64,000 nt of DNA from Hanstruepera marina. Its GTDB lineage: Bacteria > Bacteroidota > Bacteroidia > Flavobacteriales > Flavobacteriaceae. Location: assembly GCF_019880635.1 (NCBI RefSeq), contig NZ_JAINVX010000001.1, forward strand, positions 310,001 to 374,000. The letters are read 5' to 3'. Each line of letters begins with the position of its first letter. Position 1 is the first letter of the stretch. Of this stretch, positions 1-64,000 are shown in pieces. The position numbers and the translations under genes were made by a program. The notes beneath the pieces were generated by a model. It was not told where the DNA came from and searched no databases. It saw only the letters and a list, made by a program, of their open reading frames with translations.

Positions 1-544
1 GAGTAGATAAGTAATCTTCGAATGCATGCTTATAAGCAGATTGAGCAGTAAGACCAATATTTTCTGTAATCCAGAAATTGATACCAATAGTACCATTTAA
101 TGTTCCAGCTCCAATTGAGTCAACCCAAGTGTAACCACCACCAACTCCTAAATAAGGATCTAGCCATGAATTATTAATCATTGAGCCAAACTTGTACATA
201 ACAACACCGTCTAAACCAAAATAAGAAGCTCCATTGTAAGTAGTGTCATCATCACCAAAATAATCTATTTTGTTGATAGAAGCAGTAGCACCTACAGTAA
301 AACCACTATTGATATAACGATAAACTGAAAGTGTAGATAATGAAGGTAAAATATTCCAATGGTCTTCAGCATTAAAATACTCATCTAAAAAGTCACCTAG
401 TGGAGGATCTTCACCAGTTGGATAGAAATCAACCGCGTTTATTCCAAAGGTAACAGCCCAAGGGTTGTTTTCATCTTGTGCGTAAGTGTTGCTTAAACCT
501 AACATAAGCAACAAAGCGAACAATAATCTGCTAAGATTTTTCAT
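1..544 (-). CDS. Outer-membrane beta-barrel protein, OmpA-like N-terminal part (truncated by window edge)
   Basis: This gene is read leftward from an ATG at 544 and runs off the window, so about 181 N-terminal residues are visible. A clear signal peptide (MKNLSRLLFALLLMLG, ending near NTYAQ) is followed by alternating aromatic and glycine-rich strands with segments such as LGVGGGYTW and GTIGINFW. Flavobacterial OmpA-family porins look like this before their periplasmic peptidoglycan-binding domain, which would lie outside the window. Its own promoter is visible just upstream (580-610). The OmpA-type C-terminus is inferred and cannot be seen here; a plain outer-membrane barrel without that domain remains possible. 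Confidence 0.75.
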   Translation of the reverse strand, partial: MKNLSRLLFALLLMLGLSNTYAQDENNPWAVTFGINAVDFYPTGEDPPLGDFLDEYFNAEDHWNILPSLSTLSVYRYINSGFTVGATASINKIDYFGDDDTTYNGASYFGLDGVVMYKFGSMINNSWLDPYLGVGGGYTWVDSIGAGTLNGTIGINFWITENIGLTAQSAYKHAFEDYLST

Positions 545-579
545 ATTCAAAAATTTAATTTTTAAGTGTTAATTGTAAG

Positions 580-610
580 CAAAAGTAAGTTGTTAAATAT
601 TATTAACAAA
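580..610 (-). promoter_or_regulatory. Bacteroidetes-type promoter for the outer-membrane barrel gene
   Basis: On the minus strand, TTTG (607-610) and TACTTTTG (580-587) are separated by exactly 19 bases. This matches the -33 TTTG / -7 TAnnTTTG consensus of the Bacteroidetes housekeeping sigma factor. The start codon at 544 would follow a leader of about 30 bases. A second TATATTTG box lies at 613-620 but has no matching -33 element that I checked. Confidence 0.6.
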
Positions 611-669
611 GACAAATATAGAAAAATATTGGATATTTCCCCTAAAATGTAGCACTTTGTCAAAAAAAA

Positions 670-1863
670 TCAAATAATTTCTAAAGCCTTTCCAACTTTT
701 TTAAAAGCGGCAATTGCTTTGTCAAGATGTGTTTTATTATGGGCTGCTGAAAGTTGAACTCGTATTCTTGCTTTTTCTTTTGGGACAACTGGAAAAAAGA
801 AGCCAATAACATATATGCCTTCGTCTAACAACATATTAGCCATGGTCTGTGAGAGCTTTGCATCGTAAAGCATGATGGGCACAATGGCAGAATCACCATC
901 AATAATATCAAAGCCGGCAGTTTGCATTTCGGATTTAAAGTAGTTGGTATTCCATTCTAACTTGTCTCGCAATGACGTGTCATTTTTTAACAAATCGAAT
1001 ACTTTTATGGATGCACCAACAATTGCAGGGGCCAAAGAGTTTGAAAACAAGTAAGGTCTTGAGCGCTGTCTTAACATTTCAATAATCTCTTTCTTGCCTG
1101 TGGTGTAGCCTCCCATAGCCCCACCCAATGCTTTTCCTAATGTTCCGGTAATGATATCTATTCGGGCCATCACTCCTTTTTCTTCTAATGTTCCACGACC
1201 TGTTTCGCCAATAAACCCGGCAGCGTGGCACTCGTCTATCATGACTAATGCATCATATTTATCGGCTAAATCGCAAATCTGATCTAAAGGTGCTACTAGA
1301 CCATCCATAGAAAAGACACCATCAGTAACTATAATTTTAAATCGAGCACCATTTTTGTTGGCTTCAACAAGCTGTTTTTCCAAATCAGCCATGTCGTTAT
1401 TTTGATAACGATAGCGCGCTGCCTTACACAAGCGAACACCATCGATAATTGAAGCGTGATTTAAGGAGTCTGAAATAATAGCATCTTCAGGGCCCAATAA
1501 CGGTTCAAAAACACCGCCATTGGCATCAAAAGCAGCTGCGTAAAGAATGGTATCTTCGGTTCCATAAAAATCGGCGATTTTACTTTCAAGTTCTTTGTGA
1601 ATATCTTGTGTTCCGCAAATAAAACGAACCGAAGACATCCCAAAGCCATGGGTGTCCATAACGTCTTTTGCAGCTTGAATAACTTCGGGGTGAGCAGATA
1701 ATCCTAAATAATTGTTGGCACAAAAATTCAATACTTTTTCGCCAGTATTTAATGTGATTTCTGCTCCTTGTGCTGATGTAATTATGCGTTCGGTTTTAAA
1801 TAAACCATTATCTTTTATGGCTTGTAATTCGTTTTCTAAATGTTCTTGTATTTTGCCGTACAT
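670..1863 (-). CDS. kbl: Glycine C-acetyltransferase (2-amino-3-ketobutyrate CoA ligase)
   Basis: This 397-residue PLP enzyme of the alpha-oxoamine synthase family cleaves 2-amino-3-oxobutyrate with CoA to give glycine and acetyl-CoA, the second step of threonine degradation. The PLP lysine lies in [10 protein letters not shown] at residue 244, the position used in E. coli Kbl. The upstream motifs [12 protein letters not shown] and [15 protein letters not shown] (PLP ring-stacking/aspartate region) are also intact, and the length equals the family norm. I chose the ATG at 1863 because the only in-frame codon further upstream is a TTG at 1881. It sits 20 bases after the AddA-like gene on the same strand, and a TAAATTTG box overlapping that gene's stop (1879-1886) could give it a separate promoter with a very short leader. 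Threonine dehydrogenase (tdh) is not in the window. Confidence 0.93.
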
Positions 1864-1883
1864 GAGTTTTGTTTTTTGCAAAT

Positions 1884-4800
1884 TTAAAATTCTTTTACTT
1901 CAATTCCATCATTTATATAAACAAGTATTTGTTTGATAACTTTATACTTCATTTTAGTTAAAACAGCTTTGTAATCGTCTAGTTGAGATATATGTTTGTT
2001 GTCAGATTGACCCGATTTGTAATCAATTATTACAACTTCATTTTTGTCATTAATATTCAATCTGTCTGGGCGTAATATTTTTCCAGATTTTGAAATAATA
2101 TCCAGTTCATTATAAACGTTGTAATCAGCTGTAAAATAACCAGCTAATTTCGAGTGGTTTACAATGCTTTTCACCAAAGGTTCTAACAGAGTTATTTGAC
2201 TAATGTTGTAGGTTTTATCGTCTTTAAATTTACTAATAGCTAGATTAACATCGTCTGAAGTTTTTATAAATGACATAATTTGATGTACAAGGTTTCCTTT
2301 TTCAATAGCTTTGCCTTGGGCTGTATCCCATAAATAACCCGAATTAGTTATTATTTTAATATCATGACTTTCTTTAGAAACACTTATATATTTTAATTCT
2401 TCTAAATCGCTAGAGACATTTTCTAGTGGTGATGGTTTCCTTTTCTTTGTACCAAAACCATAATTTAGTTTTGCTTCATCCCATAAGTTTAGTTCTTTAA
2501 GATAGCTTATAAAGAAACCTGCATAAGTATTCGGGTTTACATCTCCTTTTGAGTTTATGTCCTTTTTTGAAATAATATGTAGCTGTTCAACAGGTCTTGT
2601 TAATGCAACGTATAACAGATTGAGATTGTCTAATTCTAATTCAGACTGATGCCTATTGAATATAGCTTGGCCTTTAGTTCCAAAATGGTCAAACTGTTTT
2701 GAATAGTTTAGGAGCGCATAATTAAATCCGTTATATTGTTCTGAATCTAGTTGAAACCACTCTTTAGGTTCTTTTTCTTGATAAATATTGAGGTCTGCAT
2801 AAGGAAAAATAACAACAGGGAATTCCAAACCTTTAGATTTGTGAATGGTCATGATTTGTACTGCATTAAAACCTTGTGGAGAAACAATACTTAATTGTGA
2901 TTTTTTAGATTCATAATAGTCTAAAAAGCTAATAATATCTGCTTGCTTTTTGCGAGTGAAATCTAAAACTACATCCATAAAATATTGAACAAAAGCATCA
3001 GAATCAGGTGCGAGGTTAAATTCTCTTATGAGTGTTTCTGCGAGTTCGAATAGAGAAAGCTGGGATAAATAGGCAATACTCGTTTTGTGCCCTAAAGCTT
3101 CAAACAATTCAGGATTGGCAATGTTTAAATATTTTTTAAAAAAGGTATGCTTGTCTGTAATGTTGTTTTGGTTTGCAATGAAGTTGAGTACTTCAACTTT
3201 AGTTTCAATATTTTCTGGTTGCGTAATTAATTGTAAGACGTGAATTATAAAACGGATTTTTGGAGAATTATTGATGAGCAAGGTTTCAGAAGACATAATA
3301 GAAATATCGTTAGCGCTTAAGTATTCTGAAACCGCAATGCCTTCTTTCTTTTTTCGTACAAGAACACAAATATCATTTAATTCAAAACCATTGCCAAGGC
3401 AATTTAAAATGGCTTCATACACCTGTTTAGAGTAGAGTTCATTTTTGTCAAATTCGGTATTAGAGTCTATATCAAGAAAGCTCAAGTTAACACAACCAGC
3501 ATGCTTTTTTTCAATATTTTGATCAATGGATGTGTAAAGATTTTGATAATATGTATTGCTAAATACAGAAGAGGAAAGAAACCTAAAAAAACCATTGTTA
3601 AAAGTTACAATTTCATGATAACTTCTAAAATTTGACGCCAATGATATAACTTTCGGCTCAACAGGAAACGGGTTTTTGGTCTTGTTGAATAAATCAATAA
3701 ACTGTTCTGCTTGGCCTCCTCGCCATCGATAAATAGCTTGTTTAGCATCTCCAACCAACATGGCTGTACCGTTTTCTGCCGATAAAGCATTGTCTAAAAG
3801 AGGGATTAAATTTTCCCACTGTAATTGCGAAGTATCTTGAAACTCGTCGATAAAATAATGTTTGAATTTTTCACCTAAACGTTCATAGATAAAAGGCGTG
3901 GGTTGACCTTTAATTTCGTTGCTAATCAAAGTATTGAATTCTGAAATAAGGAGCAGGCTCTCTTCAGTTTTTAATTGGGTTACTTCTTTTTGAATTTCGT
4001 TTAAAACCGATAATGGTGTGATGTTGCTGTAAATGCTTTTTAAAAATTTATGTAAATAAAATAAATTCCGTGTTTCATTAAATTTATCAACAAGTGTGGG
4101 TTTTACATCATCTAAAATAGCTTTAATGTTTTCAGGTGTTTTAGATTCAGGGTATAATGGTTTTTCTTCTAATTTTAGAACCCAAGTTTTATCATAATCA
4201 TATTCCAGATTTAAATCTTTTAATTTTAAAAAATAATTGGGTAGATAAGCTCTGCTCCCACCAAGAAAGTCGTTAAACTCGAGTCCGCATTCAGAAATAA
4301 GTGTAAGTGCAGACCGGCAGGTGTTTACTAGGTTTTGCTCAACGTCTTGAATTTTAATTCTAATAGATTTTTTAAATACTTTAAAGTCTTGAGATGTTTT
4401 ACCTTTTAAGCTGTTGAGAAATGCCCAATCATTTTCATTGGTTAAGAGCTTGGCAATCTTGTTAAAGTCAAAGGAAATATCCCAGCTTTTGTCATCATCT
4501 GCTTTTTCAATAGCAAAGTCTACAAGTAGTTTGGTTAATTCCTTTTCTGTTCCCGCTTTTGATATAAGTCTGTCTACAGCCTCATTAAGTACGCGGTCGG
4601 TATCCAGTTCAACCTCAAAATTTAAAGGGAGTTTTAAATCGTAGGCAAAGGTTCTTATTAATTTGTGCGTGAGACCATCTATGGTTGAAACGTCGAAAGC
4701 GGCATAATTATGCAAAATTTCATCGAGTATTATCTTGCTTTTTTCATGGATGTTTCGCGCAGAAAGATGCAGCTCATCACGTATTAAATTGAATAAATCT

Positions 4801-5027
4801 GTCGGGCTTTCTAAAATTGAAGGCGAAGAAAATTCAGTTAAGGCTTCAAGAATTCTAGACTTCATTTCGCCAGCTGCTTTATTGGTAAATGTAATGGCTA
4901 AAATGTGCTTAAAATGAGAAGGCAATTTGGCTTGAAATAAAAGCGACAAATACGATTTAACAAGTGTAAAGGTTTTACCACTTCCTGCCGATGCGTTATA
5001 AATTAAAAACGAGTTGCCTTCAGACAT
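1884..5027 (-). CDS. AddA/RecB-like UvrD-family helicase-exonuclease
   Basis: This 1047-residue superfamily 1A DNA helicase has a C-terminal nuclease, as in AddA, the subunit that processes double-strand breaks for recombination. Walker A ASAGSGKT is at residues 12-19. Motif II is in [13 protein letters not shown], motif III in [14 protein letters not shown], motif V in [18 protein letters not shown] and motif VI in [13 protein letters not shown]. The last 150 residues carry RPDRLN and VIIDYKSG, the core of a PD-(D/E)xK nuclease. Length and domain order fit AddA rather than UvrD or PcrA. The usual partner AddB-like nuclease is not next to it in this window; it may lie beyond the left edge. 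Transcription is leftward, divergent from sodA. Confidence 0.88.
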
Positions 5028-5083
5028 TAAATAAATTTTGATACAAGATAAAAACTATCAATGATTTGATAGGTATTTATTAT

Positions 5084-5114
5084 TTTTAATTGCTACCTAT
5101 TATCCTTAAATTTG
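5084..5114 (+). promoter_or_regulatory. Probable sodA promoter
   Basis: A TAAATTTG -7 box (5107-5114) matches TAnnTTTG and lies 35 bases upstream of the sodA start codon. Nineteen bases further upstream is TTTT (5084-5087), a three-of-four match to the -33 TTTG. The match is plausible but the -33 half is weak in such AT-rich DNA. Confidence 0.45.
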
Positions 5115-5149
5115 ATGGAATTTAATATTAACAAATAAAAATAGAAATT

Positions 5150-5758
5150 ATGGCTTTCGAATTACCGAAATTAAAATATGCTTATGATGCTTTAGAGCCT
5201 CATATAGACGCACGTACAATGGAAATACACCACTCAAAGCACCATGCTGGTTATACGTCTAAATTAAATGCCGCGGTAGAGGGAACCGATTTAGAAGGTA
5301 AGACCATTGAAAATATTCTAACCAATTTAGATTTGGCAAACATGGGTGTTAGAAATAATGGCGGAGGTTTTTACAACCATTCCTTATTCTGGGACGTTAT
5401 GAATCCAGATGATAGAGGTTATCTTTCTGGCGAGTTAAAAGATGCTATAGAAGCAGAGTATGGTTCTAAAGATACTTTTGTTGAGGCTTTTAGTAAAGCA
5501 GCCGCTACACAATTTGGTTCTGGTTGGGCTTGGCTGTGTGTTCACAAAGGAGGAAAAGTTGAAGTGTGTTCAACACCTAATCAAGATAATCCTTTAATGC
5601 CTGGGGTTGGCTGTGGCGGAACGCCTATTTTAGGTTTAGATGTTTGGGAGCACGCCTATTATCTTAACTATCAAAATAGACGTCCTGATTATATTGATGC
5701 GTTCTTTAAAGTCATTAATTGGAACGAAGTTGAAAGACGTTATGCAGAAGCAAAATAA
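5150..5758 (+). CDS. sodA: Superoxide dismutase, Mn/Fe family
   Basis: This 202-residue cytoplasmic enzyme dismutates superoxide to oxygen and hydrogen peroxide. The four metal ligands are visible as His27 (in EIHHSKHH), His77 (in FYNHSLFW), Asp164 and His168 (in [11 protein letters not shown]). The segments [10 protein letters not shown] and YQNRRPDY favour the Mn or cambialistic subgroup over strict Fe enzymes; this is inference from family patterns and metal use cannot be proved from sequence. There is no signal peptide. It is a single-gene unit: a probable promoter lies just upstream and a perfect 19-bp terminator hairpin begins 11 bases after the stop codon. It is divergent from the AddA-like gene. 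Confidence 0.95.
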
Positions 5759-5769
5759 ACCTAATGCAT

Positions 5770-5815
5770 AAAACAACAAAAAAGGCGAGCAGAAGTTCGC
5801 CTTTTTTGTTGTTTT
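5770..5815 (+). terminator. Intrinsic terminator of sodA
   Basis: A perfect 19-bp stem (5770-5788 with 5797-5815) encloses an 8-base loop, with the GGCGA/TCGCC core at the apex and an A-tract/T-tract base. Because of the flanking A and T tracts it can act in both directions. It directly follows the sodA stop. Confidence 0.85.
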
Positions 5816-5865
5816 ATGGTTTTGAAAAAGAGGAAAAAGTTTAGAGTGTTTTTATATTGAAAATG

Positions 5866-5936
5866 AAAAAAGGTGAACAGAAGTTCACCTTTTTTGCCCC
5901 AAATCTACCATAAACTTAACCTACTTATGTTATGGT
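5866..5936 (+). repeat. Hairpin plus 40-base conserved module, copy 1
   Basis: A 13-bp perfect stem (5866-5878 with 5883-5895, loop AGAA) with A/T tracts resembles a second terminator. It is followed at once by a 40-base segment (5897-5936, beginning CCCCAAATCTACC) that recurs at 6094-6133 with 39 of 40 identities. Within that segment ACCATAAAC and GTTATGGT (5907-5915 and 5929-5936) can pair as a second hairpin with a single bulged base. No open frame covers it. Confidence 0.75.
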
Positions 5937-6060
5937 GGAGCAAATATAACGTTGCTTTTCTTAAATGAAAAAAATTAATAGATAAACGACTAATAAATTG
6001 GCTAAAGGAAACAAAATGAAGTTTTTAAGTGGTGTTATAGGGCAAAAATAGAAGTCAAAT

Positions 6061-6133
6061 AAAAAAAGGCGAACGATAGTTCACCTTTTTTTGCCCCAAA
6101 TCTACCATGAACTTAACCTACTTATGTTATGGT
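6061..6133 (+). repeat. Hairpin plus 40-base conserved module, copy 2
   Basis: This is a second copy of the element at 5866-5936. The first hairpin (6061-6074 with 6079-6092, loop GATA) has one C-A mismatch, and its loop differs from copy 1. The 40-base module (6094-6133) differs from copy 1 at one position only, A to G, and that base is the bulged nucleotide of the second hairpin, so pairing is preserved. Confidence 0.75.
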
Positions 6134-6242
6134 AGTACTAATGTAGATTTTATTTATTTAGAAACGTATAAAAAATAGATAAACTGCATTTTTTTTAGCT
6201 TAAAAGCATATTTTATCAGATAAACTGCATATTTTCAACAAC
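6134..6242. other. Intergenic tail of purF with a 13-base direct repeat
   Basis: The sequence between the repeated hairpins and the purF stop codon is AT-rich and holds no open frame. The 13-mer AGATAAACTGCAT occurs twice, at 6177-6189 and 6218-6230. I see no terminator for purF other than the hairpins to the left, which could serve in the leftward direction. Confidence 0.4.
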
Positions 6243-8141
6243 TTAATAAGCCCGTTCTTTATTCCCTTCAAAGAAATTAATGAACGCTTTATTTACTACT
6301 CTGTTTCCACCAGAAGTTGGGTAATCTCCGGTAAAATACCAATCGCCTAAATTTTTAGGGCAGGCTTTATGTAAATTCTCTACAGATTGAAAAATAGTTT
6401 GCACTTCGGCATTAACAGTATCATCACAAATTAATTCTGCAATTTTGTTGGAGATTTCTTCATCTGTAAATTCTGCATATAAATCCTTAACAAAATTCCT
6501 AACATCCTTATCTTCCAAATCTACTTGCGCTTTACATTTATTGTATACTTCTTGTACCAAGTAATATTTATTGTTTTCTTCCAATAAATCTAACATAGCC
6601 CTAAAGGCAATTAAATCTTCTAATCGCGCCATATCAATCCCATAGCAATCAGGATATCGTATTTGTGGGGCTGATGATACTACAACTATCTTTTTAGGAT
6701 TTAGGCGATCCATCATTTTAATAATACTCTTTTTTAAGGTTGTGCCTCTAACAATACTGTCATCAATAATAACTAGATTGTCTGTGGGTTTAATTACGCC
6801 ATAGGTCACATCATAAACGTGAGCAACCAAATCGTCACGACTACTATCCTCTGTTATAAATGTTCGTAGTTTAACATCCTTTATTGCTATTTTTTCAATA
6901 CGTGGTCGTTCAGACAAAATATCGGTAACAGTCTCGGCACTTAAGCCACCTTTTCCATCTAAAATGGCTTGTGTTTTCTTTTGGTTTAAATAATCTTCAA
7001 CGGTTTCAATCATGCCAAAAAATGAGGTTTCGGCAGTATTTGGTATAAAAGAAAACACTGTATTTCTTGTGTCGTTATCTATGGCTTCAAGTACTTTCGG
7101 CATTAACAGCTTTCCAAGTTCTTTGCGCTCCTGATAGATTTCGGCATCACTCCCTCTTGAAAAATAAATACGTTCAAACGAGCAGGCTTTGCGTTCCAAA
7201 GGTTCTATAATTTTATGAATAGAAACTTCTCCAGATTTTTTAGTAATAATGGCATGGCCGGGTTCCAATTCTTTTACATCATCAAAATCCACATTGAAAA
7301 CGGTTTGTATAACTGGTCTTTCTGATGCTACCACCACCACTTCATCGTCTTTATAATAATATGCTGGTCTGATGCCTGCAGGATCACGTAACACAAACGA
7401 ATCGCCATGACCCAATAAACCGGCCATGGCATAACCACCATCCCAATTTTTGGAAGCTTTTTTCAATATTTTGGCAACGTTTAAACGCTCTGCAATTAAG
7501 GGTGAGCATTCGCTTTTGCTATAGCCTTCCTTTTTTAACTTTTTGTATGCTTTAGATACGGCATCATCAAGGAAATGACCAATTTTTTCCATAATGGTTA
7601 TAGTATCGGCTTTTTCCTTAGGGTGTTGCCCTAATTTTACTAAACCATCAAACAACTGATTTACATTGGTCATATTAAAATTTCCGGCAACAATAAGATT
7701 ACGATGCATCCAATTATTTTGACGTAAGAAAGGATGCACGCTTTCAACGCTGTTTTTGCCAAAAGTTCCGTATCGCACATGCCCCAATAAAACTTCACCT
7801 ATGTATGGGATGTGTTTTTTTTGTAAGGCTACATCATTGGCATATTCAGGGTGTTCTGTAAGGTCTTTATTAATGCGGTCATTAATTTGGGCAAAAATAT
7901 CTTGTATTGGTTGTTGTGCAATAGATCGTACACGGCTTATATAACGCTCACCTGGCTTGGTGTCTAATTTAATACTTGCAAATCCTGCACCATCTTGACC
8001 ACGATTGTGCTGTTTTTCCATCATTAAATACATTTTGTTTACACCATAAAAGGCACTGCCATATTTCTCCTTGTAATATTCTAATGGCTTAAGGAGTCTT
8101 ATTTGTGCAATTCCGCATTCGTGTTTTAAAGCGTCACTCAT
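6243..8141 (-). CDS. purF: Amidophosphoribosyltransferase
   Basis: This 632-residue enzyme makes 5-phosphoribosylamine from PRPP and glutamine, the committed step of purine synthesis. The N-terminal Ntn glutaminase begins at Cys9 (HECGIAQIR), implying removal of an 8-residue propeptide, and GRGQ-like HNRGQDGAG and HVRYGTFG follow. The phosphoribosyltransferase half carries the PRPP loop VIIDDSIVRGTT and the segment SAPQIRYPDCYGIDM. It is about 125 residues longer than E. coli PurF, the extra length lying mainly in the middle and at the C-terminus; this long form is usual in Flavobacteria. Only 49 bases separate it from the upstream PfkB gene, and an intrinsic terminator fills that gap (8159-8187), so purF may be controlled by readthrough or by a promoter inside the PfkB gene. 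Confidence 0.92.
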   Translation of the reverse strand: MSDALKHECGIAQIRLLKPLEYYKEKYGSAFYGVNKMYLMMEKQHNRGQDGAGFASIKLDTKPGERYISRVRSIAQQPIQDIFAQINDRINKDLTEHPEYANDVALQKKHIPYIGEVLLGHVRYGTFGKNSVESVHPFLRQNNWMHRNLIVAGNFNMTNVNQLFDGLVKLGQHPKEKADTITIMEKIGHFLDDAVSKAYKKLKKEGYSKSECSPLIAERLNVAKILKKASKNWDGGYAMAGLLGHGDSFVLRDPAGIRPAYYYKDDEVVVVASERPVIQTVFNVDFDDVKELEPGHAIITKKSGEVSIHKIIEPLERKACSFERIYFSRGSDAEIYQERKELGKLLMPKVLEAIDNDTRNTVFSFIPNTAETSFFGMIETVEDYLNQKKTQAILDGKGGLSAETVTDILSERPRIEKIAIKDVKLRTFITEDSSRDDLVAHVYDVTYGVIKPTDNLVIIDDSIVRGTTLKKSIIKMMDRLNPKKIVVVSSAPQIRYPDCYGIDMARLEDLIAFRAMLDLLEENNKYYLVQEVYNKCKAQVDLEDKDVRNFVKDLYAEFTDEEISNKIAELICDDTVNAEVQTIFQSVENLHKACPKNLGDWYFTGDYPTSGGNRVVNKAFINFFEGNKERAY

Positions 8142-8158
8142 TGTTTTAGTTATGTAAT

Positions 8159-8187
8159 TAAAAAACGCGCTCGTTTTTGAGCGCGTT
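8159..8187 (-). terminator. Intrinsic terminator between the PfkB gene and purF
   Basis: On the minus strand a 9-bp stem AACGCGCTC/GAGCGCGTT (8164-8187) with a 6-base loop is followed directly by a run of six T, the classic terminator pattern. Its end lies only about 18 bases before the purF start codon at 8141. Confidence 0.85.
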
Positions 8188-8190
8188 AGT

Positions 8191-9117
8191 TTATGTTAAT
8201 TCAATTTCAAATTGTGTCAAATTTTTAAACTGCTGTAGGCGTTTAAGAACTTCAGGATCATTTAAATCCTTCATACGTTCTGTTCCAAATTTTTCTACGC
8301 AAAACGAGGCTAATGCCGAACCAAAAACAACTGCATTTTTCATGTTTTCGAAAGAGACATTATCTGTTCTTGCAAGATAACCAATGAAGCCACCAGCAAA
8401 GGTGTCGCCAGCTCCGGTGGGATCAAATACTTCTTCTAGTGGCAACGCAGGCGCATAAAACACATTGTCATCATGAAACAATAAAGCACCGTGTTCACCT
8501 TTTTTTATAACCACATATTTTGGTCCCATTTCATGAATTTTTTTAGCAGCAACAACCAAAGAGTATTCGCCGGTTAGTTGTCTGGCCTCTTCATCATTAA
8601 TGGTAATAACATCTACTTTACGTATTACTTTATGTAAATCTTCAAGAGCATTGTCCATCCAAAAATTCATGGTGTCTAAAACCACGAGTTTAGGTTTGCG
8701 GGTCATTTGCTCTAAAACACTCAATTGAACAATAGGGTGCAGATTGCCTAACATAACATATTCTGCATCTTTATAATCTTGAGGAACAATGGGGTTAAAA
8801 TCGGCAAGTACGTTCAATTCTGTTGCCAATGTATCGCGTGTGTTCATGTCGTTATGATAGCGTCCGCTCCAAAAAAAGGTTTTACCATCTTTTACAATTT
8901 CAACACCAGAAATATCAATGTTTTTCTTTTCTAATAAATTAAGATATTCTTCAGGAAAATCACCTCCAACAACAGAAACAACAGAAGTATTAATATCAAA
9001 TTGTGATGCAGCAAGACCAATAAAAGTGGCAGCGCCACCAAGTATTTTATCGGTTTTTCCAAAAGGCGTTTCAATGGCATCAAAAGCAACGGTTCCTACA
9101 ATAACTAGCTTGCTCAT
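8191..9117 (-). CDS. PfkB-family carbohydrate/nucleoside kinase
   Basis: This 308-residue ribokinase-fold enzyme transfers the ATP gamma-phosphate to a sugar or nucleoside hydroxyl. The C-terminal PfkB signature DPTGAGDTFAGG is intact with the catalytic base at Asp238. The N-terminal glycine-rich substrate segment KILGGAATFIGLAAS and the mid-protein NDEEARQLTG are also present. It lacks obvious features that name the substrate; adenosine, fructose and ribokinase-like activities are all possible. The position directly upstream of purF on the same strand suggests a link to nucleoside or purine metabolism, but that is inference. A TATATTTG -7 box lies at 9140-9147, 23 bases before the start. Confidence 0.85.
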   Translation of the reverse strand: MSKLVIVGTVAFDAIETPFGKTDKILGGAATFIGLAASQFDINTSVVSVVGGDFPEEYLNLLEKKNIDISGVEIVKDGKTFFWSGRYHNDMNTRDTLATELNVLADFNPIVPQDYKDAEYVMLGNLHPIVQLSVLEQMTRKPKLVVLDTMNFWMDNALEDLHKVIRKVDVITINDEEARQLTGEYSLVVAAKKIHEMGPKYVVIKKGEHGALLFHDDNVFYAPALPLEEVFDPTGAGDTFAGGFIGYLARTDNVSFENMKNAVVFGSALASFCVEKFGTERMKDLNDPEVLKRLQQFKNLTQFEIELT

Positions 9118-9139
9118 AAAATAGTTTCAAAATTTGCTG

Positions 9140-9147
9140 CAAATATA
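9140..9147 (-). promoter_or_regulatory. Candidate -7 box for the PfkB kinase gene
   Basis: TATATTTG on the minus strand matches the Bacteroidetes -7 consensus TAnnTTTG and lies 23 bases upstream of the kinase start codon. No convincing TTTG was found 19 bases further upstream, so the call rests on the -7 half only. Confidence 0.4.
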
Positions 9148-9252
9148 CGGTTTTTTAACAGTCCACTATTATAAATTGTCAACTCACTATTTTTTATTTT
9201 CAAATAAGGAAGAAAATGTTGAGGTTTGATTAGAACAAATAAAAAACAATAA

Positions 9253-10659
9253 ATGAAAAGTTTAAAAAAAGCATTGTTGTATGCCTTTACTGTAAGTTTA
9301 ATAATTAATGGTTTTGGTTTTCTAATCGCAGTTTTAAATGCGAATATGGAAAGTGCATTGACAGACTTTAAAAGGATAGCCCCAATAAGTATTTCAATTT
9401 TGTTTATTCCATGTTTTTTGTCAGGCGTATTTTATAGGGCCGATTTATTCAGTAATAAATTAAAAGCATTAAAATACTTTTTTCTACCTGCAGTCATTTC
9501 ATTTGGTTTTATTTACGCAATTGTCTTTTTTACTTTACTTCCTGACTCAAAACCAACTCATAAGAGCCTTTATATTGTTGCATTGTTTAATGGTGTTTTA
9601 TCTATGGTAATAACAGTGTTTAGTATATTGATTTATTATCTGTTAAACAAAAAGAAAGACAAAAGAAAAGACATGAAGAAATTAAAGCCTTCGTTTTTGA
9701 AAGTCTTGTTAATCTTCTTCTCAATCGCTTTAATGTTCAACGTTCTTGTTTTTTCTTTTGGAAATTCCTCTTGGGTAAATTTTAAAGTGCCTTTTTTGAT
9801 AGTTACGAAGGGGTTTGTGATAACAATATTTTCATTTTTTGCTTTTCAATATGCTTTCAACAAAAACAAAGAATCGTATGTATTTGTCTTAATATACATT
9901 GTAGGGATTTTGGTTATACCATTTGTGTTTACGGAACTTTATTCTGATTTTTCCTTTGAGGTTTTTGTTAAGAAACTGAATATTGTCTTAACAGTAATAG
10001 CTCCTTATTTTTTGTTGATAATGTTAGCTGTTCATGTGTATTTTATTTATCTAAAGAATGAAAAAGAAAAAGAATCCTTAAGGCAAACAAGCGCATCAAC
10101 CAATTTAAAATATCAACAATTAAAAGCACAATTGAGTCCGCATTTCTTGTTTAATAACATTAGTGTGTTAACTGGTTTAATTGAAGAAAGTTCAGAACGA
10201 GCTATAGAATTTTCAGAAAAACTATCATCTATATACAGGTATCTTTTAGATCAGGAGAAAAACGATTTGGTGTTATTAGATCATGAAATCGTTTTTGGTA
10301 AGCAGTACATGGATTTGTTACAAGTGCGGTATGATAATTCCTTGGCGGTAACCTTTAATCTAGATGTAATTTCTGAATATTATATATTACCTTTTTCTTT
10401 GCAAATTGTATTTGAAAATATCATAAAGCACAATGTAGTATCAATGGATAAACCTATGAAAGTAAATGTTAGCTGTATAAATGATTTTTTGATTATAGAG
10501 AATACCCTTCATTTAAAGTCAGTAAATAATTCGAATACGAAGATAGGTTTGGAAAATTTAAAAAAGCGTTATGCATTTTTTACAGATAAAAAAGTAGAAG
10601 TAAGTTCTGACGATTCTATTTATTGTATAAAATTACCTTTGCTAAAAATGCAAGACTAA
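9253..10659 (+). CDS. LytS-type membrane sensor histidine kinase
   Basis: This 468-residue protein has several N-terminal transmembrane helices (about residues 10-275, six to eight hydrophobic segments) followed by a His_kinase (LytS/YehU family) domain. The phosphoacceptor is His297 in LSPHFLFNNISVL. An ATPase region follows with the N-box ENIIKHN and the G-box-like TKIGLENLKKRY. There is no large periplasmic domain, so the signal is probably sensed within or near the membrane. Its stop codon overlaps the start of the LytTR regulator by one base (TAATG), which indicates translational coupling and a cognate pair. The regulated genes cannot be identified from the window. Confidence 0.88.
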   Translation: MKSLKKALLYAFTVSLIINGFGFLIAVLNANMESALTDFKRIAPISISILFIPCFLSGVFYRADLFSNKLKALKYFFLPAVISFGFIYAIVFFTLLPDSKPTHKSLYIVALFNGVLSMVITVFSILIYYLLNKKKDKRKDMKKLKPSFLKVLLIFFSIALMFNVLVFSFGNSSWVNFKVPFLIVTKGFVITIFSFFAFQYAFNKNKESYVFVLIYIVGILVIPFVFTELYSDFSFEVFVKKLNIVLTVIAPYFLLIMLAVHVYFIYLKNEKEKESLRQTSASTNLKYQQLKAQLSPHFLFNNISVLTGLIEESSERAIEFSEKLSSIYRYLLDQEKNDLVLLDHEIVFGKQYMDLLQVRYDNSLAVTFNLDVISEYYILPFSLQIVFENIIKHNVVSMDKPMKVNVSCINDFLIIENTLHLKSVNNSNTKIGLENLKKRYAFFTDKKVEVSSDDSIYCIKLPLLKMQD

Positions 10660-11402
10660 TGAAAGTTGTAATTGTTGAAGACGAGTTGTTGTCTAGTAGA
10701 CGCCTTGAACGCATGCTTACAAGCTTAAAATGCGAAGTTCAAGTATCCTTGCCTTCGGTAGGGTTAGCTGTAGAATGGTTGCAAAATCATACTCATCCCG
10801 AAATTTTATTTTTAGATATTCAATTGTCTGATGGCATGTGTTTTGAAATTTTTAATTGTGTTGAAGTAGAAAGTGCTATTATTTTTACAACAGCTTTTAG
10901 TAATTACAGTTTAAAAGCTTTTAACTATAAAAGTATTTCCTATTTATTAAAACCAATTAATAAACAGGAATTGCAACATGCCATATTGAAAACAAGAACG
11001 TTTTTAAAAAATAAACATGAAATAGAGGCTCTAAAAGATATTGTAACAAAACAAAACTTTAAAGACTATAAACAATCATTCTTCATAAAACTAGGAAACA
11101 AAATAAAAATCATTAATGTTACCGATGTTACATGCTTTTATAGTTTTGATAATGCAACCTATTTGTATAATGGAAGAGGTAATTATATTGTTAACTACTC
11201 GCTTTTAAATTTAAACGACCTGATAGACCCTTCAGATTTTTTTCAGGTCAGCCGAAAATGTATCATTAATAGAAAAAAGGTCGTGAGTTATAACCGTTAT
11301 AATGTAAATCGTTTAAAAGTTGTTTTACAGAATTTTAATGAGTTTGATGTAATAGTCAGTAGGGAGCGGGTAAAAGCTTTTAAGGACTGGATTGAAGCTT
11401 AG
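10659..11402 (+). CDS. LytTR-family response regulator
   Basis: This 247-residue DNA-binding response regulator is the partner of the preceding kinase. The receiver domain (residues 1-115) has the acidic pocket VEDE near residues 6-9, the phosphoacceptor Asp53 in LFLDIQLSDG, and the switch region FTTAFSNYSLKAF with SYLLKP. The LytTR DNA-binding domain follows at about residues 140-247, with FFQVSRKCIINRKKV typical of that fold. I chose the ATG that overlaps the kinase stop; longer in-frame starts begin with TTG inside the kinase. The stop codon directly abuts the stop codon of the convergent rnhA gene, leaving no intergenic space for a terminator. Confidence 0.9.
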   Translation: MKVVIVEDELLSSRRLERMLTSLKCEVQVSLPSVGLAVEWLQNHTHPEILFLDIQLSDGMCFEIFNCVEVESAIIFTTAFSNYSLKAFNYKSISYLLKPINKQELQHAILKTRTFLKNKHEIEALKDIVTKQNFKDYKQSFFIKLGNKIKIINVTDVTCFYSFDNATYLYNGRGNYIVNYSLLNLNDLIDPSDFFQVSRKCIINRKKVVSYNRYNVNRLKVVLQNFNEFDVIVSRERVKAFKDWIEA

Positions 11403-12044
11403 TTATTTTCTCCCAAAATCTGCTGGAATTTCACCCCAAGCTTTGGTTTCCCATTTTACAACAGTTGTTGTGTAGTTGTTGGTTTTTAACCAAGTGACGG
11501 CACGGTCTACCAGTTCAAAAAGAGGTTTGTTTTTATCTGTCCGTTCCAACTTGGTATTAGCTATTTTCTTTTTTACCCAGCTTATGGCCGTTTTGGAGTC
11601 GGTGTAGATAATACGATTGCTGTTTTGTTTTTTAAGGAATGCCAACGCGTGTACAATAGCCAAAAACTCCCCAATATTATTGGTGCCCTCTTCAAAAGGC
11701 CCTTGATGAAACAGGCGTTTTTTGGTTTTGGTATCAACACCTTGGTATTCCATTTTTCCTGGGTTACCACTAACGGCAGCATCAACTGCTATAGAGTTAT
11801 AATTAGGCTGACCAATTTTTTTTAGTTGTTCGTCAGAGAGTTCGCTTACAAACTTTTTGCTTTTCCCAATATAGTCTTTGTAATTGCCTTTGTATGCTTT
11901 TTTAGCGGCTTCAAAAGAGGTGAACGATTTGTATTGGGCACCCTCAAAATCTTTTGTTTGAGCCTTACAATCGTCCCAACTTTCAAAAACACCTGTGTGA
12001 TGCCCTTTCCAAACAGTGTAGTATTTTTTCTTTTTTTTACTCAT
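11403..12044 (-). CDS. rnhA: Ribonuclease H1 with N-terminal viroplasmin-type domain
   Basis: This 213-residue protein hydrolyses RNA in RNA-DNA hybrids. An N-terminal hybrid-binding (caulimovirus viroplasmin/RNase H1 N-terminal) domain occupies about residues 6-50, with YYTVWKGHHTGVFESW and FEGAQYKSFTSFEAA. The catalytic domain follows, with acidic residues in IAVDAAVSGNPG, NNIGEFLAIV, IIYTDSKTA and the final ADFGRK. I chose the ATG at 12044 because KKKKKYYTVW is the usual start of the domain; a longer frame would run back into purN. The start lies 8 bases inside the purN gene end, so the two are translationally coupled. It is convergent with, and abuts, the LytTR regulator gene. Confidence 0.9.
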   Translation of the reverse strand: MSKKKKKYYTVWKGHHTGVFESWDDCKAQTKDFEGAQYKSFTSFEAAKKAYKGNYKDYIGKSKKFVSELSDEQLKKIGQPNYNSIAVDAAVSGNPGKMEYQGVDTKTKKRLFHQGPFEEGTNNIGEFLAIVHALAFLKKQNSNRIIYTDSKTAISWVKKKIANTKLERTDKNKPLFELVDRAVTWLKTNNYTTTVVKWETKAWGEIPADFGRK

Positions 12045-12609
12045 TTTTGGAAAGAAGAGATTCAACCACTTTAGGAAAATGTTCCATTTCCAGCTCATGA
12101 ATTTTTGCAGCTACATCATCGGCTGAATCATTTGAAGAAACTTCACATTTTGCTTGAAAAATAATAGTGCCTTCATCATAATGTTCATTCACATAATGAA
12201 TGGTAATACCGGTTTCCGTTTCATTGTTTGCGACTACAGCTTCATGCACATGCATACCGTACATGCCTTTGCCGCCATATTTAGGTAATAAAGCAGGGTG
12301 AACATTAATGACCCTGTTTGGGAATTCATTTAAAATATGCTCTGGAAACTTCCATAAAAAACCCGCTAATACAATTAAATCGGGGTTGTTGCTTTTTAAA
12401 ATGTTCAACACATCATCAGTTTCTGTAAAGGCTACTCTGTTGAAAGACAGTGCGCTAACATTAAGATTTTTGGCCCTGTCAAGAACTTTGGCACGAGGAT
12501 TGTTAGTAAGCACTTGAATAACAGACACATTATCGCTGTTGTGAAAAAACTTAATTAAATTTTCAGCATTAGTACCACTTCCGGACGCAAAAATTACAAC
12601 TCGTTTCAT
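12037..12609 (-). CDS. purN: Phosphoribosylglycinamide formyltransferase
   Basis: This 190-residue GART enzyme transfers a formyl group from 10-formyltetrahydrofolate to GAR in purine synthesis. The phosphate-binding start VVIFASGSGTNAENL, the catalytic His in VINVHPALLPKYGGKGMYG and the ETGITIHYVNEHYDEGTII segment with the essential Asp are all intact. I chose the ATG at 12609 because the preceding in-frame methionine adds 11 residues that no family member needs. The gene is divergent from acpP, and rnhA overlaps its 3' end. Its coupling to rnhA rather than to other pur genes is unusual outside Flavobacteria. Confidence 0.93.
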   Translation of the reverse strand: MKRVVIFASGSGTNAENLIKFFHNSDNVSVIQVLTNNPRAKVLDRAKNLNVSALSFNRVAFTETDDVLNILKSNNPDLIVLAGFLWKFPEHILNEFPNRVINVHPALLPKYGGKGMYGMHVHEAVVANNETETGITIHYVNEHYDEGTIIFQAKCEVSSNDSADDVAAKIHELEMEHFPKVVESLLSKNE

Positions 12610-12732
12610 TTTACAGATAATAATGTTCAATAGTTCGAACAAAAAAAAGAATAAATATTAACAATTAGAAGGCAAAATTGAAATACTTCAATCTAATTTT
12701 AGTAAATTACAATCACATTTTTAAACTAAAGG

Positions 12733-12763
12733 TGTGTTTTAAAAATAAAGTTTTTTATTTTTG
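12733..12763 (+). promoter_or_regulatory. Probable acpP promoter
   Basis: TATTTTTG (12756-12763) matches the -7 consensus TAnnTTTG and lies 31 bases before the acpP start. At 19 bases upstream is TGTG (12733-12736), a three-of-four match to TTTG. A strong promoter is expected here because acyl carrier protein is abundant. Confidence 0.5.
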
Positions 12764-12794
12764 CCCACTAATTAAAACTTAAAATTAAAAGATT

Positions 12795-13028
12795 ATGTCA
12801 GACATTGCATCAAGAGTAAAAGCGATTATCGTAGACAAATTAGGTGTTGATGAGAACGAAGTTGTTACTGAAGCAAGCTTCACTAACGATTTAGGAGCAG
12901 ATTCATTAGACACTGTAGAATTAATTATGGAATTCGAAAAGGAATTTGATATTCAAATCCCAGATGATCAAGCTGAAAATATTGCAACAGTTGGTCAAGC
13001 TATCTCTTACATAGAAGGCGCAAAATAA
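12795..13028 (+). CDS. acpP: Acyl carrier protein
   Basis: This 77-residue acidic four-helix protein carries acyl chains on a 4'-phosphopantetheine arm during type II fatty-acid synthesis. The attachment serine is Ser37 in [15 protein letters not shown], and length and charge match the family. fabF starts 14 bases downstream, the usual acpP-fabF pairing. The gene probably heads the five-gene run that continues through rnc, the IPExxxVDY gene and pyk. Confidence 0.97.
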
Positions 13029-13042
13029 TTCAAAAACAATTT

Positions 13043-14293
13043 ATGGAGTTAAGGCGAGTAGTAGTTACTGGTTTAGGAGCATTAACACCTATAGGCAATA
13101 CCAAAGATGAATATTGGAATGCGCTTATAAGTGGTAAAAGTGGTGCTGCGCCAATAACGTATTTTGATACTGAAAAGTTCAAAACAAAATTTGCTTGTGA
13201 GCTTAAGAACTTTAACGCAACTGATTTTCTAGATAGAAAAGAGGCTCGTAAAATGGATAGGTTTACACAATACGCTATGGTAGCATCTGATGAAGCTATT
13301 GCAGACTCAAAACTAGACCTTGACAAAATAAATAAATTACGTGTAGGCGTTATTTGGGGTGCCGGAATTGGTGGATTGGAAACGTTCCAACAGGAAGTTT
13401 TAAATTTTGCCGATGGTGATGGTACACCTAGATTCAACCCCTTCTTTATCCCAAAAATGATTGCGGATATAGCACCTGGAAATATTTCCATAAAACATGG
13501 TTTTATGGGTCCAAATTACACAACAGTTTCAGCATGCGCCTCTTCGGCAAATGCTATGATAGATGCTTTAAACACTATACGTTTAGGACATTGCGATGTT
13601 GTTGTAACAGGTGGTAGCGAAGCTGCTGTTACTATTGCGGGAATGGGAGGTTTTAATGCCATGCACGCTTTATCGACTAGAAATGAAAGTCCAGAAACAG
13701 CCTCAAGGCCTTTTGATGCAACCAGAGATGGTTTTGTATTGGGTGAAGGTGCTGGAGCAATAATTCTAGAAGATTACGAACATGCAAAAGCTAGAGGTGC
13801 AAAAATATATGCTGAAGTTATTGGAGGAGGTTTATCTTCTGATGCATATCATATGACTGCTCCTCATCCAGATGGTATTGGTGTTATTGCTGTAATGAAA
13901 AATTGTTTAGAAAACGCAGGTATTCAACCAGAAGAAGTGGATCATATTAATACCCACGGAACATCAACACCATTAGGTGATGTTGCAGAGCTAAAGGCCA
14001 TTTCTGAAGTGTTTGGAAACCATGCTAAAAACATTAGTATTAACTCAACAAAATCTATGACAGGTCACTTGCTAGGTGCTGCAGGAGCTATTGAATCCAT
14101 TGCTTCAATTTTAGCTATGGAACACGGTATGGTGCCACCTACAATAAACCATGAGGTTGTTGATGAAAATATTGATCCAGAACTTAATTTAACATTAAAC
14201 AAAGCACAAAAACGAGATGTAAAAGTTGCTATGAGTAACACATTTGGTTTTGGAGGACATAACGCTTGCGTACTGTTCAAGAAATTAGATTAA
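13043..14293 (+). CDS. fabF: Beta-ketoacyl-ACP synthase II
   Basis: This 416-residue thiolase-fold condensing enzyme extends acyl-ACP with malonyl-ACP in fatty-acid elongation. The catalytic triad is visible as Cys165 (VSACASSANAM), a histidine in NTHGTSTPLGD and a histidine in SMTGHLLGAAG. The C-terminal NTFGFGGHNACVLF is also typical, and the length is standard. It follows acpP closely and is followed after 7 bases by rnc, so it is an internal operon gene. Confidence 0.96.
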   Translation: MELRRVVVTGLGALTPIGNTKDEYWNALISGKSGAAPITYFDTEKFKTKFACELKNFNATDFLDRKEARKMDRFTQYAMVASDEAIADSKLDLDKINKLRVGVIWGAGIGGLETFQQEVLNFADGDGTPRFNPFFIPKMIADIAPGNISIKHGFMGPNYTTVSACASSANAMIDALNTIRLGHCDVVVTGGSEAAVTIAGMGGFNAMHALSTRNESPETASRPFDATRDGFVLGEGAGAIILEDYEHAKARGAKIYAEVIGGGLSSDAYHMTAPHPDGIGVIAVMKNCLENAGIQPEEVDHINTHGTSTPLGDVAELKAISEVFGNHAKNISINSTKSMTGHLLGAAGAIESIASILAMEHGMVPPTINHEVVDENIDPELNLTLNKAQKRDVKVAMSNTFGFGGHNACVLFKKLD

Positions 14294-14300
14294 TTATCGA

Positions 14301-15041
14301 ATGAAAAACATTCGTAACATATTGAATTCCCGTTCTAAAAAAGGCGGGAATTTTTTTGTATCTGTTCAAAACATTTTAGGGTTTAAGCCTAAAAACATAC
14401 ATTATTACAAAACAGCCTTCACGCATCGCTCAATGAATATAAAGGATGATGAAGGTCACCCTATTAATTACGAACGGTTGGAATTTTTGGGAGACGCTAT
14501 GTTGGGTTCGGTTATTGCATCGCATTTGTATATGGAGGTTCCTAGTGGAGACGAAGGCTATCTTACAAAAATGCGTTCTAAAATTGTTAGCCGCGAGCAT
14601 CTAAACGAGTTGGGTAAAGACCTTAAATTAGTCGATTTGGTTGAGAGTAAAATTCCTAAAGGTCAATTTGGCGATAACATTTACGGTAATTTGTTCGAAG
14701 CTTTAATAGGTGCTATTTTTTTAGACAGAGGGTATAAGTACTGTGAGAAGTTTATCTATAAAAAAGTTATTATACCATATGTTGATATTGAAAAATTGGA
14801 AGGCAAGGTTATTAGCTATAAAAGCTTGCTGATAGAATGGTGTCAAAAAGAAAAAAACACTTTTGATTATAATGTTTATGAAGATACTGGGAATGATGAT
14901 ATTCGCCATTTTTCAGTAAAACTATCCATAAATGATAAAATTGTATCAAAAGCACGAGCCACTTCAAAAAAGAAAGCCGAGGAGAAAGCTTCCAAACGTG
15001 CTTATTTTGTTTTCCAAAATCAAATTTCGCGAGCAATTTAG
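14301..15041 (+). CDS. rnc: Ribonuclease III
   Basis: This 246-residue double-strand-specific endoribonuclease matures rRNA and other structured RNAs. The signature NYERLEFLGDAML carries the metal-binding residues including Asp65, and a second catalytic acidic residue sits in NLFEALIGAIFLDRG. A double-stranded RNA-binding domain occupies about residues 165-240, ending with KAEEKASKRAYFVF. The start chosen gives the MKNIRNILNSRS opening typical of Flavobacteria. A terminator-like hairpin with a seven-T run lies inside codons 9-19 (14325-14357), which could attenuate transcription coming from fabF. The coexistence with fabF-acpP upstream is a common bacterial arrangement. Confidence 0.93.
   Translation: MKNIRNILNSRSKKGGNFFVSVQNILGFKPKNIHYYKTAFTHRSMNIKDDEGHPINYERLEFLGDAMLGSVIASHLYMEVPSGDEGYLTKMRSKIVSREHLNELGKDLKLVDLVESKIPKGQFGDNIYGNLFEALIGAIFLDRGYKYCEKFIYKKVIIPYVDIEKLEGKVISYKSLLIEWCQKEKNTFDYNVYEDTGNDDIRHFSVKLSINDKIVSKARATSKKKAEEKASKRAYFVFQNQISRAI
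14325..14357 (+). terminator. Terminator-like hairpin inside the rnc coding start
   Basis: AATTCCCG (14325-14332) pairs perfectly with CGGGAATT (14345-14352) across a 12-base loop, and the pairing runs into a T-tract (14351-14357). The element lies within codons 9-19 of rnc, so translating ribosomes would compete with its folding. Whether it terminates is inferred from the pattern alone. Confidence 0.5.
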
Positions 15042-15170
15042 AATTTTTGGTCTATCTGTAAAATTGCTCTCAACTATAACGTTTTCGTAATATTTAGGCA
15101 TTAACTTTAAACAAAAGTTAATTTATTTATAGGTTTAATGCATTATATTTACAATTAATTATAACCTATA

Positions 15171-15653
15171 ATGGCAACTCAAAAGTTAGTTCTAGACGAT
15201 TTTATTGACGAACAGGAATTTACTTTAATAGGAATTCATTGTGCTATTGAAAATTACCGATTGGCTTATTTATTAAATCAATATTGCAATTTAAAATTAG
15301 TGCGAAAATCTAAAGATTTAGATTTTATAAATAAGGCTCAATACCCTATTTATGAATGGTGTGATACCAAGAAGCTAACAACTTGGAGTTTAGTATCAAA
15401 CAATTGTAAGGTTCGTGTAAATTTAAATCAAGGATCTGGAACACTTTTTACAGAATCGGGCTCGGTAAAGAATTATTATTTAATTCCTGAATATCAAAAA
15501 GTCAATTATTTTTTGAAGATAAGTTCAGATACGATAAATGATAGAAAACTAAAACTCATTTTAAACAAGATTCAAAACATACCTCAAATAGTTACTGCCT
15601 ACTCGGTTAAGCCAGATACATTAAAGTCAAAAAACAACTTAATATTTTATTAA
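15171..15653 (+). CDS. IPExxxVDY-family protein
   Basis: This 160-residue protein belongs to a small Bacteroidetes family named for its conserved motif; here the motif reads LIPEYQKVNYFLKI, a VNY variant of VDY. There is no signal peptide or membrane segment, so it is probably cytoplasmic. No enzymatic motif is visible and the function is unknown. The location between rnc and pyk is the family's usual place, and the stop codon overlaps the pyk start by one base (TAATG), so the two are translationally coupled. A 129-base gap precedes it, containing a TATATTTA that is close to a -7 box. Confidence 0.8.
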   Translation: MATQKLVLDDFIDEQEFTLIGIHCAIENYRLAYLLNQYCNLKLVRKSKDLDFINKAQYPIYEWCDTKKLTTWSLVSNNCKVRVNLNQGSGTLFTESGSVKNYYLIPEYQKVNYFLKISSDTINDRKLKLILNKIQNIPQIVTAYSVKPDTLKSKNNLIFY

Positions 15654-17095
15654 TGCCTAAAAGAAAGAAAACAAAAATAGTAGCCACATTAGGACCGGCA
15701 ACAAGTTCTAAATCTGTTTTAAAAAGCATGTTGGATGAAGGAGCCAATGTATTTCGAATTAATTTTTCGCATGCTAATTATGACGATGTAAAAGAACGCA
15801 TAAATATGATTCGTGAGTTAAACGATGAGTTCGATTACAATGCAGCTATTCTTGCCGATTTACAAGGCCCTAAATTAAGGGTCGGCACTATGAAAGGTGA
15901 AGTTGTTGTTAATGAAGGAGACGAAATAGTTTTTGCTACAGGCAAACGTTTTGAAGGCACCAAAGAACGTGTGTACATGACCTATGAAAGCTTTCCTCAA
16001 GACGCAAAACCTGGTGAGCGAATTCTTTTAGATGATGGTAAGCTAATTTTTGAAGTGGTGTCAACCGATAAAAAGAGTGAAGTAAAAGCACGTGTTATTC
16101 AAGGCGGACCCTTACGTTCCAAAAAAGGAGTGAATTTACCAAACACTAATATTTCACAGCCGGCATTAACCGAAAAGGATATTGAAGATGCCCTATTTGC
16201 CATTGAACAAAAAGTGGATTGGATTGCCTTATCCTTTGTGCGTCACGCCGAAGACCTTATGCAATTGGAAGAACTCATAAGTGAGCACAGCAATCATAAA
16301 ATCCCTATTATCGCCAAGATTGAAAAACCTGAAGCTGTTGAAAACATTGACAAAATAGTTGCTTACTGCGATGGGCTAATGGTTGCTCGTGGCGACTTGG
16401 GTGTAGAAATTCCAGCTGAAGAGGTTCCGCTAATTCAAAAAAAATTAGTGCTTCGTGCCAAACAAGCCAGAATACCTGTGATTATTGCCACGCAAATGAT
16501 GGAAACCATGATTTCCAGTTTAACACCAACACGAGCCGAAGTTAACGATGTTGCCAACTCGGTTATGGATGGAGCAGATGCCGTTATGCTTTCGGGTGAA
16601 ACCTCTGTTGGGAGTTACCCTGTACAGGTTATTAAGCAAATGTCTGATATTATTAAAAGCGTGGAAGATTCAGAATTAATAAAAGTACCACAAATACCAC
16701 CACATATTCGTACCAAACGTTACATTACAAAATCTATCTGTTATCATGCAGCCAATATGGCAAACGAAATTGATGCCAAAGCTATTTCTACATTAACAAA
16801 CAGTGGATATACAGCATTTCAAATTTCGGCTTGGCGACCAAGTGCCCACATTTTGGTGTTTACCTCTAACCGTAGAATATTAACCCAACTTAATTTACTC
16901 TGGGGCGTTAAAGCGTTTTATTACGATAAGTTTGTAAGTACCGATGAAACCATTGAAGACGTTAATGCCATTGCCTGCAAAAAAGGCTATTTAGAAGAAG
17001 GTGATATGTTGGTAAGTTTAGCTGCCATGCCAATTCAAGACAAAGGTATGGTAAATACGTTGCGGGTTACCGAGATTACAACCTGTAGTTTTTAG
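15653..17095 (+). CDS. pyk: Pyruvate kinase
   Basis: This 480-residue enzyme converts phosphoenolpyruvate and ADP to pyruvate and ATP. N-terminal KKTKIVATLGPAT with the substrate arginine in VFRINFSHA, the active-site lysine/glutamate region IIAKIEKPEAVENI, and MVARGDLGVEIP are intact. The C-terminal regulatory domain (about residues 350-480) is full length. The start overlaps the stop of the IPExxxVDY gene by one base. It is the last gene of the acpP run and faces dinB across 92 bases in which I see no clear terminator. Confidence 0.96.
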   Translation: MPKRKKTKIVATLGPATSSKSVLKSMLDEGANVFRINFSHANYDDVKERINMIRELNDEFDYNAAILADLQGPKLRVGTMKGEVVVNEGDEIVFATGKRFEGTKERVYMTYESFPQDAKPGERILLDDGKLIFEVVSTDKKSEVKARVIQGGPLRSKKGVNLPNTNISQPALTEKDIEDALFAIEQKVDWIALSFVRHAEDLMQLEELISEHSNHKIPIIAKIEKPEAVENIDKIVAYCDGLMVARGDLGVEIPAEEVPLIQKKLVLRAKQARIPVIIATQMMETMISSLTPTRAEVNDVANSVMDGADAVMLSGETSVGSYPVQVIKQMSDIIKSVEDSELIKVPQIPPHIRTKRYITKSICYHAANMANEIDAKAISTLTNSGYTAFQISAWRPSAHILVFTSNRRILTQLNLLWGVKAFYYDKFVSTDETIEDVNAIACKKGYLEEGDMLVSLAAMPIQDKGMVNTLRVTEITTCSF

Positions 17096-17187
17096 GGTTT
17101 CGTTTTCGGTTAAGATATGGTCAGTTCGGGAATTGATTATATCGTCCTAAAGCTAAGTTCGTCTATTTTTATCACAAAGTCAAATCA

Positions 17188-18291
17188 CTAAAACTCAAAC
17201 TGCAATTGCACGCTGACTTCTTTTTTGGGCTCAATCTGTTTCGGTTTTTTTTCTGTGTTGAGATTTGATAGTGAAATGCCTAAAAGCCTCACAGAGTTTT
17301 GTAGTTTTTCTTGGTACAGTAAGTCCTTTGCGGTTTCAAGAATAATGCTTTTATCACTAATATAGTAGGGCAATGTTTTGCTACGGGTTTGAAGTGTAAA
17401 ATCACTGTATTTAATTTTTAAGGTCACGGTTTTTCCGGCAACGTTACTTTTATGTAAACGCCGAGAAACTTCTTCGGCAATATGGTCCAATTTTTCCAAC
17501 ATAAAAACCTCGGAAGATAGGTTTTCACTAAAGGTGCGCTCTGCAGCCAATGATTTTCGTGTACGATTGGGTTTGACATCACTGGTGTGGATACCGCGTA
17601 CGACATAATAATAGTACCTACCCGATTTGCCAAAATTCTCGTCAAGGTATTCTAAAGATTTGCTTTTTAAATCCTTGCCTGTAAAAATGCCTTTTTGGTA
17701 CATGCGTTCAGCGGTCACTTTGCCAACGCCATAAAATTTTCGAATGTCTAATTCCTCTAAAAACTGAAGCACCTCTTCTGGATTAACTGTTTTTTGTCCG
17801 TTGGGTTTGTTGTAGTCACTGGCAACTTTGGCAATGAATTTATTGATGGAAATTCCAGCCGATGCTGTTAGTCCGACATCATTAAAAATGCGTTCACGAA
17901 TTTCTTTGGCAATAAGTGTTGCACTAGGGTTTCCTTTTTTGTTTTTGGTGACGTCTAAATAGGCTTCATCCAAAGAAAGTGGTTCTACCAAATCTGTATA
18001 ATCGTAAAATATCTTGCGAATTTTTTTTGAGATATCATGATATCTATCAAAACGAGGCCTTACAAATATTAATTCTGGGCACAAGCGTCTGGCTTTGACG
18101 CCACTCATGGCACTTCGCACACCAAATTTACGTGCCTCATAACTAGCCGCACTCACTACGCCACGCTTACTACTTCCTCCAACAGCAATAGGTTTACCCT
18201 TTAAATCTGGATTGTCCATTTGCTCTACAGAAGCATAAAAGGCATCCATATCCACATGAATAATTTTTCTAATTGGTAAATCGTTTGGCAT
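17188..18291 (-). CDS. dinB: DNA polymerase IV (Y family)
   Basis: This 367-residue translesion polymerase copies damaged templates. The catalytic acids sit in IIHVDMDAFYASVEQ (Asp14) and in SLDEAYLDVT, and the palm, thumb (KFYGVGKVTAERM helix-hairpin-helix) and little-finger regions are complete. The C-terminus ends in QLQFEF, a good candidate clamp-binding (QLxLF-like) peptide. The ATG at 18291 gives the standard opening. The gene is divergent from the CYTH gene with only 35 bases between the start codons, so promoters would overlap. No SOS box is evident there. Confidence 0.94.
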   Translation of the reverse strand: MPNDLPIRKIIHVDMDAFYASVEQMDNPDLKGKPIAVGGSSKRGVVSAASYEARKFGVRSAMSGVKARRLCPELIFVRPRFDRYHDISKKIRKIFYDYTDLVEPLSLDEAYLDVTKNKKGNPSATLIAKEIRERIFNDVGLTASAGISINKFIAKVASDYNKPNGQKTVNPEEVLQFLEELDIRKFYGVGKVTAERMYQKGIFTGKDLKSKSLEYLDENFGKSGRYYYYVVRGIHTSDVKPNRTRKSLAAERTFSENLSSEVFMLEKLDHIAEEVSRRLHKSNVAGKTVTLKIKYSDFTLQTRSKTLPYYISDKSIILETAKDLLYQEKLQNSVRLLGISLSNLNTEKKPKQIEPKKEVSVQLQFEF

Positions 18292-18326
18292 GATGTAAAT
18301 TTAGACATTAAATGTCTTTTATTTTT

Positions 18327-18794
18327 ATGATTGAGATAGAACGTAAATTTTTAGTTGTATCAGATGATTATAAGGCCGAAGCGGAACATACGATTCGTAT
18401 TATTCAAGGTTTTTTAAACACAGATCCAGAGCGAACGGTTAGAGTGCGATTAAAGGGTCAGCAAGGATTTATAACCGTAAAAGGAAAATCCTCTAAAGAT
18501 GGTTTGTCACGTTTTGAATGGGAAAAAGAAATTTCAGAAACCGATGCAAAGGCACTCTTGAAACTGTGTGTTGAGGGTGTTATTGACAAGGTTCGTTATG
18601 AGATTCCCTATGGAAATCATACCTTTGAAGTAGATGAGTTTTTTGGAGACAATGAAGGATTAATTGTAGCCGAAGTCGAATTAAATCACACCACCGAAGT
18701 TTTTAAAAAGCCACAATGGCTGGGAGAAGAAGTCACTGGACAAGTTAAATATTACAATGCTCAATTGAGCAAAAAACCTTTTAATACTTGGTAA
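18327..18794 (+). CDS. CYTH-domain protein (triphosphate tunnel metalloenzyme)
   Basis: This 155-residue protein has the CYTH/TTM signature ExExK at its N-terminus (EIERKF, residues 3-7) and then charged strand residues (TVRVRLKG, FITVKGKSS, RYEIPYGNHTFEVDEF, VAEVEL) lining the expected beta-tunnel. Family members hydrolyse tripolyphosphate or thiamine triphosphate, and a few are class IV adenylate cyclases; the substrate here is unknown. I chose the ATG at 18327 because the motif normally lies at residues 3-7. The next gene starts two bases after its stop, so the pair is likely cotranscribed. Confidence 0.85.
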   Translation: MIEIERKFLVVSDDYKAEAEHTIRIIQGFLNTDPERTVRVRLKGQQGFITVKGKSSKDGLSRFEWEKEISETDAKALLKLCVEGVIDKVRYEIPYGNHTFEVDEFFGDNEGLIVAEVELNHTTEVFKKPQWLGEEVTGQVKYYNAQLSKKPFNTW

Positions 18795-18796
18795 CT

Positions 18797-19321
18797 ATGA
18801 AACAAATATTGTTGATAACACTATTGCTTTTTGCATTTAGTTGTAAAGAAGATAAACGAACTGATTTAAAAACAGAAACTATTATTAAAACGGATACAGT
18901 TTTTGTTGAAACCTTTAAAGGAGAACTGGTAAAATCAGCTAAAGCACTTAAAGCTGAACTTACAGAAAAGGGTTATCAAACCTTTGACTATGTTGATGAA
19001 AAAACACAGGACACTATTTTGATGCAGCAATATTTTATAGCGTTTTTAAAGTCTGGACCTATACGTTCTCAAAATGAAGAGGAAGCTTCAAAACTTCAGG
19101 CAGAACATTTAGCGCATTTAGGTAGAATGTATGAAGAAGGTTATGCCGATATTTCAGGGCCTTTTGGAGATAACGGTGAGATTCGTGGTATTACCATCTA
19201 TAATGTGCCTACTTTAAAAATGGCTGATAGTCTAGCTAATTTGGATCCTATGGTAAAAGCAGGTCGATTGGTTATTGAAATACACCCATGGTGGGCAGCA
19301 AAAGGATTTCCGTTACGCTAA
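18797..19321 (+). CDS. Lipoprotein with YciI-like domain
   Basis: This 174-residue protein starts with a lipoprotein signal whose lipobox is LLFAFSC (Cys about residue 16). The C-terminal half (about residues 75-174) resembles the YciI/YCII fold: YFIAFLKSGP, then a histidine in QAEHLAHLGRMYEEGY, then GPFGDNGEIRGITIYNV and a C-terminal IHPWW. Cytoplasmic YciI proteins are small putative enzymes, whereas this one is exported and membrane-attached, and its function is unknown. The gene follows the CYTH gene by two bases. Its stop codon abuts the stop of the convergent pbpC with no intergenic base. Confidence 0.75.
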   Translation: MKQILLITLLLFAFSCKEDKRTDLKTETIIKTDTVFVETFKGELVKSAKALKAELTEKGYQTFDYVDEKTQDTILMQQYFIAFLKSGPIRSQNEEEASKLQAEHLAHLGRMYEEGYADISGPFGDNGEIRGITIYNVPTLKMADSLANLDPMVKAGRLVIEIHPWWAAKGFPLR

Positions 19322-21673
19322 TTATTCTGAAATTGTAATTTGGCATTTGGCTTGTGCTCCAAACTCATCAACAACGGTAATGGAATGTTCTCCAAGAGTT
19401 GGGGTAATAGCTAGATCATGAATGTTTGTTGTTGAGCCAACAAATGTATTGTCTACATACCAAAACAAGGTGGTGTTGGGTTTAGAATGCGCTATTTTTA
19501 ATACGAGCTCATTGGTTTGTCCATCAAAATCCTTTGGTAAAAAAATGATGTTACTGTCTTTCGGATATATAAATTCCATTGTGGTTTCAGAATCACTTAT
19601 GCAATCCGCTCTAAATTTTGGCAAAGGTTTATAAAACGGATTTTTAGTTTTATAATAATAAGCCATAAGAGGCGGCAATACAAACCAAGATTTGTGTTTA
19701 ATAGCATTTATAACTTCACATTCTGAATTGACCTGATATCTTTCAGAATTATCAAGATGTACAAGTATATGGTATGGGCATGGTTTTGTTTTTAATCCAC
19801 TTATTTGAACAAAAGTTTCCACAACCTCATTGCAGTTTTGAGACGCTCTATAACCACTTTGTTTGCAGATGTCTATTTGTTGCATTTCATCAAAAGGCTG
19901 AGCAAACCAATCGCTTTGAGGTAATATTTCAAATACGTCGAATAAAATAGGCGCAGCAGTTTGAACACCAACCAAACCTGGGCGACCTTCACCGTCGGCA
20001 TTGCCAACCCAAACACCAACAACATAATCTTTAGTTGTACCAATAGCCCAAGCATCGCGAAAACCAAAACTCGTACCGGTTTTCCAGGCTATTTGTTTTG
20101 AACTATCAAAAAACTCCCAGCTCTCATCGCTTTCAGGTCTATTTACCTCCTTTAAGCTTTCATAGGTGAGGTAAATGGATGCTGCATCATATAAGATTTT
20201 GCCATCAACGGTTTTTCCCTTATCGATTTTATCTGAAGTAAGCAAAGAGGGTTCGCGAAATTCATTTGAAAAATAGTTGCTGGAACTTTCGGTATAGTGA
20301 TTTAAAGTAGCAGACATGGCAGCATAACTTTTACATAAATCCCAAAGATTACTTTCTGCACCTCCTAAAATTATAGATAATCCGTAGTGGTCTGTTTTAT
20401 ATTTTAAATCTTTTAAGTCAAGTTGTTTTAAATAGTGTCGGAATTTATCTAACCCAAACTCTTGAAGCATTCGTACTGCTGGAACATTTAACGAACGCGA
20501 TAAGGCGTGACTTGCGGGAACAGCTCCATCAAACGATTTGTGATAATTCTCTGGATAATAACTGCCAAATTGTGTTGGAATATCTGCTACTAGGGTGTTT
20601 GGCAATAAATCTCCAGAATCTAACATGGCAGCATATAAAAATGGTTTTAAAATACTGCCTGTGCTTCTGGGTTTATTAATGATATCAACATCTTTTTGAT
20701 GTTTTGCATTAGTTGGAGTATTGCCAACATAAGCTAAAACGTGTCTTGTTTCAATATCTAAAACCAAAACAGCAGCATTGTAAATTTCGTTTTGTTGTAA
20801 TTTGTTGTAGTGATTTTTTACAATGGTATTCACTTGATTTTGTAATTGGATATCGACCGTTGTTTGTTTTCGTTGTCCTTTATGCGATTGGGCAATCCGT
20901 TGTAATAAGTGAGGAGCTGTTTGTGGTAAAGGATAAGGTTTTTGGGGTAAGGATTCTTCAATAGATAATTGATAAGTTAAGGAATCAATCTTTTTTGAAT
21001 CGAGGAGTTTTTTTAAAAGGCGATTTCTTTTTTGCAGTAATTTCTCTTTATTTTTTCCTGGATATATTAAACTTGGTGCATTAGGAAGCACTGCTAATGT
21101 GGCGCTTTCTGCCCAAGACAATTGATGGGGGCTTCTGCTAAAATAACGCCATGAAGCCGCATCAACTCCAACAACATTTCCGCCAAAAGGCGCATGACTT
21201 GCATAAAGGGCTAGAATGGTTTCTTTAGATTCCCTAAATTCCAATCGGGTTGCTAGAATAATTTCAATGCCTTTCTCAAAGTAGGTGCGCGACTTGCCTT
21301 TTCTGGAAAGCCTAATCACCTGCTGTGTAATAGTGCTGCCTCCTCTTTTTATATCTCCGGAACTTATATTTTCTTTTAGCGCCTTTACTATAGAAATAGG
21401 ATTAAATCCAGGATGCTTATAAAAATAGGCGTCTTCAAATTGAATAATACAGGTTTTAAATTTTTCTGGAATGCTATCGTTTTGTGGAAATCGCCATTGG
21501 CCATCAGTAGCTATTTGGGCACCAAGTAATTCGTTGCTTGAACTTGTAATGACTGTTGCCGTTGGATCTTTAAACAATTGTTTTGGCAAACAGAAATAAT
21601 AAGCTATTAGCAATATTAAAACTATTGCCGATTTAATTTTATTGCGTTTTATATAGCTTATTGTTTTGTTCAC
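19322..21673 (-). CDS. pbpC: Penicillin-binding protein 1C
   Basis: This 783-residue bifunctional murein synthase has one N-terminal transmembrane helix (about residues 14-30) and a GT51 transglycosylase domain with GGSTITQQVIR. The penicillin-binding transpeptidase domain carries SxxK at Ser340-Lys343, a SxN-type segment SRSLNVPAV, and KTG at Lys531. A C-terminal BiPBP_C domain of about 80 residues is specific to the 1C subgroup. PBP1C genes are commonly next to bacterial alpha-2-macroglobulin genes; here that gene is present at 24716-30277 on the same strand but separated by an oppositely oriented gene. The start overlaps the stop of the upstream ABM gene by 4 bases, so the two are coupled. 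Confidence 0.93.
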   Translation of the reverse strand: MNKTISYIKRNKIKSAIVLILLIAYYFCLPKQLFKDPTATVITSSSNELLGAQIATDGQWRFPQNDSIPEKFKTCIIQFEDAYFYKHPGFNPISIVKALKENISSGDIKRGGSTITQQVIRLSRKGKSRTYFEKGIEIILATRLEFRESKETILALYASHAPFGGNVVGVDAASWRYFSRSPHQLSWAESATLAVLPNAPSLIYPGKNKEKLLQKRNRLLKKLLDSKKIDSLTYQLSIEESLPQKPYPLPQTAPHLLQRIAQSHKGQRKQTTVDIQLQNQVNTIVKNHYNKLQQNEIYNAAVLVLDIETRHVLAYVGNTPTNAKHQKDVDIINKPRSTGSILKPFLYAAMLDSGDLLPNTLVADIPTQFGSYYPENYHKSFDGAVPASHALSRSLNVPAVRMLQEFGLDKFRHYLKQLDLKDLKYKTDHYGLSIILGGAESNLWDLCKSYAAMSATLNHYTESSSNYFSNEFREPSLLTSDKIDKGKTVDGKILYDAASIYLTYESLKEVNRPESDESWEFFDSSKQIAWKTGTSFGFRDAWAIGTTKDYVVGVWVGNADGEGRPGLVGVQTAAPILFDVFEILPQSDWFAQPFDEMQQIDICKQSGYRASQNCNEVVETFVQISGLKTKPCPYHILVHLDNSERYQVNSECEVINAIKHKSWFVLPPLMAYYYKTKNPFYKPLPKFRADCISDSETTMEFIYPKDSNIIFLPKDFDGQTNELVLKIAHSKPNTTLFWYVDNTFVGSTTNIHDLAITPTLGEHSITVVDEFGAQAKCQITISE

Positions 21674-21984
21674 GAATTAAATTCATACTCACGTTCTACT
21701 TTGCAAATTCTTACATGATACCAACTATACCATTCTTCACGGCCTTTTTGTTGCGCTATTAAATGGTCGCTTTGTTGCTTCCAATTTTTTATCGCCTCAA
21801 GACTTTCCCAATAACTAACGGTAATACCAAGTTCATTTCTGGCGCTTTCAATTCCTAAAAACCCCTCCTGTTTTTTGGCGAGTCCTTCCATCAGGTTTGC
21901 CACTTCAGCATAACCTTTAATGTTTTCCTTTTGTTTTGAGGTGAAAATGACTGCGTAATATGATGGTTTGCTCAATTTTTTCAT
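21670..21984 (-). CDS. Antibiotic biosynthesis monooxygenase (ABM) domain protein
   Basis: This 104-residue dimeric alpha+beta-barrel type protein matches the ABM family: YYAVIFTSKQ at the start, a central EGFLGIESARNELGITVSYW, and the paired tryptophans in the ESLEAIKNWKQQ helix. Members include quinol monooxygenases and heme-degrading proteins, but the substrate cannot be told from sequence. It overlaps pbpC by 4 bases and is transcribed with it. A 16-bp interrupted palindrome lies 6 bases before its start codon. Confidence 0.8.
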   Translation of the reverse strand: MKKLSKPSYYAVIFTSKQKENIKGYAEVANLMEGLAKKQEGFLGIESARNELGITVSYWESLEAIKNWKQQSDHLIAQQKGREEWYSWYHVRICKVEREYEFNS

Positions 21985-21989
21985 TTTTT

Positions 21990-22005
21990 ACGAAAACGAT
22001 TTCGT
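21990..22005. promoter_or_regulatory. Interrupted palindrome upstream of the ABM-pbpC pair
   Basis: ACGAAA and TTTCGT flank ACGA, giving a 16-base inverted repeat with a central CG that resembles LacI-type operators. It sits 6 bases before the ABM start and in the region shared with the divergent T9SS protein gene. Operator function is inference only. Confidence 0.3.
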
Positions 22006-22070
22006 TGGGTTTTTAACGTTAATCATTTACTAATATAAAATTTTGCAAGCTTAATATCTATCTTTATAAC

Positions 22071-24713
22071 GTGAAACATTGCACTATTTTTCTTAAAGTT
22101 ATCCTAATTCTGTGTTTTTATTTTTCCTCTAATAAAAGTAGTGCACAGTTAGGGTTTTGTGGTGGTAATTCTGGTGATCCTATTTTTAATGAAACATTTG
22201 GCACAGGAATGTCCTTTAGCTCTTTGCCAATAGGAACAACTACTTATCCTTTTGCAAATCAATTTCCTGGAGACGGGTTTTATACTGTTTCAAATGGCAC
22301 ATTTGGCAATGCATTTGATTGGCATCAAATTCAAGATCACACTGAAGAAGACAGTAATGGAAAATGTTTAATTGTTAATGCAGGGTTTTCTGCTGGAGAG
22401 TTTTATAGTACAAACATTTCTGGTTTATGTGAGAATACAACTTATGAATTCTCTGCTTGGTTGATTAATCTAGTTATAGCAAATAGTTTTTGCTCTACTC
22501 AGCCAACAGGAACAATACCTATAAATGTTAGGTTTGAAATTTGGGATAACACTAACACAAATTTATTAGCATCAGGAAATACGGGAGACATTTATGAAAC
22601 AGATAATCCTATTTGGGAGCAATATGCTTTGGTTTTTCAAACACTTCCAAATCAGACATCTGTAATTCTAAAAATGATAAACAACGGTGTTGGTGGCTGT
22701 GGAAACGATTTAGCTATTGATGATATTGTTTTTAAAACCTGTGGTGATTTTATATCGATTGAAGATACTTTTTCTAACACAAGCATTTCAGTTTGCCCTT
22801 CTGAAATACCATATTCAACTACTCTTGAAGCTATACCAGATTTTTCAGTTTTTAATTCACATTTTTATCAATGGCAGGAGAGTATTGATGGAACTAATTG
22901 GTCCGATATACCCAGTGAAACCAATCAAACATATCAAGTAAATACTGTTTTAACAACTCAATATTATCGTGTAAAAGTAGCAGAAAGCCCTATTAATTTA
23001 GCTAATAATTCTTGTAATACTATTTCAGAAGTTTTTGAAATTGTTGTTCAGCCTGATATTGATCCACCTGCTAGTAATGGAGATGTTTTGTTTAATTGTG
23101 ATATCAATCAAGCGATATTATCAGTTTCTGTTCCCAATGGCTTTACTGTAGATTGGTACGACTCGCCAATAAACGGAACTCTTTTACAGGTCAATAATAC
23201 CGTGTTTTTTACAGCAAGTGAAACAGGTGTGTTTTATGCTGAAACGGTAAATGTTTCGACAGGTTGTAGATCTCAAACACGAACAGCAGTAAGTATTAGT
23301 CGTATAGATCCAGATCCTCCTATAAGTAATGGTAATATTGAATTTAATTGCGCAACTAATCAAGCAGAATTATCGGTAACAGTTCCAAATGGAATTACTG
23401 TAGACTGGTATGACGCACCAATAGATGGCATTCTGCTATTAGCAGATAGTTCAACTTTTATAACCTCTGATGAAAATGCCACGTATTATGCTGAAGCTTT
23501 AGATAGCACAACTGGTTGCATTTCTTTAATTAGAACTCCAGTTTCGGTTTCAATTGTCAGACCTAATGCCCCAACAAGCAATGGCGATGTGGAACTAAAT
23601 TGTATAACAAATGAAGCTATTTTATCTGTTACAGTACCTTCTGGGGTTTCTGTAAATTGGTATGATAATAATGGTGTTTTATTGTTATCTGACAGCTCTA
23701 CTTATTCAGCAATAGGTGCAGGCTTTTATTTTGCTGAATCTATTATATTAAGTAGTGGATGTACGTCAATTAGTAGAGTACAAATTGAAGCTTTAAACAC
23801 TAATCCAAACCCACCAATTAGTGAAGGGGATGTTGATGTAAGTTGTAATACGTCTATGGGAGTTTTAAGTGTTTCAACTCCATTTGGTGTGAGAGTAGAT
23901 TGGTTTGATTCAGCAACAGGAGGGACACTTTTAACAAGTAATAGTGCAACATATAACACAAGCGCTCCAGGAACCTATTATGCCGAAGCAATTGATGAAG
24001 GAACAAACTGTAAATCACTAACAAGAACAGCTGTAAGCCTGATTGCTGGTAACGAATTTCCTGATGTAGAAGATGAATTTCTAACATTTTGTGAAGATGA
24101 TACCATTATTTTAAATGCAAACATATCAAATGTTACTTATTTGTGGAGTACTGGAGAAACTACTCCACAAATAGAAGTAGCCACACCAGGCACTTATACT
24201 GTAGTAGTAACTGACAGTAATAATTGCTCTTCAACAAAAACAATTGAATTAACTCAAATAAATAATCCAGTAATAGAATCTATAAATTCAAATGGATTTC
24301 AAATTGAAATTTTAACGACAGAGGACGGGGACTTCGAATATTCTTTAGACGATATTTCCTATCAAACGAGTAATATTTTTGAAGTTGAAGGGGGCTTATA
24401 TACTGTTTATGTTCGTGGGCGTGATGATTGTGGTCAAGATTCAATTTCGTACTTGCATTTTGTGATTCCAAAATTTTTTACACCTAACGGTGATGGTCAA
24501 AACGATATTTTTATCCTTAAAGGAATTGAAAACCACCCAAATTCTGAAGTTAGTATTTATGACAGATATGGAAAGCTTATTAAGCGTTCTGTAAACCAAG
24601 CTTTTTCTTGGGATGGAACTTACAAAAATACCGAATTACCAACATCTGATTATTGGTATATTATAAAAATTAACGGACAAAAAATATCAGGTCATTTTAC
24701 CCTTAAACGTTAA
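22071..24713 (+). CDS. Secreted Ig-like repeat protein with T9SS type B sorting domain
   Basis: This 880-residue protein begins at a GTG codon and has a signal peptide (ILILCFYFSS, cleavage after KSSAQ). Residues about 30-225 form a lectin/carbohydrate-binding-like beta-sandwich ending with two cysteines. Four consecutive repeats of 81-84 residues follow, starting near residues 331, 415, 499 and 580, each with a VDWYD or similar core, YYAEA and paired cysteines. A PKD-like stretch precedes the C-terminal domain FFTPNGDGQNDIF to the end, which is the gliding-motility-associated (type B) T9SS sorting signal. It should be exported across the outer membrane and displayed as an adhesin or binding protein. 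It lies between pbpC and the alpha-2-macroglobulin gene in the opposite orientation. Confidence 0.85.
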   Translation: MKHCTIFLKVILILCFYFSSNKSSAQLGFCGGNSGDPIFNETFGTGMSFSSLPIGTTTYPFANQFPGDGFYTVSNGTFGNAFDWHQIQDHTEEDSNGKCLIVNAGFSAGEFYSTNISGLCENTTYEFSAWLINLVIANSFCSTQPTGTIPINVRFEIWDNTNTNLLASGNTGDIYETDNPIWEQYALVFQTLPNQTSVILKMINNGVGGCGNDLAIDDIVFKTCGDFISIEDTFSNTSISVCPSEIPYSTTLEAIPDFSVFNSHFYQWQESIDGTNWSDIPSETNQTYQVNTVLTTQYYRVKVAESPINLANNSCNTISEVFEIVVQPDIDPPASNGDVLFNCDINQAILSVSVPNGFTVDWYDSPINGTLLQVNNTVFFTASETGVFYAETVNVSTGCRSQTRTAVSISRIDPDPPISNGNIEFNCATNQAELSVTVPNGITVDWYDAPIDGILLLADSSTFITSDENATYYAEALDSTTGCISLIRTPVSVSIVRPNAPTSNGDVELNCITNEAILSVTVPSGVSVNWYDNNGVLLLSDSSTYSAIGAGFYFAESIILSSGCTSISRVQIEALNTNPNPPISEGDVDVSCNTSMGVLSVSTPFGVRVDWFDSATGGTLLTSNSATYNTSAPGTYYAEAIDEGTNCKSLTRTAVSLIAGNEFPDVEDEFLTFCEDDTIILNANISNVTYLWSTGETTPQIEVATPGTYTVVVTDSNNCSSTKTIELTQINNPVIESINSNGFQIEILTTEDGDFEYSLDDISYQTSNIFEVEGGLYTVYVRGRDDCGQDSISYLHFVIPKFFTPNGDGQNDIFILKGIENHPNSEVSIYDRYGKLIKRSVNQAFSWDGTYKNTELPTSDYWYIIKINGQKISGHFTLKR

Positions 24714-24715
24714 AA

Positions 24716-27700
24716 TTATTTTTTTACAGTAATCCATTGCCCTTTTGTTCTTACTAAATAGTCATTATCATACATGGCTTCAGCTTGAATACCAGGCAAA
24801 TAATAGTCACCTAAATATGAAGCATTAAGCATGACTTGGAACGTTTTGCTACCATGTTTTCCTTTTTTAGGAAGGTCGAAATAGAAATTAACACGATCGT
24901 CTCTTATATCTGTATATCGCGCTTGACTTACAGTCGAGTCGCCAAAATCGGTAAAACGAGTATTGACAATTTCCCAACCTGAAGGAAATATTTGCGTTAA
25001 AGCAACATCATTCACAGCATTGTTTTTCAAATTATTTACAGTTACAATAGCGACAAAATCTTGGCCTTGGTTAAGGCTGGAAATGTTTAAGGAATTACCT
25101 TGTAAATCCCTGTATTTAACAGATACGCTCAAGCCTCTTTGTTCAGTAAGTTCTTTACCTAAAGGTAATTTTCCAGAGCTTAGCACTCTAACATAAACTA
25201 CATTATCTTGATTGTTTTTTAAACTTACGGTATTTGTTCCTTCTTCTATGGTTAATTCTCTTTGTGCAATTGCTGTATTTGATGTAATGGTTTCCCTTTT
25301 GCCATTAATATTATAATCGATATTTAAAGACTTTCCACCATTACGCTCTACCATTTTTGCTATGGACAATAAACTGTATGCAGTTGTTTGAGTGCTCATC
25401 CAATGATTACTGGACAAATCTTTTGCAATAGAAACAGCAAGATCTCTGGCTTGAGAATCATTGGTGATAATCATGGTCTCCAAAGCCATGGCACGGTTTC
25501 TATCTACTGAACCATAGGTGTAATAGTTGTTCCCATTGGGTGTGAATTCAATGTTAGCCGTTCTTGAAATTTTTTCACTGGCTTCTTTTTGTCCAACAAG
25601 TGCATAAGCTGCTGCCAATCGCCATTTGGCTTCATTGGAAAGTTCTGAAAACTCTCTTAAACGATTCATGGATGCTAAATCAGGACTTCCAGCCAATGCT
25701 AATGTATAAAGTCTATAGGCTTGTGCTAAATCTGAATTATGATGTTGATAGCTAGGTCGCCAATTCCTTGCGGCTTGTTTTTGATATTTAACCCAATTGT
25801 TCTTGAATGTAAGCGGTAATACAAAACCTTTCTTTTCAGCTTCAATCATAAAGTGTCCTGCGTAACTGGTTCCCCAATCGTTAGCTGTATTTTCGCCAAT
25901 CCAATAACTTAAACCACCATTTGGGTTTTGGAAATGGCCCAATCGTTTAATACCATTTTTAATGTTGTTTTGTATGTCTTGTTTCTTCTTCTGGTTTAGA
26001 TCGAAAATATCATTGAGAAATAATTGAGGAAACACACTGGATGTTGTTTGTTCTACACAGCCATGAGGATATTGTATTAGGTATTGTAAGCGTCTCGAAA
26101 AATCTATTGGAGGAATAGTAGATAACTCAATAGTTGCTGAATTCGTACCAATAACACCAAAGGTAGAAAAGTTAATGTTTCCAGAAGTATTAGCCTGTAT
26201 GGTTTTGTCAATAGAAACAGATGTTATTGGGTTTGTGTTTTCAACATCTAGTTCTACTTTGTAGGTTGATTTTTCTCCATTTCCACTAGCAATAACTTCA
26301 ACAGTGTTGATACCTTTGGCTTTGCTGACATCTAATGTAAAATAGACCATTTTTTCATCAGGTTGCGTAAATGTTAGGGATTTGGATTGTTCTCCTATTA
26401 TTTCAATACCATCGCTTAACTTTAAACTTATATTAACCTGCTTTACTTTTTCTTCCATTGCGAAAACAGTAACAGGAAGTGTTACTTTTTCTCCAGGACT
26501 TAATTTGCGAGGCAAAGTAGCTAAAACCATTAAAGGTTTTTTTACTTCTACAGATTTGTCGGTACTGCCATAGGCTTCACTAGAACTATTTCCGGCAACA
26601 ACCATTGTTCGTACAGAACCTATATAATTTGGCATTTTTATCTTATGGGCGCGTTTTTCACCAGCTTTTAAAGTAAAAGGCCCTAAATAAGTTACAACAG
26701 GCTTAAAACGGTTTGCTTTTTTGTTTTTACCTGCCAAAGCATTACCATCACCACCAATAGCGAACACTTGATCTATGCTTCCGCTGTAAGCGCCAATAAC
26801 ATCATCAAATACATCCCAAGTTTTAACACCTAAAGCCTCACGAGCATAAAAGGCATGCCAGGCGTTTGGTGTTTTGAAACGTGTTAAATCTAACAGTCCA
26901 TCTTCTACCATGGCAATGGTATATGTCATGGTTTTGCTATTTTTTTCAGCTACTTGAACCTCAAATTCCTGTTCGGGTTTTAAGGAATTTGGCATCTGTA
27001 AAACAGGTTCCAGTTTAGTGTTTGGGTCTTCTACAAGTATAGGAATAACACCATAAAGCCTTATAGGTAAATCGTTTGCAGAAATGGCATGAGGTTGTAA
27101 TAATGAAATATTTACAAAGATATTTGGAGCCATTTCCTTAGTGATAGGAATATCAACCACAGTTTCTCCTTTTGTCGTTTTAACCCAAGTATGATTTAAT
27201 ACTTCGGTTCCGTTTTCAATACTAATTAAGGCACGTCCTTCTTCTCCAGATTGGAATGTTACTTTAGCTATTTCGCCGACATTGTAATTTTCCTTATCTG
27301 CAGAAAACACTAACATTTTAGCAGCTTCTTTGTCTGCTGTAGGCGCCTTTTGCCACCAATTTTTATAGAAATAGGCAGTTCGTCCTGTTGCATGACCACT
27401 AATAGGATCGGATATTCTAATAAGGTAACGACCACGCTCGTTATCTGGAATGTTAAGATTAAAGCTACCCTCTCCTTTTAAATTGGTGCTGACAGTGGTA
27501 TCTAAATAGGGCTTATGGTATGTGCTGGACACATAGCTAGACAAATTATCGTATGATGAGTTCCACCACCAACGCCATTCTATTTTGTAAATTTTCACTT
27601 CAAGGCCATCGCGTTTTACAGCATTTCCTTTGGCATCAACCACCACAACATCGAACGTATTTTTTTCATCTGTAAAATAGGACCCATAGGCGTTACCTTT

Positions 27701-30277
27701 AGGTGATCGTAAACCAACAAACGATTCGTATGGCGCATAGGTTTTAGTAAAGGCATCCATAGAGAAGTCACCACCATTTTCAAATGCACGTGTTAAAAAG
27801 TGAATATTGAGCATACCAGGTGCATTGTCGCTGACTTCAATTTTTGTGTTTATTTTGGCAATGCCATTACTATTTACAGAACCCTCAAAAACGGTAATCT
27901 CTTCAGATTTGAATTCGCGGGTTGGATCGTTAAACACATAATTTGGATATTTTTTAAAACTTGAATTTTGGTTAGTGAATTTTGCCTTTATTTCAGCTTT
28001 TAAGTTTTTAGCCGGAGCACCATGTAGCCATTTAACATCTAGTGTTCCTGTTTGTAATGTATTGCCTGTTAGAATATCATTTTTAAAATCTAGTTTTATT
28101 TTTAAGCGATTTGGTTTAACGGTTTCAACCTTTAAGCCTTTATAGAATGAAGCGCCACCAACAGATACTTTAGCATTATAATTTCCAGTTTTATCATTAG
28201 TTGAAGTAGGTACGGTGAATTTATAAAAGTTATTAGTGTTATGGTTTGTAACCTCTTTAAAAACAAGTTTTCCGTTAGGGTCTGTAACTTCCATTTTTAC
28301 GGGATGATTTTCAGGAAGTTTATTATTGTTGTCGTTTAAAATAAAAGTTAAGTGAAGTGAATCGCCAGGCCTCCAGACACCTCGCTCACCATAAATATAA
28401 CCTTTAAGACCCCTCTGTAGTTTATTTCCAGAAACATCAAATTTGCTTAATGATAAGGAGTTGCCATCGGCTAGTTTAACATAAGTTTTGTTTTTGCCTT
28501 TTGAAACGATTGCAAACGCAGCATGTTTATCAGAATCGATAATAGTTAATCCTTGTTCATCTGTGTTTGCATGGCCTATTGGTTGCTGTTGGAAGTTGTA
28601 TAGCGTGATTTTAGCATTAGGTTCAGGGTTTGTATTTAACATATTGGTCACAGCAAAATAATATGAATTGTTTGCGCCTTGTTTAGCAATAATACCTAAA
28701 TCTGATGCTAATAAATTTTGAGAAACTATTCGGTTTTCATTGTAGTAGGCATCATGGCATGGATTGTTTCTTTCACGCCAATTATAGTTATAGTCTTTAT
28801 ATCTGTAAGCTAAATTATCCCAATACGCTTCTTCACGCAGTTCATCATCTTCAAGAGATAGCTCGTTATAACCATAATAGTCTTCTTCGTAATAATCATC
28901 ATATTCATCTTCATCTGAAGAGACATTGTTTTCATCACAAGAATAGAGAGAGTAACTTCGATTATAACTTAATTCTACACGATAAATGGCGCCTGGATCG
29001 GCTTTAAAGAATTTAGATAGGTCAATGCTATAGGCTTTCCATTTTCTTGAATTATTATTTTCGTCTTCCAGTAAAATAGTTTGTTTTGCAATGCGTCTAC
29101 CAACTTTTTTTATGTTGTAAGAGTTATTGCTGTTAAGTGTATTGTCCTGTAAAAATTGAAGTATATTATCTTCAAATATTTTGATGATTCTAACATCAAC
29201 AGCTTTTAGGTTAACAGCTTCAAAGTTGAATTTCAGCTCTTTGGAATTTGGTAAAATGGTTCCGTTATTTATAAGCCTTACTTGGGGTTTTAAATCTTCA
29301 AAAGATATGGTTTGAGAAAACGGGTTTTTAAGTTTGAAGTTTTCTGTATTTAAGATACCTTGAAAAACATCTACTTTAACTTCGCCAATTAATCGGCTGT
29401 CTGGATATATTTTTAAAACATTGCCATCTACAATATATTTAGGTTTTTCCACATTTTGAATGGTTACTAAACCCTCTAAATTTTGTTGTTTTTTAAGCGG
29501 ATCTGAAAAATTTATAGACAGGTATTGTTCAGGGTACTGCACAATACTTACATCTACAACCGAAAAATTATTGATACCAGGAATTTCAAATGTTTGCTCG
29601 CCATTATTTTTTGCTTGAATGGCTTTGCCAGACCATTTTATTAAAATTTCAGAATCGTCCAGTGCTCTGTGAATACTATCAATTTTAAATTCAAAAACTT
29701 TTGCATTGTCTTCAATTTCGTTAAATACAATAGAAAGTTTTTTATTGCTTTGTAATGCATTAACCAATTGTTTGGCATTATTTAATGAAATGACATCGGC
29801 AGAATGAATAGCAGCATTTAAGTATTGCCATTCTTTAGCTTCATAGGATTGTAAGTTGTTCAGTTCAATTTTAAAATTTGGTGCAATGGTTTTAAATTGA
29901 AAAGAATAGGATTTAAAATCATTGGATATGTTTTTGTGAAGTTTTTCTAAATCAACAGTTACCGTATATTCTGTGTCGGGTTCTAGATACTCATCTGGTG
30001 TAAAAAGAAGTGTTTGACTGTTTTCTAAAGTAAGCGTGCCTTCAACATGTGGTGTAATAGATATAATTTTGTCATTAATTGCTTCGCCTGCGTTATACCC
30101 TTCAACTACATTAGCCAAATTAATTGTTATAGGTTCTGCAATTGAAGTTAGACCAGAAGAGGTATAACTAATATAATCTCGGTATTTAAATAGGTTGTCA
30201 ACTTCTACAGTTTTCTTTTTACATGATGAAGCTATTGCAAAAAACAATACAATAGCCATGAGGTTTTTTAATGACAT
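24716..30277 (-). CDS. Alpha-2-macroglobulin family lipoprotein
   Basis: This 1853-residue periplasmic lipoprotein has lipobox IASSC near residue 19. It contains consecutive macroglobulin-type beta domains, a bait/MG core with GLKGYIYGERGVWRPGD, an A2M domain around GVKTWDVFDDV, and the thioester site GCVEQ with Cys1407 and Gln1410. A thioester-containing alpha/alpha toroid and a C-terminal receptor-like domain follow. Bacterial members of this kind trap proteases that breach the outer membrane and are linked genetically and functionally to PBP1C. A strongly acidic, Tyr-rich insert (SSDEDEYDDYYEED region, about residues 450-480) interrupts the N-terminal half. The stop is two bases from the stop of the convergent T9SS gene. 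Confidence 0.92.
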   Translation of the reverse strand: MSLKNLMAIVLFFAIASSCKKKTVEVDNLFKYRDYISYTSSGLTSIAEPITINLANVVEGYNAGEAINDKIISITPHVEGTLTLENSQTLLFTPDEYLEPDTEYTVTVDLEKLHKNISNDFKSYSFQFKTIAPNFKIELNNLQSYEAKEWQYLNAAIHSADVISLNNAKQLVNALQSNKKLSIVFNEIEDNAKVFEFKIDSIHRALDDSEILIKWSGKAIQAKNNGEQTFEIPGINNFSVVDVSIVQYPEQYLSINFSDPLKKQQNLEGLVTIQNVEKPKYIVDGNVLKIYPDSRLIGEVKVDVFQGILNTENFKLKNPFSQTISFEDLKPQVRLINNGTILPNSKELKFNFEAVNLKAVDVRIIKIFEDNILQFLQDNTLNSNNSYNIKKVGRRIAKQTILLEDENNNSRKWKAYSIDLSKFFKADPGAIYRVELSYNRSYSLYSCDENNVSSDEDEYDDYYEEDYYGYNELSLEDDELREEAYWDNLAYRYKDYNYNWRERNNPCHDAYYNENRIVSQNLLASDLGIIAKQGANNSYYFAVTNMLNTNPEPNAKITLYNFQQQPIGHANTDEQGLTIIDSDKHAAFAIVSKGKNKTYVKLADGNSLSLSKFDVSGNKLQRGLKGYIYGERGVWRPGDSLHLTFILNDNNNKLPENHPVKMEVTDPNGKLVFKEVTNHNTNNFYKFTVPTSTNDKTGNYNAKVSVGGASFYKGLKVETVKPNRLKIKLDFKNDILTGNTLQTGTLDVKWLHGAPAKNLKAEIKAKFTNQNSSFKKYPNYVFNDPTREFKSEEITVFEGSVNSNGIAKINTKIEVSDNAPGMLNIHFLTRAFENGGDFSMDAFTKTYAPYESFVGLRSPKGNAYGSYFTDEKNTFDVVVVDAKGNAVKRDGLEVKIYKIEWRWWWNSSYDNLSSYVSSTYHKPYLDTTVSTNLKGEGSFNLNIPDNERGRYLIRISDPISGHATGRTAYFYKNWWQKAPTADKEAAKMLVFSADKENYNVGEIAKVTFQSGEEGRALISIENGTEVLNHTWVKTTKGETVVDIPITKEMAPNIFVNISLLQPHAISANDLPIRLYGVIPILVEDPNTKLEPVLQMPNSLKPEQEFEVQVAEKNSKTMTYTIAMVEDGLLDLTRFKTPNAWHAFYAREALGVKTWDVFDDVIGAYSGSIDQVFAIGGDGNALAGKNKKANRFKPVVTYLGPFTLKAGEKRAHKIKMPNYIGSVRTMVVAGNSSSEAYGSTDKSVEVKKPLMVLATLPRKLSPGEKVTLPVTVFAMEEKVKQVNISLKLSDGIEIIGEQSKSLTFTQPDEKMVYFTLDVSKAKGINTVEVIASGNGEKSTYKVELDVENTNPITSVSIDKTIQANTSGNINFSTFGVIGTNSATIELSTIPPIDFSRRLQYLIQYPHGCVEQTTSSVFPQLFLNDIFDLNQKKKQDIQNNIKNGIKRLGHFQNPNGGLSYWIGENTANDWGTSYAGHFMIEAEKKGFVLPLTFKNNWVKYQKQAARNWRPSYQHHNSDLAQAYRLYTLALAGSPDLASMNRLREFSELSNEAKWRLAAAYALVGQKEASEKISRTANIEFTPNGNNYYTYGSVDRNRAMALETMIITNDSQARDLAVSIAKDLSSNHWMSTQTTAYSLLSIAKMVERNGGKSLNIDYNINGKRETITSNTAIAQRELTIEEGTNTVSLKNNQDNVVYVRVLSSGKLPLGKELTEQRGLSVSVKYRDLQGNSLNISSLNQGQDFVAIVTVNNLKNNAVNDVALTQIFPSGWEIVNTRFTDFGDSTVSQARYTDIRDDRVNFYFDLPKKGKHGSKTFQVMLNASYLGDYYLPGIQAEAMYDNDYLVRTKGQWITVKK

Positions 30278-30398
30278 AAGCGATGGTTTATTTTAAATGA
30301 ACTTTAGAAAAAAGAAAGTGTAGGTTGTTTCTTATACTTATAACTACGCTTTGAGTGAGATATTTAGTCTTTTAAAAATGTTAAAAAACACTTAAATT

Positions 30399-31472
30399 TT
30401 AGTTTTTGTAAATCCCAATGGTCAATTTGCCTTCATCATTCATTGATGCACGGTACATGCCGGCAGTGTTAAATTCCATAACCATGTTTCCATATTTATC
30501 TACAGCTATAATGCCGCCATCACCTCCTAAATGGGGTACTTTTTCCTGAATAACTTCTTTAGCAGCTTCTTTCAAAGACAAAGCTTTATATTCCATTAAA
30601 GCTGAAATATCATGAGCAACCATGGCCCGAATAAAAAACTCGCCCCAACCTGTGCTGGATACTGCACAAGTATTATTATTGGCGTAAGTTCCTGCACCAA
30701 TAATTGGAGCGTCGCCAATTCTTCCCCAACGTTTATTAGTCATGCCGCCTGTTGAGGTTCCGGCCGCAAGATTTCCATGTTTGTCTAATGCAACGCAACC
30801 TACGGTTCCAAATTTGGAGTCTTTAATAGTTGAATCGTAAAAAGCGGTTTTATCATCTGTTTGTTTTTTTGCTTCGTACTCTTTAACATGCTGTAGTGAT
30901 TGAAACCGATCTTCTGTATAAAAATAACTAGAGTCAACAATTTCCAAATCATGTTCCTTGGCAAAAGTTTCTGCACCAGCTCCGGACAGCATAACATGAG
31001 GGGAGTTTTCCATAATAGTACGTGCTAAGTTTATGGGGTTTCGTACGGTTTTAGTTCCGGCTGATGCTCCAGCGTTGAGAGTACTACCATCCATAATAGA
31101 GGCATCTAGTTCATTAGTGCCAGCATTGGTGAAAACAGCTCCTTTTCCTGCATTAAAAAGCGGCGAATCCTCCATAACGTTTATGGTTTTTTCAACCGCA
31201 TCTAAACTCGATCCGCCATGTCTTAAAATGTTATATCCTACTCGAATGGCTTCTTCTAGTTTGGCTAAATAAGCAGCCTCTTTTTCGGGAGTCATGTTCT
31301 TTTTTAAGATAGTTCCGGCACCACCATGAATAACAATAGAAAATTCAGAGGTTTTTTGAACTTCAGTTGAATCTGAAGCGGTTTCTTTTTTAGAAATAGC
31401 ACGTAATTCCTCTTTGTTTTTACAACTTGAAAAGGCAATAATTATAGTAAATAGCAGGATGACTTTTTTCAT
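30399..31472 (-). CDS. Isoaspartyl peptidase / L-asparaginase lipoprotein
   Basis: This 357-residue Ntn hydrolase of the type III (plant-type) asparaginase family has a lipoprotein signal (IIAFSSC). The autocleavage nucleophile is Thr223 in FGTVGCVALD, followed by the substrate loops AAGTSTGGMTNKRWGRIGDAP and GAGTYANN. The N-terminal half begins IVIHGGAGTI as usual. It should cleave itself into two subunits and hydrolyse isoaspartyl dipeptides or asparagine in the periplasm. I chose the ATG at 31472; an upstream in-frame methionine adds eight residues that would disturb the signal peptide. It is upstream of the alpha-2-macroglobulin gene on the same strand by 121 bases, with no evident terminator between. 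Confidence 0.9.
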   Translation of the reverse strand: MKKVILLFTIIIAFSSCKNKEELRAISKKETASDSTEVQKTSEFSIVIHGGAGTILKKNMTPEKEAAYLAKLEEAIRVGYNILRHGGSSLDAVEKTINVMEDSPLFNAGKGAVFTNAGTNELDASIMDGSTLNAGASAGTKTVRNPINLARTIMENSPHVMLSGAGAETFAKEHDLEIVDSSYFYTEDRFQSLQHVKEYEAKKQTDDKTAFYDSTIKDSKFGTVGCVALDKHGNLAAGTSTGGMTNKRWGRIGDAPIIGAGTYANNNTCAVSSTGWGEFFIRAMVAHDISALMEYKALSLKEAAKEVIQEKVPHLGGDGGIIAVDKYGNMVMEFNTAGMYRASMNDEGKLTIGIYKN

Positions 31473-31550
31473 TTTTTCAGTGAATTTAAGCATCAATAAA
31501 GTTACAGTTTTTAGGAAAAAAGAGCTTAATTAAAAACAACATTTTATTGC

Positions 31551-31558
31551 TATCTTTG
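31551..31558 (+). promoter_or_regulatory. Candidate -7 box for the aldehyde dehydrogenase gene
   Basis: TATCTTTG followed by CA matches TAnnTTTG and lies 35 bases before the start codon. The base composition upstream does not show a TTTG at the 19-base spacing, so the assignment rests on the -7 element and its position. Confidence 0.4.
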
Positions 31559-31593
31559 CAACTCAATTTATAAATCGTTAAAAACAAATATAT

Positions 31594-33147
31594 ATGGAAG
31601 CAATTGCTACCGATTTTGGAATAGATCAAGCCTTACAACAATTGGGTTTAAAAGAAATTAATGACGGAACATCTACGGGTTCCAATAGTTTTTCGAACGG
31701 AGAAATTATTGAGAGCTATTCACCTGTTGATGGTAAGTTAATTGGAAAAGTCAAAGCCACTACAAGAGCGGATTATGAAAAAGTTATGGATGCAGCAACA
31801 AAAGCATTTTTATCTTGGAGAGATGTGCCTGCGCCTCAACGTGGTGAAATAGTTCGTCAGTTTGGAAATAAGTTAAGAGACCTAAAGGAGCCACTTGGTA
31901 AGTTAGTGTCGTATGAAATGGGAAAATCACTACAAGAAGGTTACGGTGAAGTTCAGGAAATGATTGACATTTGTGATTTTGCAGTGGGATTATCAAGACA
32001 GTTAAACGGTCAAACTATTCCATCTGAACGCCCAGGTCACGTTATGAGAGAACAATGGCATCCAATAGGCGTTGTTGGTATTATTTCAGCATTTAATTTC
32101 CCTGTTGCCGTTTGGTCATGGAATACTGCTTTAGCGTGGATTTGCGGAGATGTTTGTGTATGGAAAGCATCAGAAAAAGCACCTTTGTGCTCCGTTGCCT
32201 GTCAGAATATTATTGCTGAAATTTTAAAAGAAAATAATTTACCTGAGGGTATATCTTGTATTATTAATGGTGATTACAAAGTTGGTGAATTCTTAACAAC
32301 CGATTCTAGAATTCCGCTAGTATCAGCTACAGGGTCGACAAGAATGGGACGCATTGTTGGTAAAACCGTTGCTGAACGTTTTGGAAAATCGTTATTGGAA
32401 TTAGGAGGAAATAATGCTATAATCATCACGCCAACGGCTGACTTAAAAGTTGTTGTTCCTGGTGCTGTTTTTGGTGCAGTCGGGACATGTGGTCAGCGTT
32501 GCACTTCTACACGACGTTTAATTATTCACGAATCTGTTTATGATAAAGTAAGGGATGCCATTGTTGGTGCTTATGGGCAGTTAACTATTGGAAATCCTTT
32601 AGATGAAACAAATCACATAGGGCCATTAATCGACCATGATGCCGTAAATACGTATTTAGCTGCTATTGAAAAAGCTAAAGCTGAAGGCGGAAATGTGTTG
32701 GTTGAAGGTGGTGTTTTAGAAGGCGAGGGTTATGACAGCGGGTGTTATGTGAAGCCAGCCATTATTGAAGCCGAAAACCATTTTGAAATTGTGCAGCATG
32801 AAACATTTGCTCCAATTTTATACTTGATGAAATATTCTGGAGATGTTGAAAATGCTATTGAGAAACAGAATGGTGTGGCTCAAGGTTTGTCGTCTGCAAT
32901 TATGACAAATGAAATGAAAGAAGCTGAAAAATTCTTGTCTTATGCCGGTTCAGATTGTGGAATTGCCAACGTTAATATTGGAACATCTGGAGCTGAAATT
33001 GGCGGTGCCTTTGGTGGTGAAAAGGAAACTGGTGGCGGACGTGAGTCTGGATCTGATGCTTGGAAAGTTTATATGAGACGCCAAACAAACACAATTAATT
33101 ATTCAGATGAATTACCTCTTGCACAAGGAATTAAATTCGATTTGTAA
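31594..33147 (+). CDS. Aldehyde dehydrogenase, ALDH7/antiquitin-type (aminoadipate-semialdehyde dehydrogenase)
   Basis: This 517-residue NAD(P)-dependent dehydrogenase has the catalytic Cys303 in CGQRCTSTRR and general base Glu269 in LLELGGNNAI. The GGNNA and GQRCT motifs and the N-terminal extension (about residues 1-35) match the antiquitin (ALDH7A1) subgroup, which oxidises alpha-aminoadipate semialdehyde/piperideine-6-carboxylate in lysine breakdown. The substrate is therefore probable but not proved. It stands alone: it is divergent from the asparaginase gene, and a terminator lies 22 bases after the stop. Confidence 0.88.
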   Translation: MEAIATDFGIDQALQQLGLKEINDGTSTGSNSFSNGEIIESYSPVDGKLIGKVKATTRADYEKVMDAATKAFLSWRDVPAPQRGEIVRQFGNKLRDLKEPLGKLVSYEMGKSLQEGYGEVQEMIDICDFAVGLSRQLNGQTIPSERPGHVMREQWHPIGVVGIISAFNFPVAVWSWNTALAWICGDVCVWKASEKAPLCSVACQNIIAEILKENNLPEGISCIINGDYKVGEFLTTDSRIPLVSATGSTRMGRIVGKTVAERFGKSLLELGGNNAIIITPTADLKVVVPGAVFGAVGTCGQRCTSTRRLIIHESVYDKVRDAIVGAYGQLTIGNPLDETNHIGPLIDHDAVNTYLAAIEKAKAEGGNVLVEGGVLEGEGYDSGCYVKPAIIEAENHFEIVQHETFAPILYLMKYSGDVENAIEKQNGVAQGLSSAIMTNEMKEAEKFLSYAGSDCGIANVNIGTSGAEIGGAFGGEKETGGGRESGSDAWKVYMRRQTNTINYSDELPLAQGIKFDL

Positions 33148-33168
33148 AAAGTAGTTTAATAAATATTA

Positions 33169-33196
33169 AAAAGCCACATTATTTAATGTGGCTTTT
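33169..33196 (+). terminator. Intrinsic terminator of the aldehyde dehydrogenase gene
   Basis: A perfect 12-bp stem AAAAGCCACATT/AATGTGGCTTTT with loop ATTT is followed by further T residues. Confidence 0.85.
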
Positions 33197-33295
33197 TTCG
33201 TATAACACAAAGGCCATTTTATTTTTTACATTTCTAATAGCACAACTTGCTTTTTTTTAATATCTTAATGCTCACTAACTAAAAACTACTAACTA

Positions 33296-34225
33296 ATGAG
33301 CAAAAAAACACTATATCTTTTAGGTATTTTGTTCACAATTGTTGTTGGCACAATTCTGTATTATAAACTATGTGATGAAGCTTGTTTCTTTTCTTCAAGT
33401 AATACAGAAGATTCTAAAATAGCAGATGAGCCAATAGATAATTCTACCAAAACACCTTTTGTTTTAAAAGACAATTCCGGAAATTTAAATGTTAACATTA
33501 ATGAAAGCTTAAATTTTAAAGCTTCAAATTTTGAAATTTTAGAACCGCTTTCTAACGATGTAAATGGCGGTATTATTGAAATTAAAAATTATATGCTTGA
33601 AGATTCTCTTAAGACACTTCATATCACCGGACTTTACACTGGAAAAGAGGTTAACAATTCTGCCTTTCCAAATTTAGGTTTAGCCAGAGCAAGTGCTATT
33701 AAAAACTATTTTATCTCTACAGGTATTCCCGCAAAGCGAATTGATGTTTACAGTGAGATTGATAATAATTTAATACCAGATAATTCGGGTATTTATTACG
33801 GGCCATTAAAATTATCTATGTCTGATATTGATGAAGAACATTTAGCTAAACAAGAAGCGATATTGGCATTAGGTGAAAATATAAAAAACAACCCTATTGT
33901 GTTGCACTTTGATACGGCATCATCATCTGTAGCGCTTACTCCAGAACAGCGGATCAAATTCATTAATATATCAAGATATGTTGATAAAGCAGATAATGCA
34001 CAAATTCATATTATTGGACATACAGATAATACGGGAGATGCAGCCAGTAACGAAAAACTGGGTCAAAAACGTGCCGACTTTATCAAGCGTTATTTTATGG
34101 GTAATGCTATTTTAGAAAGCCATATTATAACCTCCTCTAAAGGGCAAACAGAACCTGTCGCTGATAATTCTACAGAAGAAGGACGACTGCAGAACAGACG
34201 GGTTGTCATTACAATTACTAACTAA
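33296..34225 (+). CDS. OmpA-family protein with single N-terminal membrane anchor
   Basis: This 309-residue protein has one hydrophobic segment at residues 5-22 (LYLLGILFTIVVGTILYY) and a C-terminal OmpA/MotB peptidoglycan-binding domain (about residues 200-309) with IHIIGHTDNTG and the NRRVVI ending. An earlier stretch around residues 75-165 also resembles a degenerate OmpA-like domain (LKTLHITGLYTG, LGLARASAIKNYF). It is probably a cell-wall-binding protein anchored in the inner membrane. The anchor lacks a lipobox. The gene is followed after 19 bases by a membrane helix-hairpin-helix protein, so the two likely form one transcription unit. Confidence 0.82.
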   Translation: MSKKTLYLLGILFTIVVGTILYYKLCDEACFFSSSNTEDSKIADEPIDNSTKTPFVLKDNSGNLNVNINESLNFKASNFEILEPLSNDVNGGIIEIKNYMLEDSLKTLHITGLYTGKEVNNSAFPNLGLARASAIKNYFISTGIPAKRIDVYSEIDNNLIPDNSGIYYGPLKLSMSDIDEEHLAKQEAILALGENIKNNPIVLHFDTASSSVALTPEQRIKFINISRYVDKADNAQIHIIGHTDNTGDAASNEKLGQKRADFIKRYFMGNAILESHIITSSKGQTEPVADNSTEEGRLQNRRVVITITN

Positions 34226-34244
34226 CTTAAAAAACTTATTATTT

Positions 34245-34721
34245 ATGAACTGGTGTATATTAATTCCTTTATTAGTAGGCGCAATTTGTGCGATATTAGG
34301 ATACTTATTAGGCAAGTATCTAGGAAAAGAAGAAAATAAAAAGATTGATGTAGATGTTTGGAAAAACAAAGTTGCGAAATTAGAATCCGATTTAAAGGCC
34401 TGTAAAGAGCAGCACGACCTAATTCCTTTTAATGCGTCTGAAGCCAATGCTATTTTTGGTAGAAAAATAAGAGAAAACGATTTAACCGTTATAGAAGGTA
34501 TTGGGCCTAAAATTGAAGAGTTGTTTAACAACCAAGGTGTAAAAACTTGGAAAGAACTGTCTGAAATGAGTGTACAAAAATGCCAACAAGTTTTAGATGA
34601 TGGTGGCGAACGATTTAAAGTTCACAATCCAGGCACTTGGCCAGAGCAGGCAAAAATGGCTTACGAAGGCAATTGGAAAAAGCTCTTGGAGTGGCAAGAC
34701 GAACTTGAAGGAGGCAGATAG
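34245..34721 (+). CDS. Membrane-anchored helix-hairpin-helix protein
   Basis: This 158-residue protein has a transmembrane segment at residues 3-22 (CILIPLLVGAICAILGYLLG), a charged linker with coiled-coil propensity (residues 25-60), and a helix-hairpin-helix-like domain around residues 85-120 (LTVIEGIGPKIEELFNNQGV). HhH domains of this kind bind DNA backbone or act as protein-interaction modules. The start at 34245 was chosen because the longer frame runs back into the OmpA gene. Function is unknown; pairing with the OmpA protein suggests an envelope role. Confidence 0.72.
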   Translation: MNWCILIPLLVGAICAILGYLLGKYLGKEENKKIDVDVWKNKVAKLESDLKACKEQHDLIPFNASEANAIFGRKIRENDLTVIEGIGPKIEELFNNQGVKTWKELSEMSVQKCQQVLDDGGERFKVHNPGTWPEQAKMAYEGNWKKLLEWQDELEGGR

Positions 34722-34744
34722 CAACTATTTAAACTAATTTGACG

Positions 34745-34776
34745 AAAAAATCGTTTTGGAAACAAAACGATTTTTT
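34745..34776 (+). terminator. Intrinsic terminator of the OmpA-HhH unit
   Basis: A perfect 14-bp stem AAAAAATCGTTTTG/CAAAACGATTTTTT is capped by a GAAA tetraloop and followed by more T residues; it begins 24 bases after the HhH stop. Confidence 0.9.
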
Positions 34777-34885
34777 TTAATCAGGATATACACTACTCAA
34801 ATCAAAAAAACGATTACACTTGTAAAATGGAACTGTTTTTGATGTTGATAATTAAACCTTTATAATAAAGTGTTGTCAAAATATT

Positions 34886-36259
34886 ATGGACTCCAAAGAA
34901 TTAAAGCATCTTTATTGGCGATCTGGATTTGGAATAAATCTGCAGGAACTTAATGTGCTTACAAATTTTAGTAAAAAAGAGACTGTAGATAAATTGATAA
35001 CGAACTCTAAGCCAGTTGTTCCATTAAAAATAGATGTTAATTCGCTAAAAAACCTATCATTTCAAGAGATTAATAGAAACGAAGTTTTAAAACGTGATTT
35101 CTTAAAAAAAAGCCGTGAAAAATTAAAGATTTTTAATTTAGAGTGGGTTTATAGAATGACAAATTCAACAGCAATGTTAAGAGAACGCATGACGTTGTTT
35201 TGGGCGAATCATTTTGTAGTAGAGGACCATAACATAATTCATTTTCAAAAATATAATAATACACTTAGAGAATATGCTTTAGGAGATTTTAGAGCGTTTG
35301 TAAAAGCTATATCCAAAGAAGCTTCAATGATTAAATATTTAGATTTGAAGCAAAACAAAAAGAATTCTCCTAACGAAAACTTTTCAAGAGAACTTATGGA
35401 ATTGTTTACTTTAGGAGTGGGGAATTATACAAGTTATGATATAAAAGAAGCTTCAAAAGCATTTACAGGATACAGTTTTGAATTTAACGGTAAGTTTAAG
35501 TACGATGTTCGCAACCATGATGATGGATTTAAGCATCTTTTTGGAAGATCAGGTCGTTATGATGGTGATGACGTTATTGATATTATTCTAGACCAAAAAC
35601 AATGTGCAGAATTTATATGCAGAAAAATATATGCCTATTTCGTCAATAAAAATATAGTTCAAGAGTATATTGATGAAATGACGTCTGTGTTTTATCCAGG
35701 TTATAATATTGAAGAACTTATGCGCTTTATTTTTATGTCAGACTGGTTTTATAATAAAGAAAATATAGGAACTAAAATAAAATCACCAACAGAACTGTTA
35801 ATAGGGATCCAAAAAATTATTCCAATTGCTTATGAGAATCCTGTAGAATTGGTTAAAATTCAACGCTTGCTTGGGCAGCCCTTATTGAACCCACCAAATG
35901 TTTCAGGTTGGGAAGGTGGCAAATCTTGGATTACAAGCAACACCATTTTATTGCGACTAAAAACAGCATCTCTTCTATTAAATAATGGCCTTATTTCTGT
36001 TAAAGAGAAGGGTGATTTTTATGATAGGTATTCTGAAGCATACAAAAAACGTAATAAAGGGCGATTTTTTAAGGCATCAGTAAATTGGGAAGATTTTGAT
36101 AAAAACTACCAAAAGGCATCGTTTGAAGATATTAAAAACCAACTCATTTTAACCAACTTAAATCTAGAAGTAGAGCAGGTAGTAGATAACTTAAATCATG
36201 CCTCTAATCGTGATAGTTGTATTCAAATTATGTCGTTGCCAGAATATCAAATGTGTTAG
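34886..36259 (+). CDS. DUF1800 family protein
   Basis: This 457-residue protein belongs to the DUF1800 family, recognised from KHLYWRSGFGI at the start, RMTLFWANHFVVE, FSRELMELFTLGVGNYTSYDIKEASKAFTGY split across the core, and NPPNVSGWEGGKSWI near residues 335-350. It is a helical protein of unknown biochemical role. Unlike the partner gene it has no signal peptide or membrane helix. DUF1800 and DUF1501 genes are nearly always adjacent, as here with one base between stop and start, so they are expected to act together, probably in the envelope. Confidence 0.88.
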   Translation: MDSKELKHLYWRSGFGINLQELNVLTNFSKKETVDKLITNSKPVVPLKIDVNSLKNLSFQEINRNEVLKRDFLKKSREKLKIFNLEWVYRMTNSTAMLRERMTLFWANHFVVEDHNIIHFQKYNNTLREYALGDFRAFVKAISKEASMIKYLDLKQNKKNSPNENFSRELMELFTLGVGNYTSYDIKEASKAFTGYSFEFNGKFKYDVRNHDDGFKHLFGRSGRYDGDDVIDIILDQKQCAEFICRKIYAYFVNKNIVQEYIDEMTSVFYPGYNIEELMRFIFMSDWFYNKENIGTKIKSPTELLIGIQKIIPIAYENPVELVKIQRLLGQPLLNPPNVSGWEGGKSWITSNTILLRLKTASLLLNNGLISVKEKGDFYDRYSEAYKKRNKGRFFKASVNWEDFDKNYQKASFEDIKNQLILTNLNLEVEQVVDNLNHASNRDSCIQIMSLPEYQMC

Positions 36260-36260
36260 T

Positions 36261-37451
36261 ATGAAAAGAAGAAGTTTCATAAAAACCACATCGTTAGCTA
36301 GCGGATTACTATTCGTCCCTAGTTTTATTCAAGCCTTCGAAAACACCTTATCGTCAAAATTTGGCTATAAAAGATTGGTGATTGTTCAATTAAGTGGTGG
36401 CAACGATGGGCTAAATACCGTAGTACCATATAGAGATGATATATATTTTAAATCCAGGCCAAATTTAGGTTTAAAACCTGAAGCAGATTTGCACCTGACC
36501 GATGACTTAAGGTTGCATCCCAGTCTTTTACCATTAAAGGATTTATATGATAACGGTTATCTTACCATTGTTAACAATGTAGGTTACCCAAATCCCAATA
36601 GATCTCATTTTAGAGCGATGGATATATGGCAAACCGCCAGTGATTCTGATTCCTATTATCAAAATGGGTGGTTGGGCAGATATTTAGACGCTGAAGGAGA
36701 GCATCCTTATAATGCTATTGAAATTAGTGAGAATCTTTCACTAGCATTAAAAGGAAAAGAATTAAGTGGCATAGCAGTTAAAAACCCAGAAATGTTGTAT
36801 AGGTTGTCACAAGATCCTTTTTTAAAACGAATATCAAAGAATTTTAATGACGCTCACCTTAATGAACATAATCTAGGGTACTTATACAAAACTATGATTA
36901 CGGCAGAATCATCGGCAAAGTATATACATGAAACAAATAAGATTCAATCGTCAAAGGCTACTTACCCTAAAACCGATTTTGGAAATCAATTAAAACTTAT
37001 TGCTTCATTTATTAATTCTCGTTTAAAAACAAAAGTATTTTATGCTTCGTTAGATGGTTTTGACACTCATGTAAACCAGCTCAAAGTGCACAATCGTTTA
37101 TTAAGTAATTATGCAGATTCAATATCGACATTTGTTAATGACCTTAAATCTCAAGGCACATTTGATGATACGTTAATTCTAACTTTTTCAGAATTTGGAC
37201 GACGTGTAAAACAAAATTCGGGTAGAGGTACAGACCACGGTTCCGCTAATAATTTATTTGTTATCGGCAAGCATTTGAAAAAACCAGGAGTTTATAACCA
37301 ATTGGCAAGCTTGAGTAATTTAGACGATAATGGTGATATTAAGTATGAAATAGATTTCAGAGCTATTTATACTACAGTGTTGAACAGGTGGTTGGATGCA
37401 GACACCTCTAAAATTCTGAAAGGAAGTTTTAAACCGTTAGACTTTTTGTGA
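36261..37451 (+). CDS. DUF1501 family protein with twin-arginine signal
   Basis: This 396-residue protein starts with a Tat-type signal, KRRSFIKTTSLASGLL, ending near FIQAFE. The body has the DUF1501 (alkaline-phosphatase/sulfatase-like fold) motifs VQLSGGNDGLNTVVPY, YPNPNRSHFRAMDIWQT, FDTHVNQLKVHN, TFSEFGRRVKQN and GTDHGSANNLFVIG, which place histidines and aspartates at an expected metal site. The substrate is unknown. I chose the ATG one base after the DUF1800 stop because it alone yields the signal peptide; a longer frame would overlap DUF1800. Confidence 0.88.
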   Translation: MKRRSFIKTTSLASGLLFVPSFIQAFENTLSSKFGYKRLVIVQLSGGNDGLNTVVPYRDDIYFKSRPNLGLKPEADLHLTDDLRLHPSLLPLKDLYDNGYLTIVNNVGYPNPNRSHFRAMDIWQTASDSDSYYQNGWLGRYLDAEGEHPYNAIEISENLSLALKGKELSGIAVKNPEMLYRLSQDPFLKRISKNFNDAHLNEHNLGYLYKTMITAESSAKYIHETNKIQSSKATYPKTDFGNQLKLIASFINSRLKTKVFYASLDGFDTHVNQLKVHNRLLSNYADSISTFVNDLKSQGTFDDTLILTFSEFGRRVKQNSGRGTDHGSANNLFVIGKHLKKPGVYNQLASLSNLDDNGDIKYEIDFRAIYTTVLNRWLDADTSKILKGSFKPLDFL

Positions 37452-37459
37452 AATAAAAA

Positions 37460-37499
37460 AGCCTTGAAAACAATAGAAACTACTGTTATGATCAAGGCT
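37460..37499 (-). terminator. Terminator between convergent DUF1501 and AlbA_2 genes
   Basis: AGCCTTGA pairs with TCAAGGCT around an inner near-perfect stem (AACAATAG with CTACTGTT, one mismatch). In the minus direction the hairpin is followed by TTTTTT, so it best serves leftward transcripts from the gene ending at 37620; it may also stop rightward ones. Confidence 0.6.
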
Positions 37500-37619
37500 G
37501 ATTTGGTTTTTGATTAATAGCAATACAAAAATACAGAATTAGAAGTTTCAAGTTTTAATTAATTTATAATTGGTATTATATTTAGTGTGGATGGTATCTT
37601 TTTATGTATAGACAACAAG

Positions 37620-38753
37620 CTAGCTATACTTTACTTTTCTTAAAATTCTCATCGCTTCCTTATACAATTGATATACATCGGTATTATGTGCTTTTAATAG
37701 TGTTTTAGCTTCCTCTAATTTTGTCAAGACGTCTGAAAAATCATTCAAGTAACAAATGAGGTAGGTAGCCGGTAAGTTTTTTAAATCGGCTTCTTCATTC
37801 GAATTAAGCTGCAACCCCTTTTTTAACTTTCTAAGTAGGGTGTTGTTGGCATTAAAGATATGATGCAATACTTTTTTATCGTACTGTGGCGGTTCAAAAA
37901 TAAGATTGGTCTCAATATTGTAATTGACGTTTTCAGCAAAGTGAATAGTTGTCTCTTCCAACGGATAATATTTAAATGCATTTTGCAACCCCAGATTTAC
38001 AAATTCGACGATTTTGAATGAGTTTTGTGTAATGTCTATTGAAACTTCATCTAAAGCAGAATAAAAAAGCTTAACCTGTTCATTAATAAGCTCGATGTCA
38101 ACTCTGGAATAAAACGTTTTGTTTTTGACCACCTTTTTTTTTCCTGCCCAACAAACCACAAAATACTCTTTAAACACTTTATATTGAGGTTCGTAATCCT
38201 GACGTTTGTTCATAAAATCAAAAACACCATCAAGGGTGTGCTCCATATTGTTTTGGGCATGGGCTTCGATGGCTTCAACAAGTTTTGAATTAACGTCCTT
38301 TATTTCAATATCAAACACTTTGGGCATACTCATACTACCATCTCTAAAAAACACCGAACCACCATAATATTTCCAGATGTTTTTGCGCAATGAAGTTATC
38401 TCGTTATTTGGGCGAATAGTTACCAAGCCCACAACTTTGTCATCTGGCAAATGCGGAAATGAAATATTCTCGTATTGAACAATAGGCGGATTGGTTAAAT
38501 AGGCATTGATGAGGTTTTGAATTTTACTATCGTCAAAGAAATCGACTCCAACAATATTGTTGTCTTCATCTTCAACACCAATTACGATATAAGAATTGTT
38601 TTTAGGATTGCTATTCGATAGCGCACAAATATGCTTCAGAAATTTAGCCTTTCCCTCTTTAAAGCTAATATCAATTTTTCGCTTTTTATCATAAAAACTG
38701 TTCTCATCATTGTGAGCGAGCAAATTTTTAATAAGTAAGCGTTTATTAATCAT
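37620..38753 (-). CDS. AlbA_2 (Schlafen-type) domain protein
   Basis: This 377-residue protein has an N-terminal AlbA_2/divergent AAA-4-like domain (about residues 20-160) with FKEGKAKFLKHICALSNS, NSYIVIGVEDEDNNIVGVDFFDD and VVGLVTIRP. Proteins of this family are often annotated as ATP-binding or RNA-binding regulators, but the domain's role is not settled. The C-terminal 200 residues show no recognised domain. The open start at 38753 precedes a small REP-like hairpin (38757-38784). It shares its orientation with the SDR and AKR genes to the right. Confidence 0.78.
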   Translation of the reverse strand: MINKRLLIKNLLAHNDENSFYDKKRKIDISFKEGKAKFLKHICALSNSNPKNNSYIVIGVEDEDNNIVGVDFFDDSKIQNLINAYLTNPPIVQYENISFPHLPDDKVVGLVTIRPNNEITSLRKNIWKYYGGSVFFRDGSMSMPKVFDIEIKDVNSKLVEAIEAHAQNNMEHTLDGVFDFMNKRQDYEPQYKVFKEYFVVCWAGKKKVVKNKTFYSRVDIELINEQVKLFYSALDEVSIDITQNSFKIVEFVNLGLQNAFKYYPLEETTIHFAENVNYNIETNLIFEPPQYDKKVLHHIFNANNTLLRKLKKGLQLNSNEEADLKNLPATYLICYLNDFSDVLTKLEEAKTLLKAHNTDVYQLYKEAMRILRKVKYS

Positions 38754-38756
38754 ACT

Positions 38757-38784
38757 AATTTCCTGCGAAGGCAGGAATCTATTT
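38757..38784. repeat. Half copy of a REP-like palindrome
   Basis: TTCCTGC and GCAGGAA pair across GAAG, followed by TCTATTTT. The GGCAGGAATCTA part recurs in the longer element at 42673-42776, so this appears to be a solitary half unit. It fills the short gap between two minus-strand genes. Confidence 0.6.
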
Positions 38785-38786
38785 TG

Positions 38787-39539
38787 TTAAACCTCTTTTT
38801 TCACAATCGTACTACTGGCTTGAGCTGTACAAAACATTAAAACATCGGCAATATTTACATGGTTGGGTCTGGAAATAGCAAAATAAATAACTTCGGCCAC
38901 ATCTTCGGGCTGTAAGGCTTTGTAGCCTTTGTAAACGTCGTCAGCTTTAGCATCACCTTTAAAACGGACTTTTGAAAATTCAGTTTCTACCAGTCCAGGA
39001 TTGATGGCTGAAACTTTTATACCATGCGGATTCAAATCCATGCGCATCCCTTCAGTTATTGCCAAAACCGCATGCTTACTGGCACAATACACATTGCCTT
39101 TAGGGTACACTTCTTTTCCAGCTGATGAACCTATATTAATAATGTGTCCTGATTTTCGTTTAATCATTTCAGGCATTATGGACTTGCTTACGTAAAGCAA
39201 CCCTTTTACGTTGATATCCATCATGGCGTCCCAATCTTCTAGATTTCCATCGTTTATAGGATCTAATCCATGCGCATTTCCAGCATTATTTATAAGGATA
39301 TCAATGGATTTGAATGCTTCGGGTAAACTATTGATAGCTTCTATGGTTTTTTCTTTATCCCGAACATCAAAGTTTAAAGTATGCACGTCTACTTTTTTAC
39401 TTAAGGCATTTTTAATGGTGTTTAACCGTTCCTGTCGTCTACCACATAAAACGAGGTTAATACCATGCTTTGCAAATTCATGCGCAGTTGCACGACCAAT
39501 GCCACTTGTGGCTCCAGTAATTAAAGCTGTTTTTGTCAT
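38787..39539 (-). CDS. Short-chain dehydrogenase/reductase
   Basis: This 250-residue classical SDR has the nucleotide motif TGATSGIGRA near the start, NNAG at NILINNAGNA, the catalytic serine in NIGSSAG and YxxxK in YCASKHAV. The family includes YdfG-type 3-hydroxy acid dehydrogenases that use NADP; LCGRRQERL after strand two favours NADP. The physiological substrate is unknown. Eleven bases separate it from the AKR gene upstream, so they probably form one unit. Confidence 0.9.
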   Translation of the reverse strand: MTKTALITGATSGIGRATAHEFAKHGINLVLCGRRQERLNTIKNALSKKVDVHTLNFDVRDKEKTIEAINSLPEAFKSIDILINNAGNAHGLDPINDGNLEDWDAMMDINVKGLLYVSKSIMPEMIKRKSGHIINIGSSAGKEVYPKGNVYCASKHAVLAITEGMRMDLNPHGIKVSAINPGLVETEFSKVRFKGDAKADDVYKGYKALQPEDVAEVIYFAISRPNHVNIADVLMFCTAQASSTIVKKEV

Positions 39540-39550
39540 ATATATATTGT

Positions 39551-40414
39551 TTAGGGTACTTTATGGCCTTGTGATGCTACTAAAAGTTTAAACCAATCTT
39601 CTAATTCTAAATCAATATCTACTGCTTTAATTGCAGAGGAAAGACGTTCAGTATTAGTGGTTCCGACAACAGGTTGAATATTGGATGGATGTTTTAAAAT
39701 CCAAGCCAACAGTAGTTGGTCTTTAGTAGTATTGTATGTTTCGGTTAATGTATTTAATAGGTCATGTATGCGATTGGTTTGTTCGGTTTCTTCTTTAAAA
39801 ACGCTACCCAAAGGCGACCAAGCCATAGGTGTAATGTCATTGGTCATCATATAATCCAAAGTACCATCATGCATAGCTTGGTGTGCGGTTAATGAAAATT
39901 CAATTTGATTGACAGCGATTTTTTGATATTTTGAAATGAGTTCCATTTGACTTATTGTAAAATTAGAAACGCCAAAATCACGAATTTTCCCAGAGGATTT
40001 TAAAATTGAAATGGCTTCAGCAATTTCTTCAGGGTTCATTAAGGGGCTTGGTCTATGCAGCAGTAACAAATCTAAATAATCGGTTTGCAATTTTTTTAAG
40101 GATTCTTCAACGGACCAAATAATGTAATCTTTACTATAGTTATAATGTTTAACCGTATTGGTTCTATTCTCACTTAAATACTGAATACCGCATTTTGAAA
40201 TAATTTGAATTCTATCCCTCTTGAGGTCTGACTCATTTAAAGCGTGACCAAAATCAGTTTCTGTTGTATAGCCACCATAAATATCAGCATGGTCAAAAGA
40301 TGTAATATTATTATCAATGCAATGATGCATTAATGCTATCATTTCTTTTTTAGAAAGTTGTTTGCCCCAACTTCCCCAAGTCATTGTTCCAGCAATTATT
40401 TTTGAATATGTCAT
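39551..40414 (-). CDS. Aldo/keto reductase
   Basis: This 287-residue NADPH-dependent oxidoreductase matches the YdhF-like AKR group. The catalytic tetrad residues are visible as Asp and Tyr in DHADIYGGY, Lys in QIISKCGI and His in LLLLHRPSPL, followed by GVSNFT and the cofactor-binding VVGTTNTERL. It reduces carbonyl compounds of unknown identity. It is the first gene of the leftward AKR-SDR pair. Upstream lies the 292-base gap before the DUF4382 gene. Confidence 0.9.
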   Translation of the reverse strand: MTYSKIIAGTMTWGSWGKQLSKKEMIALMHHCIDNNITSFDHADIYGGYTTETDFGHALNESDLKRDRIQIISKCGIQYLSENRTNTVKHYNYSKDYIIWSVEESLKKLQTDYLDLLLLHRPSPLMNPEEIAEAISILKSSGKIRDFGVSNFTISQMELISKYQKIAVNQIEFSLTAHQAMHDGTLDYMMTNDITPMAWSPLGSVFKEETEQTNRIHDLLNTLTETYNTTKDQLLLAWILKHPSNIQPVVGTTNTERLSSAIKAVDIDLELEDWFKLLVASQGHKVP

Positions 40415-40706
40415 GAACAGTTTTAAATTTCTGTATAAAAATACTTATTAGCGCCTTAAAAATAGTCTCGATTAACAATTATTTATTGCCTGTATATAGG
40501 TTGTCGCATTAATATAATTTATGTGTCGCGAATGGGTTTAACAAAATTTTATGAGATTTAAACCATATGCATAACAAATTGTATTACAGTTTTTTAACAA
40601 GTGCTGTGTGTAAATATTTAAAAGGAAAAAGTATAATTTTTATGACTGAAACATCTATATATGGTCCTATTTCGTAAATAATAATGAACCAAAAACTTAA
40701 ATATTT
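40415..40706. other. Intergenic region between divergent AKR and DUF4382 genes
   Basis: This 292-base AT-rich stretch holds no open frame of note, no tRNA-like fold and no clear TAnnTTTG promoter that I could identify. It must contain promoters for both flanking genes. Confidence 0.4.
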
Positions 40707-41513
40707 ATGAATACATTAAAACAGCTTAAATTAGTTCTACTAACAATTTTAACAATCACTTTTTATAATTGTAGTGATGACGATAGTAGTACACCTGAAC
40801 AAGGAACTTCTACTATATCAGTTAAACTAATGGATAGACCTGGAGAATACGAACATGTTTATGTGGATGTAGTAGACGTAATGGTAAAAGTAAATGATGC
40901 AAGTGATGATGATAATTGGGTGAGTTTAGAAGCCATAAACACTGGTGTTTATGATTTACTTGAACTAACTGGAGGCATTAATGTGTTATTGGTTGATGAT
41001 TTTGTTATTCCATCTGGAACTTTAAATCAAATACGTTTGGTTTTAGGTGATGACAATTCTATTGTCATGGATGGTGAAACGTTACCATTAAACACGCCAA
41101 GCGCTCAACAGTCTGGTTTAAAAATTCAAGTTAATGAAGCATTGGCACCTAATATAGCCTATACATTTTTATTAGATTTTGATGTAGACGAATCTATCGT
41201 AGAGGCAGGATCATCAGGTAATTATAATTTAAAACCTGTTATTAGAGCTAGTGTTGAAGCTCAAACAGGAGCTTTAAGCGGTAGCATAACACCAATTGAC
41301 ATTCAAACAGAAGTTACAGCAACAAATGGTATTGAAACGGTTTCGGCCTATGCAGATGCCGAAGGTAATTTTATGTTAGTTGGCTTGTCAGGAGGGGCAT
41401 ACACGGTAACCGTTACACCAGATCCAGATTCTGGATTGCCAATTCAAGTTTTTGAAGATGTTGAAATTGTGGTTGGATCCACAACCGAATTAGGCATAAT
41501 TTCCCTAGAGTAG
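40707..41513 (+). CDS. DUF4382 lipoprotein with carboxypeptidase-regulatory-like C-terminus
   Basis: This 268-residue protein has a lipoprotein signal (LTILTITFYNC, followed by an acidic Ser-Asp linker that in Bacteroidetes favours surface export). Residues about 33-190 form a DUF4382 domain (ISVKLMDRPGEYEHVYVDVVDV). The last 75 residues resemble a carboxypeptidase-regulatory/CNA-B-like fold (YADAEGNFMLVGLSGGAYTVTVTP). The function is unknown. A strong terminator follows within 30 bases, so the gene is a single unit. Confidence 0.85.
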   Translation: MNTLKQLKLVLLTILTITFYNCSDDDSSTPEQGTSTISVKLMDRPGEYEHVYVDVVDVMVKVNDASDDDNWVSLEAINTGVYDLLELTGGINVLLVDDFVIPSGTLNQIRLVLGDDNSIVMDGETLPLNTPSAQQSGLKIQVNEALAPNIAYTFLLDFDVDESIVEAGSSGNYNLKPVIRASVEAQTGALSGSITPIDIQTEVTATNGIETVSAYADAEGNFMLVGLSGGAYTVTVTPDPDSGLPIQVFEDVEIVVGSTTELGIISLE

Positions 41514-41540
41514 TAATAAAAATATTTAAAAATACTTAAG

Positions 41541-41562
41541 AGCAGCACTGATAAGTGCTGCT
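41541..41562 (+). terminator. Intrinsic terminator of the DUF4382 gene
   Basis: A perfect 9-bp stem AGCAGCACT/AGTGCTGCT with loop GATA is followed by a T-rich tail, TTTATTTTTT. Confidence 0.85.
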
Positions 41563-41663
41563 TTTATTTTTTAACCAATTGTTAACAGCAATCAAGCAAA
41601 AATTTTAACAATTTAGCCGTGCTAAAATAAATCCTATTTTAAATAGAATTTTTAAACACACAA

Positions 41664-42668
41664 ATGATGGAAGAAACGAGTGCTATTGATATTAAAGCAA
41701 TTAACGAAAAAATTGAAAAAGAGAGTGCTTTTGTTGATTTACTAACGTTAGAAATGAACAAAGTAATCGTAGGTCAAAAACATATGGTCGAACGGTTACT
41801 TATTGGACTGTTGGGTCAAGGGCACATTTTATTGGAAGGTGTTCCTGGTTTAGCAAAAACATTAGCTATTAATACGTTAGCTCAAGCAGTCGACGGGTCG
41901 TTTAGCAGGATACAGTTTACGCCAGATTTGTTGCCAGCCGATGTAGTGGGAACATTGATTTATAATATCAAGGAGAACGATTTTACAATAAAAAAAGGAC
42001 CAATTTTTGCTAATTTCGTTTTAGCCGATGAGATAAACCGTGCACCTGCTAAAGTACAATCGGCGTTACTGGAAGCCATGCAGGAAAAACAAGTAACTAT
42101 TGGAGATGAAACCTTTGTTTTGGACAAACCCTTTTTGGTTATGGCAACCCAAAACCCAGTAGAGCAAGAAGGGACCTATCCTTTACCAGAAGCTCAAGTA
42201 GACCGTTTTATGCTAAAAACAGTTATTGATTATCCTAAACTAGATGAAGAGCAGTTAATAGTTCGTGCGAATTTAAAAGGTGCTTTTGATAAGGTTAATC
42301 CAGTGGTTTCCGTTACACAAATCTTGAATGCTCAAAAAGCGGTAAGAGAAGTGTACATGGACGAAAAAATTGAAAAGTATATTCTGGATATCATATTTGC
42401 TACACGTTATCCTGAAAAATATAAATTGGCAGACTTAAAACCATTAATTTCCTTTGGAGCTTCGCCTCGTGGTAGTATTAACTTGGCAACAGCTGCCAAA
42501 TGCTATGCGTTTATCAAACGTCGTGGTTATGTAATTCCTGAAGATGTTCGTGCGGTTGTACATGATGTGCTTCGCCATAGAATAGGTATTACTTACGAAG
42601 CCGAAGCAGAAAATGTCACTTCAGAAGACATTATCAACAAAATTGTAAACGAGATTGAAGTACCATAG
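41664..42668 (+). CDS. MoxR-type AAA+ ATPase
   Basis: This 334-residue AAA+ chaperone-like ATPase has Walker A GVPGLAKT, Walker B/DEINRAPAK, sensor residues in MATQNPVEQEGTYPLPEAQ and the C-terminal lid with SFGASPRGSINLATAAK. MoxR proteins work with von Willebrand A proteins to assemble or activate envelope or metal-dependent complexes. It heads the bat operon here. A 119-base gap containing a REP-like element separates it from the DUF58 gene, unlike the tight spacing in the rest of the operon. Confidence 0.93.
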   Translation: MMEETSAIDIKAINEKIEKESAFVDLLTLEMNKVIVGQKHMVERLLIGLLGQGHILLEGVPGLAKTLAINTLAQAVDGSFSRIQFTPDLLPADVVGTLIYNIKENDFTIKKGPIFANFVLADEINRAPAKVQSALLEAMQEKQVTIGDETFVLDKPFLVMATQNPVEQEGTYPLPEAQVDRFMLKTVIDYPKLDEEQLIVRANLKGAFDKVNPVVSVTQILNAQKAVREVYMDEKIEKYILDIIFATRYPEKYKLADLKPLISFGASPRGSINLATAAKCYAFIKRRGYVIPEDVRAVVHDVLRHRIGITYEAEAENVTSEDIINKIVNEIEVP

Positions 42669-42672
42669 CATT

Positions 42673-42776
42673 GTCATTTCTGTCTTTAACATCGAGTTCG
42701 TCGAAATAAAGGCAGGAATCTAATTATTTTTTGAGTAGATATAGTCAAATAGATTCCGCATCAAGTGCGGAATGAC
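42673..42776. repeat. REP/MITE-like palindromic element inside the bat operon
   Basis: The element has inverted ends (GTCATTTC at 42673 and GGAATGAC ending at 42776) and two internal hairpins: one pairing TTTCTGTCTTTA with TAAAGGCAGGAA, allowing two G-U pairs, and one pairing ATTCCGCA (42753-42760) with TGCGGAAT (42766-42773). AATCTA and TAGATT also face each other in the centre. It fills the gap between moxR and the DUF58 gene. Confidence 0.7.
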
Positions 42777-42787
42777 AAAAAACAAAA

Positions 42788-43654
42788 ATGGATACTAAAG
42801 AATTACTAAAAAAAGTTCGAAAAATTGAGATCAAGACACGTCGATTGTCTGATCATATTTTTGGAGGAGAATACCATTCAACCTTCAAAGGTCGTGGTAT
42901 GACTTTTAGTGAAGTACGGCAGTATCAATATGGTGACGATGTTAGGAATATTGACTGGAATGTTACTGCAAGAACCAACGAACCACACATTAAAGTTTTT
43001 GAAGAAGAACGAGAATTGACCATGATGCTTATGGTTGATGTTTCAGGTTCTGAATTTTTTGGAACGGTTTCGCAATTCAAAAATGAAGTGGTTACTGAAA
43101 TTGCTGCAACACTGGCGTTTTCAGCAACTCAAAACAATGATAAGATTGGGCTGATATTATTTTCCGATGATATAGAACTTTACATTCCACCCAAAAAAGG
43201 GCGCTCGCACGTATTGCGGATTATTCGGGAACTCATAGAATTTCAACCAAAAAGCAAACAAACAAATGTTGCTGAAGCCTTGAAATTTCTATCGAATGTT
43301 ATGAAGAAAAAGGCCATTGTGTTTGTGCTCTCAGATTTTATTGCAGATGATTATCAACACACATTAAAAATTGCATCTGGTCGTCATGATGTTACGGGAA
43401 TTCGTGTGTATGACAAACATGAAGAGAGCATCCCAAATTTAGGTATGGTTCAAATGCAAGATGAAGAAACAGGTGAGTACATGTTGGTCAATACAGCTTC
43501 CAAAAAAGTACGAATGAATTATGGTAAATACTACAACCAAAAAGTAGATTATTATAAAGATAGCTTTTCAAAATCGGGTGCAGGAACCATTAACTGCCGG
43601 GTAGATGAGAGTTATGTCAAAAAGTTATTGGGCTATTTTAAACGAAGAGGGTAA
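42788..43654 (+). CDS. DUF58 protein with von Willebrand A-like fold
   Basis: This 288-residue protein has the DUF58 signature GRGMTFSEVRQYQYGDDVRNIDW near residues 38-60, then a von Willebrand A-like domain with a MIDAS DxSxS in VDVSGSE. It has no membrane segment, in contrast to BatA and BatB. MoxR and DUF58 proteins are a conserved pair; the DUF58 protein is probably the cytoplasmic partner of the ATPase. The next gene starts within 31 bases across a short tandem repeat. Confidence 0.9.
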   Translation: MDTKELLKKVRKIEIKTRRLSDHIFGGEYHSTFKGRGMTFSEVRQYQYGDDVRNIDWNVTARTNEPHIKVFEEERELTMMLMVDVSGSEFFGTVSQFKNEVVTEIAATLAFSATQNNDKIGLILFSDDIELYIPPKKGRSHVLRIIRELIEFQPKSKQTNVAEALKFLSNVMKKKAIVFVLSDFIADDYQHTLKIASGRHDVTGIRVYDKHEESIPNLGMVQMQDEETGEYMLVNTASKKVRMNYGKYYNQKVDYYKDSFSKSGAGTINCRVDESYVKKLLGYFKRRG

Positions 43655-43658
43655 AAAC

Positions 43659-43686
43659 GAATTATGAATTACGAATTACGAATTAT
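43659..43686 (+). repeat. Four tandem 7-base units overlapping a gene start
   Basis: GAATTAT, GAATTAC, GAATTAC and GAATTAT follow each other without gaps. The array spans the gap after DUF58 and provides two in-frame ATG codons (43664 and 43685), so its copy number would affect the translation start of the next gene. Confidence 0.7.
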
Positions 43687-45319
43687 GAACATAAAAAAGA
43701 AGGAATCAAGACGTCTTGTATTGTCTCTTTTCTGTGTTCTCTTTTCTGTGCTCTCTCATGCTCAAGTCAAATCGTCAATCGATACCACAAACATTAAAAT
43801 AGGCGAACAAATAACCTATAAAATTGAAGTGGATACTGATTCCACAAACTTGGTGGTTTTTCCAGAAGGACAAACGTTTATGCCTTTGGAAGTTATTGAT
43901 TCTTATGATGTTGATACCACAAAGCAGGATGCTAAATTTAATCTGATAAAAAAATATGGTCTTACACAGTTTGACTCTGGAGCCTTTACCATTCCTAGAC
44001 AGAAAATAGTCATTGGCGACAAGACCTTTTTTACAGATTCTTTAAAAGTTATAGTAAACCCTGTAGTCGTTGACACTACCAAACAAGGGCTTTACGATAT
44101 AAAACCAATTATTGAAGTTGAAAAAGGTAAAAGCAATTGGCTTCGTAATGTATTAATTGCTTTATTGACCATTGGTTTAATAGCCTCATTAATATATTGG
44201 TTTGTTTGGCGTAAAAAACCATTGACTGAAGAAGAAAAAATAGCCTTGTTGCCACCTTATGATAGAGCTAAACTGGCACTTGAAAAACTGGACGAAAGCA
44301 ATTATCTGGAATATGACGAATTTAAAGCCTACTATTCTGAATTGACCTTAGCAATCCGGAAATATCTAGATGAAAAGGTTTATGACCATGCTTTGGAAAG
44401 CACAACAGACGAACTGATATCTAGATTACGGTTGTTGAAAGATGGTAACCAAATAGATTTAAGTCAGGAAACCATAAAAAATTTAGAAAGTATCTTCAAA
44501 CGTGCCGATTTGGTAAAGTTTGCAAAATCGGCCCCAGATAAAGAGTTGGCAAAACTCGACAGACAAACAGTTGCTGTTGAAATAGATCATGTTAAAGAGG
44601 TATTACCAGAGCCAACTGAAGAAGAAAAACTTTTAGACCAACAGTATAAAGAAGCACAAGAACGTAGAAAGAAACGCAAAAAAATGATGATTACAACTGT
44701 TCTTGTAATTGGAATTATTGCAGCTACATTTGTTGGTTTTGGAATAAAATACGGGTTCAAATATGTTACTGATACATTACTAGGAAATGATAATTTGGAA
44801 CTATTGGAAGGCGAATGGGTACAAAGTGCCTATGGTTACCCACCAATTACCGTTTCAACACCTAAAGTTTTAAAGCGTATAGAAACTGACAGTCTTAATA
44901 TTGTTGATGCACCAGTTAGTTTTACAGAATTTAGATATGGCAATGTGTTGGATGATTTGAGTGTTAGCTTAACAACAGCTAGTTTAAAGAACCATGAAGC
45001 AAACGAAACTATTGATTTAGGAGAAGTTTCAGAGAAAGCCATTACACAGCTAGAGGATAAGGGTGTTGAAAACATTTTTGTGAAGACAGATAAATTTGTC
45101 ACACCCAATGGCGCTGAAGGTCTCAAAACACATGGATCAGCGAGTTTTCCTTATCCAAATTCTGATAAGTTTGTTGATGGTGAATATATTATGCTGCATT
45201 TCACTTCTCAAAATATCATACAGCAGATTATGATTACGTATCACAAGGAAGATGAATATGCTCAGGAAATTGTAAATAGAATTTTGAATTCAGTCGAACT
45301 TAAACCAGCTGCCGAATGA
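43685..45319 (+). CDS. Two-TM bat-operon protein with BatD-like exported domain
   Basis: This 544-residue protein has a signal peptide (VLSLFCVLFSVLSHAQ), an exported beta domain (about residues 25-145) with IKIGEQITYKIEV like BatD, TM1 near residues 153-174, a cytoplasmic helical domain with KLALEKLDESNYLEYDEFK, TM2 near residues 334-354 and an exported C-terminal domain of about 185 residues. It is conserved in position in bat operons of Flavobacteria but lacks a settled name. I chose the ATG at 43685, because the one at 43664 lies within a tandem repeat and would add a polar tail ahead of the signal peptide. Its stop overlaps the start of batA (ATGA). Confidence 0.75.
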   Translation: MNIKKKESRRLVLSLFCVLFSVLSHAQVKSSIDTTNIKIGEQITYKIEVDTDSTNLVVFPEGQTFMPLEVIDSYDVDTTKQDAKFNLIKKYGLTQFDSGAFTIPRQKIVIGDKTFFTDSLKVIVNPVVVDTTKQGLYDIKPIIEVEKGKSNWLRNVLIALLTIGLIASLIYWFVWRKKPLTEEEKIALLPPYDRAKLALEKLDESNYLEYDEFKAYYSELTLAIRKYLDEKVYDHALESTTDELISRLRLLKDGNQIDLSQETIKNLESIFKRADLVKFAKSAPDKELAKLDRQTVAVEIDHVKEVLPEPTEEEKLLDQQYKEAQERRKKRKKMMITTVLVIGIIAATFVGFGIKYGFKYVTDTLLGNDNLELLEGEWVQSAYGYPPITVSTPKVLKRIETDSLNIVDAPVSFTEFRYGNVLDDLSVSLTTASLKNHEANETIDLGEVSEKAITQLEDKGVENIFVKTDKFVTPNGAEGLKTHGSASFPYPNSDKFVDGEYIMLHFTSQNIIQQIMITYHKEDEYAQEIVNRILNSVELKPAAE

Positions 45320-46323
45320 TGTTTGAAGGAATTGAATTTTTAAATAAAGAGTTTTTCTGGCTGCTGTTATTATTACCATTGGCAATTCTTTGGTACGTTT
45401 TCAAGTTTCAAAAACAAACGGCAGAATTAAAAATATCCAGCTTAAAAGGGTTTAAAGTAACACCATCCATACTCCCTAAATTCAGACACTTTTTGTTTTT
45501 GTTGCGTCTATTGGTTTTGGCTGCTTTAATTACAGCTTTAGCTAGGCCAAGAACAGTTGATGTAAGTACCAAGACCAAAACAACACGAGGTATAGATATT
45601 GTCATGGCAATTGATGTGTCTGCCAGTATGTTGGCAAGAGATTTAAAACCAAATAGATTGGAGGCTCTTAAAGAGGTTGCTGCCGAATTTATAAAAGGCC
45701 GTCCAAACGATAGAATTGGCTTGGTTGAATACGCAGGTGAAAGTTACACAAAAACGCCTATTACAAGCGACAAAGCTATTGTATTACGGTCTTTAGATGA
45801 CATTCAATACAATACCATTATTGAAGGCGGTACAGCTATTGGTATGGGATTGGCTACTTCTGTTAACCGCTTAAAAGACAGTAAAGCCATAAGTAAGGTT
45901 ATCATTTTACTTACGGATGGTGTGAACAATACAGGGTTTATCGACCCTAAAATTGCTAGTGAATTAGCTGTAGAATATGGTATAAAAGTCTACACTATTG
46001 GTTTAGGAACCAATGGTATGGCATTATCTCCAATAGGAATAAAGAATAATAATCAGTTTCAATATGGTCGAGTTCAAGTTGAGATTGATGAAGAACTGCT
46101 CAAGGAAATTGCCGATGCAACAGGCGGAAAATATTTTAGGGCAACAAATAACCAAAAACTTGCTGAAATTTATGAGGAGATCAACAAGTTAGAGAAAACC
46201 GAAATTGAAGAATTTAAGTATTATAATTACGAAGAAAAATATAGGCCATTAGTCATTTTAGCTGGATTGTTATTATGTCTTGAATTGTTAATGCGTGTCA
46301 CAATTTTTAGAAGTTTTATTTAA
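45316..46323 (+). CDS. batA: BatA, membrane von Willebrand A protein
   Basis: This 335-residue protein has two N-terminal transmembrane helices (about residues 12-28 and 57-75), a von Willebrand A domain with an intact MIDAS (MAIDVSASM, Asp100) and a C-terminal transmembrane helix near residues 310-330. In Bacteroides fragilis the bat genes raise aerotolerance, but the molecular role is unclear. The start overlaps the preceding gene's stop; a second ATG follows immediately. It is adjacent to its paralogue batB with two bases between. Confidence 0.92.
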   Translation: MMFEGIEFLNKEFFWLLLLLPLAILWYVFKFQKQTAELKISSLKGFKVTPSILPKFRHFLFLLRLLVLAALITALARPRTVDVSTKTKTTRGIDIVMAIDVSASMLARDLKPNRLEALKEVAAEFIKGRPNDRIGLVEYAGESYTKTPITSDKAIVLRSLDDIQYNTIIEGGTAIGMGLATSVNRLKDSKAISKVIILLTDGVNNTGFIDPKIASELAVEYGIKVYTIGLGTNGMALSPIGIKNNNQFQYGRVQVEIDEELLKEIADATGGKYFRATNNQKLAEIYEEINKLEKTEIEEFKYYNYEEKYRPLVILAGLLLCLELLMRVTIFRSFI

Positions 46324-46325
46324 GC

Positions 46326-47363
46326 ATGTATCAATTAGAAGAAAAAATATGGTTTTGGATTTTAGCAGCGATACCTGTAATATGGCTGATATACATCGTT
46401 TTGCACATTTGGAAAAAAAGTGCCCAACGAAAGTTTGCCGATAAAGACCTATTAAAGCGGCTAAGTCCAAATCAATCGGTATTTAAAACAGTACTAAAAT
46501 TGGCAGTTGTAAGTTTAGCAATAGCGGCTTTGGCAATTGCACTGGTAAATCCCAAAATAGGCACGAAATTGGAAACTGTAAAACGCGAAGGTGTTGATAT
46601 TGTTTTTGCAGTTGATGTTTCTAAAAGTATGTTGGCAGAAGATATTGCACCAAACCGGTTGGAAAAATCAAAACAATTGGTTACCCAAATCATTAATAAT
46701 TTAGCAAGTGATAGAATTGGCATAATAGCTTATGCTGGAAAAGCCTTTCCGCAATTACCAATTACAACGGATTACGCCTCTGCTAAAATGTTCTTACAGA
46801 GTATGAATACCGATATGTTATCGTCTCAAGGAACAGCCATTAACGAAGCTATAGAATTGGCAAAAACCTATTATGATGATGAAGAGCAAACCAATAGGGT
46901 GTTGATAATCATTTCTGATGGTGAAGATCATAGCGAAGTGTCGGCGAGTATTGCTGAAGAAGCCAGTGAAGAAGGTATTCGCATATTTACCATAGGTGTA
47001 GGTGATACAAAAGGAGGCCCTATTCCAATAAAGCGCAATGGTATAGTTCTAAATTACAAGAAAGATCAAAATGGCGAAACGGTTATTACCAAGCTTAATG
47101 AAAAAACACTTATGGACATTGCTGAGGAAGCCAATGGTGTTTATATCAACGGACAGAATACTAATGAAGTGGTAGAATCTATAAGAGACATTTTAAACAA
47201 TATGGATAAAAAGGAATTTGAAGCCAAACAATTTGCTGATTTTAAAGATCAATTTCAGTGGTTCGTTGGCTTGGCAATTTTTTTGCTATTCATAGATGTT
47301 TTCCTTTTAGAACGAAAAACAGCATGGTTAAAGAAGCTTAACCTGTTTAACGAGAATCTTTAA
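46326..47363 (+). CDS. batB: BatB, membrane von Willebrand A protein
   Basis: This 345-residue paralogue of BatA has the same layout: two N-terminal transmembrane helices, a von Willebrand A domain with MIDAS DVSKS (Asp97) in VFAVDVSKSM, the conserved ISDGEDHSEV strand, and a C-terminal transmembrane helix with FVGLAIFLLFIDVFLL. It likely pairs with BatA in a membrane complex energised by MoxR. A 65-base gap with a perfect 22-base palindrome follows before batC. Confidence 0.92.
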   Translation: MYQLEEKIWFWILAAIPVIWLIYIVLHIWKKSAQRKFADKDLLKRLSPNQSVFKTVLKLAVVSLAIAALAIALVNPKIGTKLETVKREGVDIVFAVDVSKSMLAEDIAPNRLEKSKQLVTQIINNLASDRIGIIAYAGKAFPQLPITTDYASAKMFLQSMNTDMLSSQGTAINEAIELAKTYYDDEEQTNRVLIIISDGEDHSEVSASIAEEASEEGIRIFTIGVGDTKGGPIPIKRNGIVLNYKKDQNGETVITKLNEKTLMDIAEEANGVYINGQNTNEVVESIRDILNNMDKKEFEAKQFADFKDQFQWFVGLAIFLLFIDVFLLERKTAWLKKLNLFNENL

Positions 47364-47366
47364 GAA

Positions 47367-47388
47367 TAATAATTTTATAAAATTATTA
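47367..47388. repeat. Perfect 22-base AT palindrome between batB and batC
   Basis: TAATAATTTTA is followed directly by its exact reverse complement TAAAATTATTA. There is no T-tail, so this is not a standard terminator; it may be a protein-binding site or a chance feature of AT-rich DNA. Confidence 0.4.
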
Positions 47389-47428
47389 ACGCATTCAAAA
47401 CCAGTAGTTTTATAATTTAGTTGTTTGT

Positions 47429-48274
47429 ATGAAACACATATTATTATACATAGTAACTTTTTGCACATTTAATGCCTTTTCTCAAGACCATGAAAAAGAG
47501 CAGTTTAAGGCTGTTGAGCAAGCTAAAGAATTGGTTTACGAAGCCAATCAATTAGCTTCAAGCGATGATTATGTTAGTGCTGAGATGGAATACCGTAAGG
47601 CTATTTCGAAAGAGCCCAATATGGCTGTTGGAAATTATAACCTTGCCAATTCCTATTACGAAAAAGGCAATTTTGATGAAGCCTTTTACAGATTACAGCA
47701 AGCTGCTAAAGTTGCCAAAACCAAAGAGGAAAAACATAAAGCCTATCATAACATAGGTAATGTGTTAATGCAGAATAAAAAGTGTAAAGAAGCCGTTGAG
47801 GCATTTAAAAATGCGTTGAGAAACAATCCTTCAGATGAAGAAACCCGTTATAATTTTGCTTTAGCAAAGCAATGTGCTGAAGAACAGCAGGATCAACAAG
47901 ATCAAGAAGACGAAAATAAAGATCAGAACGATAAGAACAACGAGAACAAGGATCAAGACGAGAATAAAGAAGATCAAAAGGAAAACGAAGACGAAAATAA
48001 GGAAGACCAAAAAGATAAGGGAGATCAAGATAAGAAAGAAGGCGAAGACGAAAAAGATGATAAAGGCGACCCAAAAGACGAGAAAGATAAAGACGGAAAC
48101 CAGGAAAATAAAGAGCAAGACCAAAAAAAGCCTCAACCTAAACCAGGGCAATTGTCGCCTCAACAAATAAAGAACTTATTGGAGGCCATGAATAACCAAG
48201 AAGAAAAAGTTCAAGAAAAGATAAATGCAGAAAAAACAAAAGGAGCTAAAGTAAGATCTGAAAAAGATTGGTAA
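47429..48274 (+). CDS. batC: BatC, TPR protein with long charged low-complexity region
   Basis: This 281-residue protein has a signal peptide (LLYIVTFCTFNAFSQ) and tetratricopeptide repeats over about residues 35-148. Residues 150-234 are almost purely Asp, Glu, Lys, Gln and Asn, followed by a short conserved tail QLSPQQIKNLLEAMNNQE. The TPR part places it as BatC of the aerotolerance operon. The charged tract is low complexity and its length is probably variable between strains. The repeated codon pattern opens long frames in two other reading directions, which are artefacts. Confidence 0.88.
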   Translation: MKHILLYIVTFCTFNAFSQDHEKEQFKAVEQAKELVYEANQLASSDDYVSAEMEYRKAISKEPNMAVGNYNLANSYYEKGNFDEAFYRLQQAAKVAKTKEEKHKAYHNIGNVLMQNKKCKEAVEAFKNALRNNPSDEETRYNFALAKQCAEEQQDQQDQEDENKDQNDKNNENKDQDENKEDQKENEDENKEDQKDKGDQDKKEGEDEKDDKGDPKDEKDKDGNQENKEQDQKKPQPKPGQLSPQQIKNLLEAMNNQEEKVQEKINAEKTKGAKVRSEKDW

Positions 48275-48320
48275 AACACCATTTTAGATTGTATTGAAGT
48301 TTATTTTGATTTAGAGAATT

Positions 48321-50090
48321 ATGAAACCATTAAAACACTTCCAAATACTTATATTTATGCTTGCCACAACCTTGGTAAGTGCACAAGTAACATTTGAAGC
48401 TAAGGTTAGCAAAAAGAAATTGGGTATAAACGAACGTCTTCGTGTTGATTTTGAAATGAACAAGGATGGCGATAATTTTAATCCACCAGATTTTGCAAAT
48501 TTTATGGTGGTTGGCGGACCTAACCAAGCGGTCAGTAATTCATGGATAAATGGAAAACGTTCGTATTCTAAAACCTATAGTTATTTTTTGGCGCCAAAGC
48601 GCCAAGGTACGTTTACCATTAAACAAGCTACAATAGAAATTGATGGTGAAATTTATAAAACAACACCAGTTCAAATTACGGTAACATCGGCTGTAGAAAA
48701 ACCCAAAGATGGTAACAATGCAGAATATATTGCTTCTGAAAACATTCATTTAGTAGCTGAAGTATCGAAATCCAATCCGTATCTCAATGAAGCTATTACA
48801 GTAGTTTATAAACTATATGTGTCACCAAACACAGGTGTTAGTAATTGGCGTGAGATAGATAATCCAAAATACAGTGATTTTTGGAGCCAAAATATAGATA
48901 TTAAAGGTCTTAAAGTTCTTAATGGAACTTATAAAGGAGAAGACTACCGCTATGTAGTCTTAAGAAAAACGGTACTATATCCACAAAAAACAGGAAAATT
49001 GGAGATAGAACCTTTAAGTCTTGATATAACAGTTGATGTGCCTACCAATAGGCGTGATATTTTTGGAGCACGATTATTGAATCAGGTTCATAAAACGGTA
49101 TCAGCCGGTAAAAGGACAATTAATGTAAAGCCACTGCCTGAACATGGCAAGCCAATGGATTTCACAGGGGCAGTTGGCGATTTTAATTTTAGGGTTACAA
49201 CTTCAAAATATGAACTTAAGGCTTCAGAATCGCTACAAGCAAAAGTTGAGGTCTCTGGAACTGGAAACTTAAAACTCTTTGAGCTCCCTAAATTGAATTT
49301 ACCAAGTTCATTAGAGGTTTATGAACCCGAACATTCCGAAAATGTCCATACAAATTTAGACGGCATGAAGGGCTCAATTTTAGACAGTTATACGATTGTG
49401 CCTCAATATAAAGGAAAGTACCCAATACCTAGTATTTCTTTTTCGTATTTCGATTTAAAAACAGAATCATACAAAACCATTAATTCCAACGAAATTGTAA
49501 TAGATGTTCTAGAAGGTCCAACTAGCAATAGCGCTCAAGATATTACATCAGTTAACGGGAATAAACAACGTGTTGTACTAAATGACAATCAATTTGCCTT
49601 TGTTAAAACAAATACAGCTTTTACGTCTATAAAACCAAAGCACTTTTTTAAATCAACCGCTTTTTGGTCGGCTATGATATTACCATTTTTGGCCATTCCA
49701 TTAGTAATAGTCTTTAAAAAGGAAAAAGAAAAGAGGCAAGCCGATGTCTTTGGGAATAAAATTAGAAAAGCTGATAAGTTGGCCAAGAAATATTTGAGCG
49801 AGGCGAAAAAAGAACTAGGAAATAAAGAAGCCTTTTACATTGCTTTAGAGAGAGCACTACATAACTATTTAAAGGCTAAACTTCATATTGAAACAAGTGA
49901 GTTTGCAAAAGACAAGATTACCAATTTACTGAACGAAAAAGGTGTTGACCATAATGCAATAAGGGACTTCATAGGTATTCTAGAAAGTTGTGAGTTGGCA
50001 AGATACACGCCAATTAATCAGGTAGAAATGCAGAAAGATTACGATTTAGCTGCTAAAACTATTACAGTTATTGATAAAGAGGTTAAGTAG
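48321..50090 (+). CDS. batD: BatD protein
   Basis: This 589-residue protein starts with a signal peptide (ILIFMLATTLVSAQ) and has an exported region of beta domains (about residues 20-440) with VTFEAKVSKKKLGINERLRVDFEMN and FKKTV-like repeats of the BatD family. A transmembrane helix lies near residues 447-463 (AMILPFLAIPLVIVF). A cytoplasmic helical tail follows, with YLSEAKKELGNKEAFYIALERALHNYL. It faces BatC and BatE, the probable partners. The next gene starts two bases after its stop. Confidence 0.9.
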   Translation: MKPLKHFQILIFMLATTLVSAQVTFEAKVSKKKLGINERLRVDFEMNKDGDNFNPPDFANFMVVGGPNQAVSNSWINGKRSYSKTYSYFLAPKRQGTFTIKQATIEIDGEIYKTTPVQITVTSAVEKPKDGNNAEYIASENIHLVAEVSKSNPYLNEAITVVYKLYVSPNTGVSNWREIDNPKYSDFWSQNIDIKGLKVLNGTYKGEDYRYVVLRKTVLYPQKTGKLEIEPLSLDITVDVPTNRRDIFGARLLNQVHKTVSAGKRTINVKPLPEHGKPMDFTGAVGDFNFRVTTSKYELKASESLQAKVEVSGTGNLKLFELPKLNLPSSLEVYEPEHSENVHTNLDGMKGSILDSYTIVPQYKGKYPIPSISFSYFDLKTESYKTINSNEIVIDVLEGPTSNSAQDITSVNGNKQRVVLNDNQFAFVKTNTAFTSIKPKHFFKSTAFWSAMILPFLAIPLVIVFKKEKEKRQADVFGNKIRKADKLAKKYLSEAKKELGNKEAFYIALERALHNYLKAKLHIETSEFAKDKITNLLNEKGVDHNAIRDFIGILESCELARYTPINQVEMQKDYDLAAKTITVIDKEVK

Positions 50091-50092
50091 GT

Positions 50093-50854
50093 ATGATGAA
50101 ACAGTATTTTTACATAACAGTATTTTTATTCAGTGTTTTAGGCTTTTCTCAAAACAAAACCTTGTTTGAACAGGGAAATGCTTTTTATAATGATGGAAAA
50201 TATCAAGAGGCCATTAAAAAGTATGAGGCTATTTTAGAGACTGATATGCACTCGGCAGAATTATATTTCAATTTAGGTAATGCCCATTATAAGCTTAACA
50301 ATATTGCGCCTAGCGTTTATTATTATGAAAAGGCGTTACAATTAAAACCAAATGATTCGGAAATAAAAAACAACTTAAATTTTGCCCAAAATATGACTTT
50401 AGACGCGATTGACGTTATTCCAGAAGTAGGCATGTCTAAAGTTTTAAACAACGTGTCAAGTATTTTAAGTTTTGATGTTTGGGCAATTTTAGCCATTTGC
50501 TTTGTGGTGTTAAGCGTTATGTTGTTTATTAATTATATTATGTCAGAAGGAACTAAAACCAAACGATTTTCGTTCACTTTTGGTTTTGCCTGTTTGTTTT
50601 TAATGCTAGGTTCATTAGTGTCGGCTTTTCATAAATATAATTTAGATCAATCTAATAATCCTGCCATAGTTTTTACACAAGAATCAAAAGTAAAAAGTGA
50701 ACCTAACTTACGAAGTGAAGAAGCTTTTAGACTTCACGAAGGGACTAAAGTACAAGTATTGGATACTGTTGAAAATTGGAAGAAAATTAAACTCACTGAC
50801 GGTAAAATGGGATGGATTCCTTCAAGCGATATTAAATTGTTGAATAGATTTTAA
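50093..50854 (+). CDS. batE: BatE, TPR and SH3-like protein
   Basis: This 253-residue protein has a signal peptide (ITVFLFSVLGFSQ) and a TPR segment (about residues 20-105) with LFEQGNAFYNDGKYQEAIKKYE. Two transmembrane helices follow (about residues 130-150 and 160-180), then a bacterial SH3-like domain at about residues 195-253 with VKSEPNLRSEEAFRLHEGTKV. It is the last gene of the bat run. No terminator was identified in the 58-base gap after the stop. Confidence 0.88.
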   Translation: MMKQYFYITVFLFSVLGFSQNKTLFEQGNAFYNDGKYQEAIKKYEAILETDMHSAELYFNLGNAHYKLNNIAPSVYYYEKALQLKPNDSEIKNNLNFAQNMTLDAIDVIPEVGMSKVLNNVSSILSFDVWAILAICFVVLSVMLFINYIMSEGTKTKRFSFTFGFACLFLMLGSLVSAFHKYNLDQSNNPAIVFTQESKVKSEPNLRSEEAFRLHEGTKVQVLDTVENWKKIKLTDGKMGWIPSSDIKLLNRF

Positions 50855-50887
50855 AGGATATTTAACAGAATTACCATGCTGAAATAG

Positions 50888-50895
50888 TATATTTG
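50888..50895 (+). promoter_or_regulatory. Candidate -7 box upstream of a small exported ORF
   Basis: TATATTTG matches TAnnTTTG and is followed by CA, 17 bases before the start of the small ORF at 50913. No TTTG at the 19-base spacing is present. If active it would separate this ORF from the bat operon. Confidence 0.4.
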
Positions 50896-50912
50896 CATTT
50901 CAAGTTTACTGT

Positions 50913-51197
50913 ATGAGTAAGAAAACTATTGCAATTTTATTTTCTATTTTGTTTTTGGCATTTATAACAGCGCCTACAATAATTATTGCAGTAGATGATT
51001 CAGTAGATGTATCCATTTTCTATAGCGTTACTGAAGAAGAAAACGAAAATTTAAAATTGGCATTTACCGATAATAATTTTGAATCAGAGAACATATCAAT
51101 TGAAGTTGTTCAAGAAAATTCAAGGTATTTTTTTAAAAAATACCAGAAACCTCATCTTAATTTAGTTTCTCCACCTCCCGAATTAAGCATTTTATAA
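50913..51197 (+). CDS. Small membrane or exported protein, unknown
   Basis: This 94-residue protein begins with a basic N-terminus and a hydrophobic segment (residues 6-27, IAILFSILFLAFITAPTIII), then an acidic middle (VTEEENENLKLAFTDNN) and a Pro-rich end. I do not recognise a family. It sits between batE and the first SulP gene. A candidate -7 box lies 17 bases upstream. It is probably a real gene, judged from its coherent topology and promoter box, but the evidence is modest. Confidence 0.55.
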   Translation: MSKKTIAILFSILFLAFITAPTIIIAVDDSVDVSIFYSVTEEENENLKLAFTDNNFESENISIEVVQENSRYFFKKYQKPHLNLVSPPPELSIL

Positions 51198-51283
51198 TTT
51201 CGTTTTTAAGAAAGGTTTAATCCCTTTCTATTTTTTAATTATGTCAGTCTAAATAATAGGTTGACTCAAATCTTTGTTATAAA

Positions 51284-52864
51284 ATGTTTAAATATATTAA
51301 AAGTGACTTGCCAGCGAGTATAGTCGTATTTTTTGTTGCCTTGCCGTTGTGTTTAGGTATTGCTCTTGCCAGTGGAGCACCATTGTTTTCAGGTTTAATT
51401 GCCGGTATTATTGGAGGAATTGTAGTTGGAGGATTAAGTGGGTCTAACATTGGAGTAAGTGGCCCAGCAGCTGGTTTAGCAGCTATTGTACTAACTGCAA
51501 TAGGTACATTAGGAGGTTATCAAAACTTTTTGGTTGCCGTTGTTTTAGGTGGTGCAATACAGTTGTTATTAGGGGTGCTTAAAGCAGGAGTTATAGGGTA
51601 TTACTTTCCATCATCTGTAATTAAAGGCATGCTTACAGGAATTGGAATCATTATTATTTTAAAGCAAATACCGCACTTTTTTGGGTATGATGCAGAACCA
51701 GAAGGGGCAGATAGTTTCATTGAAATGTCAGGTGAAAACACGTTTTCAGCTCTTTTCAATATTTTTGATAATCTTATTATAGGCTCATTAATAGTTGGTG
51801 TAATTGGATTGGCAATTATTTTAATTTGGGATACTATTTTGGCTAAAAAGTCAAAGTTTTTTAAAGTAATACAAGGGCCTTTGGTGGCTGTAGTTTTAGG
51901 TATAATTTTCTACATTCTAACAAAGTCCAATGAGTCGTTATCCATAGCACAATCACATTTGGTAAGTGTTCCAATACCGGACGATGCTGCTTCCTTTTTT
52001 GCACAGTTTAGCTTTCCTAATTTTAGCGCCATTACAAATCCAGAAGTATGGATTGTGGCCTTTACAATTGCACTGGTAGCTAGTTTAGAAACATTACTTT
52101 GTGTAGAAGCAACAGATAAGCTTGATCCTCATAAAAATGTAACACCAACCAACAGAGAGTTATTGGCTCAAGGCACTGGAAACATTATTTCTGGTTTAAT
52201 TGGAGGGCTGCCAATTACGCAGGTTATTGTTAGAAGTTCAGCTAATATTCAATCTGGTGGGCGCACAAAACTATCTGCAATTATTCACGGATTTTTGTTA
52301 TTGATATCAGTTATTTTAATACCAAGACTGTTAAATATGATTCCACTTTCAGTATTAGCGGCAATCCTATTGGTAGTAGGTTATAAACTAGCAAAACCGC
52401 AACTATTTAAACAAATGTATAAGCAAGGATGGAAACAGTTTGTGCCTTTTGTGGTAACTGTTGTTGGAATTGTTTTTACAGATCTATTGGTTGGTATAAG
52501 TTTAGGGCTTGCCGTTGGTATTGTTGTTATTCTTTTAAAAAGCTACCAAAATTCACATTTCTTGCATATTGAAGATAAGAGTAATGGTAAACATAAAATT
52601 AAAATGACTCTTGCCGAGGAAGTTACATTCTTTAACAAAGGAGCTATTTTGAAGGAGTTAAATAGTTTACCTATGGACACGTATCTGGAATTAGATGTAA
52701 GAAATACAAGATATTTAGACAATGATATTATTGAAATTTTAGATGATTTTGCTTACAAAGCAAAAGAAAGAAACATAGATATTCAATTGGTGTCTGAACG
52801 TGGTGTTGTTGAAAACCCTGAAAGCTTTATCGAATTTTTTAAGTTAAGGCCAAAAAGTGCATAA
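51284..52864 (+). CDS. SulP-family anion transporter (probable bicarbonate or sulfate) with STAS domain, module 1
   Basis: This 526-residue membrane protein has the SLC26/SulP core of about 12-14 helices, beginning FKYIKSDLPASIVVFFVALPLCLGIALASG split over helix 1, with the substrate region LSGSNIGVSGPAAGLAAIV and CVEATDKLDPHKNVTPTNRE. A short C-terminal STAS domain spans about residues 440-526. SulP proteins carry sulfate, bicarbonate, chloride or dicarboxylates; the adjacent carbonic anhydrase favours bicarbonate here. It is followed within 11 bases by a UspA-like gene, then the carbonic anhydrase, and the three likely form one operon ended by a terminator at 54383. Confidence 0.88.
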   Translation: MFKYIKSDLPASIVVFFVALPLCLGIALASGAPLFSGLIAGIIGGIVVGGLSGSNIGVSGPAAGLAAIVLTAIGTLGGYQNFLVAVVLGGAIQLLLGVLKAGVIGYYFPSSVIKGMLTGIGIIIILKQIPHFFGYDAEPEGADSFIEMSGENTFSALFNIFDNLIIGSLIVGVIGLAIILIWDTILAKKSKFFKVIQGPLVAVVLGIIFYILTKSNESLSIAQSHLVSVPIPDDAASFFAQFSFPNFSAITNPEVWIVAFTIALVASLETLLCVEATDKLDPHKNVTPTNRELLAQGTGNIISGLIGGLPITQVIVRSSANIQSGGRTKLSAIIHGFLLLISVILIPRLLNMIPLSVLAAILLVVGYKLAKPQLFKQMYKQGWKQFVPFVVTVVGIVFTDLLVGISLGLAVGIVVILLKSYQNSHFLHIEDKSNGKHKIKMTLAEEVTFFNKGAILKELNSLPMDTYLELDVRNTRYLDNDIIEILDDFAYKAKERNIDIQLVSERGVVENPESFIEFFKLRPKSA

Positions 52865-52875
52865 ATCTATTGACA

Positions 52876-53685
52876 ATGAAAAACAATAAATATAAAATTT
52901 TGGTATTGTCAGATTTAAAGGACGCTACCAATAATGTACTAAAAAACACGGCCAGTTTATCAAAAATGATAAATGGTGAGATTAGTTTTTTTCATGTAAA
53001 AAAACCAACAGACATTATTGAAAGAGAAAGCCAGCTATCGGCTTTTAGAACAATTAATGAAAATCATACTACCGTAAAAAAGCGTATAGAACATTTTGTA
53101 GGCTCTTTAAAAGATCAAGGAATTCCTGTTGACTTTAGTTATGCTTTTGGTAACGTTAAGAATGAAATAGAGAATTATATTGCTAAAAATAAACCTGATA
53201 TAATTGTTTTGGGCAAACGAAATTCAAATCCTGTTAATTTAATGGGGGACAACATTACAGATTTCGTATTGAAAGTGCACAATGGTTTTGTAATGATTGC
53301 CGATAGCGAGAATATTCTAGAGGCCGACAAATCTTTGTCGGTTGGATTGCTTAATGGCAAAGAATGGTTTAAAAATGTGAGTTTTTCAGAAAATTTACTC
53401 AAGTATGTTAAAACTCCAATAAAGTCATTCAGGGTTGTCAATAATAATGTTGTAACTGAAGAGAACAAACAATCAGATATAAAAACTGTTGAATATGTTT
53501 TTGAACGAAATGACAATACTATTCAGAATTTATCTAACTACTTATCAAAGAGCAATGTAAATTTATTACTGGTAGATAGTAATTTTAAGAATACAAACCC
53601 AAAAGAAGGTTTAAAACCATCAGATATCAAAAGTGTTATTAACCAACTTAATATTCCACTTTTAATATCAAATAATAAAATTTAG
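52876..53685 (+). CDS. Universal stress protein family, tandem UspA-like domains
   Basis: This 269-residue cytoplasmic protein resembles UspA: the first half has ILVLSDLKDATNNVLKNTASL, a conserved VKNEIENYIAKNKPDIIVLGKR and NGFVMIADS. The second half is a diverged copy (VNLLLVDSNF, LNIPLLIS). The ATP-binding glycine motif GxxG-9x-GS is not clear, so nucleotide binding is uncertain. I chose the ATG at 52876; a TTG six bases earlier would also fit the frame. Its place between SulP and carbonic anhydrase genes suggests a regulatory role in transport, which is inference. Confidence 0.78.
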   Translation: MKNNKYKILVLSDLKDATNNVLKNTASLSKMINGEISFFHVKKPTDIIERESQLSAFRTINENHTTVKKRIEHFVGSLKDQGIPVDFSYAFGNVKNEIENYIAKNKPDIIVLGKRNSNPVNLMGDNITDFVLKVHNGFVMIADSENILEADKSLSVGLLNGKEWFKNVSFSENLLKYVKTPIKSFRVVNNNVVTEENKQSDIKTVEYVFERNDNTIQNLSNYLSKSNVNLLLVDSNFKNTNPKEGLKPSDIKSVINQLNIPLLISNNKI

Positions 53686-53713
53686 TAAATTAAAAAGATA
53701 AAACGAAATAATT

Positions 53714-54343
53714 ATGAAAGCACATACTAGAGAAACACAAGCAACAATGACTCCTGAAAAGTCATTGCAATTTTTACAAGAAGGAAACTTAAGATTTCAA
53801 AATAATTTAAAAGCAAACAGAAATTTACTGGAGCAAGTTAATGATACAAGTGATGGTCAATTTCCTTTTGCAACTATTTTAAGCTGTATAGATTCGCGAG
53901 TGTCAGCCGAGTTGGTTTTTGACCAAGGTTTAGGAGATATTTTTAGTGTAAGAATAGCGGGAAATTTTGTGAACGAAGATATTTTAGGAAGTATGGAGTT
54001 TGCCTGCAAATTAGCTGGCACAAAACTAATTGTAGTGTTGGGGCATACAAGCTGTGGTGCTGTAAAAGGGGCTTGTGACGATGCTAAATTAGGAAATTTA
54101 ACAGGCATGTTAAGTAAGATTAAACCAGCAGTAAATGCAGTAGTCGAGCCGCAGGATACAAGTTTAAGAAACTCTAAAAATTTGGAATTTGTAGATAATG
54201 TTTCAGCTAAAAATGTCCAACTAACAATTGATAGAATTGTAGAAGAAAGTGAAGTTTTAGCCGATATGCAGAACAACGGCGAAATTATGATTATTGGCGC
54301 AATGTATGATATCAATACAGGCGAAGTAACTTTTTATGAATAA
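53714..54343 (+). CDS. Beta-class carbonic anhydrase, module 1
   Basis: This 209-residue enzyme interconverts CO2 and bicarbonate. Zinc ligands are visible as Cys58, His111 and Cys114, and the Asp60-Arg62 catalytic dyad lies in LSCIDSR; GHTSCGAVKGA is the second motif. There is no signal peptide, so it is cytoplasmic. Pairing with a SulP transporter and a UspA-like gene suggests it uses or supplies imported bicarbonate. A terminator follows 40 bases after the stop, ending module 1. Confidence 0.92.
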   Translation: MKAHTRETQATMTPEKSLQFLQEGNLRFQNNLKANRNLLEQVNDTSDGQFPFATILSCIDSRVSAELVFDQGLGDIFSVRIAGNFVNEDILGSMEFACKLAGTKLIVVLGHTSCGAVKGACDDAKLGNLTGMLSKIKPAVNAVVEPQDTSLRNSKNLEFVDNVSAKNVQLTIDRIVEESEVLADMQNNGEIMIIGAMYDINTGEVTFYE

Positions 54344-54382
54344 GGAGTTCATTTTTTAAAGCTTTTAAAATAAAAAATATTT

Positions 54383-54420
54383 GGCAGAGACAGCCTTTTT
54401 GGTTGTCTTTGCCTTTTTTT
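54383..54420 (+). terminator. Intrinsic terminator of the first SulP-Usp-CA unit
   Basis: GGCAGAGACAGCC (54383-54395) pairs with GGTTGTCTTTGCC (54401-54413), 13 pairs including two G-U pairs, across a TTTTT loop and followed by seven T. Confidence 0.85.
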
Positions 54421-54487
54421 ATTTAAGAAAGAGTTTTAAAATAAAAAACTGTAAATTAGGGCAAGACCAAAATCAATAGAATTTACC

Positions 54488-56356
54488 ATGAAAAAATTAT
54501 TTTCGAATTTACGAGGCGATGCTTTTGGTGGAATTACCGCTGGGATAGTTGCTTTGCCATTGGCGCTAGCTTTTGGAGTGTCTTCGGGTCTTGGGCCTAG
54601 CGCTGGACTTTATGGCGCTATTTTTATAAGCTTTTTTGCTGCCCTTTTTGGAGGTACAAACACCCAAATTTCTGGGCCTACTGCTCCAATGACAGCTGTA
54701 AGTATGGTGGTTATCGCTGGTATAATAGCAACTAATGATGGAGATGTAAATAAAGCACTTCCTGCTATTTTAACGGTTTTTTTATTGGCTGGTCTCATGC
54801 AAATAGGACTTGGTGCAATTGGGTTAGGAAAGTATATTAGGTATATTCCTTATCCTGTTGTTTCTGGTTTTATGACAGCTATTGGAGTTATTATACTGCT
54901 TACTCAAGTACTCCCTTCTTTAGGATATTATCCAAGAGAGGATATGGAATTTGTTCAACAATTTAAACCTGAAGCCGAGGAGTTGATTTTAGAAAACATC
55001 TTACGAGAAGAAGCGGGCGAGGGTATTTTGGTACTTGAAGATTTCAAGGAAACCATAAATCGGGCACATCTTATAACGGAAGACGATATTTTAAAGGAAT
55101 CGCAAACGTTGGCAGCTAAAGAAGCTTCAGGGGCATTGGGCGCTTTAAAGGTTATTCCTAGAGCATTACAGAATATTAGTTGGTTGGAACTGCTTTTAGC
55201 TTTAGGAACCATAGTTATTATATATGGCTTTAAGCGTATAACTACGGTTATACCGAGCACGTTGGTAGCATTAGTGTTGATGTCTGGTATTGCAATGGGC
55301 TTTGCTTTGGATTATAGACCAATTGAAAAGATTCCAGAAGGTTTACCAATCCCTAATTTAGACATTATAACCAGTTTTAAACTAAAAGCTATTGCGCCTT
55401 ACATATTTACTGCACTTACTTTGGCATTGTTGGGAGCTATAGATTCTTTACTAACAAGTGTTGTTGCAGATAATATGACCAAGACCAAACATAAACCTAA
55501 TAAAGAGTTAGTTGGGCAAGGTATAGGCAATTCTATAGCTGCTTTATTTGGAGGTATACCAGGTGCAGGAGCAACCATTAGAACAGTAGTTAACATTAAT
55601 TCTGGAGGAAAAACCAAGCTTTCAGGAATGATAGCAGGTATACTGTTATTGTGTATTTTGTTGATTCCTGGATTACCTAACTTAGCTTCAAAAATCCCAG
55701 CAGCAGTATTGGCAGGAATTTTAATTACCGTTGGTATAGGTGTAATGGACTATAAAGGCTTGAAGGCCATTCCTAGTTTACCAAAAGACATTAGGTTAGG
55801 GCCTATCAAATTCAGTTCAGAAGTTGTTATAATGTTAGTGGTTCTTATACTATCTACTTTTTGGAATCTAGTGTATGCCGTAGGTATTGGGCTTGTATTT
55901 GCATCGCTTATGTTCATGAAAAAAATAGGAGATTTAACAGCAGAACGTTCCGATGTAAAACCTTTAAAAGAAGAAGCTTGGGCAGATGAATCTGAATTTC
56001 CAAGCAATCTTAAAGAGGAAGTGTTTATTAAACACTTAAAAGGGCCTTTGTTTTTTGGTTCTACAAGTGATTTTCAGCAGCTCGCACTTCAAATTCCCAA
56101 TACGGCTAAGACCGTAATTTTAAGATTGGGGCGCATGCAATATATGGACCAGTCAGGGTTGTACGCTATGGAAGATATGCTACAAGATTTAAGTAGTAAA
56201 GGTATTACTGTTTTATTTGTAGACTTACTCAAGCAGCCAAAGTATATGATGGAACGTATTGACATTATTCCTGATATGATACCCAAAGAACATATTTTTA
56301 AGAATTTTAAATCCTGTTTAAACTGGATAAAGGAAAATATTAAAGACACATATTAA
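54488..56356 (+). CDS. SulP-family anion transporter with STAS domain, module 2
   Basis: This 622-residue SulP protein begins KLFSNLRGDAFGGITAGIVALPL and carries GGTNTQISGPTAPMTAV and ADNMTKTKHKPNKELVGQG in the core, then a complete C-terminal STAS domain (about residues 510-622) with GRMQYMDQSGLYAMEDML. It is about 100 residues longer than the module 1 protein. Part of the difference is a hydrophilic insert near residues 150-235, between helices, that module 1 lacks. The function is probably anion (bicarbonate or sulfate) uptake. The carbonic anhydrase gene follows 12 bases after the stop, so this is a second SulP-CA operon. Confidence 0.88.
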   Translation: MKKLFSNLRGDAFGGITAGIVALPLALAFGVSSGLGPSAGLYGAIFISFFAALFGGTNTQISGPTAPMTAVSMVVIAGIIATNDGDVNKALPAILTVFLLAGLMQIGLGAIGLGKYIRYIPYPVVSGFMTAIGVIILLTQVLPSLGYYPREDMEFVQQFKPEAEELILENILREEAGEGILVLEDFKETINRAHLITEDDILKESQTLAAKEASGALGALKVIPRALQNISWLELLLALGTIVIIYGFKRITTVIPSTLVALVLMSGIAMGFALDYRPIEKIPEGLPIPNLDIITSFKLKAIAPYIFTALTLALLGAIDSLLTSVVADNMTKTKHKPNKELVGQGIGNSIAALFGGIPGAGATIRTVVNINSGGKTKLSGMIAGILLLCILLIPGLPNLASKIPAAVLAGILITVGIGVMDYKGLKAIPSLPKDIRLGPIKFSSEVVIMLVVLILSTFWNLVYAVGIGLVFASLMFMKKIGDLTAERSDVKPLKEEAWADESEFPSNLKEEVFIKHLKGPLFFGSTSDFQQLALQIPNTAKTVILRLGRMQYMDQSGLYAMEDMLQDLSSKGITVLFVDLLKQPKYMMERIDIIPDMIPKEHIFKNFKSCLNWIKENIKDTY

Positions 56357-56368
56357 GTTAGAAAAAAC

Positions 56369-56995
56369 ATGAACATTGACAAAGCTTTTGATAATAACAA
56401 AACTTGGATAAAGGAAAAGTTATCTATAGATAGCAACTATTTTGATGAATTGGGAAAAGGCCAGAGCCCAGATTTATTGTACATAGGTTGTTCGGATAGT
56501 CGTGTGACGGCCGAAGAGCTTATGGGAGCCGAACCAGGCGAAGTGTTTGTACATCGTAATATTGCAAACATGGTTTCAGGAACAGATTTGAATGCCATGT
56601 CAGTTGTAGAGTACGCTGTTTCACATTTAAAAGTAAATCATGTTGTAGTATGTGGGCATTATGCATGCGGAGGTGTTAAGGCTGCTATGCAATCTGCAGA
56701 TTTGGGTGTTTTAAATGGTTGGTTGAGAAATATTAGAGATGTATATAGGCTTCATAAAGATGAGTTAAATGCAATTCAAAATGATGAAAGGAAGTATGAC
56801 AGACTGGTTGAACTTAATGTTAAGGAACAATGTGTCAACCTTATTAAAACTGCAGCTGTTCAAAAAGCGTATAGAGATCGAGGTTTAAAAGTCCATGGGT
56901 GGGTTTTTGATGTTCACACCGGAAAACTAATTGACCTTAATATTGATTTTGTAAAGTACTTGAAAGATATTATGGAGATTTATCATTTAGAATAA
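56369..56995 (+). CDS. Beta-class carbonic anhydrase, module 2
   Basis: This 208-residue enzyme has zinc ligands Cys41 (YIGCSDSR), His97 and Cys100 (CGHYACGGVKAAM) and the Asp43-Arg45 dyad. The sequence around EVFVHRNIANMV matches E. coli Can-type enzymes, so it belongs to a different beta subgroup from the module 1 enzyme (ILSCIDSR, GHTSCGAVKG). It has no signal peptide. It is translated from an operon with the upstream SulP gene and is convergent with cvpA. Confidence 0.93.
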   Translation: MNIDKAFDNNKTWIKEKLSIDSNYFDELGKGQSPDLLYIGCSDSRVTAEELMGAEPGEVFVHRNIANMVSGTDLNAMSVVEYAVSHLKVNHVVVCGHYACGGVKAAMQSADLGVLNGWLRNIRDVYRLHKDELNAIQNDERKYDRLVELNVKEQCVNLIKTAAVQKAYRDRGLKVHGWVFDVHTGKLIDLNIDFVKYLKDIMEIYHLE

Positions 56996-56998
56996 TTT

Positions 56999-57028
56999 AA
57001 AAGTTATTAATAAATAGCTTTTTTTATT
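56999..57028. terminator. Bidirectional terminator between carbonic anhydrase and cvpA
   Basis: AAAAGTTAT (56999-57007) pairs with ATAGCTTTT (57014-57022) with one G-U pair, and T-runs continue on both strands. The stem is AT-rich, so strength is uncertain. Confidence 0.5.
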
Positions 57029-57542
57029 CGGTTTCAATTTCGCCTTGATTGTCTATGTCATCAGCCTTTATAATGGTTGGGAACAACATGGGAGCTAAAG
57101 ATTTTATAGGTTCGTATAAAATGGAGTCTTGAGTGTGTTCCTCGTCCACAAATGTAATGGTGCTATTCATCTTATCGAAAATAATGAGTAAGATGCTTAA
57201 TATTAAACCTATTTTTAGAATACCAAAAATACCTCCAAGCAACTTATTCAAAAACCCTAGAGCAGCAAAATCGGCTAATTTGGTAAGTGCTTTACCGGCT
57301 AAGGCAATTACCAATACTATAATAATAAAAGTGATAGCAAAAGCTGTTATGTTTATGGTTTTCTCACTCCAATCCACATGCTCAATTAACAAATCTGCAA
57401 CATAGTAGCTAAAATGAATTGCACCATAAATTCCTGCAATAAGTGCAACTAACGATGCTACTTCAACAAAAAAACCTTTGAAAAAGCCTCGAATTAGTCC
57501 GAAACCCAATAATGCAACTAGTACAATGTCTATTATAGCCAT
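57024..57542 (-). CDS. cvpA: CvpA family membrane protein
   Basis: This 172-residue protein has four transmembrane helices over about residues 1-125 (start MAIIDIVLVALLGFGLIRGFFKGF divided over the first helix and loop) and the CvpA fold, with a short acidic C-terminal tail. CvpA is required for colicin V export in E. coli and has roles in envelope stress resistance; the biochemical function is unknown. It is divergent from the 118-residue ORF, sharing a short promoter region with two -7 boxes. Confidence 0.85.
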   Translation of the reverse strand: MAIIDIVLVALLGFGLIRGFFKGFFVEVASLVALIAGIYGAIHFSYYVADLLIEHVDWSEKTINITAFAITFIIIVLVIALAGKALTKLADFAALGFLNKLLGGIFGILKIGLILSILLIIFDKMNSTITFVDEEHTQDSILYEPIKSLAPMLFPTIIKADDIDNQGEIETE

Positions 57543-57560
57543 AACTCAAAACATTTTAAG

Positions 57561-57568
57561 CAAATATA
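57561..57568 (-). promoter_or_regulatory. Candidate -7 box for cvpA
   Basis: TATATTTG on the minus strand lies 18 bases upstream of the cvpA start and matches TAnnTTTG. No good TTTG is found at the 19-base spacing. Confidence 0.4.
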
Positions 57569-57592
57569 AAGTATTGCTATCTATCTACTTTG

Positions 57593-57600
57593 TAACTTTG
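57593..57600 (+). promoter_or_regulatory. Candidate -7 box for the gene at 57617
   Basis: TAACTTTG matches TAnnTTTG, 16 bases before the start codon, and a TTG lies 16 bases further upstream (57574-57576). It faces the cvpA box across 24 bases, so the divergent promoters overlap. Confidence 0.45.
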
Positions 57601-57616
57601 CTTTTTTAAAATTATT

Positions 57617-57973
57617 ATGTCCAGAGACGAAGAATTAAAACAACGATGGGAATTGGTAGTTAGCAAGTTATCCAAACAATTTGCTGATGGTGACATACTG
57701 GATTTAGACGCTATAATTTATTTAATAGGTGTTCAGGAACTAGGGCAATTTAATAGAAAATTTAAAAAAGACCACAAGCTCGATCTCATGCACATTGCCA
57801 TTTGTAGGTTGCTAGAGCCTTATGGTTACTATGAATTTGATTATTATGATGATGATAAATGGCCACATTACAAAGTAAAAGAACAACTACCAAACTTAAA
57901 AGCAGGTGAGCAAAGCGTGCTTATGAAAGAAGCCATTGTAAACTATTTTCTTGAAGCCGAGTTTATAGAATAA
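57617..57973 (+). CDS. Conserved small cytoplasmic protein upstream of pheS
   Basis: This 118-residue soluble protein has no signal peptide or membrane segment. Visible features are LDLDAIIYLIGVQELGQF, a run of Tyr and Asp (FDYYDDDKWPHY), and a final helix with KEAIVNYFLEAEFIE. Its length and place before pheS recur in Flavobacteria, but I know no function. A -7 box is close upstream. The pheS gene follows after 35 bases that contain their own promoter-like box, so they may not share one mRNA. Confidence 0.7.
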   Translation: MSRDEELKQRWELVVSKLSKQFADGDILDLDAIIYLIGVQELGQFNRKFKKDHKLDLMHIAICRLLEPYGYYEFDYYDDDKWPHYKVKEQLPNLKAGEQSVLMKEAIVNYFLEAEFIE

Positions 57974-57981
57974 AGATTTAT

Positions 57982-57989
57982 TAAATTTG
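57982..57989 (+). promoter_or_regulatory. Candidate -7 box for pheS
   Basis: TAAATTTG matches TAnnTTTG and lies 19 bases before the pheS start codon. The -33 position does not match well. Confidence 0.4.
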
Positions 57990-58008
57990 CACGCATTTTA
58001 GAGATATC

Positions 58009-59028
58009 ATGATAGATAAATTAAAAGAATTAATTGCTGAGGCCGAAGCGTTTAGCACACAATCTAAAGAAGAGGTTGAAGCTTTTCGTATTAAGTATTT
58101 AGGAAAAAAAGGGTTGCTTAATGATTATTTTAAGGAATTCAAAAACGTGGCTAACGATCAAAAAAAGGAATTTGGTCAGGTAATTAATACCTTAAAGAAA
58201 ACAGCTGAAGACAAGGTAAATGCCTTAAAGGAAGAACTAGAGAGTAAGGAAGAAGTCAAAGGTGTTTATGGTGATTTGTCACGTCCTGGTGAACCAATTG
58301 AAATTGGAGCCAGACATCCCATCTCCATTGTTAAAAACCAAATTATTGATATCTTTTCGCGAATTGGATTTAATGTGAGTGAAGGCCCAGAAATTGAGGA
58401 TGACTGGCACAATTTTACAGCATTGAATTTACCGGAATATCATCCTGCGCGTGATATGCAGGATACCTTTTTTATTCAAACCAATCCAGATATTTTATTG
58501 CGTACACACACCAGTTCGGTACAAGTGCGTTATATGGAAAACAACAAACCACCTATTCGTACCATTTCTCCTGGACGTGTTTACAGAAATGAAGCGATTT
58601 CAGCACGATCACACTGCTTTTTCCACCAAGTAGAAGGTTTATATATTGATAAAGACGTTAGCTTTGCCGATTTAAAGCAAACCTTGCAATATTTCACTAC
58701 TGAAATGTTTGGTAAGTCTAAAATCAGATTGCGTCCATCCTATTTTCCATTTACCGAGCCAAGTGCTGAAGTAGATGTATATTGGGGGCTTGAGACAGAG
58801 ACTGATTATAGAATAACGAAGGGAACAGGATGGCTTGAAATTATGGGCTGTGGTATGGTTGATCCCAATGTTTTGGAAAACTGCGGTATAGATTCTAAAA
58901 CCTATTCAGGTTTTGCTTTTGGTATGGGTATTGATCGTATAGCCATGCTCTTGCATCAAATTGGCGATATTCGTCTGTTGAGCGAGAATGATGTACGCTT
59001 TTTAGAGCAGTTTAAGTCGGCACTTTAA
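58009..59028 (+). CDS. pheS: Phenylalanine-tRNA ligase alpha subunit
   Basis: This 339-residue class II aminoacyl-tRNA synthetase subunit has an N-terminal coiled-coil arm (about residues 1-90) and the catalytic core: motif 2 with RVYRNEAISARSHCFFHQVEG and motif 3 with GFAFGMGIDRIAML. It forms an alpha2-beta2 enzyme with PheT, whose gene is not in the window. The length is standard. It is followed at 6 bases by a 131-residue ORF of unknown function. Confidence 0.96.
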   Translation: MIDKLKELIAEAEAFSTQSKEEVEAFRIKYLGKKGLLNDYFKEFKNVANDQKKEFGQVINTLKKTAEDKVNALKEELESKEEVKGVYGDLSRPGEPIEIGARHPISIVKNQIIDIFSRIGFNVSEGPEIEDDWHNFTALNLPEYHPARDMQDTFFIQTNPDILLRTHTSSVQVRYMENNKPPIRTISPGRVYRNEAISARSHCFFHQVEGLYIDKDVSFADLKQTLQYFTTEMFGKSKIRLRPSYFPFTEPSAEVDVYWGLETETDYRITKGTGWLEIMGCGMVDPNVLENCGIDSKTYSGFAFGMGIDRIAMLLHQIGDIRLLSENDVRFLEQFKSAL

Positions 59029-59034
59029 GGCGTA

Positions 59035-59430
59035 ATGAAAAAAGACATCCAAATTCCAAAAGTTACTGACGTTTATGTAGCTGTTGTCAACGAGTTTAAT
59101 AAGGAGCACCAAACGTACGATTGGAATGCCTACATTATCAACAACAAGGAAGTTGATTTAGATACCATTTTAATTACTACTAAGGGCTATAGCGCCGATA
59201 AAATAACACCTGTTATGCGGCATACCATCAAAATGCTACCTGCCAGAAGCTTCGCCAAAATAGAATATTTGCAAGAAGCGGTGTTAAAGCTTAATAACGA
59301 GTTTAAAGTTACTTTTTTTGAAGGCAATACGATGTACGACAAGACCTACTTGTTTAGAAAAAATACCATTAACAAAAATGCCCTGCAAAACTTACCTTTA
59401 ATGCAGGAAAAAGGGGTGTTGGTGAAATAG
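59035..59430 (+). CDS. Conserved protein downstream of pheS
   Basis: This 131-residue soluble protein starts six bases after pheS, so it is probably cotranscribed. Features include VTDVYVAVVNEFN, WNAYIINNKEVDLDTILITTKGY and FKVTFFEGNTMYDKTYLF, suggesting an alpha+beta domain. I do not recognise a characterised family. It carries no signal peptide. The bases after it hold no clear terminator. Confidence 0.7.
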   Translation: MKKDIQIPKVTDVYVAVVNEFNKEHQTYDWNAYIINNKEVDLDTILITTKGYSADKITPVMRHTIKMLPARSFAKIEYLQEAVLKLNNEFKVTFFEGNTMYDKTYLFRKNTINKNALQNLPLMQEKGVLVK

Positions 59431-59513
59431 TTTCGTTTACGTTCTGATATGAATTGTTTATATCAGTTGTGAACGAATTTCGACTATTTTTTTGGGAATG
59501 TAAAAATCAGCAA

Positions 59514-60203
59514 TTAAAATCTTGTGTTAAATTTTATGGGTTCGGGGCAATCTCCTAATATCATTATTTTCTTGTCAATATTATGATATGATTGTAAAAT
59601 TTCAGTAGCATGTGGCTGATTAAGCAAATCGATTTGAAGTTGTTGATTATAAATTCCATTAGGCATGTTTTCGTATTTCAACCATCTTTCATAACCATAA
59701 ATACCTTCAAATACAGGCAAGTGATTAACCGAAGTTTTACTAATAATATAATATTTAGTAATTAATCCTTTTTTTCTTTTTTCTTTTTTTGGTTTGTTTT
59801 TCAGTTCTATTTTATGCAAATAGTAGTTGTTACCTTCTATTAAAGTATCCTTTGTAGATTCAAGTATGTTATCTTTAATTTTAATTTTTTTTGTTTGTAT
59901 TTCGACATTTTTACATGAAATGTTTATAAATCTTGATTTATAAAATTCTGATTTTAAAAGTTTTACTTTAGAATATGCCTTGCCATGATGCCTAAGCACT
60001 AACTCAAAAAATGAGCTATCAGCTTCTTTTAATATTCCTACATAACTATTGTCTTTTGAATTGGTTAAGTAATATTTAGCTTCAGTAAAATTCTGTTTGT
60101 GAAAAGTTATTTCATATTCAAGTAAATAATCAAAAACAAATTCACGTTTTTGAGAAAAACTTAAGGCAGTTATAAATAGTAGATTTAGTAAAATATATTT
60201 CAT
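59514..60203 (-). CDS. Exported hypothetical protein
   Basis: This 229-residue protein has a signal peptide (ILLNLLFITALSFSQ) and then a beta-rich, lysine-rich body with no recognised domain. Two cysteines are present (NISCKNVEI and GDCPEPI). It is downstream of gpsA on the same strand by six bases, so the two are probably cotranscribed, but no functional link is apparent. It may be a lineage-specific exported protein. Confidence 0.65.
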   Translation of the reverse strand: MKYILLNLLFITALSFSQKREFVFDYLLEYEITFHKQNFTEAKYYLTNSKDNSYVGILKEADSSFFELVLRHHGKAYSKVKLLKSEFYKSRFINISCKNVEIQTKKIKIKDNILESTKDTLIEGNNYYLHKIELKNKPKKEKRKKGLITKYYIISKTSVNHLPVFEGIYGYERWLKYENMPNGIYNQQLQIDLLNQPHATEILQSYHNIDKKIMILGDCPEPIKFNTRF

Positions 60204-60209
60204 ATTGCT

Positions 60210-61211
60210 CTAATCTAGCTTCTCGGTTAGTTTTTTAAACACCTTTTTGGCATCTTTCCCATCGTAAAGAATATCGTAGACGGCATTAATAATTGGTAAT
60301 CGGGTTTTCTTTTTGTTCTTCTCGTTGAGTAAATGCGCGCTTTTGGTAGCATAATAGCCTTCGGCAACCATATTCATTTCCATCATGGCACTTTTTACGG
60401 TGTAACCTTTACCTATCATATTGCCAAACATGCGGTTTCTGGAAAACACCGAGTAACCCGTAACCAATAAGTCACCCAAATATGCCGAGTTGTTAATGTT
60501 GCGTTTCATTTTGTGCATTTTCTTAATAAAACGCTTCATTTCGCGTATGGCATTACTCATCAACACACTCTGAAAATTATCACCATAACCCAAGCCATGA
60601 GCTATTCCTGCGGCAATAGCATATATGTTTTTTAGCATCACCGCATATTCAGTACCAATAATATCATCGCTTATTTTGGTCTTTATATAGTCGCTTGATA
60701 AGGCATTGGCAATGGTTTGTGCTTTTTTGGCATCGGCACAAGAAATGGTTAAATACGATAAGCGCTCCAGAGCCACCTCTTCGGCATGACAAGGACCAGC
60801 AATCACCGCAATGTTTTCAAAAGGAATGTGGTAAATGTCATGAAAATGCTCACCAACCAATAAACCCGATTCAGGAATAATACCTTTTACGGCTGAAACG
60901 ATTATTTTACCCGTAATATCGACAGTGAGTTTTTCCAACTCACTATGCATAAAAGCCGATGGAATAACAAAAATCAATACATCGGCATAGCTGGCCATTT
61001 CATTAATATCATTACTCAACTTAAGCTGATCGACCTTAAACTCAACCGAACTTAAATAACTGGGGTTATGGTACTCTTTTAAAATGTGTTCTTTAGCATA
61101 AACACTGCGCATGTACCAACCAACTTCCTTTAAATTTTCCGATAACATTTTTACAATAGCTGTTGCCCAGCTACCTGCTCCAAATACCGCATACTTTAAA
61201 GGTTTGTCCAT
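60210..61211 (-). CDS. gpsA: Glycerol-3-phosphate dehydrogenase [NAD(P)+]
   Basis: This 333-residue enzyme reduces dihydroxyacetone phosphate to sn-glycerol-3-phosphate for phospholipid synthesis. The Rossmann motif GAGSWATAI, the VIPSAFM strand, SAVKGIIPESG with the substrate lysine, VIAGPCHAEEVA and KNIYAIAAGI are intact. Length is standard. The promoter visible at 61235-61265 suggests that it heads a short operon with the exported protein gene. Confidence 0.95.
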   Translation of the reverse strand: MDKPLKYAVFGAGSWATAIVKMLSENLKEVGWYMRSVYAKEHILKEYHNPSYLSSVEFKVDQLKLSNDINEMASYADVLIFVIPSAFMHSELEKLTVDITGKIIVSAVKGIIPESGLLVGEHFHDIYHIPFENIAVIAGPCHAEEVALERLSYLTISCADAKKAQTIANALSSDYIKTKISDDIIGTEYAVMLKNIYAIAAGIAHGLGYGDNFQSVLMSNAIREMKRFIKKMHKMKRNINNSAYLGDLLVTGYSVFSRNRMFGNMIGKGYTVKSAMMEMNMVAEGYYATKSAHLLNEKNKKKTRLPIINAVYDILYDGKDAKKVFKKLTEKLD

Positions 61212-61234
61212 AAACTCTTAATTGTTTTACAAAT

Positions 61235-61265
61235 CAAAAGTACACAAAAAATGCCGCTTTAAAAA
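61235..61265 (-). promoter_or_regulatory. Probable gpsA promoter
   Basis: On the minus strand TACTTTTG (61235-61242) matches TAnnTTTG, with TTTT (61262-61265) at a 19-base spacing, a three-of-four match to the -33. The start codon is 24 bases downstream. Confidence 0.5.
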
Positions 61266-61343
61266 CATCTGATTTAGAGAAGCTTTTGGTTTTTGGCACA
61301 TGTTTTGAAATGTGTTAAGTAATAACTTTAAAACGAGAGCCCT

Positions 61344-62285
61344 ATGAAGACTTTAAAATTACTTTTGATTTTTGCGGTTTCAGGAACACTATTTACGTCT
61401 TGCTATACAGAAGAGATAATAGTTGATACCTACAACCCACAACCAGCACCTTCTATTTCGTTAAATCAGTTATTGAGTTCTTACGAGCTATGGTATGTTG
61501 ATATTAATGAAACCATAGGTTATGGAGAAACTCCTTTTTTACAAATTGCTTTTACCGTTTCGTTTAGAAACGGAACACTTTGGGCAAATAACAACCTAGT
61601 AGGTATTGGCAGTCAAGGAAATGGTTATGGAATACCGGTTGGAGATTACGATGCCTATAATATGATTTTGGATGTTTATCATGACATTGATGGCTATCAA
61701 ACATTTGATGTGTACCAAATAAACAATAATACCATTGAGTTATATAACCCAAATAACGATACATCCTATTTTTTAAATGGATATCAACGCTCCAATTTTG
61801 ATTATGACTTTGTGTTTTACGACAATATACATTACTTCCTTCAAGAATATCAAGCTTGGGAGAAAACCTATACGAGTCCTACAGGAACCGTAAATGATTT
61901 TGATTATGAAAACTATTTGCAGTTTTTAGCTGGAGGCAATGATTCTGAATTTAGAAGCTCGCAGGATGTGAATATTAGTAATCCTAATAATATTTACTGG
62001 GATTATACTGGAGTTTATGGCGTAGGTAATATACCAGGAAATATGTATCTAAAAAGATTGACACTTAACTACGATTATTATGGAAATGAAATATTTGAGT
62101 TAAGCGTACTTAACGATGGCTTGATTGAATTGTATCATCCAGCATCGCAAACTATATATGAGTTTAGAGGTAGAGGTTATATTCAGTTTATGAGAAATTC
62201 TGAAGGCAAACAAACCAAAGAATTAAAAAAACGAAAGTTTAAAGCTGAACGTAAGGATAACCCTAGAGACAGTAAGCGTATTTAA
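61344..62285 (+). CDS. Lipoprotein with an internally duplicated beta domain
   Basis: This 313-residue lipoprotein (lipobox LFTSC near residue 20) is rich in Asn, Tyr and Asp. Two parts look related: residues about 85-150 (FDVYQINNNTIELYNPNNDTSYFLNGY split) and about 230-285 (FELSVLNDGLIELYHPASQTIYEFRGRGY split), each ending in a Tyr/Gly strand. A basic tail with many Lys and Arg follows. No characterised family was recognised, though the layout resembles beta-sandwich surface lipoproteins. A terminator follows within about 140 bases. Confidence 0.7.
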   Translation: MKTLKLLLIFAVSGTLFTSCYTEEIIVDTYNPQPAPSISLNQLLSSYELWYVDINETIGYGETPFLQIAFTVSFRNGTLWANNNLVGIGSQGNGYGIPVGDYDAYNMILDVYHDIDGYQTFDVYQINNNTIELYNPNNDTSYFLNGYQRSNFDYDFVFYDNIHYFLQEYQAWEKTYTSPTGTVNDFDYENYLQFLAGGNDSEFRSSQDVNISNPNNIYWDYTGVYGVGNIPGNMYLKRLTLNYDYYGNEIFELSVLNDGLIELYHPASQTIYEFRGRGYIQFMRNSEGKQTKELKKRKFKAERKDNPRDSKRI

Positions 62286-62388
62286 TTTTTAAAATTTAAA
62301 TGTGACCTTTTAGAAAATATTGTGTCAAAATAGATATAAGGTTGAAATAAAAAACAAGTTATTGTTTAAATTAAGGATTTAGTTGGTA

Positions 62389-62428
62389 GAAATTGTCTGT
62401 GAAATTAGTAGCAGGCAGTTTCTTTTTT
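62389..62428 (+). terminator. Intrinsic terminator downstream of the duplicated-domain lipoprotein
   Basis: GAAATTGTCTG (62389-62399) pairs with CAGGCAGTTTC (62412-62422), 11 pairs including two G-U pairs, and is followed by six T. Confidence 0.75.
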
Positions 62429-62485
62429 ATTAACTTTAATAGAAATTAAAATTTACATTTATTAACTATAAACAGAAGACGAACT

Positions 62486-62983
62486 ATGGGATTATTTTCA
62501 TTCATTAAAGATGCAGGAGCCAAAATTTTTGGAATAGGAAAAACATCAGCTGAAGAAGCTGCTGAAGCAGCGGCAGATGCTGCAGCAGCAAAACTACGCA
62601 GGGAAGAGGCCGCAGCCAATCGTTTGGAGGAAACAGTTAGCGATTTACAACTGCAAGTTGAAGATTTAAATATTAAAATTGAAGACGATACAGCCACAAT
62701 ATGCGGAATGGCTTTTGATCAAGCTACGCGAGAGAAAGTGGTTTTAGTTGTTGGAAATTCAAATGGAATAGCAACTGTTGATGATCAAATGACGGTAGAG
62801 CATACAGAACCCGAAGCACAATTTCATACTGTTGTGAGTGGAGACACACTTGGCAAAATTGCTAAACACTATTATGGTAACGCTATGAAGTATCCCGTAA
62901 TTTTTGAAGCAAATAAACCGATGCTTAAAGACCCAGATTTAATTTATCCTGGTCAAGTATTGCGTATTCCCGCTTTAGATTAA
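62486..62983 (+). CDS. BON-LysM protein (Kbp/YgaU-like)
   Basis: This 165-residue protein has an N-terminal alpha-helical, Ala-rich region, a BON domain (about residues 55-105, with TATICGMAFDQATREKVVLVVGN) and a LysM domain (about residues 113-163, with VVSGDTLGKIAKHYYGNAMKYPVIFEAN). E. coli YgaU/Kbp has the same order, is cytoplasmic and binds potassium; this protein also lacks a signal peptide, so the same role is possible. A terminator follows 22 bases after the stop. Confidence 0.88.
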   Translation: MGLFSFIKDAGAKIFGIGKTSAEEAAEAAADAAAAKLRREEAAANRLEETVSDLQLQVEDLNIKIEDDTATICGMAFDQATREKVVLVVGNSNGIATVDDQMTVEHTEPEAQFHTVVSGDTLGKIAKHYYGNAMKYPVIFEANKPMLKDPDLIYPGQVLRIPALD

Positions 62984-63005
62984 GAACTCTAAAATAAATT
63001 TTGTT

Positions 63006-63033
63006 AAGCCAACTATTAAGTTGGCTTTTTTTG
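63006..63033 (+). terminator. Intrinsic terminator of the BON-LysM gene
   Basis: A perfect 9-bp stem AAGCCAACT/AGTTGGCTT (63006-63014 with 63019-63027) with loop ATTA is followed by T residues. The same stem recurs at 63850-63875. Confidence 0.9.
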
Positions 63034-63252
63034 TTTCAGATAGTACCGTTATTAGGGTTATGGTTTTTAAAAACAGCTAAATATTCAGTGTAATAAATTG
63101 TAAATCAATAATATGTGAAATTTCATCCTTAAAAAATGTGTTTCATCTATTTTTTATTTTTTAAACGAAAAAAGTAAGGGAAACATCGAAAATTTATGGT
63201 GTCAATACCGATTGCCTATAATTTAGTCTTCGTAACCCAAATAACTATTATC

Positions 63253-63831
63253 ATGAAAAAACTTAATTTATCATCAGCTGTTTTGGCATTTATTACCTTG
63301 TTTAGTTGTAATACAGAAGAACTTCAACTAAATGATTTAGAGACAAGTAAAACGCCAGATTTCAGAGTTCAAGAGTTTAATAACCAATCTCAAAGAAATC
63401 CGTTATACGACACTTGTATTTATGTACAGCTAATTGCTGGGCAACAATATGAAGCAGGACAGGTAACGGTTGATATTGAAGGAGATGATTTAATTTTAAA
63501 ATATTCAACCCATGAAGATTGGGTTATTAACGCCACTCATTTAAGCATAGGTAATTGTGGAGAGCAAGACATACCAACTACAGGTTCTGGAAATCCAACA
63601 ATTGGAAGATTTGAACACGGTACGACGCATAGTGAAGGTGTAAATGAAGTTGTTTACTATGTCAATAGGCAAGCTTTAAACGACGTTTATTGTTTTGCTG
63701 CTCATGCTGTGGTAACTGGTCCAAACGGTGAAGAGACTGCTTGGGCAGAAGGTTTAGACTTTGGCGGAAATAGCTGGGCTATGTATGTTGAAGCGACTCA
63801 ATCTGAATGTTATTTCTCGGACGAAAAATAA
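63253..63831 (+). CDS. Lipoprotein of unknown function
   Basis: This 192-residue protein has lipobox TLFSC (Cys near residue 19). The body contains a beta domain with QYEAGQVTVDIEGDDLILKYST split over the middle, four cysteines including DTCIYVQL and NCGEQD, and a tail ending CYFSDEK. Segments VNEVVYYVNRQALNDVYCFAAHAVV suggest a beta-sandwich. I do not recognise a characterised family. I chose the start at 63253 because earlier in-frame codons would add a polar stretch before the signal peptide. A terminator with the same stem as the preceding gene's follows. Confidence 0.68.
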   Translation: MKKLNLSSAVLAFITLFSCNTEELQLNDLETSKTPDFRVQEFNNQSQRNPLYDTCIYVQLIAGQQYEAGQVTVDIEGDDLILKYSTHEDWVINATHLSIGNCGEQDIPTTGSGNPTIGRFEHGTTHSEGVNEVVYYVNRQALNDVYCFAAHAVVTGPNGEETAWAEGLDFGGNSWAMYVEATQSECYFSDEK

Positions 63832-63849
63832 TAATCGCTTATAATTTAG

Positions 63850-63880
63850 AAAGCCAACTTAAAACAGTTGGCTTTTTTTA
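63850..63880 (+). terminator. Intrinsic terminator of the last lipoprotein gene
   Basis: AAAGCCAACT pairs with AGTTGGCTTT across a 6-base loop (63850-63875) and continues into a T-run. It may also serve the minus-strand gene at 63907. Confidence 0.85.
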
Positions 63881-63906
63881 TTCTTATGAAAGTTATTATA
63901 GGCTAT

Positions 63907-64000
63907 TTACTTGTAAAAATTCATTTCATCAACATATTCCCAAACATGTTCAGGCAACATAGGTCTTATATTTTGCCCTGCTTTTATAGCCTTTCTAATA
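63907..64000 (-). CDS. nadD: Probable nicotinate-nucleotide adenylyltransferase, C-terminal end (truncated by window edge)
   Basis: Only the last 30 or so codons are visible on the minus strand, ending in a TAA at 63907-63909. The residues IRKAIKAGQNIRPM and PEHVWEYVDEMNFYK match the C-terminal helix and Tyr of flavobacterial NadD, where IRxxIxxG precedes a Pro-x-x-Val-x-x-Tyr segment. NadD adenylates nicotinate mononucleotide in NAD synthesis. The assignment rests on a short fragment and is provisional. Confidence 0.6.
   Translation of the reverse strand, partial: IRKAIKAGQNIRPMLPEHVWEYVDEMNFYK

Follow-up and report, generated by a model that had tools for sequence, protein, structure and literature searches.

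Tandem genes for a putative base-pairing small RNA between purF and sodA in Hanstruepera marina, with relatives across the Flavobacteriaceae

The window, a stretch of 64,000 nucleotides from Hanstruepera marina, carries a 484-base gap between the stop codon of sodA (5758) and the end of purF (6243), in which no open reading frame (ORF) of at least 80 amino acids was found. A repeat search revealed a direct repeat with a spacing of 197 bp in this gap: a module of 41 nt at 5896-5936 recurs at 6093-6133, and each copy adjoins a hairpin (5866-5895 and 6061-6092, respectively). The gap, the direct repeat and both hairpins described in a first-pass annotation of this DNA were thus verified; the single mismatch that it reported between the modules also stands, but over 41 nt and as 40/41 rather than 39/40. 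Folding placed this sole T/C difference in a bulge beside a small stem with the pairing kept, in agreement with the annotation. In a consensus scan of 5700-6300, five terminator-like sites were called versus 0.1 expected in shuffles; three of them overlap and represent the plus-strand terminator of sodA itself, and the other two, one at each repeat, were called on the minus strand only. A third hairpin in the gap (5767-5818), which lacks the module, is sodA's own terminator, with a perfect 22-bp stem.

Read on the minus strand, each copy consists of a promoter box, the conserved body and a terminator, in this order. The arrangement originally proposed, a terminator followed by a conserved 3′ tail on the plus strand, is not supported: the module precedes the hairpin on the minus strand. 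According to PMC9723704, the sigmaA box of Flavobacterium psychrophilum is TAnnTTTG at -12 to -5, and +1 was therefore placed at the first base of the conserved body. In copy 1, the putative -7 box TATATTTG (5941-5948, minus strand), called on sequence, spacing and the consensus and position given in that source, is followed by four bases and then by ACCATAAC; the corresponding box of copy 2, TACATTAG (6138-6145, minus strand), was called on sequence and spacing. Together, the repeat, its relatives, the promoter spacing and the terminators delineate two predicted small RNA (sRNA) genes on the minus strand, copy 1 of about 71 nt (5866-5936; predicted +1 at 5936) and copy 2 of about 73 nt (6061-6133; predicted +1 at 6133). 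Each would comprise the conserved 41-nt body (5896-5936 and 6093-6133, respectively; defined by folding and comparison) and an intrinsic terminator (5866-5895 and 6061-6092; indicated by the consensus scan and by comparative variation). The sRNA is predicted to fold as two hairpins, and the body of copy 1 provides a small stem, a pairing loop and single-stranded GAUUUGGGGC.

This anatomy recurs in 259 distinct copies, which were selected by body match: 210 of them carry [TC]AnnTT at exactly -12 to -5, and 258 end in an intrinsic terminator. The terminator stems comprise 43 distinct six-pair cores, all pairing (the stem finder being biased toward pairing). Stem sequence thus varies with pairing kept, and the 41-nt body is almost invariant and far more conserved than the terminator; within the body, pairing of stem 1 is maintained via the bulge and G-U pairs. 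At most loci read in one genus of the phylum sample, CATTAGTAGGTT replaces CATAAGTAGGTT.

A third module copy is present in the genome (G000:C5:166780-166850; G000 denotes this genome), and full copies were found in all five genomes searched in the genus, this one included; the repeat is therefore not due to chance. At E<=1e-3 (73-nt blastn query), relatives of the sRNA were detected in 163 of 199 family genomes, sampled as one per genus. The first-pass annotation had named absence of the module from this and related genomes as evidence against its proposal, and the module is clearly present elsewhere. With strict filters, a covariance model applied to a phylum sample of 296 genomes matched 26, every one of them inside the family, and gave no match in four family members listed in that sample. 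Up to six copies were counted in a genome (G005 of the phylum sample); as a rule, the best four candidates per family genome were scored, so that copy numbers are lower bounds. The genomic setting is likewise conserved, with copies usually in tandem, downstream of purF and convergent with sodA. Of 19 stretches, each from a different other genus, all 19 have purF upstream on the same strand as the sRNA, and 18 have sodA convergent with it, the exception (L098) showing no sodA. Among the matches listed by an exact-pattern scan, at least 116 stretches were available, of which 97 have purF on the same strand, 90 have convergent sodA, 78 have both and 109 one or both; neither gene was found within 2.5 kb in seven, and the opposite orientation of purF or sodA was found in none. 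Viral contigs and plasmids gave no sRNA match, and the one match returned by a phage search, 20 bases long and in a Klebsiella phage, is put down to chance. The locus thus looks chromosomal and vertically inherited, with some extra copies elsewhere, such as that on G000:C5.

These observations bear on the proposal that the repeats are terminators active in both directions and bearing a conserved tail, or else a mobile terminator cassette (the latter also raised by the first-pass annotation), in which the module would function as DNA or as a processing signal of purF mRNA. The repeats do lie between convergent genes, and their hairpins could act on both strands. However, a promoter box at fixed spacing, a body far more conserved than the terminator, and an unlinked complementary target with constrained codons (described below) all argue against it, as do the conserved purF/sodA setting of the copies and the lack of matches in viral contigs and plasmids, and we regard it as extremely improbable.

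The predicted main target is an unannotated small-protein gene. Elsewhere in the genome lies a degenerate relative of the body that, on the opposite strand, is the 5′ UTR and start of this gene, which encodes 41-43 residues (G000:C4:130978-131100, minus strand; consensus MNFATNLPEQPTxxESKFKETxxENLxFxKSLxYLTKKIFML). The degenerate repeats at G000:C4:131061-131165 had been considered as an sRNA sponge and were rejected as such, because they are the 5′ UTR and coding start of that gene. Nearly the whole body is complementary to the 5′ UTR plus start codon of the small-protein gene, and a second time to codons 5-12. Thirty-three such loci were read, and an ORF was obtained by the script rule in 31 (none in L254 and L258); L231 was mis-picked and excluded, L240 was corrected for the codon and site analyses, and the gene at L255 has 30 residues only. 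For all 29 genes tested (four from Hanstruepera), the predicted duplex between copy 1 of the window and the small-protein mRNA, at -39.1 to -51.4 kcal/mol, is stronger than each of 60 dinucleotide shuffles of its own (means -22.9 to -27.6). When only the body was used, site A (-40 to +5) gave -28.4 to -43.7 kcal/mol with the start codon covered in 27 of 27 genes, and site B (offsets 6 to 41) gave -21.5 to -37.0 kcal/mol with offsets 13-34 (codons 5-12) paired in 25 to 27 of 27. The body alone scored -40.7 kcal/mol on the target of its own genome; for 56 ORF starts in the window, its scores averaged -15.9 (sd 3.5) and reached -24.4 at best. Furthermore, a strict start-site pattern matched in 9 of the 199 family genomes, in eight of these at the small-protein start by coordinates, and its reversed control matched in none of the 199.

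Codon usage at site B points to selection on pairing. Across 26 full-length small-protein genes, codons 6-11 each use a single synonymous codon (N AAT, 25/25; L CTA, 26/26; P CCT, 23/23; E GAA, 25/25; Q CAA, 19/19; P CCT, 24/24), and conserved residues near the C terminus vary in codon: leucine -8 is encoded by TTA, CTA, CTT or TTG, and threonine -7 by three codons. Part of this uniformity may reflect AT-rich codon bias, because codons 2, 3 and 13, which the paired block does not include, are likewise invariant; the case for constraint by pairing is strongest for leucine CTA and proline CCT. Offset 28 is variable (A in 19, T in 6 and C in 2), although predicted to be paired in 26 of 27 genes, and T at this position turns the glutamine into leucine. 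The retention of complementarity also bears on the idea that the body binds a regulatory protein as a titrating RNA, with the complementary genes as side effects. Extreme conservation of the whole body and its multiple copies would suit such a role, but what the target keeps over its start codon and constrained codons is the complement of the body rather than the same sequence, so that we consider this idea highly unlikely.

The small protein also co-occurs with the sRNA. At E<=1e-3 it was found in 78 of the 199 genomes, with the sRNA present in 78 of 78, and in none of the 36 genomes without the sRNA (Fisher 1.7e-9, a value inflated by shared ancestry and genome reduction). At E<=0.01, 84 of 89 small-protein genomes carry the sRNA, with five weak hits in sRNA-less genomes. 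As many as 85 of the 163 sRNA genomes have no small protein at E<=1e-3, and the small protein alone therefore cannot account for the conservation of the body. An AlphaFold model of the protein consists of one helix (residues 13-40; mean pLDDT 77.6), which is amphipathic and charged without a clear membrane span; no match was found in Pfam, NCBIfam, PADLOC or PHROGs (three, three, one and one sequences tested, respectively). Antisense pairing is almost complete at the start of this peptide of 42 residues, which is predicted to form a single long helix, and no sRNA-less genome has the peptide at E<=1e-3; both would be expected of a dispersed pair resembling a type I toxin-antitoxin system, in which a harmful peptide is silenced by a multicopy sRNA. 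Yet the two loci are unlinked in this genome, whereas in such systems the antisense gene adjoins the toxin gene; in many genomes the sRNA occurs but the peptide does not, the charged, amphipathic helix is no clear membrane span, and a second, unrelated target is indicated. Such a pair is thus improbable in our estimation.

This second target is likely a lipoprotein with a CAP domain (PF00188, tested on the protein of this genome). CCAAATCTAAATAACCTAACAATGA is identical at the start of its gene in all five Hanstruepera genomes, at some of which the loci were read. The lipoprotein was detected in 40 of 198 family genomes at E<=0.01 (107-nt query); 20 of these loci were read and 19 yielded an ORF of 164-166 residues, with CCAAATCTA exact in 16 of the 19 and variant in three. 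The predicted pairing ranges from -26.1 to -45.0 kcal/mol and is, in some genera, weak and not convincing by energy alone. Across the five Hanstruepera genomes, CCCAAATCTA gave 86 matches versus 50 in the reversed control, and CCAAATCTA-N(0-24)-ATGA gave 53 versus 33; as these matches are only modestly above the reversed controls, the short seed alone cannot identify targets. A third site, CCAAATCTATTGA(A)ATATGA, is present in all five Hanstruepera genomes and is not claimed as a target: at both loci read, it lies ahead of a secreted protein of 271 residues, and the pairing is weak (-28.0 and -31.5 kcal/mol). Further complementary sites were observed in the genus. In one Hanstruepera genome, a near-complete complementary site (-43.8 kcal/mol) lies before the start of a 47-residue lipoprotein-like ORF (L025), and in two Hanstruepera genomes (L030 and L031) an sRNA-complementary site lies past the stop codon of a probable secreted protein.

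The sRNA and its predicted targets appear to share upstream repeats. Upstream of copy 2 are three operator-like direct repeats with a period of 20-21 bp (6178-6230, minus strand; pattern match at G000:C4:316178-316230, with a pattern partly designed from this site). Upstream of copy 1 are diverged repeats only (TTTAGCC and GTTTATCT; 5980-6006, minus strand), recognized from sequence and upstream alignment and not matched by the strict pattern. Alignment of sRNA upstream regions likewise revealed repeat cores about 20 bp apart. The operator pattern, which consists of two ATG-N-TT-A-C repeats spaced by about 20 bp, was modelled on the promoters of the small-protein gene and of sRNA copy 2; in this genome it recovered both design sites (copy 2 twice, overlapping) and, independently, sites upstream of the CAP lipoprotein gene and of an ECF sigma gene (PF04542). 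Its reversed control gave no match in any of the five genomes, and the pattern itself gave none in one of them (G004). As copy 2, both targets and the ECF sigma gene all have direct repeats of about 20 bp upstream, a single activator may drive both the sRNA and the genes that the sRNA would repress. That this activator is of LytTR type is a guess made from the spacing of the repeats and a site consensus. At 9253-11402 the window encodes a histidine kinase of LytS type (PF06580) paired with a LytTR response regulator (PF04397); this pair was rejected as the regulator, as none of the 19 stretches of other genera gave a hit to it at E<=1e-10. Other operator-associated loci were observed as well. 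In two Hanstruepera genomes (L330 and L321), an operator match at 1501 is followed by a short conserved unit that might be a further small RNA or a sponge: it has a 12-codon frame, a terminator and ACCCTAAATCTAACA, which resembles a complement of the sRNA. At L331 and L332 (G000:C9 and G001:C2), the shared operator stands upstream of an ECF sigma factor gene, and the nearby opposite strand bears AACCAACTTATG and CCCCAAGTCTA before a terminator-like hairpin.

Overall, a promoter at fixed spacing, an intrinsic terminator at the 3′ end and conserved complementarity to an unlinked mRNA were found, as characterize a trans-acting base-pairing sRNA. Among the options offered by the first-pass annotation, a small RNA fits best: the element very probably represents tandem paralogous genes for such an sRNA of about 72 nt, which would repress translation of co-regulated genes. 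Comparison of genomes supplied the gene anatomy, conservation, complementarity, constrained codons at the pairing site, co-occurrence and shared repeats; from these we infer transcription, repression and an activator. The sRNA would be transcribed leftward from sigmaA-type promoters and ended by the intrinsic terminators, and its body would pair, through the loop CAUAAGUAGGUU and single-stranded GGUAGAUUUGGGG, with complements around mRNA start codons. On the small-protein mRNA, one such site would cover the start codon, and another would take in codons 5-12. Pairing at the start codon would block ribosome loading, and translational repression is most likely, because the pairing covers the start codon, the choice between repression and activation being read from pairing position.

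The RNA could instead be real with the pairing reversed in effect, the small-protein mRNA titrating the sRNA as a sponge or being stabilized or activated by it. That mRNA carries two full sites plus further CCCCAAAT-like elements in its 5′ UTR, and operator-like repeats are common to its gene and the sRNA. Against this, site A lies over the start codon in 27 of 27 genes, the usual position for repression, and the protein sequence itself is conserved, so that the mRNA is not merely a decoy; such a reversal is rather unlikely. Under translational repression, co-transcription of the sRNA with its targets might create a delay or a threshold. More tentatively, and as a possibility to which we give somewhat less than even chances, one activator (perhaps of LytTR type) acting at direct-repeat operators of about 20 bp might drive, throughout the Flavobacteriaceae, a single circuit of the hyperconserved multicopy sRNA, its targets (the 42-residue helical peptide and the CAP lipoprotein) and the ECF sigma factor, with the peptide mRNA selected to keep its second pairing site, within the coding sequence, so that two sRNA molecules could hold one transcript. 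If the reading as a base-pairing sRNA is true, the element would encode a regulatory RNA that is near-core in a large family of environmental bacteria; it would come with an unannotated small protein and a target that is specific and open to test. Small-RNA regulation in flavobacteria is little known, and, as synonymous codons of the target are constrained, genome sequences by themselves allow the pairing to be read, which would make the circuit directly testable.

The element was compared with known RNAs. Flavo-1, a Bacteroidetes RNA motif suggested by the first-pass annotation, was not among the Rfam matches to the window up to E=10, and neither it nor any other family of Rfam 15 matched the window at gathering score; the matches at relaxed thresholds, all below gathering score, were mostly hairpin-driven. 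Multicopy families such as LhrC, the Cia-dependent sRNAs and Qrr consist of sibling sRNAs, some under one response regulator. They belong to other phyla, have no Rfam sequence relation to the sRNA here and are named as multicopy sRNA families in PMC11697453. A literature search, covering little of the subscription journals and preprints, returned no description of this RNA, nor do the available parts of PMC9723704 and PMC11697453 contain one. Rfp18 of Flavobacterium psychrophilum is likewise flavobacterial, conserved in its genus and provided with predicted mRNA targets, but is described, in PMC9723704, as pairing via a third stem-loop, whereas the sRNA here folds as two hairpins (a comparison by description); the sRNA here could nevertheless be among the 85 new Rfp transcripts of that species. 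A likeness was also drawn with FopS (RF04319) of Bacteroides thetaiotaomicron, which, according to PMC11697453, is also multicopy, about 65-70 nt long, with a conserved 5′ pairing region, sigmaA-type promoters and pairing at translation starts. This likeness, which extends to several short paralogues sharing the pairing region (up to six copies here, in G005), is one of kind and not of membership: the RF04319 model scored 20.3 and 20.7 bits on the minus strand versus a gathering score of 56. RbpB binding and repression of SusC mRNAs are marks of FopS. It targets SusC transporters (same source), whereas a 42-residue protein and a CAP lipoprotein are the predicted targets here, and the conserved tandem purF-sodA locus is a feature of the present sRNA and not of FopS. 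We therefore rate the element as a probable new sRNA family of a known kind, set apart from Rfp18 by description, for which the evidence on targets that genomes alone provide is unusually clear.
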